A stretch of 64,000 nucleotides of DNA from Prolixibacteraceae bacterium (GTDB lineage: Bacteria > Bacteroidota > Bacteroidia > Bacteroidales > Prolixibacteraceae), in the NCBI GenBank assembly GCA_025355875.1, contig JANXYV010000028.1, positions 1 to 64,000 of the forward strand, written 5' to 3'. Below the pieces are notes generated by a model, which saw only the letters and a list, made by a program, of their open reading frames with translations, was not told where the DNA came from and searched no databases. Numbering within the stretch: the stretch's first letter is position 1; each line of letters starts with the position of its first letter. Position numbers and translations under genes: made by a program. This document shows positions 1 to 64,000 of this stretch, piece by piece.

Positions 1-64
1 CCATCAATTTTACCGTATTTGAGCGTTATTTTTGAACCACAATAAAAGCACTTTTTTTATTCAT
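1..64 (-). mobile_element. Partial insertion-sequence transposase, N-terminal zinc ribbon
   Basis: Read on the minus strand from base 56 to base 1, the translation is KKCFYCGSKITLKYGKIDG and then leaves the window. The CxxCGS core followed by a basic stretch and GK-x-x-G is the usual opening of the zinc ribbon in IS1/IS1595-type transposases. An ATG at 64-62 would give a good start (MNKK), but it is one base out of frame across a run of seven A residues (minus strand). The start is therefore either an error in the homopolymer, a slippage site, or a non-ATG codon. The fragment lies directly beyond the point where the SusC gene breaks off, so an IS inserted in SusC is the simplest reading. The identification rests on about 19 residues and the family is inferred. 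Confidence 0.45.
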
Positions 65-131
65 ATTTTTGATTTCTCGCAAAGCTATACCAATAAAGGA
101 TTACAGAGGTTTTCACCATTCTTTTTGTCCA

Positions 132-1769
132 TTAACCCGCATTGTTGTAAAGTTGCCAGTATGGATTTGTGGTGTATCCGTCAGTTGTCCACAATAGCTC
201 ATTCCCGTTGGTATCAGTCTGGTGAGCATTCAATTCTGAATTTACCATATTTCTTGGCATAATCGACAACATGTAACCAGGATTATTGTACCCTTCAGCT
301 ACTTCAGGACGGCCACTGACTTTTGAATGCATGTAGGTTACCTTGGCGTCAAGTTCCACGATATCTTTCATTCTGGTGAACCCTCTTAAGTTGATGGTCT
401 GACGGTTCAAATCGTTCAGGGGTACAATGCCGTTGCTTTTTTGATTCGTGATGGAAGCCCTGACCGTGCTGACATCATTTCCGGACTCAAGCGCAACGGA
501 ATTAACCAGCGACATTCCGGTCTGGAAAAAATCTTTATAGTTGTTGGGTTGGGGTGAATAGTTGCTGGTGCCGCCCCAGTAGTTTGGCAAGGGTTTTCCA
601 TCCATTTTGGAACCGTAACTCCATGCCCAGGGCATTCCAACATCGGGTAATGTGGCTGGGTATGTTCCAAAAGCTCCATGTCCGTAAGTATTTTGAAATT
701 CAGGATAAAGTAATGGATTTTCAACCGAGTAGCTTGAACTCAATGAAATACCCAGACCTTTTTTTAGCTTGCCTTTTTTGGTTGTAATGAGGATAACCCC
801 GTTTGCTCCGCGCGATCCGTAAGCAGCCGCTGCTCCTGCTCCTTTCAGGATGCTCATTGACTCAATATCTTCAGAATTGATATCCGAAAGTGCGTCGCCA
901 CCGTCAGTTCCACCCCAGCGGCTGCCTCCGCTATATCCGGCATCGACCGGGATACCATCGACGACAACCAAAGGCCGATTATCGCCATTGATGGAAGATA
1001 CCCCTCTGAGAATAACTCTTGTGGAACCATCAACACCGGTAGCCGCCTTTGAAATCTGCAATCCTGCCACAGTACCGGCAAGGCTGTTAATCACATTGTT
1101 TTCTTTGGCCTTATTCAGATCTTTTCCATCTACAGTCGAGATTGAATAACCCAGGGAGGCTTTGGACCGGTTAATATTCAAAGCGGTAACCACAACTTCA
1201 TCAAGTTTGGTCACATTTTGGGCCAGTGAAATCTCAAAGGAAGTCTTTCCTTTCATGGGAATAATCTGGGTGGTATATCCGATAAAAGAAATGCTGAGCA
1301 TATCATTCAGGTTCTTTACTTTGATCGAGAATTTTCCATCAAGATCGGTAGCCATTCCCTCGGACGAACCGACGGTTACGACGCTCACTCCCGGAAGAGT
1401 TTCGCCTGTAGCTGCATCTTTGACAGTTCCGGTGATCACTCCCGGTGTAACCGTTTTAGAGCTGGTATCTTCCACTACGATCAGGTTGTTTTCCCTGATT
1501 TTGAATGAAAGTCCGGTTTTTTCCGATAATTCTTTGATGAGGTCAGAAATCAGGTATTCATCCGACTTCAGTTCGACTTTTTGATCGGCAGTGACCATTT
1601 CGTTGTTGTAGAAAAACCGGTAGCCATATTTTTCCTGAACAAAGGAAAATAGTCCGGTAAGGTTTTTAGGAGCTTTATTCACACTTATTTTTTGCTCCTG
1701 TGCATTAATTAGCGCGGTTTGCATGAGCACAAGCAGACCGATTACAATAAATTTTTTAGTTATTTGCAT
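132..1769 (-). CDS. Truncated SusC/RagA-type TonB-dependent receptor with STN domain
   Basis: This is an outer-membrane receptor of the SusC class, which imports oligosaccharides with energy from TonB. The order is: signal peptide (1-23, ending INAQ), STN domain (about 45-100), CarboxypepD_reg-like domain (about 111-195) with LDEVVVTA after it, plug domain (about 205-330, with PLVVVDGIP and GSRGANGVI), then the first barrel strands. The STN domain fits control through the FecR/ECF sigma pair just upstream, 11 bases from the FecR stop. Family members have about 1000 residues. This one stops at 545, just after an NPYW motif that full-length proteins carry in mid-barrel. None of the three frames beyond the stop resumes SusC sequence, and transposase-like sequence follows. 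It is probably non-functional as a transporter. Confidence 0.85.
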   Translation of the reverse strand: MQITKKFIVIGLLVLMQTALINAQEQKISVNKAPKNLTGLFSFVQEKYGYRFFYNNEMVTADQKVELKSDEYLISDLIKELSEKTGLSFKIRENNLIVVEDTSSKTVTPGVITGTVKDAATGETLPGVSVVTVGSSEGMATDLDGKFSIKVKNLNDMLSISFIGYTTQIIPMKGKTSFEISLAQNVTKLDEVVVTALNINRSKASLGYSISTVDGKDLNKAKENNVINSLAGTVAGLQISKAATGVDGSTRVILRGVSSINGDNRPLVVVDGIPVDAGYSGGSRWGGTDGGDALSDINSEDIESMSILKGAGAAAAYGSRGANGVILITTKKGKLKKGLGISLSSSYSVENPLLYPEFQNTYGHGAFGTYPATLPDVGMPWAWSYGSKMDGKPLPNYWGGTSNYSPQPNNYKDFFQTGMSLVNSVALESGNDVSTVRASITNQKSNGIVPLNDLNRQTINLRGFTRMKDIVELDAKVTYMHSKVSGRPEVAEGYNNPGYMLSIMPRNMVNSELNAHQTDTNGNELLWTTDGYTTNPYWQLYNNAG

Positions 1770-1780
1770 CCCTAAGATTA

Positions 1781-2878
1781 TTAGTTAGTAGATCTGTTTT
1801 TTTCCTGAATCGTTGTTGAGGCAGGTTTCCGGGATAACCAGATGTCCCTTTCCTGAATCCGGTAATTAACCGGAGATGAAAGTTTAAGCACTTCCATGAT
1901 CTGTTCGATCGTTTCATCTTTAAAAACCCCGGTAAACCTTAATTTGCTTACAGAAATGTCGTCGAAATGAAATTTTACATCATACTTTCGACCCAGTTTG
2001 ACCACCAGCGATTCGAGCGTCTCGCTGTTTATCGCCAACTGGCCTTTTATCCAGGAGGTGAACTGCTGCGATTCAATACCCTTTGAAACCAGCAATTTTT
2101 CTGATTGCATCTTCCGGACATCCGGTTTGTAATAAAACACCTGTTCATCCGGGTTGAGCAACATTCGTTGGTTGGGCTTATTGGCGAGACCTATTCTGAC
2201 TGCACCTTCAACCAGGGTCGCTTCAACCACGTTTTCGTCAGGATATGCTTTCACATTAAAAACCGTTCCAACTGCTTCCACAACAAGACCTCCTGCATTT
2301 ACCCGAAAGGTTTTGTTTGGATTTTTGGCCACTTCAAAATAGGCTTCTCCTTCCAGAATAAGGCTTCGGTCGTTTTTGTTAAAACTGTTGTCGTATTTGA
2401 TCCTGCTGTCCGCGTTTAGCCAAACCTGAGTTCCGTCGGGCAACACCAGCTGTGACTTTGACCCTTTTGAGACAGCTACCTCCGTGAACAAACCTTTCGC
2501 CTGGTCGCCGGGAAGCGTATAGACCAGAATTCCGGAAATACCCAAAATCAGGATCAGAACTGCAGCATATCTCCAGATACTCCTGATAATTTGCCTGCTT
2601 TTTTTAACAGTTTCTGCTTTTTCTTCGATGGCTTCAGCCTGATGATGAATGACTTTCAGCAAAAATTGCTCTTTTGCTTTTTGGGCCTCCCATTCCTGCA
2701 GACCACTGCCAGCGGAGGCAATTTCCCAGGCCTGTTGCAGCTTCTCAAATTCCTGCCTGTTTTCTTCAGACGCATTGATCCAATGGATTACCAATTCGTT
2801 TTCCATCGAATCGGTTTCCGAGTTCAGATATTTGGCTATTAGCACGAAATCAATTTCTGTTGGAGCATCTTTTTTCAT
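1781..2878 (-). CDS. FecR-family anti-sigma factor
   Basis: This inner-membrane sigma regulator senses the state of the partner SusC/STN receptor and holds or releases the ECF sigma factor. An N-terminal cytoplasmic part (1-100) precedes one membrane span (about 102-121). The periplasmic FecR domain follows (about 130-235, with GSKSQLVLPDGTQVWLNADS and FEVAKNPNKTFRV), and the C-terminal DUF4974-type domain is at about 285-355. The length of 365 residues is normal for Bacteroidota members. It lies 144 bases after the sigma gene and 11 bases before the receptor gene, the standard sigma-FecR-SusC order. Since the receptor is truncated, the signal to this protein may be lost or constant. Confidence 0.93.
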   Translation of the reverse strand: MKKDAPTEIDFVLIAKYLNSETDSMENELVIHWINASEENRQEFEKLQQAWEIASAGSGLQEWEAQKAKEQFLLKVIHHQAEAIEEKAETVKKSRQIIRSIWRYAAVLILILGISGILVYTLPGDQAKGLFTEVAVSKGSKSQLVLPDGTQVWLNADSRIKYDNSFNKNDRSLILEGEAYFEVAKNPNKTFRVNAGGLVVEAVGTVFNVKAYPDENVVEATLVEGAVRIGLANKPNQRMLLNPDEQVFYYKPDVRKMQSEKLLVSKGIESQQFTSWIKGQLAINSETLESLVVKLGRKYDVKFHFDDISVSKLRFTGVFKDETIEQIMEVLKLSSPVNYRIQERDIWLSRKPASTTIQEKNRSTN

Positions 2879-3022
2879 AATCCTGATCAGTGGTAATGAG
2901 TTTAACTTGTTTTTCAGATAAACCAGAACCTGATTCCTAATTATAAACTGTGTTTCATCCTAGGCGAATTGAAATCGAAAAACCCCTACGCGACCTTAAA
3001 AAAAGTTAAAGGGGAATGGAAG

Positions 3023-3571
3023 TCACAGGTATGGATCCAGTTCTTTCCTGACTATTTTCAGCGCTTTACCAATTTGATTTTCAACAGTCTTGACGGAGAT
3101 ATTTAGTTTATCTGCAATTTCTTTGTAAGAATTGTAATGAAAGCGGCTCATGAGAAAAACTTTCCGGCACTGCTCCGGAAGTTTTTGAATGGCGGAGTTC
3201 AGGTACTTTTGCAAATCATTATCTATCAATTGGTTGAAAATGTCGTCGTAGGCCAGAGACTTATTTTTAACCAGAAGTTCGTTATATTTTTCAACCGTTT
3301 TTTTATGCTTCAGGTGGTCCAGGCAATCGTTCCTGACTGCGGTCAGAATATAGGCCTTGAATGAAGAGTGCTCCGGAATTTTGTCGCGGTTCATCCAGAT
3401 TTCCATGAAAATATTCTGGGTAATTTCTTCTGCGATTTCGGATTGTCTTACGATTAAGTTGGCGTAGGAGCAAAGCGCCCTGAAATACAAATCATAACAA
3501 AGATTGAAGGCATCCACACTGCCTTCTTTCAGAGAGCTTAATGTTATTTGTTCCAATTCTTTCAGGGTCAT
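3023..3571 (-). CDS. ECF-type RNA polymerase sigma-70 factor
   Basis: This extracytoplasmic-function sigma factor is probably released by the neighbouring FecR protein to transcribe its receptor operon. It has region 2 (ITQNIFMEIWMNRDKIPEHS in the first half) and a region 4 helix-turn-helix (SYKEIADKLNISVKTVENQI near the C-terminus). The ATG at 3571 gives 182 residues and starts MTLKELEQ, typical of the Bacteroidota sigma-70 subfamily. A TTG 18 bases further upstream would add six residues but is less likely. There is no other ECF gene in the window, and the pairing with FecR and SusC is by position. Confidence 0.93.
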   Translation of the reverse strand: MTLKELEQITLSSLKEGSVDAFNLCYDLYFRALCSYANLIVRQSEIAEEITQNIFMEIWMNRDKIPEHSSFKAYILTAVRNDCLDHLKHKKTVEKYNELLVKNKSLAYDDIFNQLIDNDLQKYLNSAIQKLPEQCRKVFLMSRFHYNSYKEIADKLNISVKTVENQIGKALKIVRKELDPYL

Positions 3572-3680
3572 GATTGGTAAATATAACAATATTTATCCAT
3601 CCGTGCTATCATCCGGAACTGCAGAAATGTCCTCAAACATTTCATTGGAATATCCTGAATCTGAGGAAGTGATGAAATGA

Positions 3681-3725
3681 AAAACTCCGGAAGTATCGCT
3701 CTTTCAAGCATACTTCCGGAGTTTT
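3681..3725 (-). terminator. Rho-independent terminator after the beta-mannosidase gene
   Basis: A perfect 16-base inverted repeat (AAAACTCCGGAAGTAT and its complement) surrounds a 13-base loop. Read on the minus strand the stem ends in TTTT followed by a T-rich tail. It sits 32 bases past the mannosidase stop and separates that gene from the sigma factor. Confidence 0.85.
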
Positions 3726-3756
3726 GTTTCTCTGGTTGATTCGCTGATCAGTCAGA

Positions 3757-6336
3757 CTAAAACGCGCTATCCAACGTTCTGATTTTAAATACTTCCTGGA
3801 GCTTCTCCCTGGTCAGTTTCGTTTCCAGTTTAATTTTAACTGGCTGTCCGGGAATCAGATCGAAGTAATTATCGCTGAAAAAACCTTCTTCATCGCCGAT
3901 GGTCATGTACAGGTTTTTCGCAAGTTTATTGGTATTCAGGGCAATCTCGAATCCGCAATCCACCGCCGAAATTTCGGATTTTACCTCAGGCTTTGGCAGC
4001 AAAATATCTTTGATTGGCTTGAAATACAAGGTGTTGTTCGAAATTTCTTTTCCGTTTTCAAGTAATTCAACGGAAAGAAACTGTTGGTTCGCCTGGACTT
4101 TTTTCAGGAATTCAGAAGTTCTTGCTCCAAAAAAAGTATTGCTCGAGACAGCCGGAACCGTTATTTCTTTCACTTCTTTCCAGATTTCCTTGCCTTCAAA
4201 ATCGAGCACTTTAATTGCCAGTTGTGCCTTAATTCCGGTCAGTTTATCGTTGATAATGTCCACTTTCAACGAATCTTTGTCGGTGTATGGAGAAACAAGC
4301 ACTGGTTCAAAACCTTTCTTGGCGAAATATTGCAAGGCTTTCCAGCGCTGGTAATAGTCGGTCGAACTCCAGGAAGCCACAGGCCAGCAATCGTTGATTT
4401 GCCAGTATAAGCTGCCCATGCAATACGGAGAAGCGCGGCGGTGGCCTTCCAGGGCAAATTTAATTCCTTCGGCCTGCAACACATGGTTCACATACAAAAA
4501 TGATTCAAAGTCCTTCGGCTTTTTGTAATCCTGAAGCATGTAATATTCGATGGTTCCGTTACCAATCGACGAACGCTGATGCGACTTCATGACTTCCGAG
4601 AAAATGTCATAGTCTTCAGGTTTCGCGTACTGTTTTACCGTTTTCATTTCAGGAAACGACTGGAATCCGTATTCGCTCATGAACCGTGCAATGTGCGTGG
4701 CATACATTTTAAACGGATCTTTTCCCCACCAGACTCCCCAATAATGGTCGTCACCATTGGCCAGATCAGACACATTTCCCATTCCGGCGCAAGGCGATGA
4801 ATCCCAATAACTTCGGCCAGGATCATTTGCAGCAACGGCATCGGGTAAAATATGGTGGAAAAGGTCGGTATACGATTTCCAGATTTTATCAGCATTTTCC
4901 TTGTTTTTTGCTTCTTCTTTTTGCTTCCATTTCCATCCAAACCAAGCGGATAGAATTTCATTGTTTCCACACCACAAGGCAATGCTTGGATGATTGCGAA
5001 GGCGTTTGATGTTGTCAACAGCTTCCTGTTTCACGTTTTCCTGAAAGGCGGCATCTCCCGGGAACATGGCACAGGCAAACATGAAATCCTGCCAGACCAA
5101 AATCCCGTTTTCGTCGCACAAATCGTATAACCGGTCGTTTTCGTAAATACCGCCACCCCAAATGCGCAGCATGTTGAAATTGGAGATTTTTGAAGTATGA
5201 ATGACCTTTTGGTATATCTCATCTGTGACCCGGGCGGCAAAAATATCGTTCGGAATGTAGTTTGCCCCTTTCATAAATACCGCAACGCCATTCAACCTGA
5301 AATAGAATGAAGTCCCATTTTTATCTTTATCGCGAACCAGCTCGAGTGTGCGGATACCTATGCGTTCTGATTTTTCGGCAGTCCGTGTGCCAATTTCCAG
5401 TTTCCCTTTTATATGGTATAAATGCGCTTCGCCTAATCCGTTGGTCCACCATAGTTTCGGATTTTCTATCTTGAAATCAACCGGATACGTTGAAATTCCT
5501 TTGGTAAGCATGATGTCTGCTTTTGCCAGTTCAATGTCATCGTTTTCAATACTGATTGTTGCATTTCCGGAGGAATTGGCATCTATTTCGAAAACAGCGG
5601 TAAGTGCAGCTTCTTTTTCTGAAACTGAGTTTTGTTTCAACTGAAGGTTTGCGATCCGGGCATCGTCCCAGGCGGCCAGATAAACCGGACGCCACAAACC
5701 GCTTGAAACCAGACGCGGTCCCCAGTCCCAGCCAAAATGATAGCCTGCCTTACGGGTATAAACCGAAACAGCCTTGCCACCTTCTACTTCGCCATTTATT
5801 GCCTGATCATTATCCGAAACCGGAATAACGTAACCGTTTGCTTCGTATTTTTTCAAACCTTCAACAACAGGTGACCGAAACAAAATGCGCAATTCGTTGG
5901 CTCCCGCTTTCAGGTTTGGCTTCACATCGACCAACCACTCGCGAAACATGTTGTCGGCCGAAAGTACCTGAGTGCCGTTCACAAAAACATCGGCATAGGT
6001 ATCCAGACCTTTGAAATCGAGGGCAATGCGGTCGCGTTTAAATGTAGCTTCATGCACATTGAACGAGGTTTTGTATTCCCAGTTTTCCTTGTCGATCCAT
6101 TGAAGTTTGTGCTCGTTCAGGCGGTAAAACGGGTCTTCGATTTTGCCGTTTTTCAGCAGATCAGTGTGAACACAACCCGGAACAGTGGCTGGTAGCCATT
6201 CGTCTTTGCCGGACTGATGGAAAGTCCAGCCGGTCGATATTTCTGTAGAGTCCATTAATTGTGGATTTTTATTCTGACATCCGGCCAGTGAAAAGATGCT
6301 GAGGCCTGTCAGCAAAAGGATTTGTTTTTGGTTCAT
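3757..6336 (-). CDS. Beta-mannosidase, glycoside hydrolase family 2, lipoprotein
   Basis: It hydrolyses terminal beta-mannosyl residues from oligosaccharides such as N-glycan or mannan fragments. A lipoprotein signal peptide ends in the lipobox SLAGC with the lipidated Cys at residue 20, so the protein is membrane-anchored in the envelope. The GH2 sugar-binding domain covers about 30-220, a beta-sandwich follows, and the TIM barrel starts near 340. The acid/base is Glu460 in WCGNNE and the nucleophile Glu555 in SEYG, both in the expected GH2 context. The length of 859 residues is normal. It is transcribed toward the sigma/FecR/SusC genes but ends in its own terminator. It may have been the degradative enzyme of the same locus, whose importer is now broken. 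Confidence 0.92.
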   Translation of the reverse strand: MNQKQILLLTGLSIFSLAGCQNKNPQLMDSTEISTGWTFHQSGKDEWLPATVPGCVHTDLLKNGKIEDPFYRLNEHKLQWIDKENWEYKTSFNVHEATFKRDRIALDFKGLDTYADVFVNGTQVLSADNMFREWLVDVKPNLKAGANELRILFRSPVVEGLKKYEANGYVIPVSDNDQAINGEVEGGKAVSVYTRKAGYHFGWDWGPRLVSSGLWRPVYLAAWDDARIANLQLKQNSVSEKEAALTAVFEIDANSSGNATISIENDDIELAKADIMLTKGISTYPVDFKIENPKLWWTNGLGEAHLYHIKGKLEIGTRTAEKSERIGIRTLELVRDKDKNGTSFYFRLNGVAVFMKGANYIPNDIFAARVTDEIYQKVIHTSKISNFNMLRIWGGGIYENDRLYDLCDENGILVWQDFMFACAMFPGDAAFQENVKQEAVDNIKRLRNHPSIALWCGNNEILSAWFGWKWKQKEEAKNKENADKIWKSYTDLFHHILPDAVAANDPGRSYWDSSPCAGMGNVSDLANGDDHYWGVWWGKDPFKMYATHIARFMSEYGFQSFPEMKTVKQYAKPEDYDIFSEVMKSHQRSSIGNGTIEYYMLQDYKKPKDFESFLYVNHVLQAEGIKFALEGHRRASPYCMGSLYWQINDCWPVASWSSTDYYQRWKALQYFAKKGFEPVLVSPYTDKDSLKVDIINDKLTGIKAQLAIKVLDFEGKEIWKEVKEITVPAVSSNTFFGARTSEFLKKVQANQQFLSVELLENGKEISNNTLYFKPIKDILLPKPEVKSEISAVDCGFEIALNTNKLAKNLYMTIGDEEGFFSDNYFDLIPGQPVKIKLETKLTREKLQEVFKIRTLDSAF

Positions 6337-6429
6337 GATTTATTTTGGTTTTAAGGAGTGCCAAAAATGGTGAAAATAAAAGAGATGACAAAAATTTGAA
6401 GTCTGCCATCACGCTTATTATTCAAATGG

Positions 6430-6927
6430 TCAATATCTGTCTTTTATTTTCTGAATCAGGTCTGAGGTGGAAAGACCTTTGGTCAGTTCGATACGTTCCA
6501 CCTTTCCCCCGGAAGCCAGAACAATGTCGAAACCCGCAATTTCTTCAATCTGGTATTCAGTTCCTTTTACCAAAACATCCGGAACGATGCTCCGAATTAA
6601 TTCGTAGGGGGTTTCTTCATCAAACAGAATGACGGCATCAACCATCAACATGGATGCCAGCAAAACAGCCCGTGATTGTTCGTCAATAAGCGGACGGTTT
6701 TCGCCCTTCAGGAGCTTAACCGAAACATCTGAATTCAGGCCGACAATCAGCCGGGAGCCCAGTGCTGCTGATTTTGCTAAAGAATCAACGTGGCCGAGAT
6801 GGACAAGATCGAAACAGCCGTTGGTAAAAACCACGATTTCTCCGGATTCCTTCCATTTCTGTAGAACTGGAAGGAATGCTTGCGTGTTTTCAAATATTTT
6901 AGACTGAATAATTTCTGTAGCCGTCAT
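6430..6927 (-). CDS. D-glycero-beta-D-manno-heptose 1-phosphate adenylyltransferase (stand-alone RfaE2 domain)
   Basis: It transfers AMP from ATP to heptose 1-phosphate, making ADP-heptose for the lipopolysaccharide core. The sequence FTNGCFDLVHLGH holds the HxGH nucleotidyltransferase motif (residues 43-46), and the C-terminal part (KGTEYQIEE, LTKGLSTSDLIQKI) follows the RfaE domain II pattern. At 165 residues it is only the adenylyltransferase half of E. coli HldE, and no kinase domain is attached or adjacent. Homologues of this length are common in Bacteroidota. It is separated from panD by a hairpin and is probably transcribed alone. Confidence 0.9.
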   Translation of the reverse strand: MTATEIIQSKIFENTQAFLPVLQKWKESGEIVVFTNGCFDLVHLGHVDSLAKSAALGSRLIVGLNSDVSVKLLKGENRPLIDEQSRAVLLASMLMVDAVILFDEETPYELIRSIVPDVLVKGTEYQIEEIAGFDIVLASGGKVERIELTKGLSTSDLIQKIKDRY

Positions 6928-6955
6928 TTCGTAAAGTATTTCGGTAAAAATAACA

Positions 6956-6987
6956 AAACCTCATAGCTAAAGGAAGCGATGAGGTTT
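6956..6987 (-). terminator. Hairpin after panD
   Basis: AAACCTCAT pairs with ATGAGGTTT (nine bases, 14-base loop). On the minus strand it is followed by a moderately T-rich tail, and on the plus strand by a run of eight T. It lies between the panD stop and the heptose transferase start and would end the panC-panD transcript. Confidence 0.65.
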
Positions 6988-7010
6988 AAACTTGTTTTTT
7001 TTCAAAAAAA

Positions 7011-7361
7011 TTATACCAGTTTGTTCGTTTCGGTATCCGGAAAAACTAACCATGGTTTGAAAGTCTTGGCTTCTTCAAAGTCCATTTGGGCATACGACAT
7101 GATTATGACCACATCTCCCACAGCCACTTTCCGGGCAGCCGGACCATTCAGGCAAATAACACCGGTTCCACGTTCGCCTTTTATGATGTAGGTTTCAAGC
7201 CGTTCTCCGTTGTTTATATTCACTACCTGAACCTTTTCGTTTTCAATCAGATTGGCGGCATCCATCAAATCCTGATCGATGGTGATACTTCCAACATACT
7301 GCAAATTGGCTTCGGTTACCGTAACCTTATGTATTTTCGATTTACAAACTTCGATGATCAT
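7011..7361 (-). CDS. panD: Aspartate 1-decarboxylase
   Basis: It decarboxylates L-aspartate to beta-alanine for pantothenate and coenzyme A. The proenzyme cleaves itself to create a pyruvoyl group. The cleavage site Gly24-Ser25 is present in the context YVGSITID, in the canonical position. Lys9 and the later NGPAAR segment, which shapes the active site, are also there. The length of 116 residues is standard. It lies downstream of panC on the same strand, so the two enzymes that make and use beta-alanine are co-transcribed. Confidence 0.96.
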
Positions 7362-7449
7362 ATATCTGATTTCTAAGTGAATAGCTGCTATTTACGAGTT
7401 CGGAATGCTTAAAGCGAACGAAAGTGTCTGGAGTTAAAAACTCCGAACT

Positions 7450-8304
7450 TTAGGCACTCCGAACTTCGAACTTCATATTGTCAATTAACCTGATTTTTCC
7501 GCAGTGAACCGCAACGCAACCCACTTTTTCACCGGATTCGTTCCAGTTTTTCACGGGCAACAATGTTTCCGAATTAACAATTTCAAAGTATTCTGTGTTC
7601 AAAAATTCATTTTCATTGATCCGTTTAACCACCCATTGGCAAAGATCTTCTACGTTCAACCCGTTGGTTTTGTTCGCAGCCTCGAATAAGGTCGTAGAAA
7701 TATGGACTGCCGCTTTTCGCTGGTCTGGATTGAGCAGCATATTCCGCGAACTCATGGCCAAACCATCGGATTCGCGTATAATCGGACAGGAAACAATCTC
7801 GACCGGAATTTCTAACCTCCTGACCATTTCGTTAATAATGGCCAGTTGCTGAAAATCTTTCATCCCAAAATAAGCTTTATCGGGCTGAACAATGTCGAAC
7901 AGGCGGCTGACTACCTGCGCCACACCATTGAAATGTCCCGGTCTGAACTTTCCTTCCATCACCTGTTCAAGCGATCCAAAATTAAACTGGCGGGTATCTG
8001 GTTCAGGATAAATTTCTTCGGGTTCAGGGGCAAAAACGAGTTGGCAGTGGCCTGGAGCAAGCAATTCAACATCTTTCTGAAGATTTCGGGGGTATCTCGA
8101 CAAATCACTCTGGTCATTGAACTGGGTTGGATTAACAAAAATACTAACCACAACAAAACCGGTCTCTTGTCCGGCTTTCTCCACCAATGAAAGGTGACCT
8201 ATGTGCAAAGCACCCATGGTTGGAACAAAACCGATTGTCAAACCTTGCATCCGCATCTTGTTCAGGATCAGCTGCAATTCGTTTATGTGCTTTACTACCT
8301 GCAT
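7450..8304 (-). CDS. panC: Pantothenate synthetase
   Basis: It joins pantoate and beta-alanine with ATP to give pantothenate. The nucleotidyltransferase motif TMGALHIGH spans residues 29-37 and the KMSKS-like region reads AMSSRN. The sequence FGMKDFQQL, involved in ATP and pantoate binding, is intact. The length of 284 residues is normal. The last codons overlap a small direct repeat (ACTCCGAACTT at 7440 and 7457). panC is divergent from the starch-synthase-like gene, with a promoter region of 147 bases between them. Confidence 0.96.
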   Translation of the reverse strand: MQVVKHINELQLILNKMRMQGLTIGFVPTMGALHIGHLSLVEKAGQETGFVVVSIFVNPTQFNDQSDLSRYPRNLQKDVELLAPGHCQLVFAPEPEEIYPEPDTRQFNFGSLEQVMEGKFRPGHFNGVAQVVSRLFDIVQPDKAYFGMKDFQQLAIINEMVRRLEIPVEIVSCPIIRESDGLAMSSRNMLLNPDQRKAAVHISTTLFEAANKTNGLNVEDLCQWVVKRINENEFLNTEYFEIVNSETLLPVKNWNESGEKVGCVAVHCGKIRLIDNMKFEVRSA

Positions 8305-8397
8305 CTTGGATTAAAAATGAGGGTGCAAAGTAAATAAATAATTTAACACAAGTCTTTACTTGTTAAGGTTTTTTAAGAGCTCGGTAATTGTCTGGAA

Positions 8398-8427
8398 TTG
8401 AATATTGCTGATATTTTACTACTTTTG
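8398..8427 (+). promoter_or_regulatory. Bacteroidota-type promoter for the starch-synthase-like gene
   Basis: TTG at 8398-8400, a 19-base spacer and TACTTTTG at 8420-8427 match the Bacteroidota primary sigma consensus (TTTG, about 19 bases, TAnnTTTG). The start codon is 24 bases downstream. Confidence 0.7.
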
Positions 8428-8451
8428 CACAATTAAACTCAGGTGATTTAA

Positions 8452-9255
8452 ATGGAAAAGAAAAAAGTCTTATTTATTTCTTCGGAAATTACACCTTATC
8501 TTCCAGAGACAGAAATGTCTAAAAAATCCAGACATCTCCCACAGGGAATTCAGGAAAGAGGAAAGGAAATCCGGACTTTTATGCCACGGTATGGTTGTGT
8601 GAACGAACGTCGGAATCAATTGCATGAAGTGATACGCTTGTCAGGGATGAACTTAATTATTGATGATACCGACCATCCGTTGATTATTAAAGTAGCTTAC
8701 ATCCAATCAGCCAGGATGCAGGTTTATTTTATCGATAACGAAGATTATTTTCAGCGCAAACATGTATTGAAGGATCCAAAAGGAAACGAATTTGCCGACA
8801 ATGATGAACGGGCAATTTTCTATGCCCGCGGGGTTCTTGAAACGGTTATAAAGTTGCGATGGGCACCGGATCTGATCCATTGCAGCGGATGGCTGACTTC
8901 ACTGGTTCCACTTTATATTAAAAAGGCCTATAACGATGACCCGTTGTTTGTGAATTCGAAAGTGATTTATTCAGTGTATCACGATGATTTTAAAAAGTCG
9001 CTGGATGCCAATTTTCGGAACAAGCTTAAAATGAATAAGATATCAGATGAAGATACTGAGCTTGTTGATGATCCGAGTTATGTAAATGTGACCAAGCAAG
9101 CTATTTTATATTCGGATGCCATTATCCAGGGAAGCCCCAAAATAAACCCTGAGATTGCGGAATACATACAATCTTCAGATAAATTGTTTTTAGACTACCA
9201 ACCGGAACATACCTATATTGATGCTTACAATGATTTCTATGATAAGGTGTTGTAA
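8452..9255 (+). CDS. Starch/glycogen-synthase-like protein, N-terminal domain only
   Basis: The opening (KVLFISSEITPYLPE) and the central part (YARGVLETVIKLRWAPDLIHCSGWLTSLVPLY, with the break at WAPD) resemble the N-terminal Rossmann domain of family GT5 synthases. It has only 267 residues and lacks the C-terminal glycosyltransferase domain. The ADP-glucose-binding KVGGL motif, which the full GlgA at 41939-43354 keeps, is replaced here by sequence without the glycine pair (ETEMSKKSRHLP). It therefore cannot work as an ordinary glycogen synthase. It sits next to panC and upstream of the DUF4270 gene, and its function is unknown. A binding or regulatory role is possible but only inference. Confidence 0.75.
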   Translation: MEKKKVLFISSEITPYLPETEMSKKSRHLPQGIQERGKEIRTFMPRYGCVNERRNQLHEVIRLSGMNLIIDDTDHPLIIKVAYIQSARMQVYFIDNEDYFQRKHVLKDPKGNEFADNDERAIFYARGVLETVIKLRWAPDLIHCSGWLTSLVPLYIKKAYNDDPLFVNSKVIYSVYHDDFKKSLDANFRNKLKMNKISDEDTELVDDPSYVNVTKQAILYSDAIIQGSPKINPEIAEYIQSSDKLFLDYQPEHTYIDAYNDFYDKVL

Positions 9256-9289
9256 GAATTTAGGGTTAATAATTTTAAAAAATTCATTG

Positions 9290-10663
9290 GTGAAAGAGGA
9301 AAACAAAACTTTATTCAAATTCGCGATCGGATTTGCATTGATGCTTATTACTTTTTTTGGTTGCTCCACCGATCCCGGAAAAGCAGGATTGGGATTATTA
9401 CCTGTCGGCGATTTGATTGTTGTTGGCAAAACGACTGACACAAACATCCAATCGTATACCAAATCGGATGAGATACAGCGAACCGACGAATCGAACTATA
9501 ACTTGCTGGGTACTTTCAACGACCCGGTTTTTGGTAAAACCATTGCCGATTTTGCCTGCCAGTATCGTTTAAGCGGATACCCGGCCTTTAAGAAGGTGAG
9601 CCAAATTGACTCACTGGTGCTATATCTGGCTTATAAAGAAATTTATGGAGATACGCTTACTCCTCAGCACTTTAAGATATACGAACTTGCTTCTGACATT
9701 CCTTACGACGACAAGTTTTACCAGAATACCAACCTGAAAGCATTGGCAAATAGTGAAGTGCTTGCCGAAAAAACCTATATCCCGAAATTCAGGCTTGATT
9801 CGTTGACAAACCTTTACGGATCTACCAAAAAGATACCAAAAGATACAGTAACTCAGGAAATTCCTTTCAAACTTAGTGCTACCCTAATCAATAAGCTTGT
9901 GTCAGCGGATACCCTGACCAATTCAGACAACGACCGTTTTCTGCAATATTTTAAAGGTTTGTATATCGAAACGACTGACTTAACTCAGCAGGGAACCCTG
10001 TTGAAAGTATTGGGATCGGGAATGGTGATGTACTATCACCTGGAAAATGATACAACTAAGTATAGTTTTACCTATAAAAATAATACCAACTCGTCGCGGG
10101 TTAGCCGCTTTGTGCACGATTACTCCAAAACTACCTTCTATGCTAACCTTGACAAAGAAACCGTTCAGGACAGTTTGATCTATGCCCAAACTACTGGTGG
10201 AATTCGATCCAAAATATACATTCCTGATCTTGGAATCTGGTCGAAACTGATTCCTGAAATGGCGGGCAATCCTGATACTGCCCACCTGACGATAAATAAA
10301 GCCGAACTCATTATTAAGCTCGACACCATGATGAGCCAACCAAGGTTATTCAGGCCATCGGAGCAATTGGTTTTATCCGTAATCGGCAAAACAGAATCGG
10401 GTAAGGATACGATTTATCTTCCATCTGATCATACTTTTTCTCCGGTATATTATGACGGTACGTACAACATCATTGACAGAACCTACCGGTTTAATATTGC
10501 CCAACACATTCAGGATTTAATTTCAAAGAAAGAGGGCAAGAAAAATTACGGGTTCTACCTTGAAACTGCCTATAAAAATTCAACCAGCAGAAGAGTGGTT
10601 TTAAAAGGTGCAGCCAGCAAAACCGGTATGCGCCTGGAAGTTACATATTCAAAAGTAAAATAG
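9290..10663 (+). CDS. DUF4270 family lipoprotein
   Basis: This envelope lipoprotein belongs to a family found mainly in Bacteroidota and has no established role. A hydrophobic N-terminus ends in the lipobox ITFFGC. To use it as a signal peptide, translation must start near GTG 9290 or TTG 9287. The longest frame (from 9218) overlaps the upstream gene and gives an unlikely N-terminus. From 9290 the protein has 457 residues. The rest is rich in beta-strand pattern (TKYSFTYKNNTNSSR, LVLSVIGKTESGKDTI) and ends AASKTGMRLEVTYSK, typical of the family. It lies 34 bases before glmS and may be co-transcribed with it. Confidence 0.82.
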   Translation: MKEENKTLFKFAIGFALMLITFFGCSTDPGKAGLGLLPVGDLIVVGKTTDTNIQSYTKSDEIQRTDESNYNLLGTFNDPVFGKTIADFACQYRLSGYPAFKKVSQIDSLVLYLAYKEIYGDTLTPQHFKIYELASDIPYDDKFYQNTNLKALANSEVLAEKTYIPKFRLDSLTNLYGSTKKIPKDTVTQEIPFKLSATLINKLVSADTLTNSDNDRFLQYFKGLYIETTDLTQQGTLLKVLGSGMVMYYHLENDTTKYSFTYKNNTNSSRVSRFVHDYSKTTFYANLDKETVQDSLIYAQTTGGIRSKIYIPDLGIWSKLIPEMAGNPDTAHLTINKAELIIKLDTMMSQPRLFRPSEQLVLSVIGKTESGKDTIYLPSDHTFSPVYYDGTYNIIDRTYRFNIAQHIQDLISKKEGKKNYGFYLETAYKNSTSRRVVLKGAASKTGMRLEVTYSKVK

Positions 10664-10697
10664 TCCCCCATTTTCGATCACCTCAAAATTAAATCGT

Positions 10698-12536
10698 ATG
10701 TGTGGAATTGTTGGTTATATTGGTGAAAGGGATGTTTATCCAATTTTAATTCAGGGACTTCAACGTCTCGAATATCGTGGTTACGATTCAGCCGGACTGG
10801 CTATTTATAATGAAACCTTAAAAGTTTTCAAGTGCAAGGGCCGTGTTTCGGACCTCGAAAAACACGTTGCCGGCGAAGACATCAGCGGGCATATTGGGAT
10901 TGGCCACACCCGTTGGGCCACCCACGGCGAACCCAACGACCGGAATGCTCACCCGCATACCTCGATGAATGGCGACTTTGTGCTGGTTCACAACGGAATT
11001 ATAGAAAACTATGCTGAACTAAAGGCTGATCTTCTTAAGAAAGGATATTCATTTCAGTCGGATACCGACACTGAAGTTCTGGTCAACCTGATCGAATACT
11101 TTTATAAAAACGTGGAAGGTGCCAATGCTGAGATTGCAGTAAGATTGGCTCTATCGAAGGTGGTTGGCGCTTATGGAATTGTGGTGATCTGCAAAAACGA
11201 GAAAAATCAGCTGATTGCAGCACGCAAAGGAAGTCCATTGGTAATTGGGATAGGCCGTGGCGAATATTTCATAGGTTCAGATGCCACTCCGATTGTTCCT
11301 TACACTGACAGTGTTATTTATCTGAATGATAATGATGTGGCCATCATGAATAAAGATAGCCTGACCTTAAAAACAGTTGAAAATATTCCGGTAGCGTTCA
11401 AAATTACCAAGGTTGACATGACTATTGGCGATTTGGAAAAAGGAGATTTCGAACATTTTATGCTAAAAGAAATCTTCGAGCAACCAAAAACCATCGAAGA
11501 CACTTTCCGGGGCCGGATTACTCCGGATCATACTGATATCGTGCTCGGCGGATTGCTCGACGTATTCCCCAATATATTGAAGGCACGGAGAATCATAATA
11601 ATTGGATGCGGAACCTCGTGGCATGCAGCTCTGGTGGGTGAATACCTGATTGAAGAATTTGCCCGGATTCCGGTTGAGGTAGAATATGCTTCCGAATTTC
11701 GTTACCGCAATCCGATTCTGAACAGCGATGATGTGGTAATTGCAATCACTCAGAGCGGAGAAACTGCTGATACCTTGGCGGCCTTGCGAATGGCCAAAGA
11801 AAAAGGCGCAACGATTCTGGGTATCTGCAATGTGGTTGGTTCGAGCATTGCACGCGAAACCGATGGCGGCGTTTACACGCATGCCGGTGTCGAAATCGGG
11901 GTGGCTTCAACCAAAGCTTTCACAGCGCAGGTAACGGTTATCACACTTTTAGCCCTGAAATTAGCCAAAGAAAAAGGACAAATAACTACTGATCTCTACC
12001 GTGAACTCATTCAGGAATTAGCTGAAATTCCTGAAAAAGTAAAATCGATTCTGTTCAAACATCCACATATCAAAGAGGTAGCTGCTAAATACAAAGATTC
12101 GATCAACGCCTTATACCTGGGAAGAGGATATCTTTTCCCGGTGGCCTTGGAAGGCGCATTGAAGCTAAAGGAGATTTCGTACATCCATGCCGAAGGATAC
12201 GCTGCAGGTGAAATGAAACACGGCCCGATTGCTCTGGTCGACGACAATTTGCCTGTCGTTGTGGTTGCAGCCAAAGATCATTACTACGAGAAAATCGTGA
12301 GCAACATTCAGGAGGTAAAAGCGCGGCGGGGAAACATCATCGCGGTAGTTACCGAAGGCGACGACGGACTGAAAAACATGGTTAATGACCTGTTCGAAAT
12401 TCCTAAATCGCATCCGGCAGTTTCGCCATTGCTGGCCATTATTCCGTTGCAATTATTCTCCTACTACATTGCTGTTCTGCGCGGTTGCGATGTTGATCAA
12501 CCTCGGAACCTTGCAAAGAGCGTTACCGTCGAGTAG
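10698..12536 (+). CDS. glmS: Glutamine--fructose-6-phosphate aminotransferase (isomerizing)
   Basis: It makes glucosamine 6-phosphate from fructose 6-phosphate and glutamine, the first step toward UDP-GlcNAc for peptidoglycan and LPS. The start MCGIVGYIG gives the N-terminal nucleophile Cys2 of the glutaminase domain (1 to about 235, with GHTRWATHG). Two SIS domains follow (about 285-420 with GCGTSWHAA and QSGETADT, and 460-600 with EGALKLKEISYIHAEG). The end DQPRNLAKSVTVE is canonical. At 612 residues it is full length. No glmS ribozyme is visible in the 34 bases upstream. Confidence 0.97.
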   Translation: MCGIVGYIGERDVYPILIQGLQRLEYRGYDSAGLAIYNETLKVFKCKGRVSDLEKHVAGEDISGHIGIGHTRWATHGEPNDRNAHPHTSMNGDFVLVHNGIIENYAELKADLLKKGYSFQSDTDTEVLVNLIEYFYKNVEGANAEIAVRLALSKVVGAYGIVVICKNEKNQLIAARKGSPLVIGIGRGEYFIGSDATPIVPYTDSVIYLNDNDVAIMNKDSLTLKTVENIPVAFKITKVDMTIGDLEKGDFEHFMLKEIFEQPKTIEDTFRGRITPDHTDIVLGGLLDVFPNILKARRIIIIGCGTSWHAALVGEYLIEEFARIPVEVEYASEFRYRNPILNSDDVVIAITQSGETADTLAALRMAKEKGATILGICNVVGSSIARETDGGVYTHAGVEIGVASTKAFTAQVTVITLLALKLAKEKGQITTDLYRELIQELAEIPEKVKSILFKHPHIKEVAAKYKDSINALYLGRGYLFPVALEGALKLKEISYIHAEGYAAGEMKHGPIALVDDNLPVVVVAAKDHYYEKIVSNIQEVKARRGNIIAVVTEGDDGLKNMVNDLFEIPKSHPAVSPLLAIIPLQLFSYYIAVLRGCDVDQPRNLAKSVTVE

Positions 12537-12548
12537 TCACGAAAGGGT

Positions 12549-13448
12549 TCATTCTGGCATTTTGGGTGGTGTGTCTTCCTCCATATCCATATAAGGGGAT
12601 TCTAATCTCCTGCCCCGGTATTCGAACCGGTTTGCCATCATGTTCAGGATTTCATTCGCGCTGGTTTCGACCGGTTTGTTCGATACATTGATCACCGTAA
12701 AGCCGCCCTTTTCGAAAATGAAACTGGCATTTCTCAGTTCCAGTGCGACCAGTCTTTCATCCACATAACTGGTATTGCTGGTGTTATCAATACTTTTCAG
12801 TCGCTTCATGCGGTGTGATATCAATTGTCCGGAACTGATGCTGAGTCCAAAAACCCTGTTCGGATCAACTTCGAACAGTTCCTTAGGCGGATCAATTCCA
12901 TGAACCAATGGAATATTCGCCACTTTCCATCCGTACATGGCCAGGTAAACGCTCAAAGGTGTTTTTCCTGAACGCGATACACCGGTCAGGATAATTTCTG
13001 CCTGGTGAAGTCGGGTTGGCATTAATCCATCGTCATGATTCAAGGTAAATTCAATGGCTTCTATCCGGTCGAAATACTGCTGGTTGATCTCCCGGTATAA
13101 ACCTGGCGTCTGAAGCGAAGGAATATCCAGTTTTTCATCCAGATAATCGGCCAGTTCGCCCATGTAATCAATGTGTTTCACTCCACGTTCAATGCAAATT
13201 CTGGTCAAATAGTCGCGCAACCGCCGGTTAACCATGGTATGGGTAATCAATCCTCCCTCAAGCCTGACTTTTTCGACCAATTGAAGCAATTGCTTTTCAC
13301 TGGTCACTTGTGGTACAATGATGACGGGTACATTGTTGTTTGGATATTGAATGAGCAACGAAAGAACCATATTGTTCCCGGCGAGTCCTTTCCCTCCTGA
13401 AACGACATAAATCGGTTCGGTCGGATTTACTTTTTGATCTGGATCCAT
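12549..13448 (-). CDS. Pyruvate, phosphate dikinase / PEP synthase regulatory protein (DUF299)
   Basis: This is a bifunctional kinase-phosphorylase that switches PEP synthase or pyruvate phosphate dikinase off by ADP-dependent phosphorylation and on by phosphorolysis. The family-defining P-loop GVSRSGKT is at residues 156-163, followed by TPLSVYLA and GWKVANIPLV. The C-terminal part has RMKRL and YVDERLVALEL. The length of 299 residues is slightly above the usual 270-280, with a short acidic tail. It converges with glmS at a distance of 12 bases. Its target enzyme is not in the window, so which of the two it controls cannot be told. Confidence 0.9.
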   Translation of the reverse strand: MDPDQKVNPTEPIYVVSGGKGLAGNNMVLSLLIQYPNNNVPVIIVPQVTSEKQLLQLVEKVRLEGGLITHTMVNRRLRDYLTRICIERGVKHIDYMGELADYLDEKLDIPSLQTPGLYREINQQYFDRIEAIEFTLNHDDGLMPTRLHQAEIILTGVSRSGKTPLSVYLAMYGWKVANIPLVHGIDPPKELFEVDPNRVFGLSISSGQLISHRMKRLKSIDNTSNTSYVDERLVALELRNASFIFEKGGFTVINVSNKPVETSANEILNMMANRFEYRGRRLESPYMDMEEDTPPKMPE

Positions 13449-13595
13449 TTTTATCGGTTTTATTTCTGAACAATCCGAAACTAAAAATGGTTCTGAATCT
13501 CACCAAAATTAAAAAATTAGGTTTTTTGTTTACTAAACTAACTTAAATTCTTAATTTGGCTTACTCGTTGAGACATAAACTTTAAATTCAATCTT

Positions 13596-14693
13596 ATGTA
13601 TATCGCTGATAACAATCGGTACGACCAAATGCCCTATAACAATTGCGGGAAATGGGGTTTAAAACTTCCGGCTATTTCGCTTGGATTGTGGCACAATTTC
13701 GGTGGGGTAGATGTGTTCGAAAACGGCCGTGCAATGTGCCGACGTGCTTTTAATCTGGGAATCACCCATTTCGATCTGGCCAACAATTACGGCCCACCTC
13801 CCGGTTCAGCTGAGGAAAACTTTGGCAAAATTATGCAACTCGATCTGACACCCTATCGCGACGAACTGATCATTTCGACCAAAGCCGGTTACCTGATGTG
13901 GCCCGGACCGTATGGCGAATGGGGCAGCCGGAAATATTTGCTTTCGAGCCTCGATCAAAGCCTGAAACGGATGAATCTGGAATATGTGGATATCTTCTAT
14001 TCCCATCGCCCCGACCCAAATACGCCGCTCGAAGAAACCATGATGGCGCTCGATTCAGCCGTTCGTTCGGGGAAGGCTTTGTACGCCGGAATTTCAAACT
14101 ACCCGGCTGAAATGGCCGCCGAGGCATCCAAAATACTGAAAGAGCTGGGCACACCGTGCCTGATTCACCAACCCAAATATTCGATGTTCGAGCGTTGGGT
14201 GGAAGGGGGTTTGATGGATGTTCTCGGAAAAGAAGGAATCGGCTGCATCCCATTCTCTCCGCTGGCACAAGGATTATTAACCGATAAATACCTGAATGGA
14301 ATTCCTGAAGGTTCAAGAGCATCCAAATCATGGGGATTCCTGAGACCAGAACAAGTCGGACCAGCTATTGAAAAGGTAAAACAACTCAATGAGATTGCCA
14401 GGCTACGTGGTCAAACTCTGGCACAAATGGCATTGGTTTGGTTGCTCAAGGATGCGCGGGTAACTTCTGTGCTGATCGGGGCCAGCTCGGTCGTTCAGCT
14501 TGAAGATAATGTTGCAGCCTTAAATAACCGGAAGTTCACAATCGAAGAATTAAAACAAATCGAACAGATTCTTTCCGGTTCGAAAGCTGAACCTTCAGAA
14601 CCGAAAACCCAGGACAACCCAAATTCTTCAGATAAATCTTCTTCGAGAGGCGATTTCATGATGAACCTCGCCCGGAAGCTGGACAAACGATAA
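13596..14693 (+). CDS. Aldo/keto reductase, YghZ/GPR-like
   Basis: This NADPH-dependent carbonyl reductase is close in pattern to L-glyceraldehyde 3-phosphate reductase (YghZ) and Kv-beta-like proteins. Sequence ITHFDLANNYGPPPGSAEE holds the catalytic Asp and Tyr, ISTKAGY the Lys, and FYSHRPDP the His-containing strand. The NADP-binding C-terminus (SVLIGASSVVQLEDNVAAL) is intact. It has 365 residues, with a polar tail after about 330 (many Ser, Pro and Lys) that is longer than usual. It is separate from the folate genes by 92 bases. The substrate is inferred only from family likeness. Confidence 0.88.
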   Translation: MYIADNNRYDQMPYNNCGKWGLKLPAISLGLWHNFGGVDVFENGRAMCRRAFNLGITHFDLANNYGPPPGSAEENFGKIMQLDLTPYRDELIISTKAGYLMWPGPYGEWGSRKYLLSSLDQSLKRMNLEYVDIFYSHRPDPNTPLEETMMALDSAVRSGKALYAGISNYPAEMAAEASKILKELGTPCLIHQPKYSMFERWVEGGLMDVLGKEGIGCIPFSPLAQGLLTDKYLNGIPEGSRASKSWGFLRPEQVGPAIEKVKQLNEIARLRGQTLAQMALVWLLKDARVTSVLIGASSVVQLEDNVAALNNRKFTIEELKQIEQILSGSKAEPSEPKTQDNPNSSDKSSSRGDFMMNLARKLDKR

Positions 14694-14785
14694 ATTACAA
14701 AGGAAAAAGGCATGAGGGAAAACCGTATAATGAAGCGTTTCCTTTTTCTTCATTTCTTTTTCCTGATTTTAATAATAGAAAAGGA

Positions 14786-15514
14786 ATGATCAAAACAGCG
14801 CTCATCACCGGTGCAGCTAAACGGGTGGGGAAGGCAATTTCCATTCATCTGGCCAGTCGGGGATGGAACATTGCGATTCATTACAACTCCTCGGATTTTG
14901 ATGCCAGGAAGCTTCAGGAAGAGCTTTCGAGGGATTTCCCTGAACAGCAGTTTGAACTTTTTAAGGCTGACCTCAGCCAGGCCGACGAAGTTGAATCGTT
15001 GTTGCCAGCAGTGTTTGATACTTTGGGAAATCCCGGGTTGCTCGTTAACAACGCTTCTGTATTTGAACGGTCCTTCCTGGGTCAAACCACTACAGAATTG
15101 CTCGATCGCCAGATGAACGTTAATTTCAGGGCACCGTTTATTCTCACCCGAAATTTTGCCAAAATGGCAAAAAGTGGCCTGGTCATCAACTTTGTGGACA
15201 CGCGGATTGTTAATAACCAGTCCGGCTTTGCAGCCTACTCGCTTTCCAAAAAAACTTTATGGGAAATGACCAAAATGGCAGCTCTGGAGTTTGGACCAAA
15301 CATCAGGATTAACGCCATAGCGCCTGGATTAACTCTTCCGCCGGAAGAAAAAGGAGAAGATTATCTCCTGAAATTGGCCGGAGATATTGCAATGAAACGA
15401 CCAGGTGGATTGGATCCCATCCTGAAAAGCATGGATTTCATCCTGGAGAACGATTATCTGACCGGTCAGCTTCTGTTTTGCGACGGGGGCGAAAATCTTG
15501 GCTTAGCCAATTAA
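14786..15514 (+). CDS. FolM/pteridine-reductase-like short-chain dehydrogenase
   Basis: This NAD(P)H-dependent SDR probably reduces a pterin or dihydrofolate. The cofactor loop is TGAAKRVG (residues 8-15), the TGxxxRxG form seen in FolM and trypanosomatid PTR1 rather than the common TGxxxGIG. The usual catalytic Ser is replaced by Asp138 (FVDTR), 13 residues before Tyr151 in YSLSK. The same Asp-13-Tyr spacing occurs in PTR1. The product is 242 residues, and a purine-rich GAAAAGGA precedes the ATG. It is 12 bases before folB, and folK follows, so it belongs to a folate operon. Dihydromonapterin reductase or back-up dihydrofolate reductase are both possible. Confidence 0.82.
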   Translation: MIKTALITGAAKRVGKAISIHLASRGWNIAIHYNSSDFDARKLQEELSRDFPEQQFELFKADLSQADEVESLLPAVFDTLGNPGLLVNNASVFERSFLGQTTTELLDRQMNVNFRAPFILTRNFAKMAKSGLVINFVDTRIVNNQSGFAAYSLSKKTLWEMTKMAALEFGPNIRINAIAPGLTLPPEEKGEDYLLKLAGDIAMKRPGGLDPILKSMDFILENDYLTGQLLFCDGGENLGLAN

Positions 15515-15526
15515 ACTCAATCTGAA

Positions 15527-15880
15527 ATGGCATTAATACGAGTCAAAAAACTACTTCTCCGGACTTTCATCGGGTTTAATCCTGAAGAGATCGCTAATAA
15601 ACAGGATGTGGTGATCAATATCGAAATTGAAGCCGACATTTCGGAAGAGGCCTTGTTGGCAGATGAACCTGTTGGCATTTACAATTATAAAACCATTACC
15701 AAACAGGTCATCGAACTTGTTCAGGACAACCGTTTTAAACTGCTTGAAGTGCTCACCAAAAACATTCTCGACCTGATTATGGCCGATGAACGGGTCATCT
15801 GGGCACGGGTGGAGGTTGACAAACCTCACGCACTTCGTTTTGCCGAGTCTGTATCGTTCGAAATGGAGGCTGCCCGATGA
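15527..15880 (+). CDS. folB: Dihydroneopterin aldolase
   Basis: It cleaves 7,8-dihydroneopterin to 6-hydroxymethyl-dihydropterin and glycolaldehyde in folate synthesis. The family start (MALIRVKKLLLRTFIGFNPEE), Tyr54 in IYNYK and the catalytic Lys99 in the VEVDKP segment are present. It has 117 residues, the usual size for this octameric enzyme. Its stop overlaps the folK start by four bases (ATGA), so the two are translationally coupled and act in consecutive steps. Confidence 0.95.
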   Translation: MALIRVKKLLLRTFIGFNPEEIANKQDVVINIEIEADISEEALLADEPVGIYNYKTITKQVIELVQDNRFKLLEVLTKNILDLIMADERVIWARVEVDKPHALRFAESVSFEMEAAR

Positions 15881-16290
15881 ACCATTGCATCATTGGAATT
15901 GGCTCGAATATTGAGGCAGAAAAAAATATTTCAGAAATGTTGAGCCTTTTGGCTTGTGAGGTAAAAATCGTCCAGGTTTCGAAAATGGTTCAGACCAAAC
16001 CTATCGGGATAACCGATCAGGCTGATTTCATCAATGGAGCAGTTCGAATCCTGACAGAAATGGAACTGGAAACTTTATCGTTGTACCTCAAAAAGCTGGA
16101 AGACCAGATGGGCCGCGATCGAACCCAGAAAAAATTTGGGCCGCGGAATATTGATCTCGACATATTAATCTGGAACAATTCGGTGGTTGACGCTGATTAT
16201 TACACCCGCGATTTTCTTCGGAATGCGGCGGCTGAGTTGGGTTTTGAAGACAAAATTAATTTGGAAAGAAACGATCATGAGAAATTTTAA
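15877..16290 (+). CDS. folK: 2-amino-4-hydroxy-6-hydroxymethyldihydropteridine pyrophosphokinase
   Basis: It transfers pyrophosphate from ATP to 6-hydroxymethyl-dihydropterin, the substrate of dihydropteroate synthase. The pattern GIGSNIEAEKNI at the start, the QTKPIG loop, FINGAV and the metal-binding GPRNIDLDIL are all in place. At 137 residues it is a little shorter than E. coli HPPK (159), with the C-terminal region reduced. The start overlaps the folB stop. Its own end runs into the start of the lipoprotein esterase gene. Confidence 0.93.
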   Translation: MNHCIIGIGSNIEAEKNISEMLSLLACEVKIVQVSKMVQTKPIGITDQADFINGAVRILTEMELETLSLYLKKLEDQMGRDRTQKKFGPRNIDLDILIWNNSVVDADYYTRDFLRNAAAELGFEDKINLERNDHEKF

Positions 16291-17503
16291 AATGAACCGT
16301 ATTTATTTGCTGCTGGCTGTTTTTGCTGTTTTACTCCTGAATTCATGTACCAAGAATGACGTTCCGGTCACTGTAACCTATCAGCATTTCATCTCCAGTG
16401 AAGTCAAGACTACCATCACCAAAGACAGCGCACTTGCAAACTTCACCAAGCTTTCGCCCGACGCGGCATTTATCGGTGGATTTATCAAATATGACACGGA
16501 AGTACAAAAAGTGATCTACAAAACTACCTTGAAGGACAATAATATTCAGGCGTCCGGGCTGGTTTGTCTGCCCAAAACCCCGGGAAATTATCCGGTTTTA
16601 AGTTTCCAGAACGGAACAATGACCTTGCATAGCGATGCCCCCTCCGAATCGTACAACGACGATCTGTATAAGATCATCGAAAGCATTGCTTCCATGGGCT
16701 TTATAGTCACTATTCCCGATTATATAGGTTTTGGCGCTTCCTCCAATATTCCACATCCGTATCTCGATGCCAAATCTTCGACCCAAAGTATCCTTGATCT
16801 CTTGTGGGCCTCGAAAGAACTGGAATCCAGCGATAAAATTGTGGCCAAACCGACCAAAGACCTTTTTATTTTTGGATATTCGCTGGGGGGTTGGGCAACT
16901 ATGCAGCTACAGAAAACAATCGAGAAAAACTATGCCTCAGAATTCAATCTTGTTGCCAGTTCCTGTGGTGCAGGTCCATATTCGCTCGAATATATGAACA
17001 GCTACATTGTAGGTCTGGATAAATATCCAATGCCATATTTCCTGGCCTATTTGCTGAATTCGTTTCATACCATCGGCTCGTTCAGCAATCCTCTGAGCGA
17101 TTTCTTTCAGGAACCTTACGCCACCAACATTCCGGGATTATTTGATGGCGAACATTCCGGAGGATCGATCAATGCTGCTTTAACAACACAGCTTTCGTCC
17201 TTGTTAACACCGGAATATATCGCCGGATATGCAACCAGTTCAAAATATGAACAGGAACGAAGTGCCCTGACAGCCAATAGCATCGTTGCCTGGAACACAA
17301 CAATCCCTACCAGGCTATATCATGGCGAACTGGATGACTACATTCCGTTTAGTCTGAGCGAGAAAATGCTTAATGATTTTCGGGCTAAAGGGGTTTCAAA
17401 TACCGGGGTTCAACTCACCATTATTCCGGGGGCCGATCACTCCACCGGCGTTTATCAAACAGGTCTTCAGACCATTCTGTGGTTTTTGACCTTGAAAAAA
17501 TAA
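16277..17503 (+). CDS. Lipoprotein alpha/beta hydrolase (secretory-lipase-like esterase)
   Basis: This is a probable surface or periplasmic esterase. From ATG 16277 (preceded by GGAAAG) the signal peptide ends in the lipobox LLLNSC. The ATG at 16292 is an alternative, and frames starting earlier run through folK. The nucleophile elbow is GYSLGG, an Asp lies in GELDDYIPF and the His in PGADHST, giving a full Ser-Asp-His triad. Homologues include fungal-type secretory lipases and Bacteroidota DUF-type esterases of about 400 residues. The 14-base overlap with folK suggests co-transcription, but a functional link to folate is unlikely. Its substrate is not known. Confidence 0.82.
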   Translation: MRNFKMNRIYLLLAVFAVLLLNSCTKNDVPVTVTYQHFISSEVKTTITKDSALANFTKLSPDAAFIGGFIKYDTEVQKVIYKTTLKDNNIQASGLVCLPKTPGNYPVLSFQNGTMTLHSDAPSESYNDDLYKIIESIASMGFIVTIPDYIGFGASSNIPHPYLDAKSSTQSILDLLWASKELESSDKIVAKPTKDLFIFGYSLGGWATMQLQKTIEKNYASEFNLVASSCGAGPYSLEYMNSYIVGLDKYPMPYFLAYLLNSFHTIGSFSNPLSDFFQEPYATNIPGLFDGEHSGGSINAALTTQLSSLLTPEYIAGYATSSKYEQERSALTANSIVAWNTTIPTRLYHGELDDYIPFSLSEKMLNDFRAKGVSNTGVQLTIIPGADHSTGVYQTGLQTILWFLTLKK

Positions 17504-17507
17504 AGTT

Positions 17508-18302
17508 TTACTCCGAATATACATGCACGCTGTTTTCTGCGCTTGGCAGATAGTTCACTCCAAACCAGCATATCAGTAAAATGGCAAAGGAAGCGGTTAG
17601 AATAGCCATTGCCTTTTTATGTTCTGAAGGATGTCGGAAACGATAGTGGATATATACCAGATAAAACATCCAGGTAATGAATGCCCAGGTTTCTTTCGGA
17701 TCCCAGGTCCAGTAATGGCCCCAGGCTTCTTTTGCCCAAAGTGCACCAAATAATAAACCCAGGGTCAGGAACGAAAAACCCAGATAAACCAGGTTGTCGG
17801 CCATTTGGATCGCTCCCTGGATGGTTTTTTCGGTTGGGACAAAAAAGAGGTTTCGCAAAGCCACCAGCGACGAAGCGCCCAGCATCGCATAAGCAAAAAT
17901 ATAGACTATGACGTGCGGAATGAACCACGGACTTTGCAACGCGGGCATCAGCGTTTTGTCGTAGGTTTCCGGATGTTGCAGGTTAATAATCAAAAATACC
18001 ATCGCGAGACCCAGACTGTATGAAACCAGCCATTTGTATTTCCAACGGAGGTAAGAGGCCAAGCCAATTGCTGAAATAAAAATCGCGTACCAAAGCCGTG
18101 TTTCGCCCAGAGTTCGCATGGGTGGCCGCTGAATATGAATCCAGAGAATAACGATGAAAACCAGCAAAAAAGTTGTTCCGGCAGCCGACAGACCGGCAGC
18201 CATCTGGTTCATCAATTTTTTTCCGGAAGTTAAAAACAGTCCGGAGGCAGCCAGCCAGCAAAGGATGGCTGCTGAAGCATAAACCGGGAAATCAAGCCAC
18301 AT
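17508..18302 (-). CDS. ccsA: Cytochrome c biogenesis protein CcsA/CcsB (haem-handling component)
   Basis: It is the haem-delivering membrane protein of System II cytochrome c maturation, working with ResB. About eight hydrophobic segments are visible. The tryptophan-rich haem-binding motif reads WGHYWTWDPKETW, preceded by LWAKEA, and flanking histidines occur in HVIVY and HYRF. The start ATG at 18302 has a clear GGAGGG eight bases upstream and overlaps the resB stop by 11 bases. Longer frames (to 18353) add an unlikely soluble N-terminus. From 18302 it has 264 residues. The gene ends only four bases from the convergent esterase stop. Confidence 0.9.
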   Translation of the reverse strand: MWLDFPVYASAAILCWLAASGLFLTSGKKLMNQMAAGLSAAGTTFLLVFIVILWIHIQRPPMRTLGETRLWYAIFISAIGLASYLRWKYKWLVSYSLGLAMVFLIINLQHPETYDKTLMPALQSPWFIPHVIVYIFAYAMLGASSLVALRNLFFVPTEKTIQGAIQMADNLVYLGFSFLTLGLLFGALWAKEAWGHYWTWDPKETWAFITWMFYLVYIHYRFRHPSEHKKAMAILTASFAILLICWFGVNYLPSAENSVHVYSE

Positions 18303-19545
18303 GATTAGTCCCTCCATTTTTAGGTTTACCGGTAAAAAACAGAAATCCTGCACCGGCCATCATCAGGAAAATTCCCAGGTAAACGATTGGCAACCAAGGA
18401 TCGCGAACCAGTTCCAGTACGTTTAAGTTCGACCATCGTCCCATTTCGGTATTATAACCCTGCTGGTAAATCATCCATCCATCCATTTTAAAAGGATGGT
18501 TGACTTCGATTGTGGTGGCTACTCTCTTCCCGTTTTTTGCTTGAATGTCAAGTTCGGAGCTGAATTTGCGGGGTTCAGCCGGCAACATGGCCAGCGAAAG
18601 TTGGTCGTTGAGTTCGAGAACCTGTGCCGGATTGGCAAAGCTTCCACTGCATATCCATCCTGAAATTTCGGAATGATTAGTCAGGTTAGTCACCCTCACT
18701 TTTGCCGAGGGCGCTGAACCCGGTTCGTTCCATGCTTCAAAGGAATCGCCCACCTTTCCTGAATTTTCCAGAAACTTCACCACATTGATTCGAAATCCGG
18801 AGATGTTGAATGAATCGCGATCCATCAGTTCGAACCGTTCTTTGACTTTTTCCGAAAACGGTTGTCCGGTTTTGGTCTCGATAATCGTCACTTTGGGACG
18901 GAATTCATCGATAGTGAAATTCAGTAGCTTAACCGTGAAAGGCATCTCAACCGACTTTCCTGAAGCATCCACAGCTAGATTTACATCTTGGTTTTTGTAG
19001 CAATTCATGCTAAGGCGCTGCATATCGCTGCTTCCCAAAGCCGTTGAAAACAGCACCAGGAAGAGCCCAAAATGGTTGAGGAAGAACCCCGTATTTTTCA
19101 GGTTGAATGGCGTGAGACGCTTCAGGGTAGCGATTCCAAGCAGAATCAGCAGGTACAGGTTGATCAGGATAAACGGCCAGGTTTTAATGAGATGTGTTAA
19201 TCCAAAAAGCCTGGATAATGCGTTTTTTGGTTCCACATCCTGTTTCACAAAGCCCATAAGCAATACCAGGAAAGTAAACCCCAGAATGGCTGGTAGAGCA
19301 GCTTTGACACTTCCCAGCCATTTCATTGCCCGATGTTTCCTCCAAAGAACAAATGCTGATAAGAGAATAGCCAGAAAAATAAGTCCGGCGACCAGGTTCC
19401 AGGGAAAACCGGCAATCCGAATTACAATACCACCGCTTGCCGCCTGAATCGCAAAACCCAGAGAAAGAATAGCTACCGTAACAATCGTTCCGTCGCGGTA
19501 CGACCATGGATTTGTTCTAGTTTTTCGGGAGTTTTTGTTACTCAT
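18292..19545 (-). CDS. resB: ResB-like cytochrome c biogenesis protein
   Basis: This is the second component of System II cytochrome c maturation. It holds the reduced apocytochrome in the periplasm and pairs with CcsA. Four membrane spans are seen in the N-terminal 180 residues (including GTIVTVAILSLGFAIQAASG and FFLNHFGLFLVLFSTALGS) and one near the C-terminus (IVYLGIFLMMAGAGFLFF). Between them is a large periplasmic domain with the WMIYQQGYN motif common in ResB. It has 417 residues. In many Bacteroidota the pair serves cytochrome nitrite reductase (NrfA/NrfH), but no such genes are in the window. Confidence 0.88.
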   Translation of the reverse strand: MSNKNSRKTRTNPWSYRDGTIVTVAILSLGFAIQAASGGIVIRIAGFPWNLVAGLIFLAILLSAFVLWRKHRAMKWLGSVKAALPAILGFTFLVLLMGFVKQDVEPKNALSRLFGLTHLIKTWPFILINLYLLILLGIATLKRLTPFNLKNTGFFLNHFGLFLVLFSTALGSSDMQRLSMNCYKNQDVNLAVDASGKSVEMPFTVKLLNFTIDEFRPKVTIIETKTGQPFSEKVKERFELMDRDSFNISGFRINVVKFLENSGKVGDSFEAWNEPGSAPSAKVRVTNLTNHSEISGWICSGSFANPAQVLELNDQLSLAMLPAEPRKFSSELDIQAKNGKRVATTIEVNHPFKMDGWMIYQQGYNTEMGRWSNLNVLELVRDPWLPIVYLGIFLMMAGAGFLFFTGKPKNGGTNHVA

Positions 19546-19732
19546 GGAGGAATGTGGATTTGTGGGTGAAGATATAAAAATGAGACGATAAAACCGGGTA
19601 CTATAATAATCCCTAAGTTAGAAACAGCGTTCGTCATAAACCAAAATGAACTTTCCTTTACATTTTTTTAACTATTTTGGATGAACATTTCGTCTGACAC
19701 CATGCTTATAATCGAAGTTAAAATATTGAGTT

Positions 19733-19966
19733 ATGGAATGGTTACTGATGTTACTTGGTTTAATACTCGCATTTTGTGGGTATAAATTGAGATCTGCCAA
19801 GCCTAAGTATCTGGTTGAAAGAACAACTTCTGGTCGTAAAGTTAAATTCCTGGAATATGATGAATCGAAAAGACATAAGCGGAATAAAGCACTTGGGATG
19901 CTTATGGTTTCGGCAGGCATCATGATTTTTGGAATTGACTTTTTGTTTGTATTTTTTGCATCGTAA
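19733..19966 (+). CDS. Small two-span membrane protein, unknown function
   Basis: The 77-residue product has a hydrophobic segment at each end (MEWLLMLLGLILAFCG and LGMLMVSAGIMIFGIDFLFV) with a basic, tyrosine-containing loop between them. That pattern suggests a real gene rather than a chance frame. It is divergent from resB. I do not recognise a family. Confidence 0.5.
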   Translation: MEWLLMLLGLILAFCGYKLRSAKPKYLVERTTSGRKVKFLEYDESKRHKRNKALGMLMVSAGIMIFGIDFLFVFFAS

Positions 19967-20067
19967 TGGCGTATATGACTCCATTCGAACCGAGTTATTA
20001 CGATAACAACACGATGGATATCAACTTTTTCCCAGGTTCAAATGTTACCAATTACTCATTCAAATAG
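19966..20067 (+). CDS. Possible 33-residue peptide coupled to the preceding gene
   Basis: An ATG overlaps the TAA of the small membrane protein (TAATG), a common coupling arrangement. The frame runs 33 codons, is rich in Asn, Tyr and Phe, and ends six bases before the next gene start. No family is recognised and it could be chance. Confidence 0.22.
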   Translation: MAYMTPFEPSYYDNNTMDINFFPGSNVTNYSFK

Positions 20068-20073
20068 AACATT

Positions 20074-20676
20074 ATGAACCGCACACGATTGGAAGCTTTT
20101 AGCGATGGAGTTTTGGCCATCATCATTACCATCATGGTTTTAGAAATCCATGTACCTATCGGGAGCGATTTTGCTGCGTTGAAACCCTTGTTTCCGGTAG
20201 TGTTGAGCTACCTCCTTAGTTTTATCTACATCGGCATCTACTGGAACAACCACCACCACATGATGCATACAGTAAAGAATGTCACCGGAGGCATTCTTTG
20301 GGCCAACCTGCACCTGCTTTTCTGGCTATCGCTGATTCCGTTTACCACCGGCTGGATCGGTGAAAATCATTTCGCGCCCATCCCCATGGCTGTATACGGA
20401 ATCGGACTTTTGATGGCCGCCATTGCCTATTTTATTCTTCAGACAGAAATCATCCGGACGCAAGGGGAAAATTCACTACTGGCACGCGCCGTCGGAAGCG
20501 ACATCAAGGGGAAAATGTCGCCCATCCTTTATGTACTGGCCATCGCATCCAATTTTGTGAGCCAGTGGATTTCAGGAGGATTGTATGTTTTGGTTGCTCT
20601 AATCTGGCTTATTCCTGACAGGCGAATTGAAGTGATCCTGAAAAATGAACATGAATCATCTCCCGGTAAAAAATAA
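20074..20676 (+). CDS. TMEM175-like (DUF1211) membrane protein
   Basis: The N-terminal RLEAFSDGVLAIIITIMVLE carries the FSDGV motif of the TMEM175/DUF1211 family, members of which form potassium-permeable channels. Later spans include LPVVLSYLLSF-like, WANLHLLFWLSLIPF and MAVYGIGLLMAAIAYFIL segments, with a conserved NHHHMM between spans 2 and 3. The length of 200 residues is normal for bacterial members, which carry one repeat. Channel activity is inference from the family. It stands alone between small membrane proteins and the PQQ-propeller pair. Confidence 0.85.
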   Translation: MNRTRLEAFSDGVLAIIITIMVLEIHVPIGSDFAALKPLFPVVLSYLLSFIYIGIYWNNHHHMMHTVKNVTGGILWANLHLLFWLSLIPFTTGWIGENHFAPIPMAVYGIGLLMAAIAYFILQTEIIRTQGENSLLARAVGSDIKGKMSPILYVLAIASNFVSQWISGGLYVLVALIWLIPDRRIEVILKNEHESSPGKK

Positions 20677-20730
20677 ATAAGTTGAATTCAGGATTTTTTC
20701 TGAACTTTGATGGGAAACAAAATCAATCCC

Positions 20731-22083
20731 ATGAAGCGAATATTTCTCCCAATCAATGGTCTTGCAATTCTTTTCAGTCTTTTCTCATTCAACGTTCAGG
20801 CTCAAACCCCCTATAGTCAGCAATGGCCAGGTTTTCGAGGTCCGTGGGGAAATGGCTATATAGAAAATACGACAACAGCCATTAATTTTAGTGCCGAAAC
20901 CGGTGAGCATATTAAATGGAAAACAGTGATTCCCGGACTTGGACATTCATGCCCTGTAATCTGGGACAACTACCTGTTTGTAACCACCGCCGTAAATACT
21001 GCCACCAGCGAATCTCTCAAAGTCGGTCTTTACGGCGACATTGATGAAGCCAACGACAGCACTATTCACGAGTTCAAAGTGTATTGTCTCGATAAAAACT
21101 CCGGAAAAATTCTCTGGGAAAGGATTGCGCACAAAGGAATTCCAAAGTCGAAACGACATACCAAAGCATCGCAGGCCAATTGCACTCCCGCAACCGACGG
21201 AAAATATCTGGTAGTACATTTTGGTTCAGAAGGAATGTATTGTTATGATTTTGACGGAAATCTAATCTGGAAGAAAGATATGGGTATAATTAACCCGGGT
21301 TTTGCTCAGGTTCCGGGGATTGAATGGGGATATTCAAGTTCTCCCATTATTTTCAGGAACAAAATCATTCTACAGTGCGACATTCCCAAAAACCCTTTTG
21401 TCGCTGCATTCGATCTGACAACCGGAAAAGAAATCTGGAAGACTGCCCGGAGCGAGGAGGCACAAACCTATTGCACTCCGGCCATTTATTCGAAGGACGG
21501 AAAGACCATGGTTATTGCAAATGGTTACACCGAAATGTGCGGTTATGATTTTGAAACAGGAAAAGAAATCTGGAAACTGGGTAATGGTGGAGATATTCCC
21601 ACTCCTGCGCCAGTCATTGCCAACGATCTGATTTACCTGAACAGTGCTCATGGAAAGTTTTCACCGATTTTTGCGGTTAAACCCACTGCAAAGGGAGATA
21701 TCACTTTGTCTCCCGACAGTACCAGGAGTCAATATGTTGCCTGGAGTGTCAAGCGGGGAGGAGCTTACATGCAGACGCCATTAGTTTATAATGGTTATTT
21801 ATACAACCTACAGGTGAATGGGCAACTGACCTGTTTCGATGCTTTAACCGGACAGGAGAAATACAAGGAAAGTCTGAAAGAAGCTTTCACCGCATCGGGT
21901 ATTGCCGCCGGCGGGAAACTTTATTTCAGTTCAGAAGATGGCAACATATACGTGCTTCAGGCTGGATCTGAATATAAACAACTTGCGAAAAATACGCTGA
22001 AAGATATTTGCATGGCAACTCCGGCCATCTCCGGAAGCACGCTCTATTTTCGTACACAACATTATTTGATCGCTGTCGAATAA
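20731..22083 (+). CDS. PQQ-like beta-propeller repeat protein (copy 1)
   Basis: This secreted propeller protein has a signal peptide from ATG 20731 (MKRIFLPINGLAILFSLFS..., cleaved after VQAQ). ATG 20710 is an alternative start. The repeats contain the PQQ/Trp-docking pattern A-x-D-x-x-T-G-x-x-x-W in several forms (LDKNSGKILWERI, FDLTTGKEIWKTA, YDFETGKEIWKLG, FDALTGQEKYKES). No quinoprotein dehydrogenase catalytic residues can be assigned, so it may bind ligands or act as a scaffold in the periplasm. Copy 2 follows 19 bases later and is very similar over the whole length. The two are clearly a tandem duplication. Confidence 0.85.
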   Translation: MKRIFLPINGLAILFSLFSFNVQAQTPYSQQWPGFRGPWGNGYIENTTTAINFSAETGEHIKWKTVIPGLGHSCPVIWDNYLFVTTAVNTATSESLKVGLYGDIDEANDSTIHEFKVYCLDKNSGKILWERIAHKGIPKSKRHTKASQANCTPATDGKYLVVHFGSEGMYCYDFDGNLIWKKDMGIINPGFAQVPGIEWGYSSSPIIFRNKIILQCDIPKNPFVAAFDLTTGKEIWKTARSEEAQTYCTPAIYSKDGKTMVIANGYTEMCGYDFETGKEIWKLGNGGDIPTPAPVIANDLIYLNSAHGKFSPIFAVKPTAKGDITLSPDSTRSQYVAWSVKRGGAYMQTPLVYNGYLYNLQVNGQLTCFDALTGQEKYKESLKEAFTASGIAAGGKLYFSSEDGNIYVLQAGSEYKQLAKNTLKDICMATPAISGSTLYFRTQHYLIAVE

Positions 22084-22102
22084 GATTAAATCCTGATAAT
22101 CC

Positions 22103-23452
22103 ATGAAGTGGATAAGATATTACCTTAGCTTCTTAATTTTTTCAATCATTTGTGGCCAAATCCTTCATGCTCAAAACGATTATGCCAACCAATGGCCAGG
22201 TTTTCGTGGCCCCTGGGGTATTGGCTTTGTCGAAAATGCGAAGACTGCAACAACTTTTAATGCTGAAACCGGTGAGCATATTAAATGGAAAACGGCCATT
22301 CCCGGTTTGGGACACTCCTGCCCGGTAATTTGGGATAGTTTTCTATTTGTGACCACTTCCGTGAATACCAAAAATACTGAATCACTCAAGGTTGGTTTGT
22401 ATGGCGATATCGACGAAGCCAATGATAGTGCTATTCACGAGTTTAAAGTTTACTGCCTGGATAAAAACTCCGGAAAAATTATCTGGGAAAGGATTGCACA
22501 GAGAGGGATTCCGAGGTCGAAACGCCACACCAAAGCATCGCAGGCCAACTGTACGCCAGCTACCGATGGAAAATACCTGGTTGTGCATTTTGGCTCAGAA
22601 GGGTTATACTGTTATGATTTCGAAGGGAATCTGATCTGGAAGAAAGATATGGGAATATTGGCTCCCGGACCTTATACCGATCCCGGAGTGGAGTGGGGCT
22701 ATGCCAGTTCCCCGGTTATTTATGAAGATAAAATCGTAGTTCAATGCGACATTCCAAAAACTCCATACATCACTACGCTTGATTTGGTAACCGGACGGGA
22801 AATCTGGAAAACTTCGCGTGGTGACGAAGTTTCGACCTGGTGTACTCCGGCCATTTATTCAGGAAACGGAAACCCGATGGTTATTGCCAACGGGTTCAAC
22901 CACATCTGCGGATACGACCTCGAAACCGGTAAGGAAATCTGGAAATTAAGTAATGGTGGCGATGCTCCGGCACCAGCACCGGTAGTTGCCAATGACCTGA
23001 TTTACCTAAACAGCGCACATGGAAAATTCTCGCCGATTTTTGCGGTTAAACCAACTGCAAAAGGAGATATCACGCTGGCTTCCGACAGTACAAAAAATCG
23101 ATATATTGTATGGAGCGTCAAGCGCGGTGGTGCCTATATGCAAACGCCATTGATATACGAGGGATTTTTATATAACCTCCAGGTAAACGGACAAGTGACT
23201 TGTTTCGATGCTTTAACCGGACAAGAAAAATACAAGGAAAGTCTGAAAGAAGCCTTCACCGCATCGGGTATTGCTGCTGGTGGGAAACTGTATTTCAGTT
23301 CTGAAGATGGAAATATTTACGTTGTTCAGACCGGACCAGAATTTAAACTGCTGGCGAAAAATCCACTGAAAGATATTTGCATGGCAACTCCGGCGATCTC
23401 CGGAAATACTCTATTTTTCAGGACCCAGCATTATCTGATTGCGGTTGAATAG
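22103..23452 (+). CDS. PQQ-like beta-propeller repeat protein (copy 2)
   Basis: This is a 449-residue secreted propeller protein with a signal peptide ending ILHAQ. It matches copy 1 from QWPGFRGPWG near the start to RTQHYLIAVE at the end, with long identical runs, and no gap or break is visible. The differences cluster in a few loops: LAPGPYTDPGVEW here against INPGFAQVPGIEW in copy 1, and GDEVSTWCTP against SEEAQTYCTP. Such loop-limited change could mean different ligands. The substrate is unknown in both copies. It is probably co-transcribed with copy 1. Confidence 0.85.
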   Translation: MKWIRYYLSFLIFSIICGQILHAQNDYANQWPGFRGPWGIGFVENAKTATTFNAETGEHIKWKTAIPGLGHSCPVIWDSFLFVTTSVNTKNTESLKVGLYGDIDEANDSAIHEFKVYCLDKNSGKIIWERIAQRGIPRSKRHTKASQANCTPATDGKYLVVHFGSEGLYCYDFEGNLIWKKDMGILAPGPYTDPGVEWGYASSPVIYEDKIVVQCDIPKTPYITTLDLVTGREIWKTSRGDEVSTWCTPAIYSGNGNPMVIANGFNHICGYDLETGKEIWKLSNGGDAPAPAPVVANDLIYLNSAHGKFSPIFAVKPTAKGDITLASDSTKNRYIVWSVKRGGAYMQTPLIYEGFLYNLQVNGQVTCFDALTGQEKYKESLKEAFTASGIAAGGKLYFSSEDGNIYVVQTGPEFKLLAKNPLKDICMATPAISGNTLFFRTQHYLIAVE

Positions 23453-23564
23453 TTGCAAAAAATGCAACGGTTCAATCGTTAAACTCGTTATCAGCTTATT
23501 CAATTAGGAAAAACCAACAGAAGATTGTTGTATTCGGAGTCGGACAAACTTTAAAAATTAAATC

Positions 23565-24584
23565 ATGGAAAGCAATTCAATAACCAGTATAAAACCGCTC
23601 GGCTTCATGTGGCCGGTATCCAACCCGTTTTTGTTTTGTGCGCACCATCTCGATGATTTTCCGGCCGGGAATGACGATATGGGTCCAGAAAAATTGCTTC
23701 TGAAAGGAAGAAACATTGGTCAGGATTTTACAATCAAAGATGGCTGGCGGATGTATCATGGCGATACTATTCCCGGGTTTCCGGCGCATCCTCACCGCGG
23801 ATTCGAAACCGTTACCGTAGTGATGAAAGGACTGGTTGATCATGCCGATTCGCACGGACAGGCCGGTAGGTACGGCAATGGCGATGTGCAGTGGATGACT
23901 GCCGGTGCCGGGCTTCAGCACAGCGAAATGTTCCCCTTGCTGAATAAAGAATCCGGAAATCCTACTGAAATGCTCCAGCTTTGGCTCAACCTGCCCAAAG
24001 CCAATAAATTTGCAAAACCGCATTTCAAAATGCTTTGGTCTGAAGATATTCCACTGGTCAATACAACAGATGAAAGTGGGAAGACGGTTGAAATCAACCT
24101 GATTGCCGGAAATCTGGGTGATGTCGCAGCTCTTTCTCCGGCTCCGGATTCCTGGGCTGCTGATCCTGAGAACGAAGTGACTATCTGGACGATTAAAATG
24201 GAACCCGGAGCTCAATGGAAAATTCCGGCAGCCAGCGAACAGGTCAACCGCACCTTGTTTTTCTATCGGGGTGCAACAGTAAAAATTGAAGACCAGTTAA
24301 TTGCTTCAGAACAAGCCATTCAGGTAAAAGCTGATCAGGAACTGATCATTGAAAATGGTACTTCTGAGGGATTTTTTCTGTTGCTTCAGGGAAAACCCAT
24401 TAACGAGCCAGTTGTTCAATACGGACCATTTGTGATGAATACCAATGCTGAGATTCAGCAGGCGATGCACGATTACCAGCGTACCGAATTTGGTGGCTGG
24501 CCATGGAAAAGACGTGATCAGGTTCATCCGCGAGAAAAAGGCCGTTTTGCGCGCCATCAGGATGGAACTGAGGAAATCAGATAA
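23565..24584 (+). CDS. Pirin family bicupin
   Basis: This is a cytosolic metal-binding bicupin. Family members act as quercetinases or redox-sensing co-regulators. The N-terminal cupin holds the iron ligand pattern HPHRGFETVTVV, then DHADSHGQAG and LQHSEM. The C-terminal cupin covers the second half (LFFYRGATVKIEDQ). Its 339 residues are somewhat longer than typical pirins (about 230-300), with a basic C-terminal tail (PWKRRDQVHPREKGRFARH). It precedes the AraC regulator by 29 bases, which suggests joint control with the redox/stress genes downstream. Confidence 0.9.
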   Translation: MESNSITSIKPLGFMWPVSNPFLFCAHHLDDFPAGNDDMGPEKLLLKGRNIGQDFTIKDGWRMYHGDTIPGFPAHPHRGFETVTVVMKGLVDHADSHGQAGRYGNGDVQWMTAGAGLQHSEMFPLLNKESGNPTEMLQLWLNLPKANKFAKPHFKMLWSEDIPLVNTTDESGKTVEINLIAGNLGDVAALSPAPDSWAADPENEVTIWTIKMEPGAQWKIPAASEQVNRTLFFYRGATVKIEDQLIASEQAIQVKADQELIIENGTSEGFFLLLQGKPINEPVVQYGPFVMNTNAEIQQAMHDYQRTEFGGWPWKRRDQVHPREKGRFARHQDGTEEIR

Positions 24585-24613
24585 ATGGAAAATTATTATC
24601 TTGAGCCCAATTC

Positions 24614-25435
24614 ATGGATAAGCTGTTTCATATATTCGAATTAACTGAGGGAAAGATTAATGAAATCCGTTCCCGAACGTACGAAGCTCATTTTCATGAT
24701 TTTGATGAACTGATTTTGATCACTCAGGGAAGTCTGGAGCATTTCATTGATTTCAAGGTCGAGCTTGTTCAGGCTTCAGCAGCCTGTTATGTATCGATGA
24801 ATAAGATGCACAAACTGATGCCGCACAGAGATTTGCGGGGTTGGGTTATCAAATACCAACCCGAATTTATCCCCAATTCAAACCTGAATTTTTATTCCAA
24901 CTTTTTCACTTCAACCAATATTCCGCTTTCGTCGGGTTCCTGTCTTAGCAAGTTTACTACCTTATGCGAAATTATTCAGGGTGAATACCTACAGGAATTC
25001 GCTGATAACACTACGATACGACATTTAGTTGAAGGATTGTTGGCAATGGTTGATGCCGAACGGAAACGAAATTTGCCCATCGAAAGTATTGTAAAAGCTT
25101 CACAAGTTGAGGCATTCAACAATTTCCTGAAAATCTTGGAAGAAAACTTCAGGCGAGATGAAGGCGTTTCGTTTTATGCCGGAAAGATGAATATGTCGGA
25201 GCGAAACCTGAACCTGATCTGTAAAAACAATTTTCAAAAAAGTGTTTCCGAAATCATTGAAACCCGCAAGCTGATTGAAGCTAAAAACCTGTTGTTGCAT
25301 TCAATTAAAACAGTTTCCGAAATTGGGTTTGAACTCGGATACAACGAAAAATCGTATTTTACACGGGTGTTCCATGCCAAAATGGGAGTCACTCCTTCGC
25401 ATTTCCGCGAAATGTCGCAAAGCATTATTTCCTAA
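24614..25435 (+). CDS. AraC family transcriptional regulator
   Basis: This is a DNA-binding regulator with an N-terminal cupin-like sensing domain (AHFHDFDELILITQGSLEHF) and a C-terminal double helix-turn-helix (about residues 170-270). The latter includes MNMSERNLNLICKNNFQKS and IGFELGYNEKSYFTRVFHAK, followed by GVTPSHFRE. The length of 273 residues is typical. It lies between the pirin gene and the NTF2-like, YceI and dioxygenase genes, all on the same strand, so it probably controls that group. The inducer is unknown. Confidence 0.9.
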   Translation: MDKLFHIFELTEGKINEIRSRTYEAHFHDFDELILITQGSLEHFIDFKVELVQASAACYVSMNKMHKLMPHRDLRGWVIKYQPEFIPNSNLNFYSNFFTSTNIPLSSGSCLSKFTTLCEIIQGEYLQEFADNTTIRHLVEGLLAMVDAERKRNLPIESIVKASQVEAFNNFLKILEENFRRDEGVSFYAGKMNMSERNLNLICKNNFQKSVSEIIETRKLIEAKNLLLHSIKTVSEIGFELGYNEKSYFTRVFHAKMGVTPSHFREMSQSIIS

Positions 25436-25533
25436 AAGTACCACTCCTTTTCCAAAAACTGTTACCGCTTGCCTTGCTGATAGCTGCATCTTTGCATTGT
25501 CAAAACAGTACAGATAATTTAAAATTAATAAAA

Positions 25534-26133
25534 ATGAAAAGGAACACATTAAATTTCAAAGCAATCGCATTAGCAGTGGTTCTTGCAGCAACAGCAACTT
25601 TTACCAGTTCTTCAGCCCAGACTGGGCATTCCAAAGAATTGCAGGCAAAAATCGATTCGATGACAACCGTATTAAAAAAGTATGCCGAAGGGGAAGCAAC
25701 ACTGAAAAAAAACCTGGTGACTTTCGATACACTCGACTACACTGTTTTCAGTAATCAGGAATGGTTACGTTTACACGAAAGTCATTCAAAAGACATCAAA
25801 GTAAACTGGCCGGACGGACATTTTACAACCGGCATTGAGAAACACATCGAAGATCTGAAGGCCATGTTTGTTTATGCTCCTGATACACGGATTAAGCAAC
25901 ATCCTATCCGTTTTGGTAGCAATACCGGCGAATGGACTTGTGTAACAGGAATTATGGAAGGAACTTTCTCCAAGCCAATGCCAATTGGCAACGGAAAATT
26001 TATCCAGCCGACCGGAAAGTCATTCAAACTGCCGATGTGTACCATCGGACATTGGAAAGACGGTATTATGTTTGAAGAATCCTTATTCTGGGATAATCAA
26101 ACTTATATGAATCAATTGGGATTAGGTAAATAA
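25534..26133 (+). CDS. Secreted NTF2/SnoaL-like protein
   Basis: From ATG 25534 the product has 199 residues with a signal peptide ending SSSAQ. The longer frame from 25474 is unlikely. The mature part has the cone-shaped NTF2/SnoaL pattern (LHESHSKDIKVNWPDGHFTTGIEKHIEDLKAMF and IMEGTFSKPM). SnoaL-like proteins bind or transform small hydrophobic molecules, so a polyketide-cyclase-like or binding function is possible but not shown. It follows the AraC gene by about 100 bases and precedes yceI by 48. Confidence 0.75.
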   Translation: MKRNTLNFKAIALAVVLAATATFTSSSAQTGHSKELQAKIDSMTTVLKKYAEGEATLKKNLVTFDTLDYTVFSNQEWLRLHESHSKDIKVNWPDGHFTTGIEKHIEDLKAMFVYAPDTRIKQHPIRFGSNTGEWTCVTGIMEGTFSKPMPIGNGKFIQPTGKSFKLPMCTIGHWKDGIMFEESLFWDNQTYMNQLGLGK

Positions 26134-26181
26134 GCAATTAGCAAAACAGAAATAATTAATAATCAATTTAAAACAAATAAA

Positions 26182-26721
26182 ATGAAAACACAGGAAACAA
26201 AATGGGCTATTGACCCTACACACAGCAAAGTTGGTTTTAAAGTAAAACACCTTATGATTTCGAATGTATTGGGAAGTTTCAGAGAATTCGAAGGTACTGC
26301 AACAACCGAGGGAGACGATTTCTCGACTGCTCAAATTTCGTTCTCGCTCAACGCATCGTCAATCGACACCGAAGTGGCTGATCGTGATGCTCACCTGAAA
26401 AGCGCAGACTTTTTCGATGCCGAAAATTATCCGAAACTTACTTTCTCCGGAAATGGGTTGAAAGATTTGGGCGACGATATGTATGAACTTACCGGCGAAC
26501 TGACCATTAAAGAAGTCACCAAATCGGTAACTTTAGCCGTTGAATTTGGAGGAATCATGGCTGATCCATGGGGAAATGTAAAAGCTGGATTTTCGATCAA
26601 CGGAAAAATCAACCGAAAAGATTTTGGCCTGAACTGGAATGCCGCTCTTGAAGCTGGCGGTGTATTGGTTGGCGAAGAAGTCAAAATTAGTGGCGACGTT
26701 GAATTAGTGAAATTGAGCTAA
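26182..26721 (+). CDS. YceI family lipocalin-like protein
   Basis: It belongs to a beta-barrel family that binds isoprenoids and other polar lipids, often linked to stress or quinone metabolism. The start WAIDPTHSKVGFKVKHLMIS is the family signature and is followed by LNASSIDTEVADRDAHLKS and the SADFFDAENYPKLTF pattern. The GELTIKEVTKSVTL strand and NRKDFGLNWN end the barrel. It has 179 residues and no signal peptide, so it should act in the cytoplasm, unlike periplasmic E. coli YceI. It belongs to the AraC/pirin neighbourhood. Confidence 0.93.
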   Translation: MKTQETKWAIDPTHSKVGFKVKHLMISNVLGSFREFEGTATTEGDDFSTAQISFSLNASSIDTEVADRDAHLKSADFFDAENYPKLTFSGNGLKDLGDDMYELTGELTIKEVTKSVTLAVEFGGIMADPWGNVKAGFSINGKINRKDFGLNWNAALEAGGVLVGEEVKISGDVELVKLS

Positions 26722-26732
26722 TTACGATATTC

Positions 26733-26779
26733 GATTAACGATCAACGAATGAACATCTTCAATCGTTGATCGTTGAATC
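26733..26779. repeat. Inverted repeat between yceI and the dioxygenase gene
   Basis: GATTAACGATCAACGA and its near-complement (TCGTTGATCGTTGAATC) form a stem of about 16 pairs with one bulge and a 14-base loop. It lies 11 bases after the yceI stop and 19 bases before the next ATG. It could weaken read-through or bind a regulator. There is no strong T-run after it. Confidence 0.6.
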
Positions 26780-26798
26780 TTTAATTTATAATCTTTTT

Positions 26799-27683
26799 AT
26801 GAAACGACGGTCTTTTATAGGATCAGCTCTTTTGTTACCCTTAGCATTGAAAGCCATGTCATACAATGAAATCAATCAATTAATGACTTCCGGAGAAACG
26901 ACTCCACGGATGCCTGTTTTGTTTGTCGGTCACGGAAGCCCGATGAATGCCATCGAAGAAAATGAGTTTGTTGAAGGTTGGAGAAATCTTAGAAAAACAA
27001 TTCCACGGCCCAAAGCTATTCTTTGTGTATCGGCGCATTGGGAAACTAAAGGAACATTTGTAACAGCTGTTCCCAAACCGCAGACGATTCACGATTTTGG
27101 TGGTTTCCCAAAAGCGCTTTACGAAGTTCAATATCCGGCTCTGGGTAGTCCCGAGCTGGCGAACGAAACCAAACGCACAATCACAAAAACAGTGGTTGGA
27201 CTCGACGAAAAATGGGGACTCGATCATGGTGCATGGAGTGTTATCCGCCGTATTTATCCGGAAGCCGATATTCCGGTGATTGAAATGAGTCTCGATTACA
27301 ATCAGGGACCTCAGTATCACTATGATCTGGCAAAGGAACTTTCGTCGCTTCGCAGCAAAGGTATGTTGATCATCGGAAGTGGCAATATGGTTCATAACCT
27401 CCGGATGGCCGCCTGGGACAAAATGGACCAACCCGATTTCGGCTACGACTGGGCGATTCAGGCTAACGATAAATTCAAACAACTCATTCTGGCAGTGAAT
27501 CATACAGAATTAATCAATTACCAGAAGCTTGGCCGCGAAGTGAAACTGGCCGTTCCGACTCCGGATCATTACCTTCCTTTGCTGTATTCACTTGCTCTTC
27601 AGGAGAAGAATGAAACGATTTCATTTTTCAACGACAAACCAAGTATGGGTTCACTGACGATGACTTCGGTGAGAATTGGCTGA
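26799..27683 (+). CDS. LigB-type extradiol dioxygenase, DODA/YgiD-like
   Basis: It belongs to the 4,5-DOPA extradiol dioxygenase class (YgiD in E. coli). Metal-binding histidines are visible in FVGHGSPMNAI, VSAHWET, WGLDHGAWSVI and GSGNMVHN. From ATG 26799 the protein has 294 residues. Its N-terminus (MKRRSFIGSALLLPLALKA) resembles a twin-arginine signal with RRSFIG, which is unusual because YgiD is cytosolic. It is the last gene of the pirin/AraC group. The substrate may be a catechol-like compound but is not shown by the sequence. Confidence 0.88.
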   Translation: MKRRSFIGSALLLPLALKAMSYNEINQLMTSGETTPRMPVLFVGHGSPMNAIEENEFVEGWRNLRKTIPRPKAILCVSAHWETKGTFVTAVPKPQTIHDFGGFPKALYEVQYPALGSPELANETKRTITKTVVGLDEKWGLDHGAWSVIRRIYPEADIPVIEMSLDYNQGPQYHYDLAKELSSLRSKGMLIIGSGNMVHNLRMAAWDKMDQPDFGYDWAIQANDKFKQLILAVNHTELINYQKLGREVKLAVPTPDHYLPLLYSLALQEKNETISFFNDKPSMGSLTMTSVRIG

Positions 27684-27723
27684 TTGTTATTCCTGATTTT
27701 TTGAGACTCGTAACTGCGACTGT

Positions 27724-29199
27724 CTACTTTTTCAACTCCCAGCTCACACCATCTTTTCCATCTTTAATGTCGAAACCGATGGCAGCCAGTTCGTTGCGGA
27801 TTTTATCCGAAGTTGCCCAATCCTTGTTGGCTTTGGCTTCGGCGCGAAGTTTCATCAGCAAATCAACTACTTCATTCAGCACTTCAGTGTTTCCGGATTC
27901 AGCCTGATCTTCTGCCTTTAGTCCGAAAATGTCGAACACGAATTTTTGGAAAAGCGATTGCAAAGCGTCTTTATCTGCAGCTGTAATGGTTGATTTACCA
28001 TCGGCCACCGAATTGATGATTTTGACACCTTCGAACAGATAGGCCATTGCAATCGGGCTGTTCATATCGTCAGCCATGGCTGCGTAGCAATTGGCAGATA
28101 ATTCCTCAATGTTTACAGAAGAAGCTGCAGAAACCGGCAGTGATTCAATTTTGGCGGTAGCTTTCATCAGGCGTTCCAGTCCTTTTTCTGAAGCCTGAAG
28201 CGCTTCGTTTGAGAAGTCAAGCGTGCTGCGGTAATGCGCCTGCAACATGAAAAAGCGGATGGTCATGGGGCTGTAGGCTTTTTCGAGCAACGGATGGTTT
28301 CCGGAGAAAAATTCTTCCAGCGAAATGGCATTTCCGAGCGATTTACCCATTTTCTGGCCGTTCAGGGTGATCATGTTGTTGTGCATCCAGTACCGAACGG
28401 CTGGTTTTCCATTTGCAGCCTGCGACTGAGCCATCTCAGCTTCGTGGTGCGGAAAAGTCAAATCCATTCCGCCTCCGTGAATGTCGAAGGTTTCGCCCAG
28501 GTATTTGCAACTCATGGCTGTACATTCCATGTGCCATCCCGGAAAACCGTCGCTCCAGGGAGATGGCCAGCGCATCAGGTGTTCGGGCGAGGCTTTTTTC
28601 CACAAGGCAAAATCCAATCCGGAGCGTTTCTCATCCTGACCATCCAGGATTCGCGAGTTGCTGATCAGGTCTTCAATTTTACGGCCCGAAAGTTTACCGT
28701 ATTCATTTTCCGAAGCAAATTTTTCCACGTCGAAATATACCGATCCGTTGCTTTCGTATGCATAGCCGGATTTCAGGATTTTCTTCACTTCTACAATTTG
28801 CTCAATAATATGACCTGAGGCGCGGGGTTCAATACTGGGTAATTCCAGGTTGAGCAAAGCCATGGACTGATGGTACTTATTGGTGTATTTTTGAACCACT
28901 TCCATCGGTTCCAACTCGTCGAGTTTGGCTTGTTGGGCAATTTTATCTTCGCCCTCGTCGGCATCGGCAACCAAATGGCCCACATCGGTGATGTTGCGCA
29001 CGTAGCGCACCTTGTAGCCAATTTGTTTCAGGAAACGAAAAATCAGATCGAAGGTAATTGCTGAGCGCGCATGACCCAGATGGGGTGGACCATAAACAGT
29101 TGGTCCGCAAACGTACAACCCAACTTTGCAGGGAACCAGCGGTTCAAAAACTTCTTTTTTTCGGGTGAGTGTGTTGTAAATCTGTATTTCCGGGATCAT
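27724..29199 (-). CDS. cysS: Cysteinyl-tRNA synthetase
   Basis: This class I synthetase charges tRNA-Cys. The HIGH-type motif is HLGH at 40-43, preceded by the zinc ligand Cys31 in VCGPTVYG. Further zinc-site residues are Cys226 (MEC) and His251 (HHE). The KMSKS-type motif is KMGKS at 283-287. A C-terminal DALR-like helical region covers about 340-460. At 491 residues it is full length. It converges with the dioxygenase gene and has its own promoter. Confidence 0.97.
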
Positions 29200-29221
29200 A
29201 ACAGTTCATTTTTTGATGCTG

Positions 29222-29250
29222 CAAATGTAAAGAATATTGATCAAAACAAA
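29222..29250 (-). promoter_or_regulatory. Promoter of cysS
   Basis: On the minus strand TTTG (29250-29247), a 17-base spacer and TACATTTG (29229-29222) match the Bacteroidota promoter form. The cysS start is 22 bases downstream. Confidence 0.6.
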
Positions 29251-29520
29251 GGTTTCGGATAACTCTTTCAGAAGGAAGCCTGTTTTCAAATCAGGTTTTA
29301 TTTCAAATTCTTCTGCTATTGAGACGCAGTTTGGATTTTGGATGGCTTCCTTATCATCAACTGAAACAAATTCTGAAAATCATTGATTCCATTCTGCTGA
29401 AGCAATCTTTGCATGAAAAGACATATTCACCTTGATTATTTTGTAGTTTTAGCCACATGCTGGATTAGGTTACAGAACTTTTTGAAATTCTTCGATTCAA
29501 TTCCTTTAAGTAGTTGGTAA

Positions 29521-29835
29521 TGAGAAAACTTATTACTGCTTTTCAATTTCCTGGCAAGCTATTTATTTTATGGCGCCGACGCAACAAAGAGCATGTACCT
29601 CGAACTTCAGTATCTTCATTCTTTTGATTCGGTCGATACCCAGGCTTTTGCGGGATTTCAGCCAAAAGGTGAGTTCTATGCCCCGAAGGCGGCTTTTGTT
29701 AATGTTGGAGCAACTGCCACCAAATCATTTAAAATTACTGAAAAATGGTCGGTTCCGGTTAGTGTCAGTTTTATCACAAATCCTGATAGTAAAAAAGTAT
29801 ATTTTGTGGCCGGTGTGACTTTGTTTTCACTCTAA
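29521..29835 (+). pseudogene. C-terminal remnant of an outer-membrane beta-barrel protein
   Basis: From about 29551 the frame reads YGADATKSMYLELQYLHSFD..., then FAGFQPKGEFYAPKAAFVNV and FKITEKWSVPVSVSF, and ends VYFVAGVTLFSL. The alternating hydrophobic strands ending in a C-terminal aromatic or aliphatic residue look like the last strands of a small porin-like barrel, similar in pattern to TIGR02001-type proteins (recalled, not searched). No start codon or signal peptide can be joined in frame, because a TGA stands at 29520-29522. Most of the gene appears lost. Confidence 0.5.
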
Positions 29836-30263
29836 GTTTGTTTCAAGGCAAGGTTCTGATTTGACTTAAAAGTATTAACGATCAATGTTTTACGTTGCAA
29901 TTCCTTTAAAATAATCAGGTAAATATGGTACAACCGCGATAAATGACAAAAACCAGGGAAGAGCTATGTCAGCCTGCTCCGAAAGTCTGAATTCTGATTT
30001 TGAGACGATTCAAATCAAATTTTCTATATTTTCCTGGCTGAATATTCGATGCTACCTGTCATTTCTCTTTTTCAAAACACTTCCGAACCTTATTTTTCCT
30101 TTATACACAAACGGTTTGAGCACAACTGAACAGAATGAAAATGCCTCAAAAGGTATTTCGGAATTTGTGCTGATCCGGAATTTGAATTGAACATTTCGGG
30201 AAGATACCTGTCAAATACCTATATTTAGCACAAGCACTTTTCATTGGGAGGAAGTTTAGGAAT

Positions 30264-31619
30264 ATGGAAAAAAGCGAAAGCAAAAAGTTAATCCTGAAAA
30301 ACGGTTCGCGCATCGGCGTGGTCGGAGGCGGTCCTGCCGGAAGTTTTTTCACGTTTTTTGCCTTTGAACTTGCCCGGGAAAAAGGAATCAACATCCAGGT
30401 TGACATTTATGAAATCAAGAATTTCTCAAAAACCGGACAGGCAGGATGTAATCATTGTGGAGGAATTGTGGCCGAATCACTGGTTCATAGGTTGTCGGAA
30501 GACGGGATTATTCTTCCGCCTCAAATAGTCCGTCGCGGAATAGAATCGTATACGCTTCACGTCGAGCAGGGGTCCACCACCATCAATACCATTTTGCATG
30601 AGCACCCGATTGCCTCTATCTTTCGCGGAGCCGGACCATTGGGATCGACCGTAATAAATGCGCAAGGTTTTGATGGTTTCCTGCTGGATCTTTGCGAAAA
30701 AAAAGGCGCAGTTGTCTTTCGCGAAAAAGTGATCGATGCTGAAGTTCAGCCTGATGGGGTAACTCTGATCACGGGAAGTGCAAAACGGAAATACGATCTG
30801 GTCGTAGGTGCTGTAGGGCTTAATCCAAAATCGCTTCATATTTTTCAGAAATTGATTCCACCCTACAAACCACCTCGAACAACCAGAACCTATATTTCTG
30901 AATACTTTTTGGGCTCCGAAAACATCACGAAACACTTCGGAAATTCAATGCATGTGTTTCTGCTCAATTTGCCGGGAATAAAATTCGGAGCTTTAATTCC
31001 GAAGGGAGTTTATGTTACTTTGGTTTTGCTTGGTGAGGATGTAAATGCAGAAGCAGTCAACCGGTTTTTGAATTCAGAAACGGTGGCGAATTGCTTTCCG
31101 GCAGGTATCGCATTGAAAGATATTCCACCGTGCCAGTGTTTCCCGTCCATAAACATCGGAAGTGCAAGGAATCCCTATTCCGACCGGATTGTTTTAATTG
31201 GCGATTCAGCTTCATCAATACTTTACAAAAACGGGATTGGGGCAGCCTATATTACCGGCAAGGCCGCTGCTGTTGCCGCTTTCAGGGTTGGAATTTCAAA
31301 GTCAGATTTTAAGAAATCGTTCAGACCGGTTTGCGCTCAATTGAATACCGACAATGCCGTCGGCAAGCTGATTTATTCGGTTTCTTCAATTATTCAAAAA
31401 TCAATGTTTCTGAAGAAAGTGATGTTCAGAATAGTGGTCACGGAACAGAAAAAAGAAAGGGGAAAACTGGAAATGAGTTCGCTGTTGTGGGATACCTTCA
31501 CTGGCAGTGCACCATACAGGAACATTCTGAAACGGGCATTAAATCCGATACTTCTGGCAAATCTGTTCCGGAAAATTTTTACTGAATTCTTCACCCCGGA
31601 ACCTTTGAGCAAAGGATAG
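30264..31619 (+). CDS. Geranylgeranyl-reductase-like FAD-dependent oxidoreductase
   Basis: This flavoprotein resembles geranylgeranyl reductases and related polyprenyl or hydroxylase enzymes. The FAD-binding GVVGGGPAGS is at residues 18-27, the middle strand carries DLVVGAVGLN, and the second FAD motif is RIVLIGDSASS with a downstream helix typical of the family (GIGAAYITGKAAA). A CNHCGG cluster follows the first motif (about 60-65), and similar Cys pairs occur in this family. It has 451 residues. The C-terminal part contains hydrophobic helices (NPILLANLFRKIFTEFF) that may contact membrane. The substrate is unknown. An SRPBCC-like gene converges from the other side. Confidence 0.8.
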   Translation: MEKSESKKLILKNGSRIGVVGGGPAGSFFTFFAFELAREKGINIQVDIYEIKNFSKTGQAGCNHCGGIVAESLVHRLSEDGIILPPQIVRRGIESYTLHVEQGSTTINTILHEHPIASIFRGAGPLGSTVINAQGFDGFLLDLCEKKGAVVFREKVIDAEVQPDGVTLITGSAKRKYDLVVGAVGLNPKSLHIFQKLIPPYKPPRTTRTYISEYFLGSENITKHFGNSMHVFLLNLPGIKFGALIPKGVYVTLVLLGEDVNAEAVNRFLNSETVANCFPAGIALKDIPPCQCFPSINIGSARNPYSDRIVLIGDSASSILYKNGIGAAYITGKAAAVAAFRVGISKSDFKKSFRPVCAQLNTDNAVGKLIYSVSSIIQKSMFLKKVMFRIVVTEQKKERGKLEMSSLLWDTFTGSAPYRNILKRALNPILLANLFRKIFTEFFTPEPLSKG

Positions 31620-31635
31620 CAATTTGAAGTGGTTT

Positions 31636-32400
31636 CTAAATTCCGCCGGACCAGTCGATTCCCGATTCCATCTTTTCAATCCTCCATTCGCAAAGCTGTT
31701 TGAGCCGGTTCAGAACATTGGCAGTAACCCGATTGTGCACACTTTCCCAGATGCGGTTCAGGAAAGACCAGTTCGACCTGTATTCTTTCCCGTAGAAATT
31801 AAAACCAACGGTAAAGAATAATTGCGCCTGTTCCTTTTCGCCCATCTCAGCAATGGAAGAACGAACATACATCATAAAAATTCCGATGGGATAACCTCCG
31901 CTGCATTTGTACAGCAGATAGCGGGCATTGTCGAAATCGAAGGCATCGGGAACCCTTTTGATCCGGATGGAATTCAAATTAAACAAAGGGATGAAACTTA
32001 AGCCAAGGAAATTTTTCCGAAATCCAAATGGGTATTTCGTCCAGCCAAATGGCAGGATTCTGATTTTTTGGATATCATCATCAATCCGCTCCACTTTGGC
32101 TATATAGTTTGGCCAGCAGGTCGAATCACCGTTCCAGTTCAGAAGTTCATTAAACACGTAACTCACCGGAGCCTCAATGCCAATCCGATGCACGTTCAAA
32201 ACTGCATACCGGTCAACCCCTTCTCCAACGCGCTGCCTGATACGATGGTTGTATTCCATCCTTTTTTCTTCAGAATCAAACCGGATGAGGGTAGGGATTT
32301 TTGGATTATTCCAAAGGAATTTTCTGAAGTCGGATATCAATCCTGTACTTCTTGAAGGAGGAACAATCCTGGCCGTTTTGGTATCATTGTTTTCTTCCAT
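31636..32400 (-). CDS. SRPBCC-like protein of unknown function
   Basis: The 254-residue protein (from ATG 32400) has no signal peptide. The middle (about 70-230) has the alternation of strands and a long C-terminal helix seen in SRPBCC/START-like ligand-binding folds: VHRIGIEAPVSYVFNELLNW, DSTCWPNYIAKVERID, LLYKCSGGYPIGIFMMYVRS, then FLNRIWESVHNRVTANVLNRLK. The likeness is a pattern judgement. It converges with the flavoprotein, 16 bases apart, and the two may act on related hydrophobic substrates. Confidence 0.55.
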   Translation of the reverse strand: MEENNDTKTARIVPPSRSTGLISDFRKFLWNNPKIPTLIRFDSEEKRMEYNHRIRQRVGEGVDRYAVLNVHRIGIEAPVSYVFNELLNWNGDSTCWPNYIAKVERIDDDIQKIRILPFGWTKYPFGFRKNFLGLSFIPLFNLNSIRIKRVPDAFDFDNARYLLYKCSGGYPIGIFMMYVRSSIAEMGEKEQAQLFFTVGFNFYGKEYRSNWSFLNRIWESVHNRVTANVLNRLKQLCEWRIEKMESGIDWSGGI

Positions 32401-32594
32401 GAAAAGCAAACTGATGGACTTAAGTAACCGTTTGTCGAAGGGTTAAATAATAATCACCGCATCAAAATTCAACTCTAAAGTTAGTTAAATTCAGAGATTC
32501 AAGACTGAATGTTTGCAAAAAACGACTTGCCGGAATCATTTCAAAAATTCAACATCACCTTTTGCTTAAAAATATCGGGCGATCCTTTGTTTTA

Positions 32595-32626
32595 TTTGAT
32601 AAATCGGTTTTTTGAGCTTACTTTTG
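32595..32626 (+). promoter_or_regulatory. Promoter of the homocysteine/methionine operon
   Basis: TTTG (32595-32598), a 20-base spacer and TACTTTTG (32619-32626) fit the Bacteroidota promoter form. Transcription would start near 32633, about 30 bases before the SAM riboswitch. Confidence 0.7.
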
Positions 32627-32664
32627 CCTCATTATCAAATAATCCTCACAAATCCTGATTGTTT

Positions 32665-32766
32665 GATTATAAAGAAGAGCGGAGAGATCGGGCTCAGCGA
32701 AACTCTGGCAACCATCTGATCACAGAAACGGTGCCAATACCCGGCCGGAAACGGAATTATAATTAA
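32665..32766 (+). promoter_or_regulatory. SAM-I (S-box) riboswitch
   Basis: The leader contains the S-box core in order: AAGAGCGGAGAGATCGGGCT, then GAAACTCTGGCAACC, then GGTGCCAATACC, closed by an AT-rich P1 helix (ATTATAA at 32665-32671 pairing with TTATAAT near 32757). These are the conserved SAM-I elements (kink-turn, J3/4 and the GGCAACC and GGUGCCAA strands). It precedes homocysteine-forming genes, the normal target of this riboswitch. The leader-peptide ATG follows 10 bases after the P1 strand, so ligand-stabilised P1 could hide its ribosome site. Confidence 0.85.
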
Positions 32767-32775
32767 AACAAGAAA

Positions 32776-32841
32776 ATGAAGCAACACTCACCACTTTATC
32801 TCTTGAGTTTCATGTACTTCTCGAATATGTGCATGTGCTGA
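32776..32841 (+). CDS. Short leader peptide ending Met-Cys-Met-Cys
   Basis: A 21-codon frame directly after the riboswitch begins MKQHSPLYLLSF and ends N-M-C-M-C before TGA. Four Met codons (one the start) and two Cys codons in 21 residues, with the Met/Cys block at the very end, look like a sulfur-amino-acid-sensing leader rather than chance. It is 94 bases upstream of the DUF39 start. A coupled stem or terminator could not be identified by eye. Too short to prove by homology. Confidence 0.5.
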   Translation: MKQHSPLYLLSFMYFSNMCMC

Positions 32842-32935
32842 CGACACTGATAAAACGCAACAGAGTTTTTATTGGAAAGGCATGGTGTTGTTCTTCATTA
32901 ATAAATCACCATTAATCATTGGTAATTAACATGAT

Positions 32936-34101
32936 ATGAGTATTCAAAAAACTTACGAAGAAATCAACGAAAAAATACGGCATGGAGAGGCCGTGGTGCT
33001 AACTGCTGAAGAGGTTTCGCAAATGGCGCTTACCTGCTCTCCGGAAGAAATTGCCGAACGGGTGGATGTGGTGACCACGGCCACCTTTGGAGCCATGTGT
33101 TCTTCCGGAGCGATTGTCAATTTTGGGCATGCCAATCCGCCCATTCGGATGGAAAAAATACGATTGAATGGCGTCCCGGCCTACGAAGGTCTGGCTGCCG
33201 TTGATACATACATCGGCGCTACCGCCTGTGATCCGGAGAATCCGAAATACGGTGGTGCGCATGTCATTCAGGATTTGGTTGATGGCAAAGATATTGAACT
33301 GGAAGCATGGGGAAAAGGCACAGACTGTTATCCGCGGAAACATATCAAAACCATCATCAACAAGGAAACCGTGAACGAAATGATTCTGTTCAATCCGCGA
33401 AACGCCTACCAGAATTACAATGTGGCCGTGAATTCTACCTCACAGATGAAATACACCTATATGGGAAATCTGCTTCCGAATATGAGAAATGCCACGTATT
33501 CCACTTCCGGAGAATTAAGCCGCTGCTGAACGATCCGGAGATGAAAACTATCGGTATCGGCACCCGCATTTTTCTGGGCGGAACGCAGGGATTTGTTGTT
33601 TGGCCGGGTACGCAGTTTAACACGTCGAAACCGAAGAACGAGCATGGCGTCCCCATGAGCAACTCGGCAACGCTGGCCGTAATGGGCAATCTTAAGGAGA
33701 TGTCGTCGGAGTTTTTGCAGGCCGCCTATTACGAAAAATATGGTGTGAGCCTGTTTGTCGGTATCGGAATCCCCATTCCAGTGCTGAATGCTGACATTGC
33801 AAAATGCGTCTCGATCCGAAACGAGCAAATCCAAACCACGGTACTTGATTACGGCGTGGAAGGAACTCCAGCTCTGGGTCGGGTAACCTACGCTGAATTG
33901 CGATCAGGAGAAATTGAAGTTCAAGGCAAGAAAATTCGAACAGCTCCGGTTTCGAGCCTGAGCAAAGCGCGCAAAATTGCCGAAATCCTGAAACAATCGA
34001 TACTGGCAGGTGAGTTTGAAATCAGCAAACCAGTGCAAATGTTTCCGACCAATACTTCTCTAAAATCACTTAAAGAAATTAAAGGAGGGGATGAAAAATG
34101 A
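32936..34101 (+). pseudogene. DUF39 homocysteine-biosynthesis protein (aspartate-semialdehyde sulfurtransferase), one-base frameshift
   Basis: This is the COG1900 protein that, in methanogens (MA1821), converts aspartate semialdehyde and sulfide to homocysteine. The first part (32936 to about 33520) contains Cys55 in FGAMCSSGA and Cys131 in KGTDCYPRKH. The equivalent positions are those I recall as functionally important in MA1821. The frame then stops (GELSRC), while the next frame continues perfectly (PLLNDPEMKTIGIGTRIFLGG) to the end at 34101. Adding one C at 33519-33522 would restore a protein of about 388 residues. The second half keeps full family sequence, so the lesion is recent, a sequencing error, or a programmed shift. 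Its stop overlaps the next start (ATGA). Confidence 0.85.
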
Positions 34102-34517
34102 AAATGCAGAAAAAAAGATATGTATTAAAATTTCCACCTCAAAGTGGCGACCAGCCATTTAGCTATCATTTGGTAAAGGATTTTGATATCCGGATCAATA
34201 TTCTTCGTGCCGAAGTTTGGCCTGGGAAAACCGGTAGTCTGGTGCTTGAACTGGAAGGAACAACCACCAATCTGAAAAACGGAATCGCCTACTTGGAAGA
34301 AAATCAGGTAAGTTGCGAACCTTTGAACAAGAAAATTACCTGGGATCATGTTCGTTGTATCAGTTGCGGAAATTGCACTGCTGTCTGTTTTGCCGGAGCC
34401 CTGCAACTGGATCCTGGCAAATGGGAACTTCAGTTTGATCCTGAAAAGTGTATCGTTTGCGAACTCTGTGTTCCGGCCTGCCCGTTGAATTTGTTTAAGA
34501 TTGATTTCAGGGAATAA
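34098..34517 (+). CDS. NIL-domain ferredoxin, partner of the DUF39 sulfurtransferase
   Basis: The N-terminal NIL domain (about 5-75, RYVLKFPP... to ...YLEENQVSCE) is the small ligand-binding domain also found in MetN ABC transporters. It is followed by two [4Fe-4S] binding motifs with Cys at 87, 90, 93, 97 and 118, 121, 124, 128. In methanogens the equivalent (MA1822) is required with the DUF39 protein for homocysteine formation from sulfide and probably supplies electrons. It has 139 residues. A strong ribosome site (AGGAGGGG) lies seven bases before ATG, and the start overlaps the DUF39 stop. Confidence 0.9.
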   Translation: MKMQKKRYVLKFPPQSGDQPFSYHLVKDFDIRINILRAEVWPGKTGSLVLELEGTTTNLKNGIAYLEENQVSCEPLNKKITWDHVRCISCGNCTAVCFAGALQLDPGKWELQFDPEKCIVCELCVPACPLNLFKIDFRE

Positions 34518-34530
34518 AGCCCCTCTAAAT

Positions 34531-34589
34531 CTCCCCGAAGGGGAGACTTGAAAAAAGCCGCATCCCCGACCCTTCTCCAAATGAGAAGG
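34531..34589. repeat. GC-rich palindromic repeats downstream of the ferredoxin gene
   Basis: CTCCCC-GAA-GGGGAG (34531-34545) and CCTTCTC-CAAAT-GAGAAGG (34571-34589) form two hairpins. The surrounding AGCCCCTCTAAATCTCCCC phrase resembles a dispersed repeat seen again at 34677 and 39184. They may limit read-through. Confidence 0.6.
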
Positions 34590-34676
34590 GAATTAGGGTA
34601 GTGAAGATTCTGAATGTCTCAACCTTAAAAAAGAAAAATTGACAGAACGAAATTCTTTGAATATCAGTTCAGAAAG

Positions 34677-34695
34677 CCCCCTCCTTCGGAGGGGG
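34677..34695. repeat. Perfect palindrome directly before the UPF0280 ATG
   Basis: CCCCCTCC-TTC-GGAGGGGG is an eight-pair stem with a three-base loop ending immediately before the ATG at 34696, where the ribosome site of that start should be. It belongs to the same repeat family as those at 34531 and 39184. Confidence 0.65.
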
Positions 34696-35442
34696 ATGGG
34701 GGAGGCCAGGCATTATCGTTCACAATTTTCTCCCAATCGATTTCGATCGCTTGTTGTGAATTACAAGGAAACCGATTTGTGGATTGGCGTGGATCCGGGT
34801 TCCTTTCAGGAGGAAATGAAGGAAATCGCGCTATCAAAAGTAATTGCTCTCCGGACAGAAATGGAAGCGTATTTGCTGAACGATCCGGAGTTTGGCCGGA
34901 CTTTCGCACCGCACCGGGCAGAACCGAATGCACCCGAGATTGTTAAGATTATGGCTGATGCCGCAAAACGTGCCGGAGTTGGACCGATGGCGGCTGTGGC
35001 CGGAGCATTTTCGGAAATGATAGGGCGACATTTGATGGAAAAATTTGAAATTCAGGAACTGGTGGTTGAAAATGGTGGTGATATTTTTCTGAAGATCAAG
35101 CAGAATTTACTGATGTCGGTTTATGCCGGAAATTCACCTTTGTCGGAGAAGATCGGCATCGATATTTTGGCATCCCAATCGCCGCTCGGAGTTTGTACTT
35201 CAGCCGGAACGGTTGGACCATCAGTCAGTTTAGGGAAAACGGATGCGACCATGATTGTTTGCCGGAATACTGCTTTGGCTGATGCACTGGCTACCACGTT
35301 TGGTAATCTGGTTCAGACTCCGGAAGATATTCAACGGTTGACCCAACAAACAGAGCGGTTTCCGGAGATACTATCAGCAGTAATAATCTGCCGCGACAAA
35401 ATTGGGATTCGCGGAATGTTTGAAATGAAATTGATCAAATAG
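34696..35442 (+). CDS. UPF0280 (COG2122, ApbE-like) protein of the homocysteine pathway
   Basis: This family's methanogen member (MA1715) is needed for efficient sulfide use in homocysteine synthesis. The conserved N-terminal [20 protein letters not shown] starts near 34708. The core has [25 protein letters not shown] and [10 protein letters not shown], then [13 protein letters not shown] 34696 gives 248 residues. A TTG at 34639 would extend the frame upstream through the palindrome and gives 267 residues, so the start is uncertain. It follows the ferredoxin gene by about 180 bases and completes the three-gene set for the pathway. Confidence 0.85.
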
Positions 35443-35494
35443 AATAGCAAGTGAGCAGGTGACTCGAAGTCATCCGTTCAATGCACAAAAAAGT

Positions 35495-38400
35495 ATGATG
35501 ACAACTAAAAAAAACATACGACACGAACTCGAATCACAGGTGTTGGTACTCGACGGAGCCATGGGAACCATGATTCAGAAACACCGCCTGTCGGAAGAAG
35601 ATTTCCGGGGGATAATTTTTGCTGATTTTCAGTACGATCTGAAAGGCGATAACGATCTGCTTTCGGTCACTAAGCCTGAAATCATCCGGGAAATTCATGC
35701 GCAATTCCTGGAAGCAGGCGCTGATATCATTGAAACCAATACCTTCAACTCCACCAGCATCTCGCAGGCTGATTACCATCTCGAAGAATGGGTGTATCAG
35801 ATAAACCTGAAATCGGCCCAATTGGCTGTTGAAGTCGCCGCAGAATTCACGGCAAAAAATCCGGAGAAGCCGCGCTTTGTGGCCGGGGCAATCGGCCCGA
35901 TGAACAAAACGCTTTCACTTTCGCCTGATGTCAACGATCCCGGTTTTCGTTCGGTTTCTTTTGATGAGGTAAAATCCTCGTACCGCGAACAGGTGAAAGG
36001 CCTGCTTGACGGAGGTGTCGATTTGCTGCTCGTCGAAACCGTTTTCGACACGCTGAATGCCAAAGCTGCCCTGTTTGCCATTGAAGACGAACTCGAAGAA
36101 CGCGGAACGCGGCTTCCGGTCATGGTTTCCGGAACGATTACCGATGCCAGTGGCCGCACGCTTTCAGGACAAACCGTAGAGGCGTTCCTGACTTCGGTTT
36201 CGCACATTGATTTGCTTTCCATCGGGCTGAACTGCTCATTGGGAGCCAAAGATCTACGCCCCTATCTGGAAGAACTTTCCAAAAAGGCGCCATTTTATAT
36301 CAGCGCCCATCCGAATGCCGGTTTGCCCAACCAGTTTGGTGAATATGATGAAACCCCGGTCGAAATGGCGCACGAAGTTGGCTTTTTTCTCGACAATAAA
36401 TTTGTGAATATCATTGGCGGTTGCTGTGGAACAACGCCGGATCACATTCGTGAGCTGGCGAAAATTGCAGCTAAATCGGAACCTCACCACCGGCATAAAA
36501 AAGACAAACATACCATTTTCAGTGGTCTGGAGCCGGTAACACTGACTCAGGAGTCTGTGTTTATGAATATTGGTGAACGATGCAATGTGTCCGGTTCGCG
36601 CAAATTTGCCCGACTAATCCGCGAAGGAAAATACGAGGAAGCCATTGCCATTGCCCGCCAGCAGGTTGACGAAGGTGCTCAGGTCATCGACATTAACATG
36701 GACGATGCCATGCTTGATGCCAAAAAAGAAATGGTCACTTTCCTGAATTTATTAATGGCTGAACCTGACATAGCACGGGTTCCGATGATGATCGACTCCT
36801 CGAAGTGGGAAGTGATTGAAGCCGGCCTGAAATGTGTGCAGGGCAAGGCGATTGTGAATTCTATCAGTATGAAGGAAGGCGAAGATGTGTTCCGCCGACA
36901 AGCGCAACTTCTGAAACGGTATGGTGCGGCTGTGGTTGTGATGGCTTTCGACGAAATCGGTCAGGCTGATTCGTTTGAGCGACGGATTGAAATCTGTCAG
37001 CGCGCCTACAACATTCTGGTCAACGAAATTAATTTCCCGCCTCAGGATATCATTTTCGATTCGAATATTCTGATCATCGGTACCGGAATGGAGGAACATT
37101 TTAATTTCGCGGTTGACTTTATCAATGCCGTAAAATGGATCAAGAAGAATCTGAAGCACGCCAAAACGAGCGGCGGAGTGAGCAATGTGTCCTTCAGTTT
37201 CCGCGGAAACGACCAGGTGCGCGAAGCCATCCATTCGGTTTTCCTGTATCATGCCATCCGTGCCGGACTTGACATGGGTATCGTAAACCCCGGAATGTTG
37301 CAGATTTACGACGAAATTCCGAAAGATTTTCTGGAAAAAGTGGAGAATTTAGTCCTGAATAAAAATCCGAACGCCACCGAAGAATTGCTCGAATTCGCGC
37401 AGACCTTAAAAGCTCAGGATGCCAAAGAAGAACGGATTGACGAATGGCGCGAACTTCCGGTAGAAAAACGGCTGGAACACGCGCTGGTCAAAGGGTTATC
37501 CGATTTTATCGATATTGATCTGGCTGAAGCCCTGCCGAATTATTCACCGGTTCTAAATATCATCGAAGGGCCACTTATGGATGGAATGAATGTTGTTGGC
37601 GACCTGTTTGGCGCCGGAAAAATGTTCCTTCCGCAAGTGATCAAATCGGCCCGGGTGATGAAAAAAGCAGTGGCTTTTTTGCTTCCGTATATCGAAGCCG
37701 ATAAGGATCAGTTCGATACTACTGACAATCGAAAAGTGGTGCTGATGGCCACTGTAAAAGGCGACGTACACGATATTGGTAAAAATATTGTCGGCGTGGT
37801 GCTGGGCTGCAACAACTACCGGGTTATCGATCTGGGAGTGATGGTGCCTACCGAAAAAATTCTGGAAACGGCCATTCGCGAAAACGTTGACATTATTGGC
37901 CTGAGCGGGCTGATTACGCCTTCTCTTGAAATTATGGTTGATGTGGCTACCGAAATGGAACGCCGGGGAATGAATCTGCCGCTCTTGGTTGGCGGCGCCA
38001 CCACTTCGAAAATACATACGGCCGTAAAAATTGCGCCTCAGTATAAAAACACGGTGATCCATGTAAAAGACGCGTCGCGAGCGGTGAGCGTGGTTTCGAG
38101 CCTGATCTCCGGAAATGAAGATTTTCTGAAGGAGATTCGGGATGAATATCAGGAGATACGGACTTTCCACAGTCAGAAAAAGGCAAAGAAATATTTGCCC
38201 ATTGCTGAGGCCAGAGCCAATAAACTGAAGGTTGACTGGGAAAATACACCCATCTACAAACCAAATTTCATCGGAGTCAAAAAGCTGATTGACTATCCGA
38301 TTTCAGAACTCCGGAAATACATCGACTGGACGTTCTTCTTCTTTGTCTGGGAGCTGAAAGGGAAATTTCCGGATATCCTGAACGACGAACTTCAGGGCGA

Positions 38401-39172
38401 AGAAGCCCGGAAATTGTATGCTGAAGCTAACCGGATGCTCGATCGGATGGATCAGGAGAAAATGGTTCAGGCCAATGGCGTGTTCGGAATCTGGCCGGCG
38501 AATGCGGAAGGTGACGATATTGTTCTGTATGAAGATGAAAACAGGAAACAGGAAATAGGAAAGTTTTATCATCTCCGCCAACAGGAAGTTAAAAAAACCG
38601 GTTCGCCCAATTATTGTTTGTCTGATTTTATAGCTCCTGTTGAAAGTGGAATCACCGATTATTTTGGGGCATTTGCCGTTACAGGTGGTGTTGGCATTGA
38701 AAAATGGATGAAAGCATACCGCGATGATCATGACGATTACAATGCCATTTTGCTGGAAGCTTTGGCCGACAGGCTTTCCGAAGCCTTTGCAGAATTGCTT
38801 CACGAAAAAGTCCGCAAAGAATATTGGGGATACGTTCCGGAGGAAAAACTTTCGCTGGAAGAAATGTTCCATGTCGATTACCAGGGAATCCGCCCAGCTA
38901 TTGGCTATCCGGCCTGTCCGGAGCATCACGAGAAAGGAAATCTGTTTAAGATGCTTGGCGTCGAAGATATCGGCATGAGCCTGACCGAACATTTTGCCAT
39001 GTATCCAACCGCTTCGGTCAGCGGGCAGTATTTTGTCCATCCCGAATCGAAATATTTCAGCTTGGAGAAAGTTAGCAAGGAACAGATTGAAGATTATGCC
39101 CGCCGGAAAGGTGTTTCAGTAGAAATTATTGAACAGTTTATTCCTTCGAATTTGAATTATAAAGGAGTGTAG
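35495..39172 (+). CDS. metH: Cobalamin-dependent methionine synthase
   Basis: It transfers the methyl group of methyltetrahydrofolate to homocysteine through methylcobalamin. With the ATG at 35495 the protein has 1225 residues. The zinc ligands fall at Cys247, Cys310 and Cys311 and the cobalamin-ligating His at 759 (DVHDIG), the same numbers as in E. coli MetH, which supports this start. An upstream GTG would add 12 residues. The order is homocysteine domain (1-330), pterin domain (about 355-620), cap and B12-binding domains (650-890) and the SAM-binding activation domain (from about 900, with [12 protein letters not shown]). It follows the homocysteine-forming genes and precedes metF. Confidence 0.97.
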
Positions 39173-39577
39173 CCCTCTTCTAATTCCCCCGCAGGGGGAA
39201 AGCCTTGGTCAGTAGTTTGCAATTATCTTTGCCCTGAAGGGGCAAAATATCAATAGCCCGGGGTAAAGTGAGGAACGAACAGCACCCCGGGTTAACAAGG
39301 AAAGCAGGACAACCGTCCGCGCGAAAATCGAAAGCAAGGCGGATATCTCTTTTTGGACGGAATGGAGTTCGCCTTTGAAGGGAAATCATATTTACCTTCA
39401 AAATCTAAAATCAAGCTTTAGGATTTCGAGGTAATTGTCCGAAATTTGCCTGGAAAATGTGATCTGAAAATTAACATCCATGAAAAAATCAACAAAAACC
39501 GCCGGGAGTGGTTTCTTTTTAGGTTTGGCAGTTATGTTTGTACACGAAATGAATTTTCATTTTAAAGAAGCACGACC
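39173..39577. other. Repeat-rich spacer between metH and metF
   Basis: About 400 bases contain a cluster of GC-rich palindromes (39184-39395) and then AT-rich sequence with a possible 33-codon frame that runs into metF. I find no riboswitch or clear promoter here. metF could be transcribed from metH or from an unseen promoter. Confidence 0.45.
39184..39395. repeat. Cluster of palindromic repeats
   Basis: TTCCCCC-GCA-GGGGGAA (39184-39200) is followed by a GCCC/GGGC hairpin near 39230 and by an eight-pair stem CCCGGGGT/ACCCCGGG (39257-39291). The first resembles the repeats at 34531 and 34677. The composite looks like a dispersed Bacteroidota repeat element. Confidence 0.5.
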
Positions 39578-39581
39578 ATGA
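39480..39581 (+). CDS. Possible 33-residue peptide overlapping the metF start
   Basis: The frame starts MKKSTKTAGSGFFLGLAVMF and its TGA overlaps the metF ATG (ATGA), an arrangement seen in coupled genes. The hydrophobic centre could be a membrane or leader peptide. No homology is recognised and chance is possible. Confidence 0.25.
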   Translation: MKKSTKTAGSGFFLGLAVMFVHEMNFHFKEARP

Positions 39582-40531
39582 AAGTAATCGACATTATCAA
39601 CCAAAGCAATAAAACTGTTTTTTCGTTTGAGCTGTTGCCTCCGCTCAAGGGAAACGATGCCAGTAAAATATACCATACCATCGAAAATCTGATGGATTTC
39701 GATCCGAAGTACATCAACATTACCACGCACCGCGACGAAATGGTGTACATCGAACTTCAGGACGGACACATCGAAAAGCGTATTGTTCGCAAGCGTCCCG
39801 GAACGGTAGCTATTGCGGCCAGCATTCAGCACAAATTCGGCATTCCGGTAATTCCGCACATTTTGTGTGGTGGTTTTTCGAAAAGCGAAACCGAGCATGT
39901 GCTTATTGACCTTGATTTTATGGGCATTAAAAATGTGCTTGCTTTGCGAGGCGACGGAAGCAAGGGTGAACATGTGTTCAGACCTGATCCCAGCGGACAT
40001 GCCAATGCGAATGAATTGGTTGAGCAAATCGTCAATTTGAGAAAGGGCAAGTACCTGGAAGCTGACTTAAAGAATACACATCCGATGGATTTTTGCATCG
40101 GAGTGGCTGGTTATCCGGAGAAGCATTTTGAAGCACCAAATGCCGAAACCGACCTTCAGTATTTAAAGCAAAAAGTGGATGCAGGTGCCGACTACGTTGT
40201 CACCCAGATGTTTTTCGACAATCAGAAATACTATGATTTTGTAGCCAAATGCCGCGCTGCAGGAATTCAGGTTCCTATCATTCCCGGAATCAAACCTATC
40301 AATCTGAAAAATCAACTGACTGTTTTGCCAAAGTTGTTCAGCATCGATATTCCAAAAGAACTGGCTATTGAATTGGCCAGGTGCAAAACCGACGACGATG
40401 CCAAAGTGGTAGGTACCGAATGGGCCATTCAGCAGTCGAAAGATCTGGTCGCTCAGCAGGTCCCGAGCTTACACATATACACCTATGGAGTTTCTGACAA
40501 TACCCGGAAAATTGTGGAGGCGGTGTTTTAG
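39578..40531 (+). CDS. metF: 5,10-methylenetetrahydrofolate reductase
   Basis: It reduces methylenetetrahydrofolate to methyltetrahydrofolate, the methyl donor for MetH. The start contains TVFSFELLPPLKG with the conserved Glu of the active site, followed by ITTHRDE, NVLALRGDGSKG, the IGVAGYPEKHFEAP flavin region and the barrel-closing TQMFFDNQKYYDF and PIIPGIKPI. At 317 residues it is the single-domain bacterial type. Its place at the end of the homocysteine/metH group joins the whole de novo methionine route. Confidence 0.95.
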   Translation: MKVIDIINQSNKTVFSFELLPPLKGNDASKIYHTIENLMDFDPKYINITTHRDEMVYIELQDGHIEKRIVRKRPGTVAIAASIQHKFGIPVIPHILCGGFSKSETEHVLIDLDFMGIKNVLALRGDGSKGEHVFRPDPSGHANANELVEQIVNLRKGKYLEADLKNTHPMDFCIGVAGYPEKHFEAPNAETDLQYLKQKVDAGADYVVTQMFFDNQKYYDFVAKCRAAGIQVPIIPGIKPINLKNQLTVLPKLFSIDIPKELAIELARCKTDDDAKVVGTEWAIQQSKDLVAQQVPSLHIYTYGVSDNTRKIVEAVF

Positions 40532-40617
40532 ATTATACCGAAGTCCTGAGGCTGAAGTCCGAAGAAGCTCTCCCTGAATGGTGAAGATATCGACGGAAGC
40601 TTGTCAGATATAAATAA

Positions 40618-40654
40618 AAAACCCCGAAATCGCTCTTGAACGGTTCCGGGGTTT
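40618..40654. terminator. Shared terminator between metF and glgC
   Basis: AAACCCCG and CGGGGTTT form the base of a stem (further interrupted pairs inside) with A- and T-rich flanks on both sides. It serves the convergent metF (+) and glgC (-) transcripts. Confidence 0.8.
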
Positions 40655-40668
40655 GCTATTCGATTAGT

Positions 40669-41934
40669 TTAAATGATGTACCCGTTAGGGATAATTGCCC
40701 CTTTTTTGATCACAACAATCCCCTCTTTTACCGAATACAATTCATTGTTTGAGTCGGGTAGGTGCTTTCCACCATTCACCCGGACATCATTCCCGATATG
40801 CACGTTCTTATCCACAATGCAATTGTTTAAATAGCATCGCTCTCCAATTCCCATCACCTTGCCATCATTGTAATTCATGTCGATTTCCTTCAGGTCCTGA
40901 TAATAATCGTTACCCATGATGTATGAATTGGCAATGGTAGTTCCTTTTCCAATCCTCGACCGGATGCCAATAACCGAATGTTCCAACCGGCTGGCGTGAA
41001 TGATACAACCATCTGAAACAACCGTTTTCTCCAAAGCTGTTCCTGAAATTTTCGATGGAGGGAGCAGCCGGGCGCGGGTATAAACGGGTTTCATATTGTC
41101 GAAAAGGTTGAATTCCGGTATGTTATCAGTTAAACCCAGGTTTGCTTCATAAAATGAATCGATGTTCCCAATATCTGTCCAATAGCCTTCATACGGGAAG
41201 CTTAAAACCCGATGTGTTTTAATGGCTTGCGGAATAATTTCCTTCCCGAAATCTTTGGTGGACTGATCTTTCATCAGTTCGACCAATAAATCACGGTTAA
41301 AAATATAAATACCCATCGATGCCAGATAGATCTTTCCTTCACGCTGTAATTCTTCGCCGACCTCCGAAGCCCAATCGGGGAGCAATTCAGGAGCAGGTTT
41401 TTCGATGAATTCCTGAATGATGTTATTTGAGTTGGATTTCAGTATGCCGAATTCGGAGGCTTCCTTGGCCACGACGGGTAAAGTTGCAAGGGTGATTTCA
41501 GCTTTGGCTTGTATATGTGCTTCAATCATTTCATTGAAATCCATCTGGTACAACTGGTCGCCCGACAAAATAAGCGCAAAATCAAACTCATAGTTCAGGA
41601 AATGCTGCATACACTGACGGACTGCATCGGCAGTCCCCTGAAACCAGGATTTGTTGTCAGGAGTCTGTTCGGCTGCCAGGATATCGACAAATGAATCGCT
41701 GAAAAAACTGAAATGGTACGTATTCTTTATGTGTTTATTTAAAGATGCCGAATTGAATTGGGTCAACACAAAAATCCGGTCGATATCAGAATTGATACAA
41801 TTAGAAATGGGAATATCGACCAAACGGTATTTACCTGCAATGGGCACTGCTGGTTTTGATCTGTTTTCGGTCAGCGGGGATAATCGTGATCCCTGACCAC
41901 CACCCAAGATAATTGCTAAAGTTCTCTTTTTCAT
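40669..41934 (-). CDS. glgC: Glucose-1-phosphate adenylyltransferase
   Basis: It makes ADP-glucose, the donor for glycogen synthesis. The N-terminal nucleotidyltransferase domain has LGGGQGSRLSPLTENRSKPA and the catalytic GDQLYQMD. The C-terminal left-handed beta-helix covers about 290-421 (hexapeptide-like repeats, SYIMGNDYY). The length of 421 residues is normal. The start is four bases downstream of the glgA stop, so the two form one operon. Confidence 0.96.
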   Translation of the reverse strand: MKKRTLAIILGGGQGSRLSPLTENRSKPAVPIAGKYRLVDIPISNCINSDIDRIFVLTQFNSASLNKHIKNTYHFSFFSDSFVDILAAEQTPDNKSWFQGTADAVRQCMQHFLNYEFDFALILSGDQLYQMDFNEMIEAHIQAKAEITLATLPVVAKEASEFGILKSNSNNIIQEFIEKPAPELLPDWASEVGEELQREGKIYLASMGIYIFNRDLLVELMKDQSTKDFGKEIIPQAIKTHRVLSFPYEGYWTDIGNIDSFYEANLGLTDNIPEFNLFDNMKPVYTRARLLPPSKISGTALEKTVVSDGCIIHASRLEHSVIGIRSRIGKGTTIANSYIMGNDYYQDLKEIDMNYNDGKVMGIGERCYLNNCIVDKNVHIGNDVRVNGGKHLPDSNNELYSVKEGIVVIKKGAIIPNGYII

Positions 41935-41938
41935 AAGA

Positions 41939-43354
41939 TTATATTTTAAGTGACTGGTACAATTCTACATATTCCAAAGCGGCCCTGTTCCACGAGTGGT
42001 CAATTTGCATGATTTGCTTGCGGATTTTTTTCATGGCTTTCGGATCTTTAAACAAGGTTTTTGCCCGCTGCATCGAATGGATTACATCGAAGGTCGAGCA
42101 TTGATCGTGGCATATTCCAAATCCTTGGTCACCGATATCGGTGACCGTATCGCGCAGACCGCCAGTGCGCCGCACGATGGGTATCGTTCCATACCTGAGA
42201 GCGTACATCTGGTTCAGACCACAAGGTTCGACCCGCGAAGGCATCAGTAAAAAATCGGCCCCGGCATAAATCAGGTGCGAAAGTTTTTCGTTATAGCCAA
42301 TGTGAGAGCAATAACTTCCCTTAAACATAGATTCAAGGTGAAGAAGGCCATGCTCAATATTTTTTTCTCCTGAACCTAAAATCAGGATGTTCTGTTCGCC
42401 AGGGTTAAACTTGGAAATACTATAAATGATATCGGGTAATACATCAGCGCCTTTTTCACCAACCAACCTGCCAATAAAAGTAAACAGCGGTTTTTCGGGA
42501 TTCAGCCCAAATTGCCTGCAAAGAATTTCTTTGCTGGCTTTTTTGCCCTCATCAACGGTTTTCAGGCTGAATTTATGTTCCAGCATCGGATCGGTTTGCG
42601 GATTCCATACTTCCGCGTCAATGCCGTTTAATATGCCGTGAGACTTGCCGCGTTCGTGCCGCAGCAAATCTTCCATACCTTTCATCTCATAGCCGATTTC
42701 ATCCAGATAACTTGGCGAAACCGTAGTAACGGCCCAGGCACATTTAATAGCTGATGCCAAAGGATTGATGAGATGATGCCATTCGACCAGACCGTTAAAA
42801 TAGGAATGAAACGGTGGAAGAAAATGCAGTTTATCGAACCCAAACTGTCCCTGATATTGACCGTTATGAATGGTAAAAACCGATGGAACGTGTTCAAATT
42901 TGCTGTATTCACGTACTTTCGACATCATAAACGGAATGAACCCGGTTTGCTGGTCGTGGCAATGAACGACGTCAGGTGTTCCAATTCTCTGGTTCAGCCA
43001 GTTTAAAGCGGCAATCTGGAAAGTGATAAAGCGCTCGGTGTCGTCGTGGTAGGAGTATATATTCGGACGGTCGAACAATCCGGGAATGTCGATCAGATAA
43101 AGATCGAAACCCAGTTGGTTATTCAGAAGTTCAAGCACCTGAAAGTTGAAATTGGTGTGTCCGAGTCGTGCAATTCCTGAAAAAACAGGTGAAAACTCAT
43201 GGGAGTGACTGAATTTGCTGTGATAAAAAGGCATGATGACCGATGCGGTGTGCCCCAACAGAATTTGATATTTAGGCAATGAGCCTACAACATCGGCTAA
43301 ACCTCCCACCTTTGCAGCTGGGTAACACTCTGCACTAATGTGTATTATATCCAT
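41939..43354 (-). CDS. glgA: Glycogen synthase
   Basis: It extends alpha-1,4-glucan chains from ADP-glucose. The N-terminal GT5 domain starts HISAECYPAAKVGGLADVVG, with the ADP-glucose-binding Lys15 in KVGGL. The C-terminal domain has IGRLVGEKGAD and the nucleotide-binding MPSRVEPCGLNQMYALRYG, with the catalytic Glu in EPCG, and ends with the family TGGLRDTV. Its 471 residues make it complete, unlike the short homologue at 8452-9255. No branching-enzyme gene follows. Confidence 0.96.
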   Translation of the reverse strand: MDIIHISAECYPAAKVGGLADVVGSLPKYQILLGHTASVIMPFYHSKFSHSHEFSPVFSGIARLGHTNFNFQVLELLNNQLGFDLYLIDIPGLFDRPNIYSYHDDTERFITFQIAALNWLNQRIGTPDVVHCHDQQTGFIPFMMSKVREYSKFEHVPSVFTIHNGQYQGQFGFDKLHFLPPFHSYFNGLVEWHHLINPLASAIKCAWAVTTVSPSYLDEIGYEMKGMEDLLRHERGKSHGILNGIDAEVWNPQTDPMLEHKFSLKTVDEGKKASKEILCRQFGLNPEKPLFTFIGRLVGEKGADVLPDIIYSISKFNPGEQNILILGSGEKNIEHGLLHLESMFKGSYCSHIGYNEKLSHLIYAGADFLLMPSRVEPCGLNQMYALRYGTIPIVRRTGGLRDTVTDIGDQGFGICHDQCSTFDVIHSMQRAKTLFKDPKAMKKIRKQIMQIDHSWNRAALEYVELYQSLKI

Positions 43355-43465
43355 AATTCATTCATTCTGATTTATATGAAATGCCAGACGGCACTTGTTG
43401 ATAAATATAAAAAAAATATTCAGAAATGAACAAAGAAGGTACTCTTTAACATGAAAAAGAATTTT

Positions 43466-45241
43466 CTACTTCCGGGCCAGCGAGAACAAAAACTCCAGTC
43501 CTCCTTCCGGCCTGTTTTTTACCGATATTTCGCCTTTATGGAGCAAGATTGCATTTTTAACGATCGATAAACCCAGACCGGTACCTCCTGTTTCGCGGGA
43601 CCGGCCATAGTCAATCCGGTAGAAGCGTTCAAAAATCCGGGGCAGATGTTCTTCAGGTATCCCAACGCCGGTATCGGTAAACTGGAAGAAATAGTAATTT
43701 TCATCTTCCATGTATTTCCGGATGGAAATCTGCGTTTTAACACCGGCATAGTTGATCGAATTCTCAATCAGGTTCTGAAAAACAGAAAACAAAAGTGACT
43801 CATTGCCATTTACAATTACGTCATTTTCAACATCCACCGTGCAGTCCATTTCCCGGTCGGTCAAGCGGTTTTTGAGGTTTTCGATCACATCGCGGATAAC
43901 AGGTTTGAGCACCAAAGTCTTGAACTCGAACAAGCCTCCTGCATCTTCAATGTTATTGAGCAGGGAAATATCGTTGAGAAGGTCGGTTAGCCGTTCCGAC
44001 TGTGCAAATGCTTTTTCTAAAAAGTATTTTTGTTTTTCGGAAGGAATGTTCTGGTTGTTTAAGATCGTTTCCAAATATCCTTTGATGGATGCCAGCGGTG
44101 TCTTTAATTCGTGTGCAATATTGGAAGTGAGATGCTGTTTAAGTATTCGTTGTTTTTCAGGCCGGGTCACATCGCTGATCAGCACCTCAAAACTGCGGTC
44201 CAGGAAAATGATGCAACGGACCTGGAAAAATTTCTCCGATTTTTCGATGGTAAATTCCATTTGAGGAAGTTCCCTGGTTTGGGACTGTATGTCCATTTCC
44301 CGGTTTTGGCCAACAAACTCAACCACCTTCTGGAACTCAGGGATGGTAAAAATGTATTCTGCGGAAATGGTAGATTTGTCAGAAATGACATTAATGAATT
44401 GGATAAAATGACTGTTGGCCAGTATTTTGTGCTTCTCAGGCGAAAAAATTGAAATTCCTTCCTTAAGTACCTGCAAATGGCCGTACAGTTTTTCTCTTTC
44501 GCTGGTCAATTCATCCTTGGTGGTTTTCAGATTGTCATAAATCTGAATGATTTGTCTCCTGATCACCCCCAGTTCATCATCCTTAAAATTGACATCCATT
44601 TTGGAAATGTCTTCATTTTGGCCAGCTTTCAGGGCAAAATCTTTCAGTTTGGTAATAAACTCGCTTAAACGGCGCGTGGTATAGTGAAGCAAAAACCACA
44701 TCATTAAGAAGAGCAACAGGATGAAAAAAAGAAACATGCGGCTGGCGTCGAGGAATTTTACGATGTCGATATTGTATACCTCAGCAGTACGGATGAAATA
44801 TTTCCCGTAACTTTTGGCGTAATAATAAAACTTCTGATTGGTCGTAGCCGAAAGACGAATGCTCGATCCTTTCCCAGTCTTTAATGCTTTTTGGATTTCG
44901 GGCCGGGTGAGGTGATTTTCTACTTTCTGAAGGTCAGGAACGAAGCTGTCGTACAGAACTTTTCCGGTCATATCAATCACGGTTATCCGCGTGTTGGCAT
45001 CGAATAGCAGACTTTTCAGAGTATCCAAAGATTTGAAATTATCTGTTTCGAATACCTTCCGACGTTCAATATACCGATGGGTGATTTCCGAAGTATGATC
45101 CATTACACTCTCGAGTTCGTCGATGCGGTACCTTTTCTCGCGATCATACTGATAAACCAGCACGGCCAGGGCAAAGATGGAAAAAACGACAAAGAAATTG
45201 ATAAATATCCGCTTGCGAAAGGTCTGTTGAACTACTCTCAT
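43466..45241 (-). CDS. Sensor histidine kinase, PhoR-like
   Basis: This membrane sensor phosphorylates the adjacent PhoB-type regulator. Two membrane spans (about 13-30 and 169-187) enclose a periplasmic sensing region. A linker and a PAS-like region follow (about 200-360). The dimerisation/phosphoacceptor helix has His377 in SNIAHELKTP. The ATPase domain shows the N box around Asn490 (NLIENSINYAG), Asp523 in DTGVGIP and GGTGLGLSIVK. It has 591 residues. Its position in a phoU-regulator-kinase order on one strand points to phosphate sensing, but the input is not proven. Confidence 0.88.
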   Translation of the reverse strand: MRVVQQTFRKRIFINFFVVFSIFALAVLVYQYDREKRYRIDELESVMDHTSEITHRYIERRKVFETDNFKSLDTLKSLLFDANTRITVIDMTGKVLYDSFVPDLQKVENHLTRPEIQKALKTGKGSSIRLSATTNQKFYYYAKSYGKYFIRTAEVYNIDIVKFLDASRMFLFFILLLFLMMWFLLHYTTRRLSEFITKLKDFALKAGQNEDISKMDVNFKDDELGVIRRQIIQIYDNLKTTKDELTSEREKLYGHLQVLKEGISIFSPEKHKILANSHFIQFINVISDKSTISAEYIFTIPEFQKVVEFVGQNREMDIQSQTRELPQMEFTIEKSEKFFQVRCIIFLDRSFEVLISDVTRPEKQRILKQHLTSNIAHELKTPLASIKGYLETILNNQNIPSEKQKYFLEKAFAQSERLTDLLNDISLLNNIEDAGGLFEFKTLVLKPVIRDVIENLKNRLTDREMDCTVDVENDVIVNGNESLLFSVFQNLIENSINYAGVKTQISIRKYMEDENYYFFQFTDTGVGIPEEHLPRIFERFYRIDYGRSRETGGTGLGLSIVKNAILLHKGEISVKNRPEGGLEFLFSLARK

Positions 45242-45277
45242 CTTATATTTTTGAATGTTTTATAAATTCAGAAAACA

Positions 45278-45335
45278 GGAAAAAGAAAACAGGAAAAGTA
45301 TATTTCATTGAGCTGCTTTCCTTTTCCTTTTTCCT
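45278..45335. repeat. Imperfect purine/pyrimidine inverted repeat between regulator and kinase genes
   Basis: AGGAAAAAG (45278-45286) and CTTTTTCCT (45327-45335) pair, and further A/G-rich and C/T-rich stretches inside pair imperfectly. It may lower expression of the kinase relative to the regulator. Confidence 0.4.
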
Positions 45336-45346
45336 ATTGATTTGTC

Positions 45347-46027
45347 CTAATTTTCAAAACAGTATCCATAACCCGACCTTCCTTTGATGAAATCGCCGAA
45401 CACGCCAATCTTCTTCCGCAAACGGGCAATGTTCACGTCCACGTTCCGCTCGGTAACGATCACATCTTCACTCCAGATCCGGTCGAGTATTTCCTGGCGG
45501 CTCAGGTATTTTCCCTTATTCGTGACCAGCATCGTCAGAATTTCAAATTCCTTTCGGGTAAGAAGAACCGGCTCGTTTTCGATAGTGAGTGATTTTCGGC
45601 CCAAATCCAGCTCCAGGGTATCAATGGTGATCAGTTTCGATTTAATTTCAATTGTTTTGCCCCGGCGCACAACGGCCTTGATTCTCGCCACCAGTTCTTT
45701 GATTGAAAACGGTTTGCACATATAATCATCGGCACCCACATTAAAACCGGTCAGCATATCGTTTTCGGTTTCGCGCGCTGTCAGGAAAATGATCGGTACC
45801 GACAAGCCCAGGTCTTTCCGGATTTTATCGGCCAATTTGAAGCCAGACATTCCACCCATCATTACATCAAGCAGCAACAGGTCGAATTGTTCGAGCGGCT
45901 TGCTCAGCGCTTCTTCGCCCGAATAGGCCACTTCGATCTCGAACCCTTCACTTTCAAGATTGAACTGAAGGATTTCGCATAAATCCTTTTCGTCGTCGAC
46001 CACGAGTATTTTTGTGTCTTTATTCAT
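45347..46027 (-). CDS. PhoB-like response regulator (OmpR/PhoB family)
   Basis: The receiver domain (1-120) has the acidic pair Asp11-Asp12, the phosphoacceptor Asp54 in LLLLDVMM and the Lys in DDYMCKPFS. The winged-helix DNA-binding domain (about 128-226) ends ARLRKKIG and GRSGYGYCF. It has 226 residues and starts six bases after phoU ends. With PhoU and the PhoR-like kinase it makes a phosphate-response set. It probably binds the 11-bp repeats upstream of phoU. Confidence 0.9.
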   Translation of the reverse strand: MNKDTKILVVDDEKDLCEILQFNLESEGFEIEVAYSGEEALSKPLEQFDLLLLDVMMGGMSGFKLADKIRKDLGLSVPIIFLTARETENDMLTGFNVGADDYMCKPFSIKELVARIKAVVRRGKTIEIKSKLITIDTLELDLGRKSLTIENEPVLLTRKEFEILTMLVTNKGKYLSRQEILDRIWSEDVIVTERNVDVNIARLRKKIGVFGDFIKGRSGYGYCFEN

Positions 46028-46033
46028 ACTTAT

Positions 46034-46714
46034 CTAAATACGTTTATGGCGAATATCCTTCCCTTCGGATGAATAGTAGGAAGCCTCCGCAATATTTGCT
46101 GAATGATCTGCAATCCGCTCAATAGCTGCAGCCAATTCTTTGATGTTGATAAAACTGATTAGAATTATCTTGTCTTCGGAAACCAGATTTGCCCGTTCTG
46201 CCACTTTTTTGAGCATTTTATGGTTGAATTCGTCTACCAGTGGTTCCGCTTTTAAGGTCCACATGGCCAGTTCCATATCCTGATTGATGAACGATAACAT
46301 CGACCGCCGGGCCATATCAACGCTCAGGTCCATCATTTTCGACAAAAATCCCGAAAGGCTGCCATATACCTCCTGAGTCTCGATCTTTTTCATCAGCTTG
46401 ATGATAGTGATGGCCAGATCTCCCATCCGTTCGAGACTAATGATAATGCGATAACAGGCAATTAACTTTCGCAACTCGGAGGCTACCGGTTGATAAAGGA
46501 CAATTGAATTGATCACCTCTTCGGAAAGCTTTACCTCCAGCTTATTGATTTTTCTTTCATTCTTTTTGATTGATTCAAGCTGTTCTGCTTCAAACTGGAG
46601 CAAGCCTGAAGATATTAACTTCTTAACTTCATCAAGCTGACCAAGTACCAGATTGGCAAGTTTCTCATAATCAACAAGTATGTTTTTTATGGCTTCGTCT
46701 TTTTTTAAGGTCAT
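46034..46714 (-). CDS. phoU: PhoU phosphate signalling protein
   Basis: This cytosolic negative regulator links the phosphate transporter to the PhoR kinase. Two homologous three-helix PhoU domains are visible, the first around 20-100 (KNERKINKLEVKLSEEVINS) and the second around 120-215, ending in the typical ERIADHSANIAEA. The length of 226 residues is standard. It is the first gene of a phoU-phoB-phoR-like operon. No pst transporter genes are in the window, although phoU is commonly next to them. Confidence 0.92.
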   Translation of the reverse strand: MTLKKDEAIKNILVDYEKLANLVLGQLDEVKKLISSGLLQFEAEQLESIKKNERKINKLEVKLSEEVINSIVLYQPVASELRKLIACYRIIISLERMGDLAITIIKLMKKIETQEVYGSLSGFLSKMMDLSVDMARRSMLSFINQDMELAMWTLKAEPLVDEFNHKMLKKVAERANLVSEDKIILISFINIKELAAAIERIADHSANIAEASYYSSEGKDIRHKRI

Positions 46715-47137
46715 ACAGTTGTTCTTTTCTTTATTGTAATTGCTACTTCATTTTGTTTTTAACGGACAGAACTGACCGTAAAGGTATTTAATGTACTTAT
46801 TTAAAGCGCCAGTCCAAGATACGGAAATATTATTATTGAAGGAAAGCATCCCCAAAATATTGAAAATATTCCTTTTTCAGCGATACAAAACTGTAGCTTA
46901 ATAATTACAAAGCCATTACATCTTTGTTACAACTCTGTTAAAATACTCCGGAAATACCTAATAAGAAATATGCAGGCAGGTTTTTATTGATCTGTACCTT
47001 AGTAAAATGTGACTGGGAATACCTTGGATATTAAAGCAGATGCGATTACAAAACGATAAACAATCGATTATAAACAGGCAAAAATCGCCTTCTCACACAG
47101 CTTCGACAATGTTTTTGATGGAATAGAGTTTTTTCTA
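46715..47137. other. Upstream region of the phoU operon
   Basis: About 420 bases without a gene lie between the phoU start and the stop of the permease gene. It is AT-rich and contains four 11-bp-phased repeats at 46900-46943. I see no perfect TAnnTTTG promoter on the minus strand, so the phoU promoter may need an activator. Nothing else was recognised. Confidence 0.5.
46900..46943. promoter_or_regulatory. Candidate PhoB operator: four tandem 11-bp repeats
   Basis: Four consecutive 11-base units end in the cores TTACAA, TTACAT, TTACAA and TTAAAA (starting at 46905, 46916, 46927 and 46938, so exactly 11 apart). The last two units share 9 of 11 bases (CTTTGTTACAA, CTCTGTTAAAA). PhoB and PhoP regulators bind such 11-bp direct repeats, and the Bacillus PhoP core is TT(A/T/C)A(C/T)A. 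The site is about 190-230 bases upstream of phoU, in the opposite orientation to it. Confidence 0.5.
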
Positions 47138-47893
47138 TTACATCAAAAGTAATAATGCAGAAATTGCCGTGATGACAATGACAAACCCGCGATAGGTCCG
47201 TTCAGGAATAATCCGGACCATTTTGAACCCTAGAAATGCACCCAGCGCAATGGCCGGTAAGGTCATCAGATCGACAGCCAGGGTAGGCAGACTGATGTTG
47301 TTCCAGACAAACAGTTGAAGTGGGAACTTGGTGAAATTGATGATCATGAAAAACCAGGCCCCGGTACCAATGAAACTATTCTTTGGCAGGTGCATAGCCA
47401 GCAGATAGATGGCAAAAACCGGTCCTGCCACATTGCCGATCATGGTGGCAAAACCTCCCAGGATACCCATCGATGCTGCAAACCACCATTTGTCGGGGAA
47501 GAAATGGGTTCCTTTCCGCTTGTCCTGCCAGAGCATCAGCGCAATGCTCAGGAAAACCAGGACGGAAATCAGATTTTTGAATTGCTTGTCGTTGACGGAA
47601 TTGCCCACCCAAAGTGCGATCAACAATCCAACCACTGCCCAGGGCAGAACTTTGATCAGGTGTGCCCAGTTGGCATGACGCCGGTAATAAGCAACTCCAA
47701 AAATATCAGCCATCATCAGGATGGGAAGCAAAACGCCGGTCGATTGTTTGGCGCCAAAAATAAATGCCAAAGCCGGAACCACAATCATGGAAACTCCCGG
47801 AACACCAACTTTCGACATGCCAATGAGCATTCCGCAAGCCAGGATGATAGTCCATTCAAATGCATTGATTGGCATAGAACCAAGTAATTCCAT
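47138..47893 (-). CDS. TauE/SafE family permease
   Basis: This inner-membrane protein belongs to a family that exports sulfite, sulfoacetate and related anions. The start gives WTIILACGMLIGMSKVGVPG, the typical first span with GxSK-like turn. The second repeat has MGILGGFATMIGNVAGPVFA, and seven or eight spans are seen in total. The length of 251 residues is standard. It stands alone, with no sulfonate genes around it, so the substrate cannot be named. Confidence 0.88.
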   Translation of the reverse strand: MELLGSMPINAFEWTIILACGMLIGMSKVGVPGVSMIVVPALAFIFGAKQSTGVLLPILMMADIFGVAYYRRHANWAHLIKVLPWAVVGLLIALWVGNSVNDKQFKNLISVLVFLSIALMLWQDKRKGTHFFPDKWWFAASMGILGGFATMIGNVAGPVFAIYLLAMHLPKNSFIGTGAWFFMIINFTKFPLQLFVWNNISLPTLAVDLMTLPAIALGAFLGFKMVRIIPERTYRGFVIVITAISALLLLM

Positions 47894-47995
47894 GATTTTA
47901 TTTTTAGTAAAGCAATAAAAGTAACCGATTGGCTTTTCATTGCAATAAAGTGAAGTAAAATTTCGGATGCCTGTTTTCCGACTTCGGTCTTCCCT

Positions 47996-49009
47996 CTATT
48001 TCAAACTTATATTCGAATAATCCACCCGGTGTTCTCCGTATGTTTCTACAATCTGGCGCAGTTCTTCCAGAACATTTTCCATGGTTTCGGCCTGAAGCAA
48101 GCGGATACGATGTTCCCTGAAATTGGTCAACGTCGGAAAGTATCGGGCAAAATGGCGCCGCATCATTAAAATGCCACTGCGGACATTATCCTTCCATTCA
48201 ACCGACATATTCAGCTGATCGCGAACGTTCTGAGCCACATCGGCCACCGTTGGGGGTGGAAGCAATTCACCGGTTTTCAGGTAATGTTTCACTTCTGAGA
48301 AAATCCATGGCCGGCCAATCGACCCACGGCCAATCATCAGGGCATCCACTCCGGTTTGGTCTAAAAATATTTTGGCTTTCTCCGGCCCGTTGATATCGCC
48401 ATTCCCGATAATCGGGATTTTCATGCGCGGGTTGTTTTTCACCTCTGCAATCAGCGACCAGTCGGCTTCTCCGGAATAGATCTGACTACGAGTCCGGCCA
48501 TGAATAGCCAGTGCTGCAATACCCGCATCCTGCAACCGTTCGGCAACCTCGACGATTATTTTACTGTTTTCGTCCCAGCCCAAACGGGTCTTTGCGGTAA
48601 CCGGAATTTTTACGGCATTCACAACGGTTTCAGTCATCCGCTGCATTTTCTCCGGATCGAGCAGCATGGCAGCGCCAGCCCCGTGGCGAATGATTTTCTT
48701 CATCGGACAGCCGTAGTTGATGTCAATAAAATCGGGTTGTGATTCCTCGGCCACCTTGGCAGCTCCCACCATCGAATCAATATTGTGTCCGTAAATCTGG
48801 ATGGCCACCGGCCGGTCGAAATCGAAAAGAGTCATTTTTTGTTTCGTCTTCTGAATATCGCGAATCAATGCTTCCGACGAAACAAACTCGGTATACATCA
48901 CATCGGCGCCGTACTTTTTGCACATATACCGAAACGATTTATACGTCACATCCTCCATGGGCGCCAGAAACAGCGGCATTTCCCCTAAATCAATATTTCC
49001 GATTTTCAT
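47996..49009 (-). CDS. dusB: tRNA-dihydrouridine synthase B
   Basis: This FMN enzyme reduces specific uridines in tRNA to dihydrouridine. The start PLFLAPMEDVTYKSFRYMC gives the FMN-binding APMxxVT, and the catalytic Cys101 lies in DINYGCPMKKI. FMN phosphate binding follows in IPIIGNGDING and DALMIGRGSIGRPWIF. It has 337 residues, full length. It is divergent from the small lipoprotein gene that follows. Confidence 0.95.
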   Translation of the reverse strand: MKIGNIDLGEMPLFLAPMEDVTYKSFRYMCKKYGADVMYTEFVSSEALIRDIQKTKQKMTLFDFDRPVAIQIYGHNIDSMVGAAKVAEESQPDFIDINYGCPMKKIIRHGAGAAMLLDPEKMQRMTETVVNAVKIPVTAKTRLGWDENSKIIVEVAERLQDAGIAALAIHGRTRSQIYSGEADWSLIAEVKNNPRMKIPIIGNGDINGPEKAKIFLDQTGVDALMIGRGSIGRPWIFSEVKHYLKTGELLPPPTVADVAQNVRDQLNMSVEWKDNVRSGILMMRRHFARYFPTLTNFREHRIRLLQAETMENVLEELRQIVETYGEHRVDYSNISLK

Positions 49010-49076
49010 GAATCTGTAAACTTAACGCAACTAAAACCTCAGCTTTCCCGTCTTAGTTCAAATGAATGACAAAACT

Positions 49077-49490
49077 ATGAAACTTCTGCCGGCTCTAAAA
49101 TATATCCTGATTATTTTCCTGTTCTCAGGAATGGCCTGCGAAAAAACGGTTCCCGAGCCAACATTCATTATCGGCAAGGAATCTGAATTTCGGATCCATC
49201 AGCTTTACAATTCGAGCGATGGGAAATGTACCCTGCTGATTACTGAAATTGCTGATTCGCGATGTCCGGAAGGTGCAATGTGTATTTGGCAGGGAGAACT
49301 GAGCCTGAAAGGTGAATGGACAGAAAGCAATACCAAAACCTCCATCGAAATACATTCGGTCTTGAAAGACCTGCAGAAACAGCCAGCTGGAATTACCATC
49401 CAGATCGTCGATGCCAAACCAACTCCAAAGGTCGGGATTGAATCAAAACCGAATGATTTGGTGATTACCTTGCTGATCAAGAGGAATTAA
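49077..49490 (+). CDS. Small lipoprotein with RCPxxxxCxWxG motif
   Basis: From ATG 49077 the product has 137 residues. The hydrophobic N-terminus ends in FSGMAC, a lipobox, so it is probably anchored in the envelope. The core holds ADSRCPEGAMCIWQGE, a motif found in many small secreted Bacteroidota proteins, in which the two Cys may form a disulfide. The mature domain is about 115 residues with beta-strand pattern. No function is known to me. ATG 49062 is an alternative start. Confidence 0.72.
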   Translation: MKLLPALKYILIIFLFSGMACEKTVPEPTFIIGKESEFRIHQLYNSSDGKCTLLITEIADSRCPEGAMCIWQGELSLKGEWTESNTKTSIEIHSVLKDLQKQPAGITIQIVDAKPTPKVGIESKPNDLVITLLIKRN

Positions 49491-49491
49491 G

Positions 49492-49914
49492 CTACTTAAT
49501 TTTCATTTTTAGATCAATCAGTTTCATCACATTCTCAAGATCTTCGTCCGAACCTATGATGACTGTAACACAGCGGCTATGGTTAAACGGTTTGGCATTC
49601 CGGTATTCTTCTTTAATGTGTTCAGGAAGGTCACTGGATTCAATCATCGGAATTGCTTTTTCGCTCAGCCAAAAACTTACCCGGAAAGTATCTTTCTGAA
49701 TTCCAATCCAGTAAATCGTATTTTTCTTCCGGAGGGCACGATGCAGCCAAACTTTTCCATCATTGTAAAACCGCCATTCTTCGGAGATGTCGAAATGATT
49801 TTCATAGAGATAATCGACCATCTTTTCCCAGTACACGCTATTCTCTCCAATGATCGAATAAATCAGTTCATCAGTTGGCTGAACATTTGGGTCGGTTAAA
49901 ACAATGGGTTCCAT
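49492..49914 (-). CDS. DUF3788 family protein
   Basis: This is a soluble 140-residue protein with no signal peptide. The pattern WEKMVDYLYENH, WRFYNDGKVWLHRALRKKNTIYWI, FRVSFWLSEKAI and PFNHSRCVTV matches the DUF3788 family as I recall it. Its function is unknown. It converges with the small lipoprotein at one base. Confidence 0.72.
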   Translation of the reverse strand: MEPIVLTDPNVQPTDELIYSIIGENSVYWEKMVDYLYENHFDISEEWRFYNDGKVWLHRALRKKNTIYWIGIQKDTFRVSFWLSEKAIPMIESSDLPEHIKEEYRNAKPFNHSRCVTVIIGSDEDLENVMKLIDLKMKIK

Positions 49915-49981
49915 AAGTTTTGGATTTGAGTGTGGTTTTTCAAAAGCCTGACTAAGTTACGAAGTTTCTTGTGGCAAAAAA

Positions 49982-50014
49982 AAATCCCTGTCAACTTTTG
50001 GCTGACAGGGATTT
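49982..50014 (-). terminator. Terminator of the queA operon
   Basis: A perfect 12-pair stem (AAATCCCTGTCA / TGACAGGGATTT) with a nine-base loop. On the minus strand the stem is followed by a run of T (AAAAAAAAA on the plus strand). It lies 19 bases past the queA stop. Confidence 0.9.
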
Positions 50015-50032
50015 CCTTGAACGTATTTTAAC

Positions 50033-51082
50033 TTACAGTATGAGCATCGCATCGCCATAGGTTCCGAAACGGTATTTCTCGGCAATTGCTTCTTTATAAG
50101 CCCGCATTAAATTGTCGTATCCGGCAAAACCGGCGGCCATCATCAGCAGGGTTGAAAGCGGTAAATGGAAGTTCGTAATCATCCGGTTGGCCACGCTGAA
50201 TTCATAGGGCGGGAAAATGAATTTGTTGGTCCAGCCCTCAAAAGGTTTCATGTGCCCCTGGGTCGAAACCGAACTTTCGATGGTGCGCATTACCGTGGTG
50301 CCCACCGCGCAAATATTTTTCCGGGCATCGCGTGCATTATTTACGATTTCACAGGCTTCTTCCGAAATCCAGATTTGTTCCGAATCCATTTTATGTTTGG
50401 TCAAATCTTCCACATCCACACTCCGGAAGTTTCCTAAACCAACATGCAGGGTAACATAACTAAAATGAACTCCGGCAATTTCGAGGCGTTTCATCAGCTC
50501 GCGGCTGAAATGGAGTCCGGCAGTCGGAGCAGCCACGGCGCCTTCGTGTTTGGCAAAGATGGTTTGGTACCGGTCTTTATCGTCGGCATTCACGGCACGT
50601 TTGATAAATTTAGGAAGCGGTGTTTCACCCAATCCGTAAAGAGTTTTCTTGAACTCCTCGTAGGGTCCGTCGAACAAAAAACGCAAGGTGCGGCCACGCG
50701 AGGTGGTATTGTCGATGACTTCAGCCACCAGCAAGTCATTTTCACCAAAATAGAGCTTGTTGCCAATACGGATTTTGCGGGCCGGATCGACCAACACGTC
50801 CCAAAGGCGTTGTTCGCGGTTCAGTTCACGAAGCAGAAAAACTTCGATTTCAGCGCCGGTTTTTTCCTTGTTCCCGTATAAACGGGCAGGAAATACCTTG
50901 GTATCATTGAAAATAAATACGTCCTGATCGCCAAAGTAATCGACTATATCTTTAAAAACCCGGTGTTCAATTGCACCGGTGGTGCGGTTCAAAACCAATA
51001 GTTTTGACTCATCCCGGTTTGTGGCCGGATGTAAGGCAATTAATTCTTCAGGTAAATCGTATTTAAACTTCGATAGTTTCAT
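50033..51082 (-). CDS. queA: S-adenosylmethionine:tRNA ribosyltransferase-isomerase
   Basis: It transfers the ribosyl part of SAM to the preQ1 base in tRNA, giving epoxyqueuosine. The start [18 protein letters not shown] and the internal [10 protein letters not shown]-like segment ([14 protein letters not shown]), [13 protein letters not shown] and [16 protein letters not shown] are the family signatures. At 349 residues it is complete. It follows truB by about 95 bases on the same strand and ends at a strong terminator. No other queuosine genes are in the window. Confidence 0.96.
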
Positions 51083-51176
51083 ATTCTTCGTGTTAATTTC
51101 GTTAATTCCAAATAATCATCATTTATGGGCACGCTATCAGATTGTATGTCAGAAGGGTATTGTAAACTTCCTGTTT

Positions 51177-51890
51177 TCAACCGGGTGAATCTGTTTTAAA
51201 TTTTGCCATGAAATCATCCAGACTCCAGGCATCATCCAAATGCAAATTTCCAATTCTTGTCCGGCACAAACCCGCCAGATATGCTCCGGTTTCAAGAGCA
51301 CTACCCAAATCCCGTGCCAATGACCGGATGTAGGTCCCTTTACTGCAAACAACTCTTAATACGATCTCTTCTTTCGAAAAGTTAAGCAATTCCAATTCTG
51401 AAATGGTGATCTTTTTTGCCTGAAGAACCATATCTGAACCTTTCCGGGCATGTTCGTAGGCACGTTTGCCTTCGATTTTTACCGCACTAAACAAGGGCGG
51501 TATCTGATCAATTTCGCCTATAAATGTTGACAGTGTTTCGTTAACAAGTTCCGGAGAAAGATGATCGGTCGGAAAAAATTCATTTTCAGCAGTTTCCCGG
51601 TCGTACGATGGGGTGGTGGCACCCAGCCTGATCGTCGCGATATATTCTTTCTCTTTGGCCTGAATCTGATCAATATTCTTGGTTTCCTTTCCTGTACAGA
51701 CAATCATCAGTCCGGTTGCTTTTGGATCGAGTGTTCCGGCATGACCCACTTTCAACTTCTTTACACAGGTTTGCCTGCAAAGAAAATTTCGTAATTTCCG
51801 GACAAGATCAAAGGATGTCCAATCCAATTCCTTATCAAAAAGGAGAATCTCCCCTTTCTGAAAATCAAACTCCTCCAGGGATTTTCCCAT
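51177..51890 (-). CDS. truB: tRNA pseudouridine-55 synthase
   Basis: It converts uridine 55 in the T-loop of tRNA to pseudouridine. The catalytic Asp55 lies in HAGTLDPKATG. Tyr in IATIRLGATTPSYD and the basic TYIRSLARDLG complete the family pattern. At 237 residues it is the shorter bacterial type, lacking the C-terminal PUA domain. It lies 39 bases after DUF3098. Confidence 0.95.
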   Translation of the reverse strand: MGKSLEEFDFQKGEILLFDKELDWTSFDLVRKLRNFLCRQTCVKKLKVGHAGTLDPKATGLMIVCTGKETKNIDQIQAKEKEYIATIRLGATTPSYDRETAENEFFPTDHLSPELVNETLSTFIGEIDQIPPLFSAVKIEGKRAYEHARKGSDMVLQAKKITISELELLNFSKEEIVLRVVCSKGTYIRSLARDLGSALETGAYLAGLCRTRIGNLHLDDAWSLDDFMAKFKTDSPG

Positions 51891-51929
51891 CCTTCAATGC
51901 TATATAATAAGTGATTGGAAATCTGAATG

Positions 51930-52181
51930 TTATTTTTCAGATTTAGGCTTTTTCATGATGGCATAAATTTCGAATAGAAAGCCAAAAAGGACCACCATAG
52001 GTGCCAAAGTAATCCGGCGGAAGCTAAAAACTTCAGGATTAAACACTTTCGGATCACTGGCCTTTCCTCCGACCATGAGCATAAAACCAAAAACGATGAT
52101 CACAAAACCTACAACCAGTAACTTCAGGTTTTCTTTACCGAGGGCAAAGCCTTCCATATTTTCAAAATATTTTTTTGCCAT
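51930..52181 (-). CDS. DUF3098 small membrane protein
   Basis: The 83-residue product has two hydrophobic segments (LKLLVVGFVIIVFGFMLMVGG and ITLAPMVVLFGFLFEIYAIM) separated by SDPKVFNPEVFSFRRI, the family's conserved connector. Its function is unknown, but it follows ftsX in Bacteroidota genomes. It has its own promoter-like site upstream (52198-52227). Confidence 0.88.
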   Translation of the reverse strand: MAKKYFENMEGFALGKENLKLLVVGFVIIVFGFMLMVGGKASDPKVFNPEVFSFRRITLAPMVVLFGFLFEIYAIMKKPKSEK

Positions 52182-52197
52182 TGTATGAAAATTTTTG

Positions 52198-52227
52198 CAA
52201 AGTTAGCCGAAAAGTTTAAAGATCAAA
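52198..52227 (-). promoter_or_regulatory. Promoter of the DUF3098-truB-queA group
   Basis: On the minus strand TTTG (52227-52224), an 18-base spacer and TAACTTTG (52205-52198) match the Bacteroidota consensus. The DUF3098 ATG is 16 bases downstream. Confidence 0.65.
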
Positions 52228-52243
52228 GATTACACCTTGAATG

Positions 52244-53125
52244 TTAATAGAATAACTCATCAAATTTTAGCCGGATGAATTTATTGACGGCAAAATAGGT
52301 TGAACCCCATGAAATCATTACTCCGAAAAGTAAGTCAGCGAAAAAAACAAGTCCAAATATCTTGAAGTCGTTCAGGTCAATAATCCCGGTAAGTTCCGAT
52401 GAATAGGAAATCATCAGGATAAAAAGCAGACAATTGGCTGCCAGAGCCCCGATGATCCCATATTTTATGCTTCGTTTGACAAAAGGCGCACGAATAAAAC
52501 TATCGGTAGCACCAACAAGCAGCATGGTATTGATGATGAACCGCTGTGAATAGATCGATATCCGGATGGTATTGTTGATCAAGGCAGAGAAAATAAACAG
52601 GAGCAGGCCTGAAAAGAAAATCAGGACAATGCCTATTTTTTTAACATTTTCGTTTATGATGCTGACAATATCCCGCTGAAACATGACTTCCTTTACCTGT
52701 GGAAACTCCATGAATTTCTTCTCCAGAAGGCTCAGTTTTTCGGGAGTGGCAAAGTCGGCGTAAAGTTTTACGTCGATCGACGAAAGCAATGGATTGTAGC
52801 CCAGAAAACCTGTAAAATCTTCACCTAAATCTTTTTTCAATTTTTCAGCGGCAGTTTCCTTGTCAATATATTCCGACGACTTCACAAAATTGGATGCCTT
52901 CAGGGAAGCTTGCAGGTCGGCCACATCTTTTTCCTGAATGTCATCTTTCAGGACCAGCGTCACCCCAATGTTTTCGCGAACATATTTGGCAAGCCGTTCA
53001 GCGTTGAGCAAAACCACTCCCAGCATACCAATCAGGAACAACACCATCGAAATGCTGACGGTTGTGGTCAGGTAGGATTTAAAAATCCGACGGTTGAGCT
53101 TCTGTTGCTTTGGTTTGCCTGCCAT
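52244..53125 (-). CDS. ftsX: Cell division protein FtsX
   Basis: This is the membrane subunit of the FtsEX complex that activates peptidoglycan hydrolases at the septum. An N-terminal span (SYLTTTVSISMVLFLIGMLGV) precedes a periplasmic loop (about 50-170, with EKDVADLQASLKASNFV) and three C-terminal spans (for example VLIFFSGLLLFIFSALINNTIRI). The length of 293 residues is typical. The ATPase FtsE is not adjacent in the window. It lies seven bases after yfhO on the same strand. Confidence 0.92.
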   Translation of the reverse strand: MAGKPKQQKLNRRIFKSYLTTTVSISMVLFLIGMLGVVLLNAERLAKYVRENIGVTLVLKDDIQEKDVADLQASLKASNFVKSSEYIDKETAAEKLKKDLGEDFTGFLGYNPLLSSIDVKLYADFATPEKLSLLEKKFMEFPQVKEVMFQRDIVSIINENVKKIGIVLIFFSGLLLFIFSALINNTIRISIYSQRFIINTMLLVGATDSFIRAPFVKRSIKYGIIGALAANCLLFILMISYSSELTGIIDLNDFKIFGLVFFADLLFGVMISWGSTYFAVNKFIRLKFDELFY

Positions 53126-53131
53126 CCTGAT

Positions 53132-55600
53132 TTATTTTTTTGATTTGAACTGATAGAAAAAATATCCGCCAATAGCCAAAAGCAGCAAGATTGAGCTGGC
53201 CATCGAAACCTTGTTTCCGAAGTAATACGATTGGGGTTCGAACTTAAACTCAATCTGGTGTTTTCCGGAAGGGATTACCATCGCCCGAAGAACGTAGTCG
53301 GCCTGAAAATGTGCGCTTTCTTTTCCATCGATGAAACTCTTCCAGCCTTTCGGATAATAGATTTCAGAGAAAACAGCCAGTTGGGGGCCGCTGTTCACGG
53401 TGGCCTCATATTTCAGGTAATTGGGTTTGTATTCGGTCAGGATAATTTGCCCATCTCCCGAACCGGTTTTAAAACCTTCCAATCCGTTCTCAAAGCTTTT
53501 ATTGACGATGGCGGTCGATTTTGGGTTGAAGTTCTTCAGCGAACTTACTTCTTCGTCAGCTTTGGTTACCAGTTTGACTTCTTTCACCAGCCAGGCATTT
53601 CCCAAAGCATGCGAATTGGCCAGTGGAGGGCTGTTCACGTCATAAATAAAGTATTTGGTGTTGAGCATGTTAATTACCGGCAGAAAATTCATCAACGAAT
53701 CAACCGAATTGGGCTTTTTAAATCCGCCTATTAAAGTTTGCATTTCAGGCTGAATATCATACGAGAACAATTCGTTGTATCGTTTCATCTTTGCTCCGTG
53801 GTAGCCGCCAATTGATTTATGAAAATACGATGTTCGGGCATCAGCCATAGGATTCTGAAGATTGAGAACGCGGTAATACAAATCTTTATCTTTCTTAATT
53901 TCCTTATCAACAGGCATTTCCTGGAGCAATGCAGATGCTTGTTTTTTCGTAGTAAAATTATCGTTGTTGAAGTATTTTTTGTCTACTGGCCACATATCTA
54001 CCACAACAAGCCCAACCCATAAAATGAGGGCATATTGAGCTTTGATTTTGTTGTTCCAATAGGCCCACAAGCCGCCTGCCGCAGCCGTCACGAAAAGGAA
54101 GGTGCGGAAAGCATCAATCTGAAGTGCACTTTTCCGGTCGGCAATCAAGGCATCAATCAGTTGTTGCGGCCATCCCATTTGTGCATATTGGGCATCGGTG
54201 CTTCCGGAGAAAGCACCGGCCATGCCTGGAAGAATTGCAAAAATCAATGCCAGTCCACCTGTAATTCCGAAGGCATATTTCAGGCCTTTCATGAATTCGG
54301 CATCGGTGATTTTTCGCAGATAAACTTCACGAATGGCCAGCACTCCCAGCAATGCCATGGCAAACTGCTCGATGACAATGATGTTTTTAACATCCCTGAA
54401 TTTGTTGTACCCGGGAAAATAATTGAGCATGAGGTCGGTCAGAATGGAGAAATTCTTCCCGAGAGAAAGCAGCAGCGAAAAAGCAAAAACGGCTACCAGC
54501 CACCACTTGTCCTTCCCTTTTACCAGAAATATTCCCAATACAAACAGAAAACACAAAACTGCTCCAAAATAGAAAGGTGCGCCTGAAATCGGCTGACTTC
54601 CCCAATACATGGGCATTCCGCTTTCAACCATTTTTTTTGCCGGAGCGGCGCCCTGTGATTCGGCAATAAATTTATAGGTTTCGGAACTTGTGCTTAACGG
54701 CTCGCTCATGCCACCGCCTTTGAAACGCGGAATAAATGCGGTCATAGCTTCCCCCAGGTCATAACTGTATTCAAGAATATAGGACTGTTCGAGTCCGCTT
54801 GATTTATTTTCATTGTTCAGGCTTAATTCCGACTGTCCACGCATTGAATACTTGCCGTATTCATACGTGGTATATAATCTTGAAAAATTGGTTCCCACTG
54901 CCAATAGAACAGCCACCATCAGAAATGCGGCAGTTTTGGCAAAATCGGGAAGTGTTTTTTCCTGAATTGCAAAAACAAGGTAGGTAATTCCAAGGATCAG
55001 GACCAGGATGGCCACGTAATATGTCATTTGCAGGTGATTCGCACTGAGCATCAGTGACAATCCCAGACAGGCGATGAGGCTTCCGGAGATTTTATTTTTC
55101 TTGAAAGCTACCAGAATACCTGCTACAATAAGGGAAATGTAAGTTAGCGCATGAGCCTTAGTGAAATGTCCTGTAGCCATCACCGCAAAATTGAAGGTCA
55201 TGAGTCCGTAGGCTAAACTGGCAGCAAAGGCCGTCCAGATGCCAATATCAAGGAGAATACACAAAACAAAGAAAAACAGAAAACTGAACGAAAGGACAAT
55301 TACCGGTGTTGAAATAGAGGTAATTGATTTTTGAACCTTCGAGAGTATCTCACCCGAATATATGGTTGATATCAGGTAAGCAGGCATTCCGGAGAACATA
55401 TTGTTCGACCAAAGCGCTTCTTTCCCGGTGGCATTACGGTAATCCACAATTTCTTTTGACATACCCATAAATTGACCATCTGAACTTTGCAGCTTTTTGC
55501 CTTCCAGAACCGGTGAGAAATAAATAACGCTGATCACCAGAAACAACACAACAGCAAGTACATACGGGCCTGATTTGCGAAGGAGATTTTTTGTATCCAT
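53132..55600 (-). CDS. YfhO family polytopic membrane protein
   Basis: The 822-residue protein has an N-terminal membrane region of about 12 spans (to about 560) and a C-terminal soluble, beta-rich region that ends in one more span (LLLLAIGGYFFYQFKSKK). Sequence YPKGWKSFIDGKES near the C-terminus and the start VLFLVISVIYFSPVLEGKKL are typical of YfhO, a glycosyltransferase-like (GT-C fold) family involved in modifying cell-surface polymers in Gram-positives. In Bacteroidota the role is not known. It precedes ftsX by seven bases. Confidence 0.87.
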   Translation of the reverse strand: MDTKNLLRKSGPYVLAVVLFLVISVIYFSPVLEGKKLQSSDGQFMGMSKEIVDYRNATGKEALWSNNMFSGMPAYLISTIYSGEILSKVQKSITSISTPVIVLSFSFLFFFVLCILLDIGIWTAFAASLAYGLMTFNFAVMATGHFTKAHALTYISLIVAGILVAFKKNKISGSLIACLGLSLMLSANHLQMTYYVAILVLILGITYLVFAIQEKTLPDFAKTAAFLMVAVLLAVGTNFSRLYTTYEYGKYSMRGQSELSLNNENKSSGLEQSYILEYSYDLGEAMTAFIPRFKGGGMSEPLSTSSETYKFIAESQGAAPAKKMVESGMPMYWGSQPISGAPFYFGAVLCFLFVLGIFLVKGKDKWWLVAVFAFSLLLSLGKNFSILTDLMLNYFPGYNKFRDVKNIIVIEQFAMALLGVLAIREVYLRKITDAEFMKGLKYAFGITGGLALIFAILPGMAGAFSGSTDAQYAQMGWPQQLIDALIADRKSALQIDAFRTFLFVTAAAGGLWAYWNNKIKAQYALILWVGLVVVDMWPVDKKYFNNDNFTTKKQASALLQEMPVDKEIKKDKDLYYRVLNLQNPMADARTSYFHKSIGGYHGAKMKRYNELFSYDIQPEMQTLIGGFKKPNSVDSLMNFLPVINMLNTKYFIYDVNSPPLANSHALGNAWLVKEVKLVTKADEEVSSLKNFNPKSTAIVNKSFENGLEGFKTGSGDGQIILTEYKPNYLKYEATVNSGPQLAVFSEIYYPKGWKSFIDGKESAHFQADYVLRAMVIPSGKHQIEFKFEPQSYYFGNKVSMASSILLLLAIGGYFFYQFKSKK

Positions 55601-55644
55601 ATTATTAACAGGTGTAATTTTATAATTCGTATTTTCGTGCGGAG

Positions 55645-55668
55645 CAAAAATAAACCTTTTTAAGTCAA
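55645..55668 (-). promoter_or_regulatory. Weak promoter candidate for yfhO
   Basis: On the minus strand TATTTTTG (55652-55645) matches TAnnTTTG and lies 45 bases before the yfhO ATG. The upstream TTG is only 13 bases away, shorter than normal, so the -33 element is poor. Confidence 0.35.
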
Positions 55669-55680
55669 TAACTAAATTAA

Positions 55681-57162
55681 ATGGGCGTAATTAAACGACA
55701 AACAATCAAGGGTTCCATATACTCCTATCTGGGTGTTGCCATTGGTTTTCTGGTCACCATTATATCTATCAAGCTTTTTTCATCGGCTCAAATCGGGCTT
55801 ACTGCAATTTTGATTGCAGCTTCCGGAATCTATTCCCAATTCTCGACACTGGGTTTCACAAAAGTCATTGAACGCCTGTTTCCGTATTTCAGGGATTCAA
55901 ATAACAAACACAATGGCTTTCTATTCCTGACCATTGCAGTGGGTATGATTGGTTTTGTGCTTTCGTTTATTTCGTTCCTGATTCTGAAACCCTATATTAT
56001 TGCAAACAACATTCAGAAATCGCCGCTCCTGGTGGAGTATATCTGGTATCTGGTTCCGCTTATCTTCTTCCGGATGTTTTCGCTGATGCTCGATACCTAT
56101 AACAAAATGCTGTTCGATGCCACTACCGGTACCATTTTAAGCGATTTTGTCTACCGTGTCGGAACTCTTTTATTGCTGGGCGCATTTTTCCTGAATTGGA
56201 TCAATTTTCCTCAATTCATTTTCGGGTTTGTGGTGTTTTTGAGTTTTCCGGCGATTTATCTGGCTGGATTGCTCATTTACAGGAAGCAATTCAATTTCCA
56301 ACCGAAACTTGAATTCATCCAGGCTCCACTCCGGAAGGAAATGCTTGGTCTTTCTTTATTCGGAATTATTGGCGGGGTGAGCAGTGTCGCACTCAAGCAG
56401 ATCGACACGATCATGCTGAACAAGTATACCAACCTTTCCATGACAGGTATCTATTCTATCCTTTTCTATTTTGGAACCGTCATCCTGATTCCCAGTGTTG
56501 CGCTCGGGAAAATCTCTTCCACGATTATTGCGGAGGCCTGGAAAAACAAGGATCTGCCCACCATCGAAGATATTTATTACAAGAGCAGTATCAATCAGTT
56601 GTTCGTTAGCCTGTTGCTTTTTATCCTCATTGTAACCAACCTGCACAATGTATTCCACCTTTTAGGACCGGATTACGTGGGCACCGACTGGGTGATCATC
56701 CTCATTTCGCTGTCTAACCTGATTGTGGCTTCCACAGGGTCGAGCGTCCAGATTATCGGAACCTCGCACAAGTACAAAATTCAGACTTATTCGCTGGGAT
56801 TGCTGGTGGTTTTGGTCATCATTTTTTACTCTATTTTCATCCCGCTTTGGGGAATGAACGGTGCGGCTCTGGGTTCTTTGTTGTCGGTTGCCGGCGCGTC
56901 GCTGTTGCGCGTTTTTTATCTGCACCGGAATATGAAATTGTTTCCATACCGGTTGACTCACTTGAAATGTATGGCTATCGGGGTCCTGACTTTTGGCCTT
57001 GTGAAAATTGTACCGGTAATGAGCAATTATTTTATTGATTTAATGATCCGGTGTTTGATAGTCAGCGTGGTGTTTATTGGCTTGTGCTTCCAGTTTCAGG
57101 TTTCAAAAGAGATGAACCAGATTGTACTTAAAACCTTTAGATTTGTGCTTCGCCGAAAGTAG
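55681..57162 (+). CDS. Lipopolysaccharide/polysaccharide flippase (Wzx/MVF-type)
   Basis: This 493-residue membrane protein has about 12-14 hydrophobic segments, starting GSIYSYLGVAIGFLVTIISI and including KQIDTIMLNKYTNLSMTGIYS, the characteristic amphipathic region of polysaccharide-synthase family flippases. It would flip lipid-linked sugar units across the inner membrane. No glycosyltransferase genes are adjacent, which is unusual for an O-antigen flippase. It is divergent from yfhO with an 80-base spacer and converges with the acyltransferase fusion gene. Confidence 0.87.
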   Translation: MGVIKRQTIKGSIYSYLGVAIGFLVTIISIKLFSSAQIGLTAILIAASGIYSQFSTLGFTKVIERLFPYFRDSNNKHNGFLFLTIAVGMIGFVLSFISFLILKPYIIANNIQKSPLLVEYIWYLVPLIFFRMFSLMLDTYNKMLFDATTGTILSDFVYRVGTLLLLGAFFLNWINFPQFIFGFVVFLSFPAIYLAGLLIYRKQFNFQPKLEFIQAPLRKEMLGLSLFGIIGGVSSVALKQIDTIMLNKYTNLSMTGIYSILFYFGTVILIPSVALGKISSTIIAEAWKNKDLPTIEDIYYKSSINQLFVSLLLFILIVTNLHNVFHLLGPDYVGTDWVIILISLSNLIVASTGSSVQIIGTSHKYKIQTYSLGLLVVLVIIFYSIFIPLWGMNGAALGSLLSVAGASLLRVFYLHRNMKLFPYRLTHLKCMAIGVLTFGLVKIVPVMSNYFIDLMIRCLIVSVVFIGLCFQFQVSKEMNQIVLKTFRFVLRRK

Positions 57163-57235
57163 TAAATTGGATTTCGCAGCCTGAAACATATCCGGTTCAT
57201 TCTGAATTTGAGTGAATTGCAGTTGGAGAGTTGAA

Positions 57236-59734
57236 TTAAAGATTTTTCCTGTCCAATTCGAGTATACTTTTTGCTTCCACAATCCTTTCTTTTACCAGAT
57301 CGTTCAGTTCATCCGCACTCATTCCTTCAGGATAAACGGCTGGCAGAAACCGGATGGTGATTTTTTCTCCGGCTTTTATCCGTCTGGCTCCCGACGACAT
57401 GGCTGCAAAAGCTCCGCTAATGGCAACGGGAATAATCGGTACTTTGAGTTCAATACTTAAAAGGACATACGTTTTCTTAAACGATCCCATTTCTCCGTTC
57501 AGAGTGCGTGTTCCCTCCGGAAAAATCAAAATCTTTTTGCCTTGCTTGATCACCTCTGCCATTTTTTGAATGGAATTTTTCAGGTCATTTGAAATGTCCA
57601 TCACGATCACATTGCTGTTGCTCGCCACAGCCCTGCGCGCCCAGCTGTTCACATGGTCTTTTTTGGCATACGAAAAGGTATTTTTCAAGGTGGCTTTGTC
57701 GAGGTACGAGAGCACCAGGAACGGGTCCAATTTGCTTTCGTGATTGGGGGCAATGAAACATGCTCCTTCAGGAATATTCTCCATTCCATGAGCTTCAATC
57801 CTGAAAAACAAACGGAAAAAGCTCCGGACAAAATTGACAATCGGATTGAGCAAAACGGAAGATTTTGGCAGAATCACATCCGAAGTTTCTTTCAGATCGC
57901 CCGCCCAGCTTGATTCCTGTTCTGTTTTATGGAAAAGCTTGTTGTGCTGGATGTATTCCGCAATTTTCCGGATCGAAGGAAATTTCAGCAATTGTTCCTC
58001 GTTGAATCTGATTCCGAAGCTTTTTTCGATATAATCGATGAGGCTCAATTTGCTGAGCGAATCCATCGAAATATCGAATACCAGGTGGTGATCAGGCAAA
58101 ATATCCATATCTACCTGACTCTCAATAAACGTTTTAATCGCATGATACTCCACCGTGGTTGGTTCGTCTGAAACAGATTTTTTTTGTTCTTTTTGTTCAA
58201 GCAGTTCAGCAAATTTGAATCGCTGAAGTTTGGAAAGTCGGGTACGGGGCAATTCCGATTTCACCAGGGTGAACTTCATGATCCGTTTATAAGAACTCAT
58301 TTGAGCATTGAACGGAGATATAATTTCATCGCGGAAATACTGATTGATATCTTCGATTCCCATTCCGGAGAGATAGGAAAGATCTGGAAAAATCACCGCA
58401 TGAAGCATTTCGTTGTGAAAGAAAACACCTGCTTCCTTGATGGCAGGCGAAAATCCGTCCAGCTTCATTTCCAGTTCAACCGGATTGATATTTTTACCGT
58501 TGGGCAATATAATAATTTCCTTTTTCCGTCCGGTAATATATAGGAATCCATCCTTGTCGAGACGCCCCAAATCACCGGTGTGCAGCCAGCCGTCGATGAT
58601 CACTTCGGCGGTTTCTTCGGGCCGGTTGTAATAACCTTTCATAATGCTCGGGCCTTTGGCAACAATTTCGCCATCGCGTATTTCAACCGTAAGTCCGGTC
58701 AATGCCTCACCGGTTGAACCGATTTTGACTTTTCCCGGACGAGGAAAAGTGATCATGGGCGCAGCTTCGGTCATACCAAAACCTTCCAGGATATCGAAAC
58801 CAATGCCATAGAAAAATGTGCCGACTTCCGTGTTCAGGGCAGCTCCTCCGGCAATCATAAACTGAAGGTGACCTCCAAATCCCTGATGGACTTTTTTGAA
58901 AATGGTTTTTCCCAGTTTCCGGTTTCCGGTAGTTAAAACCAGCCATAAAAGGGCTTTCGCAACCACACTTTTTTCAATTTTTGCCTTGATGCCGCGGTAC
59001 ATGAGTTCGTATAAACGAGGCACTCCCAGAAAAACGCCCACTTCATTATCGGCAAAAGTTTTCATGAGGTCGGCCGATTGCATGGAGGGAACTACCACCA
59101 CAGTGCTTCCCACGAAAAGAGGTGTGAGTAATGAGCCAACCAGCGGGAAAACATGGTGAAGGGGTAAGAAAATCATCACCTGTCGTTCAGGAGTGAAAAT
59201 TTTACTATCGATCACAGCCCTCATGTTTTCATGAATGTTGGTGTACGAAAGCATTACCCCTTTTGGACTTCCGGTTGTGCCAGAGGTATAAATGATTACT
59301 GCAGTGGTTTCATTGTCTTCAGGTCCAATCCATTGACATTCCGGAATGTTTTCATCCGGAAGAATGTCTTCAAAAATCAGGATTTCGGGTTTGTGACTGA
59401 TTTTATGATCGATCTTGTCGATAGCTTCCTGCATGGCGGCACTGATGAACAGCAATTCGGGCTGGCAATCGTCGATGATATAGGCTACATCCTCAGTCGA
59501 AGCCAGGAAATCAATCGGAATAGCAATGCAATTATTTTTCAGGACAGCATAAAAGGCGAATATCCAGGCCGGACTGTTTTCGGCATAAATGGCTACTTTG
59601 GTATATGCTTTATTTTCAAATAGAAGGGAGTACTGCTGAACATGCTGCAGAAATTGGTTGTATGTGATGGCTCCCTGAGAAGTAATCAGGGCTTTTTTAT
59701 CGGGATATGACCGGTTGATAATGGCGTTCACCAT
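57236..59734 (-). CDS. Fused acyl-activating enzyme, ACP domain and 1-acylglycerol-3-phosphate-type acyltransferase
   Basis: The AMP-binding domain (about 1-510) has the P-loop YTSGTTGSPKG at 149-159 and the WLHTGDLG motif. An acyl-carrier-like domain (about 525-600) has Ser559 in MDSLSK, the expected phosphopantetheine site. A PlsC domain (about 640-832) has His665 and Asp670 in NHESKLD and FPEGTR at 738-743. It may activate a fatty acid, load it on its own carrier and pass it to a lysophospholipid. E. coli Aas has the two enzymes in reverse order and no carrier. The protein appears cytosolic or peripheral. Confidence 0.88.
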   Translation of the reverse strand: MVNAIINRSYPDKKALITSQGAITYNQFLQHVQQYSLLFENKAYTKVAIYAENSPAWIFAFYAVLKNNCIAIPIDFLASTEDVAYIIDDCQPELLFISAAMQEAIDKIDHKISHKPEILIFEDILPDENIPECQWIGPEDNETTAVIIYTSGTTGSPKGVMLSYTNIHENMRAVIDSKIFTPERQVMIFLPLHHVFPLVGSLLTPLFVGSTVVVVPSMQSADLMKTFADNEVGVFLGVPRLYELMYRGIKAKIEKSVVAKALLWLVLTTGNRKLGKTIFKKVHQGFGGHLQFMIAGGAALNTEVGTFFYGIGFDILEGFGMTEAAPMITFPRPGKVKIGSTGEALTGLTVEIRDGEIVAKGPSIMKGYYNRPEETAEVIIDGWLHTGDLGRLDKDGFLYITGRKKEIIILPNGKNINPVELEMKLDGFSPAIKEAGVFFHNEMLHAVIFPDLSYLSGMGIEDINQYFRDEIISPFNAQMSSYKRIMKFTLVKSELPRTRLSKLQRFKFAELLEQKEQKKSVSDEPTTVEYHAIKTFIESQVDMDILPDHHLVFDISMDSLSKLSLIDYIEKSFGIRFNEEQLLKFPSIRKIAEYIQHNKLFHKTEQESSWAGDLKETSDVILPKSSVLLNPIVNFVRSFFRLFFRIEAHGMENIPEGACFIAPNHESKLDPFLVLSYLDKATLKNTFSYAKKDHVNSWARRAVASNSNVIVMDISNDLKNSIQKMAEVIKQGKKILIFPEGTRTLNGEMGSFKKTYVLLSIELKVPIIPVAISGAFAAMSSGARRIKAGEKITIRFLPAVYPEGMSADELNDLVKERIVEAKSILELDRKNL

Positions 59735-60138
59735 GTCTAAGTTAGTTTTTAATGAAAACTTAAAAAACGGAAAAAAGTTTCATTTGAGTTGAAAAACAGA
59801 TCTTATTTCATTCTATTCCAGATCTGTTATCGGTTATTTTCTTTACAAAGAAAGTAATTCCTCGGGAAAAGGAGAATTCTCTGATAAACTGAACCTGATG
59901 TTAGAGTATGGAGTTTGATGGAAAGTCCGGGCCTGGGCGACTGATCTGTTTGGGAACAAGGAGGAGAATTCATCCCGGGTTAATTCAAATTGAAAAGTGA
60001 ACTGGAAAATGAACCTGCCCGCAAGAGAATATCCATCCATAGAATAAGTTGCAGAAATAGTCAGTCGAGATGCTGAATATTTTGTTCTTCCGCGCAGCCA
60101 AAAAGAACCCGGAAAGACAAGCGAACCGGGTGTTTTGA
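59735..60138. other. Intergenic stretch, nothing convincing
   Basis: About 400 bases lie between the acyltransferase fusion start and the end of the small membrane protein. A 65-codon frame at 59843-60040 (minus) has no recognisable features. No clear TAnnTTTG promoter was found. Confidence 0.45.
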
Positions 60139-60324
60139 TTAGAAGCTTAATTTTCTCTTCGAACGTTTATAAATATAGCCCAGGTTTAAAACGATCGATA
60201 ATCCAGTCAAAAATCCGGCAATAAAATCGAGTCCGTCATTTTCAGGAAGAAATCTTTCGATCAGGATGGCCACAGCAAGAAGAATTAATCCAAGCGGCCA
60301 CTCCAGGATTTGTTTGTATTTCAT
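60139..60324 (-). CDS. Small two-span membrane protein, unknown function
   Basis: The 61-residue product has two hydrophobic helices (LGLILLAVAILIERFL and GFLTGLSIVLNLGYIY), an acidic LPEND turn between them and a basic tail (KRSKRKLSF). It starts 10 bases after the efflux adaptor stop on the same strand and is probably co-transcribed with it. No family is recognised. Confidence 0.55.
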   Translation of the reverse strand: MKYKQILEWPLGLILLAVAILIERFLPENDGLDFIAGFLTGLSIVLNLGYIYKRSKRKLSF

Positions 60325-60334
60325 GATCCAAGGT

Positions 60335-61675
60335 TTATTTTTTTGCTCTAAAAAGTTCTTTTTCGTCTACTTTTTTAACAACCGAGCTGTCGTTGAGCAG
60401 TTTGTTGATCGCATTGAAAGGTGCCACCACAATTTCGTCGCCCGCCTTTAAGCCTTCTTTGATTTCGATGTTCTGGCTATCCTGGATACCGGTTTTCACA
60501 GCTTGTTTTTTCACTTTTCCGTCTTTATATACGAACACGACCTCCACCTTTTTGTCTTCAGGCGATTTTGCTCCCTGCTTGGTTACCGCAGCGTTTTCAT
60601 CTTCCGGTTTGTCTGCATTCTCCTTCTTTTCTTCCGGTTTTTTGTTGTCGACCAAAGAACGGGTGGTAACTGCCTGAATCGGTACAGAAATGACATTTTT
60701 CCGGGTTTCTGTTTGGATATCAACCGTTGCCGACATCCCGGGGCGGAAAGGATATTTTTCTCCCTTGGTGCTGTCAATTAAATCTTTATAAGATTCTTCG
60801 AGTAAAAGAATTTTTACGTTAAAATTGGTAACCTGATCCGTTGAGCCGCCTACCACAGTTGCCGAATTCGCAATTTCGGTCACAATTCCCTTAAATTTCC
60901 GGCCCAGATAAGCATCCACTTCCACCAATGCGGTATCTTTCAGATTTACCCTGACAATGTCGTTCTCGTTCACATCCACTTTCACTTCCATCAGGTGGAG
61001 ATTGGCAATGACCATAGTCTCAGTTCCGGCGTACATGTTGGTTCCCACCACGCGTTCGCCTTTTTCAACATTCAGGCGTGCCACGGTTCCGTCCATCGGG
61101 GCATAAATCTTGGTTTTAACCAGTTGTTCCTGTGCCTCGGCAACCGAAGCTTCAGCCGATCGTACAGCAAATTCTGCAGCTTTGACCTCTGATTGGGCAA
61201 CCTTGTATGAAGCCTGTGCCGTTTCGAAATCCGAAACCGGTATGGCGTCTTGTTTGAACAAGGCATTTGAACGTTTGAATGCCATATCGCTCTCAATCAA
61301 ACGGGCATCGGCCTGGGCAAGCCGCGCCTGCGACGAACTTAAACTGGCAAGTGCCCGGTTATAGGCTTGTATGTACATGTCGGGTTTGATGACCATTAGA
61401 AGCTCACCTTTCTTTACCTCATTGCCTTCTTTAATCTGCATTTCAATGATTTCGCCGGAAACATCAGGACTGATTTTAACCTCGGTTTCAGGCTGAACTT
61501 TGCCATTTGCAGTGATTAGTTCGGTAATTGTCTTGCTTTCAACGATTTTAGTGGCGACCGAAATTTGATAGTCTTTCCCAAACCAGCCCATTTTTTTGCC
61601 TGCGACCAAAACAATGATGATAATGACAACCAATCCAATGGCATAAGGTAGCAGTCTATTCGATTTTTTCTTCAT
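60335..61675 (-). CDS. HlyD/MacA-type periplasmic adaptor of an efflux system
   Basis: It is anchored by an N-terminal span (LLPYAIGLVVIIIIVLVAG), followed by lipoyl-like halves (SPDVSGEIIEMQIKEGNEV and KIYAPMDGTVARLNVEKGE), an alpha-hairpin (about 105-190) and the beta-barrel and MP domains. A stretch of about 40 residues rich in Lys, Glu and Asp (PEEKKENADKPEDENAA and neighbours) interrupts the last domain and looks like a flexible loop. It has 446 residues. MacA-like adaptors normally stand next to an ABC or RND pump and TolC, but none is adjacent here. Confidence 0.88.
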   Translation of the reverse strand: MKKKSNRLLPYAIGLVVIIIIVLVAGKKMGWFGKDYQISVATKIVESKTITELITANGKVQPETEVKISPDVSGEIIEMQIKEGNEVKKGELLMVIKPDMYIQAYNRALASLSSSQARLAQADARLIESDMAFKRSNALFKQDAIPVSDFETAQASYKVAQSEVKAAEFAVRSAEASVAEAQEQLVKTKIYAPMDGTVARLNVEKGERVVGTNMYAGTETMVIANLHLMEVKVDVNENDIVRVNLKDTALVEVDAYLGRKFKGIVTEIANSATVVGGSTDQVTNFNVKILLLEESYKDLIDSTKGEKYPFRPGMSATVDIQTETRKNVISVPIQAVTTRSLVDNKKPEEKKENADKPEDENAAVTKQGAKSPEDKKVEVVFVYKDGKVKKQAVKTGIQDSQNIEIKEGLKAGDEIVVAPFNAINKLLNDSSVVKKVDEKELFRAKK

Positions 61676-61839
61676 CTGAATTCGATTTTGAAATATAAGT
61701 ATAGGATCAGTTTTTAAAATTACAACATTTCTTTCAAAAACATTCGTCCTGTTCCGGTGTTATCTGTTTCTGTGGATAATTAAGTTCACTTTTCGATACA
61801 ACTTCCTTCTGGAATTTTTTTAACAAATACCCAAGTTTA

Positions 61840-63387
61840 ATGAATCAATCCAATTTGAATATTGAAAAACCGGTAACTGGAATGGATATTCAGGAAATGC
61901 CATTCGTGTTATTCCTTAATAATTTAAAAGCACGAATGAAGAATGTTTTTCATGTTCGTGCCGATATCGATCAGATAGCTGTTAGCCGTGGGATGCCCCC
62001 GTTCGTGATGCGCGAAATTATGAGTTTAAACCCGCTGGCTGTTGGAATACCTGCCGAATATGGCGGAAGAGGCTGTGTAGTGGGTGAAAGTATTGCTTTA
62101 CTGGCTGCGGCTTCCTACGAATCGCTGGCATTGTCGCTCACCTTCGGAATTAACTCTGCATTGTTTCTGCAACCGGTTGCCAAATATGCACAGGAAGATG
62201 CCAAAGCTGGGATTTTCAATCGCTTCCTGAACCAGCAAAATATGGGAGGACTGATGATTACCGAACCTGGATTTGGAAGCGACGCATTGAACATGCAAAC
62301 TTCGTTTCAGGAGAAAAACGGCAAATATCACCTTCAGGGTACCAAACATTGGGCCGGTCTCACAGGCTGGGCCGAATTCTGGTTGCTGACTGCCCGTGAA
62401 ATGAGTCATTCAGGTGATCTGAAACGGGACATCGATTTTTTTATCTGCGACGTCAATAGTCCGGGGCAACAGATCGTTGTCGAAGAATTTTACGAAAACC
62501 TGGGTCTTTACCAGATTCCTTATGGTCGGAACCGGCTGGATGTGGAGATTCCGAAAGTTCAGAAACTGGTGCCCGAAACCACTGGTGTTAAAATGATGCT
62601 CGATCTGCTTCACCGAAGCCGGATGCAATTCCCGGGCATGGCCATGGGTTTTGTACAGCGCCTGCTCGACGAATCGATTGCCCATGCCAACCAGCGTCAA
62701 GTTGGAGGCAGATCGCTTTTTACCTACGATCAGGTGCAGCAACGCCTGTCGAAATTGCAGGCTTCGTATACCATATGCTCGGCCATGTGCGCCAACAGCA
62801 GCGAGAAAGCCGGCATCGAAAACGATTTGTCGCTCATCGGTTTTGAAGCCAATTCGGTAAAAAGTGTGGTTACCGACCTAATGCAGGAGGCGGCTCAATC
62901 GGCGACCCAGCTGGTTGGCGCACAGGCATACAAATTAAACCATATTGCCGGAAGGGGTATTACCGACAGCCGTCCATTCCAGATTTTTGAAGGTTCGAAC
63001 GATATTCTGTATGCGCAAATCTCGGAAAGTCTGGTCAAAATGATGAAGAAGACCAAAGAAAGCAATCTGTTTCAATTCCTGAAGAACTTTGATTTGACTT
63101 CTAAATCGGCAGCATTCCTGAAAGAAATGTTTGATTTCGAACTGGATATGAATTTACCGCAACGCAAAATGGTCGAATTGGGTCAGGTACTCGGGAGGGT
63201 CGTCTCCTTCGAAATGGTGATCAAACTGGGCGAAAAGGGATTCCGGAGCGATCTGATCAGCAATGGCCTTTCGATGTTAAATCAGGAAATAACTTCGCTG
63301 ATGAGTAGTTTTAAACATGAAAATGCGACCTTTGTCGTCGAAGATTATCTGGATCAGAGTTCCTGGTTAAATTTCGCACCTGTTTAG
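61840..63387 (+). CDS. Acyl-CoA dehydrogenase family protein
   Basis: The FAD-dependent dehydrogenase pattern is clear: the N-terminal helical domain, MITEPGFGSDALNMQT with the TEPxxGSD motif in the middle strand domain, HWAGLTGWAEF, and the C-terminal QLVGAQAYK with FQIFEGSNDILYAQ. It has 515 residues, longer than classical members (about 380), with an extra C-terminal helical region from about 410. The substrate is not evident. No electron-transfer flavoprotein or beta-oxidation genes are adjacent. The spacer upstream (164 bases) shows no clear promoter. Confidence 0.87.
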   Translation: MNQSNLNIEKPVTGMDIQEMPFVLFLNNLKARMKNVFHVRADIDQIAVSRGMPPFVMREIMSLNPLAVGIPAEYGGRGCVVGESIALLAAASYESLALSLTFGINSALFLQPVAKYAQEDAKAGIFNRFLNQQNMGGLMITEPGFGSDALNMQTSFQEKNGKYHLQGTKHWAGLTGWAEFWLLTAREMSHSGDLKRDIDFFICDVNSPGQQIVVEEFYENLGLYQIPYGRNRLDVEIPKVQKLVPETTGVKMMLDLLHRSRMQFPGMAMGFVQRLLDESIAHANQRQVGGRSLFTYDQVQQRLSKLQASYTICSAMCANSSEKAGIENDLSLIGFEANSVKSVVTDLMQEAAQSATQLVGAQAYKLNHIAGRGITDSRPFQIFEGSNDILYAQISESLVKMMKKTKESNLFQFLKNFDLTSKSAAFLKEMFDFELDMNLPQRKMVELGQVLGRVVSFEMVIKLGEKGFRSDLISNGLSMLNQEITSLMSSFKHENATFVVEDYLDQSSWLNFAPV

Positions 63388-63404
63388 AACGAAAACCATT
63401 TTTG

Positions 63405-63650
63405 ATGAAATACTATGCGTATGTGATTTATTCGCCTTCAACCGGTGATTTCTACTATGGCTATTTTAATGACCTTGAAAAGGTGATTGAAATGCATAAT
63501 GCTGACCAGATTGCCCCCACCAAAGGGAAAGGCCCGTGGACACTGATGTTTTCGGAAAGCTACGATAACCGGATGAGGGCAATCCGTCAATCCAGTTTTT
63601 ACCGCTCGGTAAAGGGTCAGCGGTTTATGAAAAAAATGCTGAATTTCTGA
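63405..63650 (+). CDS. Degenerate GIY-YIG domain protein (UPF0213-like)
   Basis: The 81-residue protein begins KYYAYVIYSPSTGDFYYGYF, which aligns with the GIY and YIG strands, and has TKGKGPWTLMF later. In the helix that normally carries the catalytic Arg, the sequence is DLEKVIEMHN, where active members have a Lys-Arg or Arg-Arg pair. The Arg appears replaced by Val, so nuclease activity is doubtful. The end (RQSSFYRSVKGQRFMKKML) matches the family. It follows the acyl-CoA dehydrogenase closely. TTG 63402 is an alternative start. Confidence 0.8.
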   Translation: MKYYAYVIYSPSTGDFYYGYFNDLEKVIEMHNADQIAPTKGKGPWTLMFSESYDNRMRAIRQSSFYRSVKGQRFMKKMLNF

Positions 63651-63731
63651 CCGGAATCGCCAGGAATTTCCACCAAAGTAATGATTCATCAACAACCGAA
63701 TGTTAATAAATAATTGATTGATCTACACGGA

Positions 63732-63766
63732 TTTGATCATTATGTATTCGATCTTTTGTAATTTTG
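63732..63766 (+). promoter_or_regulatory. Promoter candidate for the last gene
   Basis: TTTG (63732-63735) and TAATTTTG (63759-63766) match the Bacteroidota promoter elements, but the spacer is 23 bases, longer than the usual 19. The ATG follows 24 bases later. Confidence 0.5.
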
Positions 63767-63790
63767 TAACAAATTTAACTCGTCAATATC

Positions 63791-64000
63791 ATGAAAAGAA
63801 TCATTTTAGCAGCAATTACACTGGCTCTGCTTACGGGCGGATGTAAAGTATTTAAATCGTCTAAGAAAAGCGAGGCAGCTCCTAAAACTGAAACTGCTGC
63901 TGAAACGAAAGTATTTTCGGTGCCAGCTCCAAAACAAGCCGTTCGCAAGAACCCGACCTCGGATGTGATGTACGAAACAGCCGATCAAGGTGTTCCTTCC
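63791..64000 (+). CDS. Lipoprotein, partial (continues beyond the window)
   Basis: The first 70 residues are visible. The signal peptide MKRIILAAITLALLTGGC ends in a lipobox with Cys18. A low-complexity stretch rich in Ala, Lys, Glu and Thr follows (KKSEAAPKTETAAETK), a linker type seen before envelope domains. The domain itself lies outside the window, so no function can be given. Confidence 0.75.
   Translation, partial: MKRIILAAITLALLTGGCKVFKSSKKSEAAPKTETAAETKVFSVPAPKQAVRKNPTSDVMYETADQGVPS

Follow-up and report, generated by a model that had tools for sequence, protein, structure and literature searches.

A 64,000-nucleotide stretch of a Prolixibacteraceae genome (the window) carries a run of methionine genes, which raises the question of how this bacterium makes homocysteine and how it controls that step. 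A first-pass annotation read the run as a complete module on one strand, in which a promoter, an S-box leader and genes for DUF39, NIL-ferredoxin and UPF0280 precede metH and metF, and homocysteine is made from aspartate semialdehyde and sulfide. It further proposed that the organism either bypasses homoserine activation or carries both routes.

Homocysteine genes in the window and on a second contig

We confirmed the cluster, with its promoter motif, SAM-I aptamer and genes for DUF39/HcyBio, NIL-ferredoxin, UPF0280, MetH and MetF all on the plus strand. The promoter-like element, TTTG-N20-TACTTTTG, lies at positions 32595 to 32626 and resembles the Bacteroidota promoter consensus; the stretch was aligned with that of eight relatives in the genus and two others. 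The complete SAM-I (S-box) riboswitch aptamer occupies 32664 to 32765 and matches RF00162 over model positions 1 to 108 with 67.5 bits (gathering threshold, 44.4), which bears out the annotated S-box leader, and it is predicted to bind SAM and to control the gene downstream. The one-gene reading of DUF39 did not stand: an N-terminal fragment containing Cys55 and Cys131 (32936 to 33529; PF01837, 263.1 bits, profile positions 1 to 181) is followed in another frame by a C-terminal part (33520 to 34101; 217.5 bits, profile positions 172 to 349) that has an in-frame ATG at 33541. The ATGA overlap described earlier is present and joins this second fragment to an MA1822-like subunit with a NIL domain and a 4Fe-4S ferredoxin (34098 to 34517; PF09383, 55 bits, and Fer4 families). 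Next comes the MA1715-like UPF0280/COG2122/PRK04334 gene (34639 to 35442, start codon uncertain), whose match to NF003323 (E = 1.1e-75) falls, at 254.2 bits, slightly below the NCBIfam cut-off of 271 and which had no Pfam match in the profile search. The B12-dependent methionine synthase gene metH (35495 to 39172) scored 2008.7 bits against NF007024 and 1750.8 bits against TIGR02082, and the methylenetetrahydrofolate reductase gene metF lies at 39578 to 40531 (TIGR00676, 302.9 bits). Because 405 bases separate the metH stop from the metF start, we can only infer that the two genes share a transcript.

These gene identities tie the cluster, by family matches, to the published aspartate-semialdehyde/sulfide route. 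In Methanosarcina acetivorans, Cys54 and Cys131 of the sulfurtransferase have been named, and a CBS domain of one subunit has been linked to control by SAM (PMC12068725); MA1715 has been assigned to the UPF0280 family (PMC5764234). Our cluster resembles MA1821/MA1822 and MA1715 in its DUF39/COG1900 and NIL-ferredoxin proteins, its counterparts of Cys54 and Cys131 and its UPF0280 partner. Unlike the archaeal protein, DUF39 here has no CBS domain (an intact relative consists of HcyBio only), and SAM sensing appears to reside in the RNA leader instead of in a CBS domain. The description of the pathway as mostly archaeal understated its bacterial side, since PMC5764234 reports mutant fitness data from Desulfovibrio vulgaris Miyazaki F that support a three-family DUF39 route. 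That bacterium shares the three gene families with ours, but its genes carry widely separated locus numbers (DvMF_1464, 0262 and 0044) whereas here they form one cluster under SAM-I; in the same source, a well-characterized classical route is not apparent in D. vulgaris, whereas here an intact one lies alongside, and the word riboswitch is absent from the main text of that study.

The classical route is found on contig C171, where an aspartokinase-like gene, metY (TIGR01326, 653.7 bits) and metA (NF047918, 490.1 bits) are consecutive, with metY and metA above their cut-offs. This refutes, for this genome, the proposed bypass of metA/metX and metB/C/Y, and we rejected a homoserine-activation bypass accordingly. 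The genome search suggested earlier thus turned up metY together with metA; for MetX, the best match in the profile search of this genome covered only 33 positions with 19.9 bits. We judged MetX by its scores because no genome, controls included, attained the cut-off of 500 set for the model. The alternative, that the organism carries both routes, fits the gene content, but DUF39 is frameshifted here.

A frameshifted DUF39 in a conserved module

DUF39 is split by a single base missing after 33519 (between 33519 and 33520), a base that is present in all 30 aligned relatives, so that no uninterrupted DUF39 reading frame exists in this assembly and the aspartate-semialdehyde/sulfide route may be newly inactive in the organism. 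The HcyBio domain is nonetheless complete across the two fragments (1 to 181 and 172 to 349, against 1 to 349 in the intact relative L212), and Cys55 and Cys131 are kept in 31 of 31 DUF39 genes in an alignment that does not include MA1821 itself. When we compared this gene with those of ten genus members, dN/dS was 0.014 to 0.027 in the first half and 0.004 to 0.034 in the second (with one pair that yielded no value). Both halves are under strong purifying selection with no sign of relaxation, and the break is either very recent or an assembly error.

We give an even chance to a sequencing or assembly error, in which case the organism would have an intact DUF39 and two working routes. The strong constraint on both halves favors an error, as does the position of the gap beside a C run, although that run is short (CC here versus CCC in the nearest relative) and short-read assemblies, if this is one, seldom err at such short runs. 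A real frameshift is a serious contender, if one we rate at somewhat less than even: DUF39 would then be a fresh pseudogene in a decaying module, with homocysteine supplied by the metY-metA route, which is intact in the same genome. A match to HcyBio in two pieces and two frames, here across a one-base gap, occurs in this genome alone among 36 with HcyBio, and relative G047 also has stops within its HcyBio match, from a late frame change. Set against decay, besides the low dN/dS in both halves, are the riboswitch, leader ORF, NIL-ferredoxin, UPF0280 and metH, which all appear intact; the proteins of metH, metF, the NIL-ferredoxin and UPF0280 genes, glgC, glgA and cysS each align as a single piece, across more than 80% of their own length, to relative G022.

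Among 119 genomes searched, 36 had HcyBio, and 22 of these had SAM-I within 1 kb upstream of it; in the genus, SAM-I is present in exactly those 11 of 23 genomes that carry HcyBio. Placement of a bacterial riboswitch ahead of the module is conserved. In 11 of the 36 genomes, SAM-I was not found near HcyBio although upstream sequence was present, and a laxer Rfam search of 11 HcyBio loci without adjacent SAM-I (nine of those with upstream sequence and two, G017 and G058, at contig breaks) returned just one tRNA and a weak overlapping match. The neighborhood comparison proposed earlier showed the order DUF39, NIL-ferredoxin, UPF0280, metH on one strand at 25 of 36 HcyBio loci, our own included; the other 11 lacked at least one of the four genes in the fetched stretch, several of them at contig ends. 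When contigs of bacterial and archaeal genomes were searched with a query protein, an approach that favors close relatives, 339 of the 387 candidate stretches proved to encode a relative; the best 80 matches, those listed, were apparently all from Bacteroidota.

Within the genus, DUF39 was found only alongside metA, and we found no match to DUF39, NIL-ferredoxin or UPF0280 at nine genus metH loci without HcyBio (two with little upstream sequence). In the metH tree, DUF39 looks ancestral, with about four to six losses in the genus (counted by eye, with some branch supports of 0.59 to 0.74); the tree omits G001, G002, G003, G004 and G015 and includes partial metH genes from G014 and G017, with stops masked as X. 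DUF39 thus seems to have been lost repeatedly in the genus, a pattern that speaks for decay here too, and two relatives outside the genus may depend solely on DUF39. In genome G057, none of metA, metY and metX was found. A recent acquisition of the cassette by the genus is disfavored because outgroups and early branches of the metH tree carry it. Three genomes of another genus have SAM-I before UPF0280, metH and metF with no HcyBio, and therefore metH, too, is tied to the riboswitch.

The short ORF behind the SAM-I aptamer

Between the aptamer and DUF39 lies a short ORF overlooked in the first-pass annotation. This ORF, MKQHSPLYLLSFMYFSNMCMC, comprises 21 codons and a stop at 32776 to 32841 on the plus strand, begins 10 bases 3' of the aptamer and ends 94 bases 5' of DUF39, and encodes a peptide with the terminus N-M-C-M-C. 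Its length is identical in the ten genus genomes compared, and its stop varies among TGA, TAA and TAG at a constant position. Across the genus, pN/pS was 0.26 in frame, against 0.74 and 1.96 for the two alternative frames; the in-frame value was 0.13 for codons 10 to 21 and 0.49 for codons 2 to 9. Judging from these substitution patterns, the leader ORF is under coding selection in the genus.

Among the 49 SAM-I loci in the order, 33 have a Met-rich leader ORF after the aptamer (mean of 0.22 and maximum of 2 in 300 rounds of shuffling), compared with 0 of 49 loci from other orders or classes of the phylum. We counted ATG-initiated ORFs of 12 to 50 codons that start at +5 to +20 and have at least two Met in the last 12 codons, a definition chosen after inspection of the data and applied to related species that are not independent; 16 of the 49 in-order loci fall outside it. 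Other leaders in the order that show no evident similarity likewise have Met-rich ends, and leader lengths differ in frame between genera. A leader of this kind is also present in the culturable species Draconibacterium orientale, Sunxiuqinia elliptica and Odoribacter laneus. The spacing between aptamer and AUG is narrow: an AUG that opens an ORF of 12 or more codons stands at +7 to +19 at 41 of the 49 in-order loci. At 38 of these it opens a leader ORF, and in G066, G025 and G104a it opens the main gene (+7 to +12). Such a position of the AUG, even when it is that of the main gene, is what an aptamer acting on initiation of the first ORF would predict. In other orders and classes, 8 of 49 loci have an AUG ORF at +5 to +20, and these do not have Met-rich ends.

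Could the ORF be a chance feature of a leader whose RNA structure downstream of the aptamer is what is conserved? The leader does hold a functional RNA, and the predicted fold of the whole DUF39 leader is somewhat more stable than those of shuffled sequences (z = -1.74), but we regard this explanation as very improbable in view of the frame-specific pN/pS, the variable stop codons, the in-frame length differences between genera and the finding that none of the 49 loci in other orders and classes has a Met-rich counterpart.

A consensus scan of the plus strand from 32841 to 32936, between the leader ORF and DUF39, found no intrinsic terminator, and the spacer 3' of the ORF is not conserved within the genus. 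We therefore rejected a classical ribosome-mediated transcription attenuator for this leader, despite its Met/Cys ORF, and any effect of leader translation on DUF39 expression would have to operate without visible structure. The predicted fold contains a long pairing between the start of the leader ORF and the stretch just 5' of DUF39, which by eye looks specific to this species.

A simpler possibility is a plain translational SAM-I switch, in which the leader ORF is translated, for example to permit re-initiation at DUF39, and its Met and Cys codons sense nothing. Certain relatives have the aptamer directly ahead of DUF39 with no leader ORF, and translation of the uORF of the Mycobacterium tuberculosis ppe2 riboswitch is required for the downstream gene (PMC11260477), so that we consider such a switch plausible, at a little under even. 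It does not account for the better conservation of the Met/Cys end of the peptide, or for the Met-rich ends shared by otherwise dissimilar leaders elsewhere in the order.

Proposed control of the two routes

The metY-metA operon of this genome has no SAM-I and has a leader ORF of its own on C171, with 31 codons and seven Met, six of them within the last 10 codons (...MMSMMYMIMR). A conserved hairpin begins at its stop codon; the hairpin is conserved across the genus, and by eye we saw no steady U-run behind it. An Rfam search of 12 metY loci returned one SAM-II (G025) and two sub-threshold matches, none of them at leader ORFs. The leader of relative G039, with 11 Met, has a terminator (-22.3 kcal/mol) and a duplex that could serve as an antiterminator (-20.8; equaled or exceeded in 11 of 500 shuffles).

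For the cluster in the window, we lean towards a second-route, sulfurtransferase-type operon that includes metH and perhaps metF, beside an intact aspartokinase-metY-metA operon and under two-stage RNA control by SAM-I and the leader ORF. With SAM bound, the P1 stem would lie within the ribosome footprint, so that the leader ORF would not be translated and the operon would be off. When SAM is scarce, the leader would be translated, and slow decoding at the terminal Met-Cys-Met-Cys codons would favor DUF39 and the genes downstream, with stalling as the signal of shortage. The products would convert aspartate semialdehyde and sulfide into homocysteine, which MetH would then methylate. More tentatively, and with somewhat less than an even chance of being right, the combined device may be order-wide: SAM-I would gate a Met/Cys leader (on only if SAM is low and ribosomes stall at Met/Cys), freestanding Met leaders would act as attenuators on metY-metA, and an RNA sensor would replace the archaeal CBS domain. 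The routes would therefore be wired to SAM plus Met/Cys in one case and to Met alone in the other.

Each element has known counterparts. The aptamer is a full, above-threshold member of the SAM-I family, but no intrinsic terminator was found before DUF39, and in the order it mostly sits 7 to 19 bases before an AUG. The M. tuberculosis metE and ppe2 B12 riboswitches likewise combine a riboswitch with a translated short ORF, but ligand and phylum differ, and the abstract of PMC11260477 describes no amino-acid-rich end. In Sinorhizobium meliloti, a SAM riboswitch of metA acts translationally near an upstream AUG, but it is SAM-II, with AUG2 in frame with AUG1 and no Met/Cys leader peptide described in the abstract of PMC9373788; a SAM-II metA element has also been reported in the Bacteroides group (PMC1273637). 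Amino-acid-rich leader attenuators include histidine, cysteine and phenylalanine cases (PMC2965389 and PMC8632094). As in those ribosome-mediated attenuators, leader codons here match the pathway product, and metY operons have a conserved hairpin at the stop codon; unlike them, methionine is apparently sensed, SAM-I is combined with the leader in some genera, and the DUF39 leader shows no terminator. Among the literature matches listed, which come from open-licence PMC papers available in part, we found neither a methionine leader peptide in Bacteroidota nor a SAM-I with a Met-rich leader.

Given that a bacterial sulfide route has already been published for Desulfovibrio, the novelty here appears to lie in the RNA control. 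The function of UPF0280 becomes testable because one genus retains it under SAM-I without DUF39. If our reading is correct, two homocysteine routes coexist under separate RNA controls, and the losses, the possible sole-route genomes and the operons with a riboswitch and UPF0280 only would form a large natural set for asking under which conditions the sulfide route pays off. Methionine leader peptides, alone or behind a riboswitch, would then be a layer of control in a major phylum.

The methionine cluster and its interrupted DUF39 gene

The window is part of contig C44 of a draft genome of 5.18 Mb (230 contigs, completeness 97.9%). The first-pass annotation described a methionine cluster under a SAM-I riboswitch at 32595-40531, and we found all of its genes there: DUF39/HcyBio, NIL-ferredoxin, UPF0280, metH and metF. 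A promoter-like motif (32595-32626) precedes the SAM-I aptamer (32664-32765), and a leader ORF, MKQHSPLYLLSFMYFSNMCMC (32776-32841), lies between the aptamer and DUF39. The first three genes form a putative cassette for the aspartate-semialdehyde/sulfide pathway, which PMC5764234 and PMC12068725 describe from methanogens and Desulfovibrio; the order DUF39-NIL-ferredoxin-UPF0280-metH recurs in 25 of 36 HcyBio loci.

DUF39 is not one frame, being split into two ORFs in different frames. Its alignment with 30 relatives shows a single internal gap, of one base following 33519, where 30/30 relatives carry a base, and its identity to the nearest relative is 85.7% over the gene. Given that dN/dS against ten members of the genus is low in both halves (0.014-0.027 in the first and, where computable, 0.004-0.034 in the second), selection on the gene was at full strength up to a very recent time, or still is. 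The frameshift is either a real, fresh pseudogene or an assembly error. An in-frame ATG at 33541, 11 bases past the stop of the first fragment, makes expression of DUF39 as two pieces conceivable.

Between NIL-ferredoxin and UPF0280 lies a palindrome, TCTCCCCGAAGGGGAGACTTGAAAA (34530-34554), in single copy in the window. Since the G013 and G024 leaders contain similar stretches, a repeat family may be entering these methionine operons. Adjoining the cluster, at 30264-31619, is an FAD-dependent geranylgeranyl-reductase-like gene (match below cut-off); such a gene also lies near metH in G010, G006 and G020, all without HcyBio.

Two homocysteine routes and the distribution of the cassette

It had been proposed that this bacterium either bypasses metA/metX and metB/C/Y or carries both routes. 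The bypass does not hold, as aspartokinase-like, metY and metA genes stand side by side in that order on contig C171 of the same genome; the cassette on C44, with its frameshifted DUF39, and this row together are compatible with the alternative. We detected no SAM-I above threshold within 18 kb around the row, and no second HcyBio gene in the genome. Downstream of the metY-metA operon, at C171 39677-40570, lies a match resembling homocysteine methyltransferase that contains a single in-frame TAA.

Among 119 genomes (own included), HcyBio occurs in 36, the metA family in 81 and metY above cut-off in 90; within the genus, a metA-family match accompanies HcyBio in each of the 11 genomes that carry it. 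Two genomes, G057 (98% complete; locus L075) and G066 (87%; L074), have HcyBio and no metA match; none of their metY-family matches improves on an E of 5.6e-4 and their MetX-like match is short and weak, and they are candidates for DUF39 as the only homocysteine route.

The metH tree, whose support is partly low, suggests an ancestral cassette that was lost about 4 to 6 times within the genus, as counted by eye. DUF39, NIL-ferredoxin and UPF0280 had no match in nine metH loci of genus members without HcyBio, two of which have little upstream sequence; outside these loci, the search of the genomes covered HcyBio alone.

The riboswitch tracks the cassette. Of the 23 genomes searched in the genus, SAM-I occurs in exactly the 11 with HcyBio (under strict filters, which may discard weak matches), lying just 5' of DUF39 in ten; in the other, G017, a contig break separates the two and the aptamer sits at the end of a different contig. 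Across the 36 HcyBio genomes, SAM-I lies within 1 kb upstream of HcyBio in 22 and has no match nearby in 11; the other three (G017, G041, G058) have contig breaks. Another genus includes three genomes (G042, G056, G067; L084-L086) in which SAM-I directly precedes UPF0280-metH-metF, with no HcyBio match genome-wide and no NIL-ferredoxin match in these loci, so UPF0280 may have a role independent of DUF39. One genome, G025, carries SAM-I before DUF39 and also a SAM-II riboswitch (64 bits; L143 448-508) about 1.9 kb 5' of metY.

Leader ORFs behind SAM-I and before metY

Aptamer and DUF39 share a contig in ten genomes of the genus, and each of the ten has a 21-codon ORF that starts 7 to 11 bases after the aptamer and ends in the pattern LS[FV]M[YH]F[SA][NK][MG]CM[CR]. 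Nucleotide conservation, judged by eye, stops at its stop codon, which itself varies. In-frame pN/pS is 0.26 (0.13 for codons 10-21), and 0.74 and 1.96 in the other two frames.

We then counted ATG ORFs of 12-50 codons at +5 to +20 whose final 12 codons include two or more Met. Such ORFs occur at 33/49 SAM-I loci of the order and 0/49 from other orders and classes, by a definition chosen after inspection and among related, non-independent genomes; over 300 rounds of dinucleotide shuffling the mean was 0.22 and the maximum 2. When Met content was ignored, the counts were 38/49 versus 8/49 (shuffle means 7.3 and 5.4). These counts exclude G017, the fiftieth in-order locus, at a contig end, and G232, outside the order, of unclear orientation; the order follows the search set's taxonomy, NCBI placing Prolixibacteraceae in Marinilabiliales and Odoribacteraceae in Bacteroidales. 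By eye, three more in-order loci (G042, G056, G047) apparently retain the ORF, opened by GTG or TTG; in G066, G025 and G104a it is absent, and the AUG found at +7 to +12 is that of the main gene.

Among 80 named loci, the best of 339 stretches that encode a relative and many of them from genomes already in the 119-genome set, 48 have a loose aptamer core within 900 bases upstream of DUF39, and 35 of these 48 a Met-rich leader ORF; Rfam confirmed SAM-I in 15 of 20 of the best 80 loci. Such an ORF is present in Sunxiuqinia elliptica and Draconibacterium orientale, and leaders end in ...MSMYMRCMR in Odoribacter laneus and ...MSMCMRCMR in Butyricimonas synergistica.

The classical operon has a leader of its own, MNHYSKNSPFPIFLSSGSGDSMMSMMYMIMR, upstream of aspartokinase-metY-metA (locus L011, 6178-6273). 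By eye, 39/40 relatives carry a Met-rich metY leader, in a display favouring ORFs with at least three Met and without a chance expectation; none was seen on the short contig of G027. A hairpin, UAGCCUU...RAGGC, starts at the leader's stop codon. The pattern ATGCGN-TAGCCTT-N8..34-RAGGC gave 45 matches in 44/119 genomes (one in the own genome), and its reversed control gave 3; 43 of the 45 precede a metY-family match by about 2 kb or less. All 37 matches that we folded form a hairpin (-14 to -22 kcal/mol), the inner stem differs among genera, and Rfam had no match at the metY leaders of 12 loci scanned. Since genera g7 and g12 place the Met leader and hairpin behind a SAM-I aptamer, aptamer and leader look, from their arrangement, like separable modules.

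The metY leader of G039 contains 11 Met, with a strong terminator 25 bases downstream. Leader ORF and terminator arm can form a duplex of 16 pairs, 13 contiguous (11/500 shuffles pair as strongly), which could act as an antiterminator. A second Met-rich ORF and another terminator-like hairpin lie 5' of this leader (L151), perhaps making tandem methionine attenuators.

A possible two-signal control of DUF39

Judged by the size of a ribosome footprint, the spacing from aptamer to first AUG is so narrow that P1 would fall within it, which suggests control of initiation. We found no intrinsic terminator on the + strand of the DUF39 leader, which argues against a plain transcription attenuator. Given both observations, we favour a putative mechanism in which the SAM-bound aptamer would gate translation of the leader ORF and ribosome stalling at its Met/Cys codons would provide a second signal. 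Stalling would raise DUF39 expression by a route that might involve Rho, re-initiation or exposure of the start site. Alternatively, the leader ORF may merely relay initiation.

In the literature searched, we found neither a methionine leader peptide in Bacteroidota nor SAM-I combined with a Met-rich leader peptide. Related reports describe a riboswitch combined with a uORF in M. tuberculosis (PMC11260477), an S. meliloti SAM-II switch that works at a distance (PMC9373788) and, in general terms, short ORFs resembling attenuation leaders on the B. thetaiotaomicron transcript map (PMC7366714). Whereas a CBS domain is reported for the M. acetivorans subunit (PMC12068725), DUF39 of an intact genus member has none, and SAM sensing may therefore have moved from protein to RNA.
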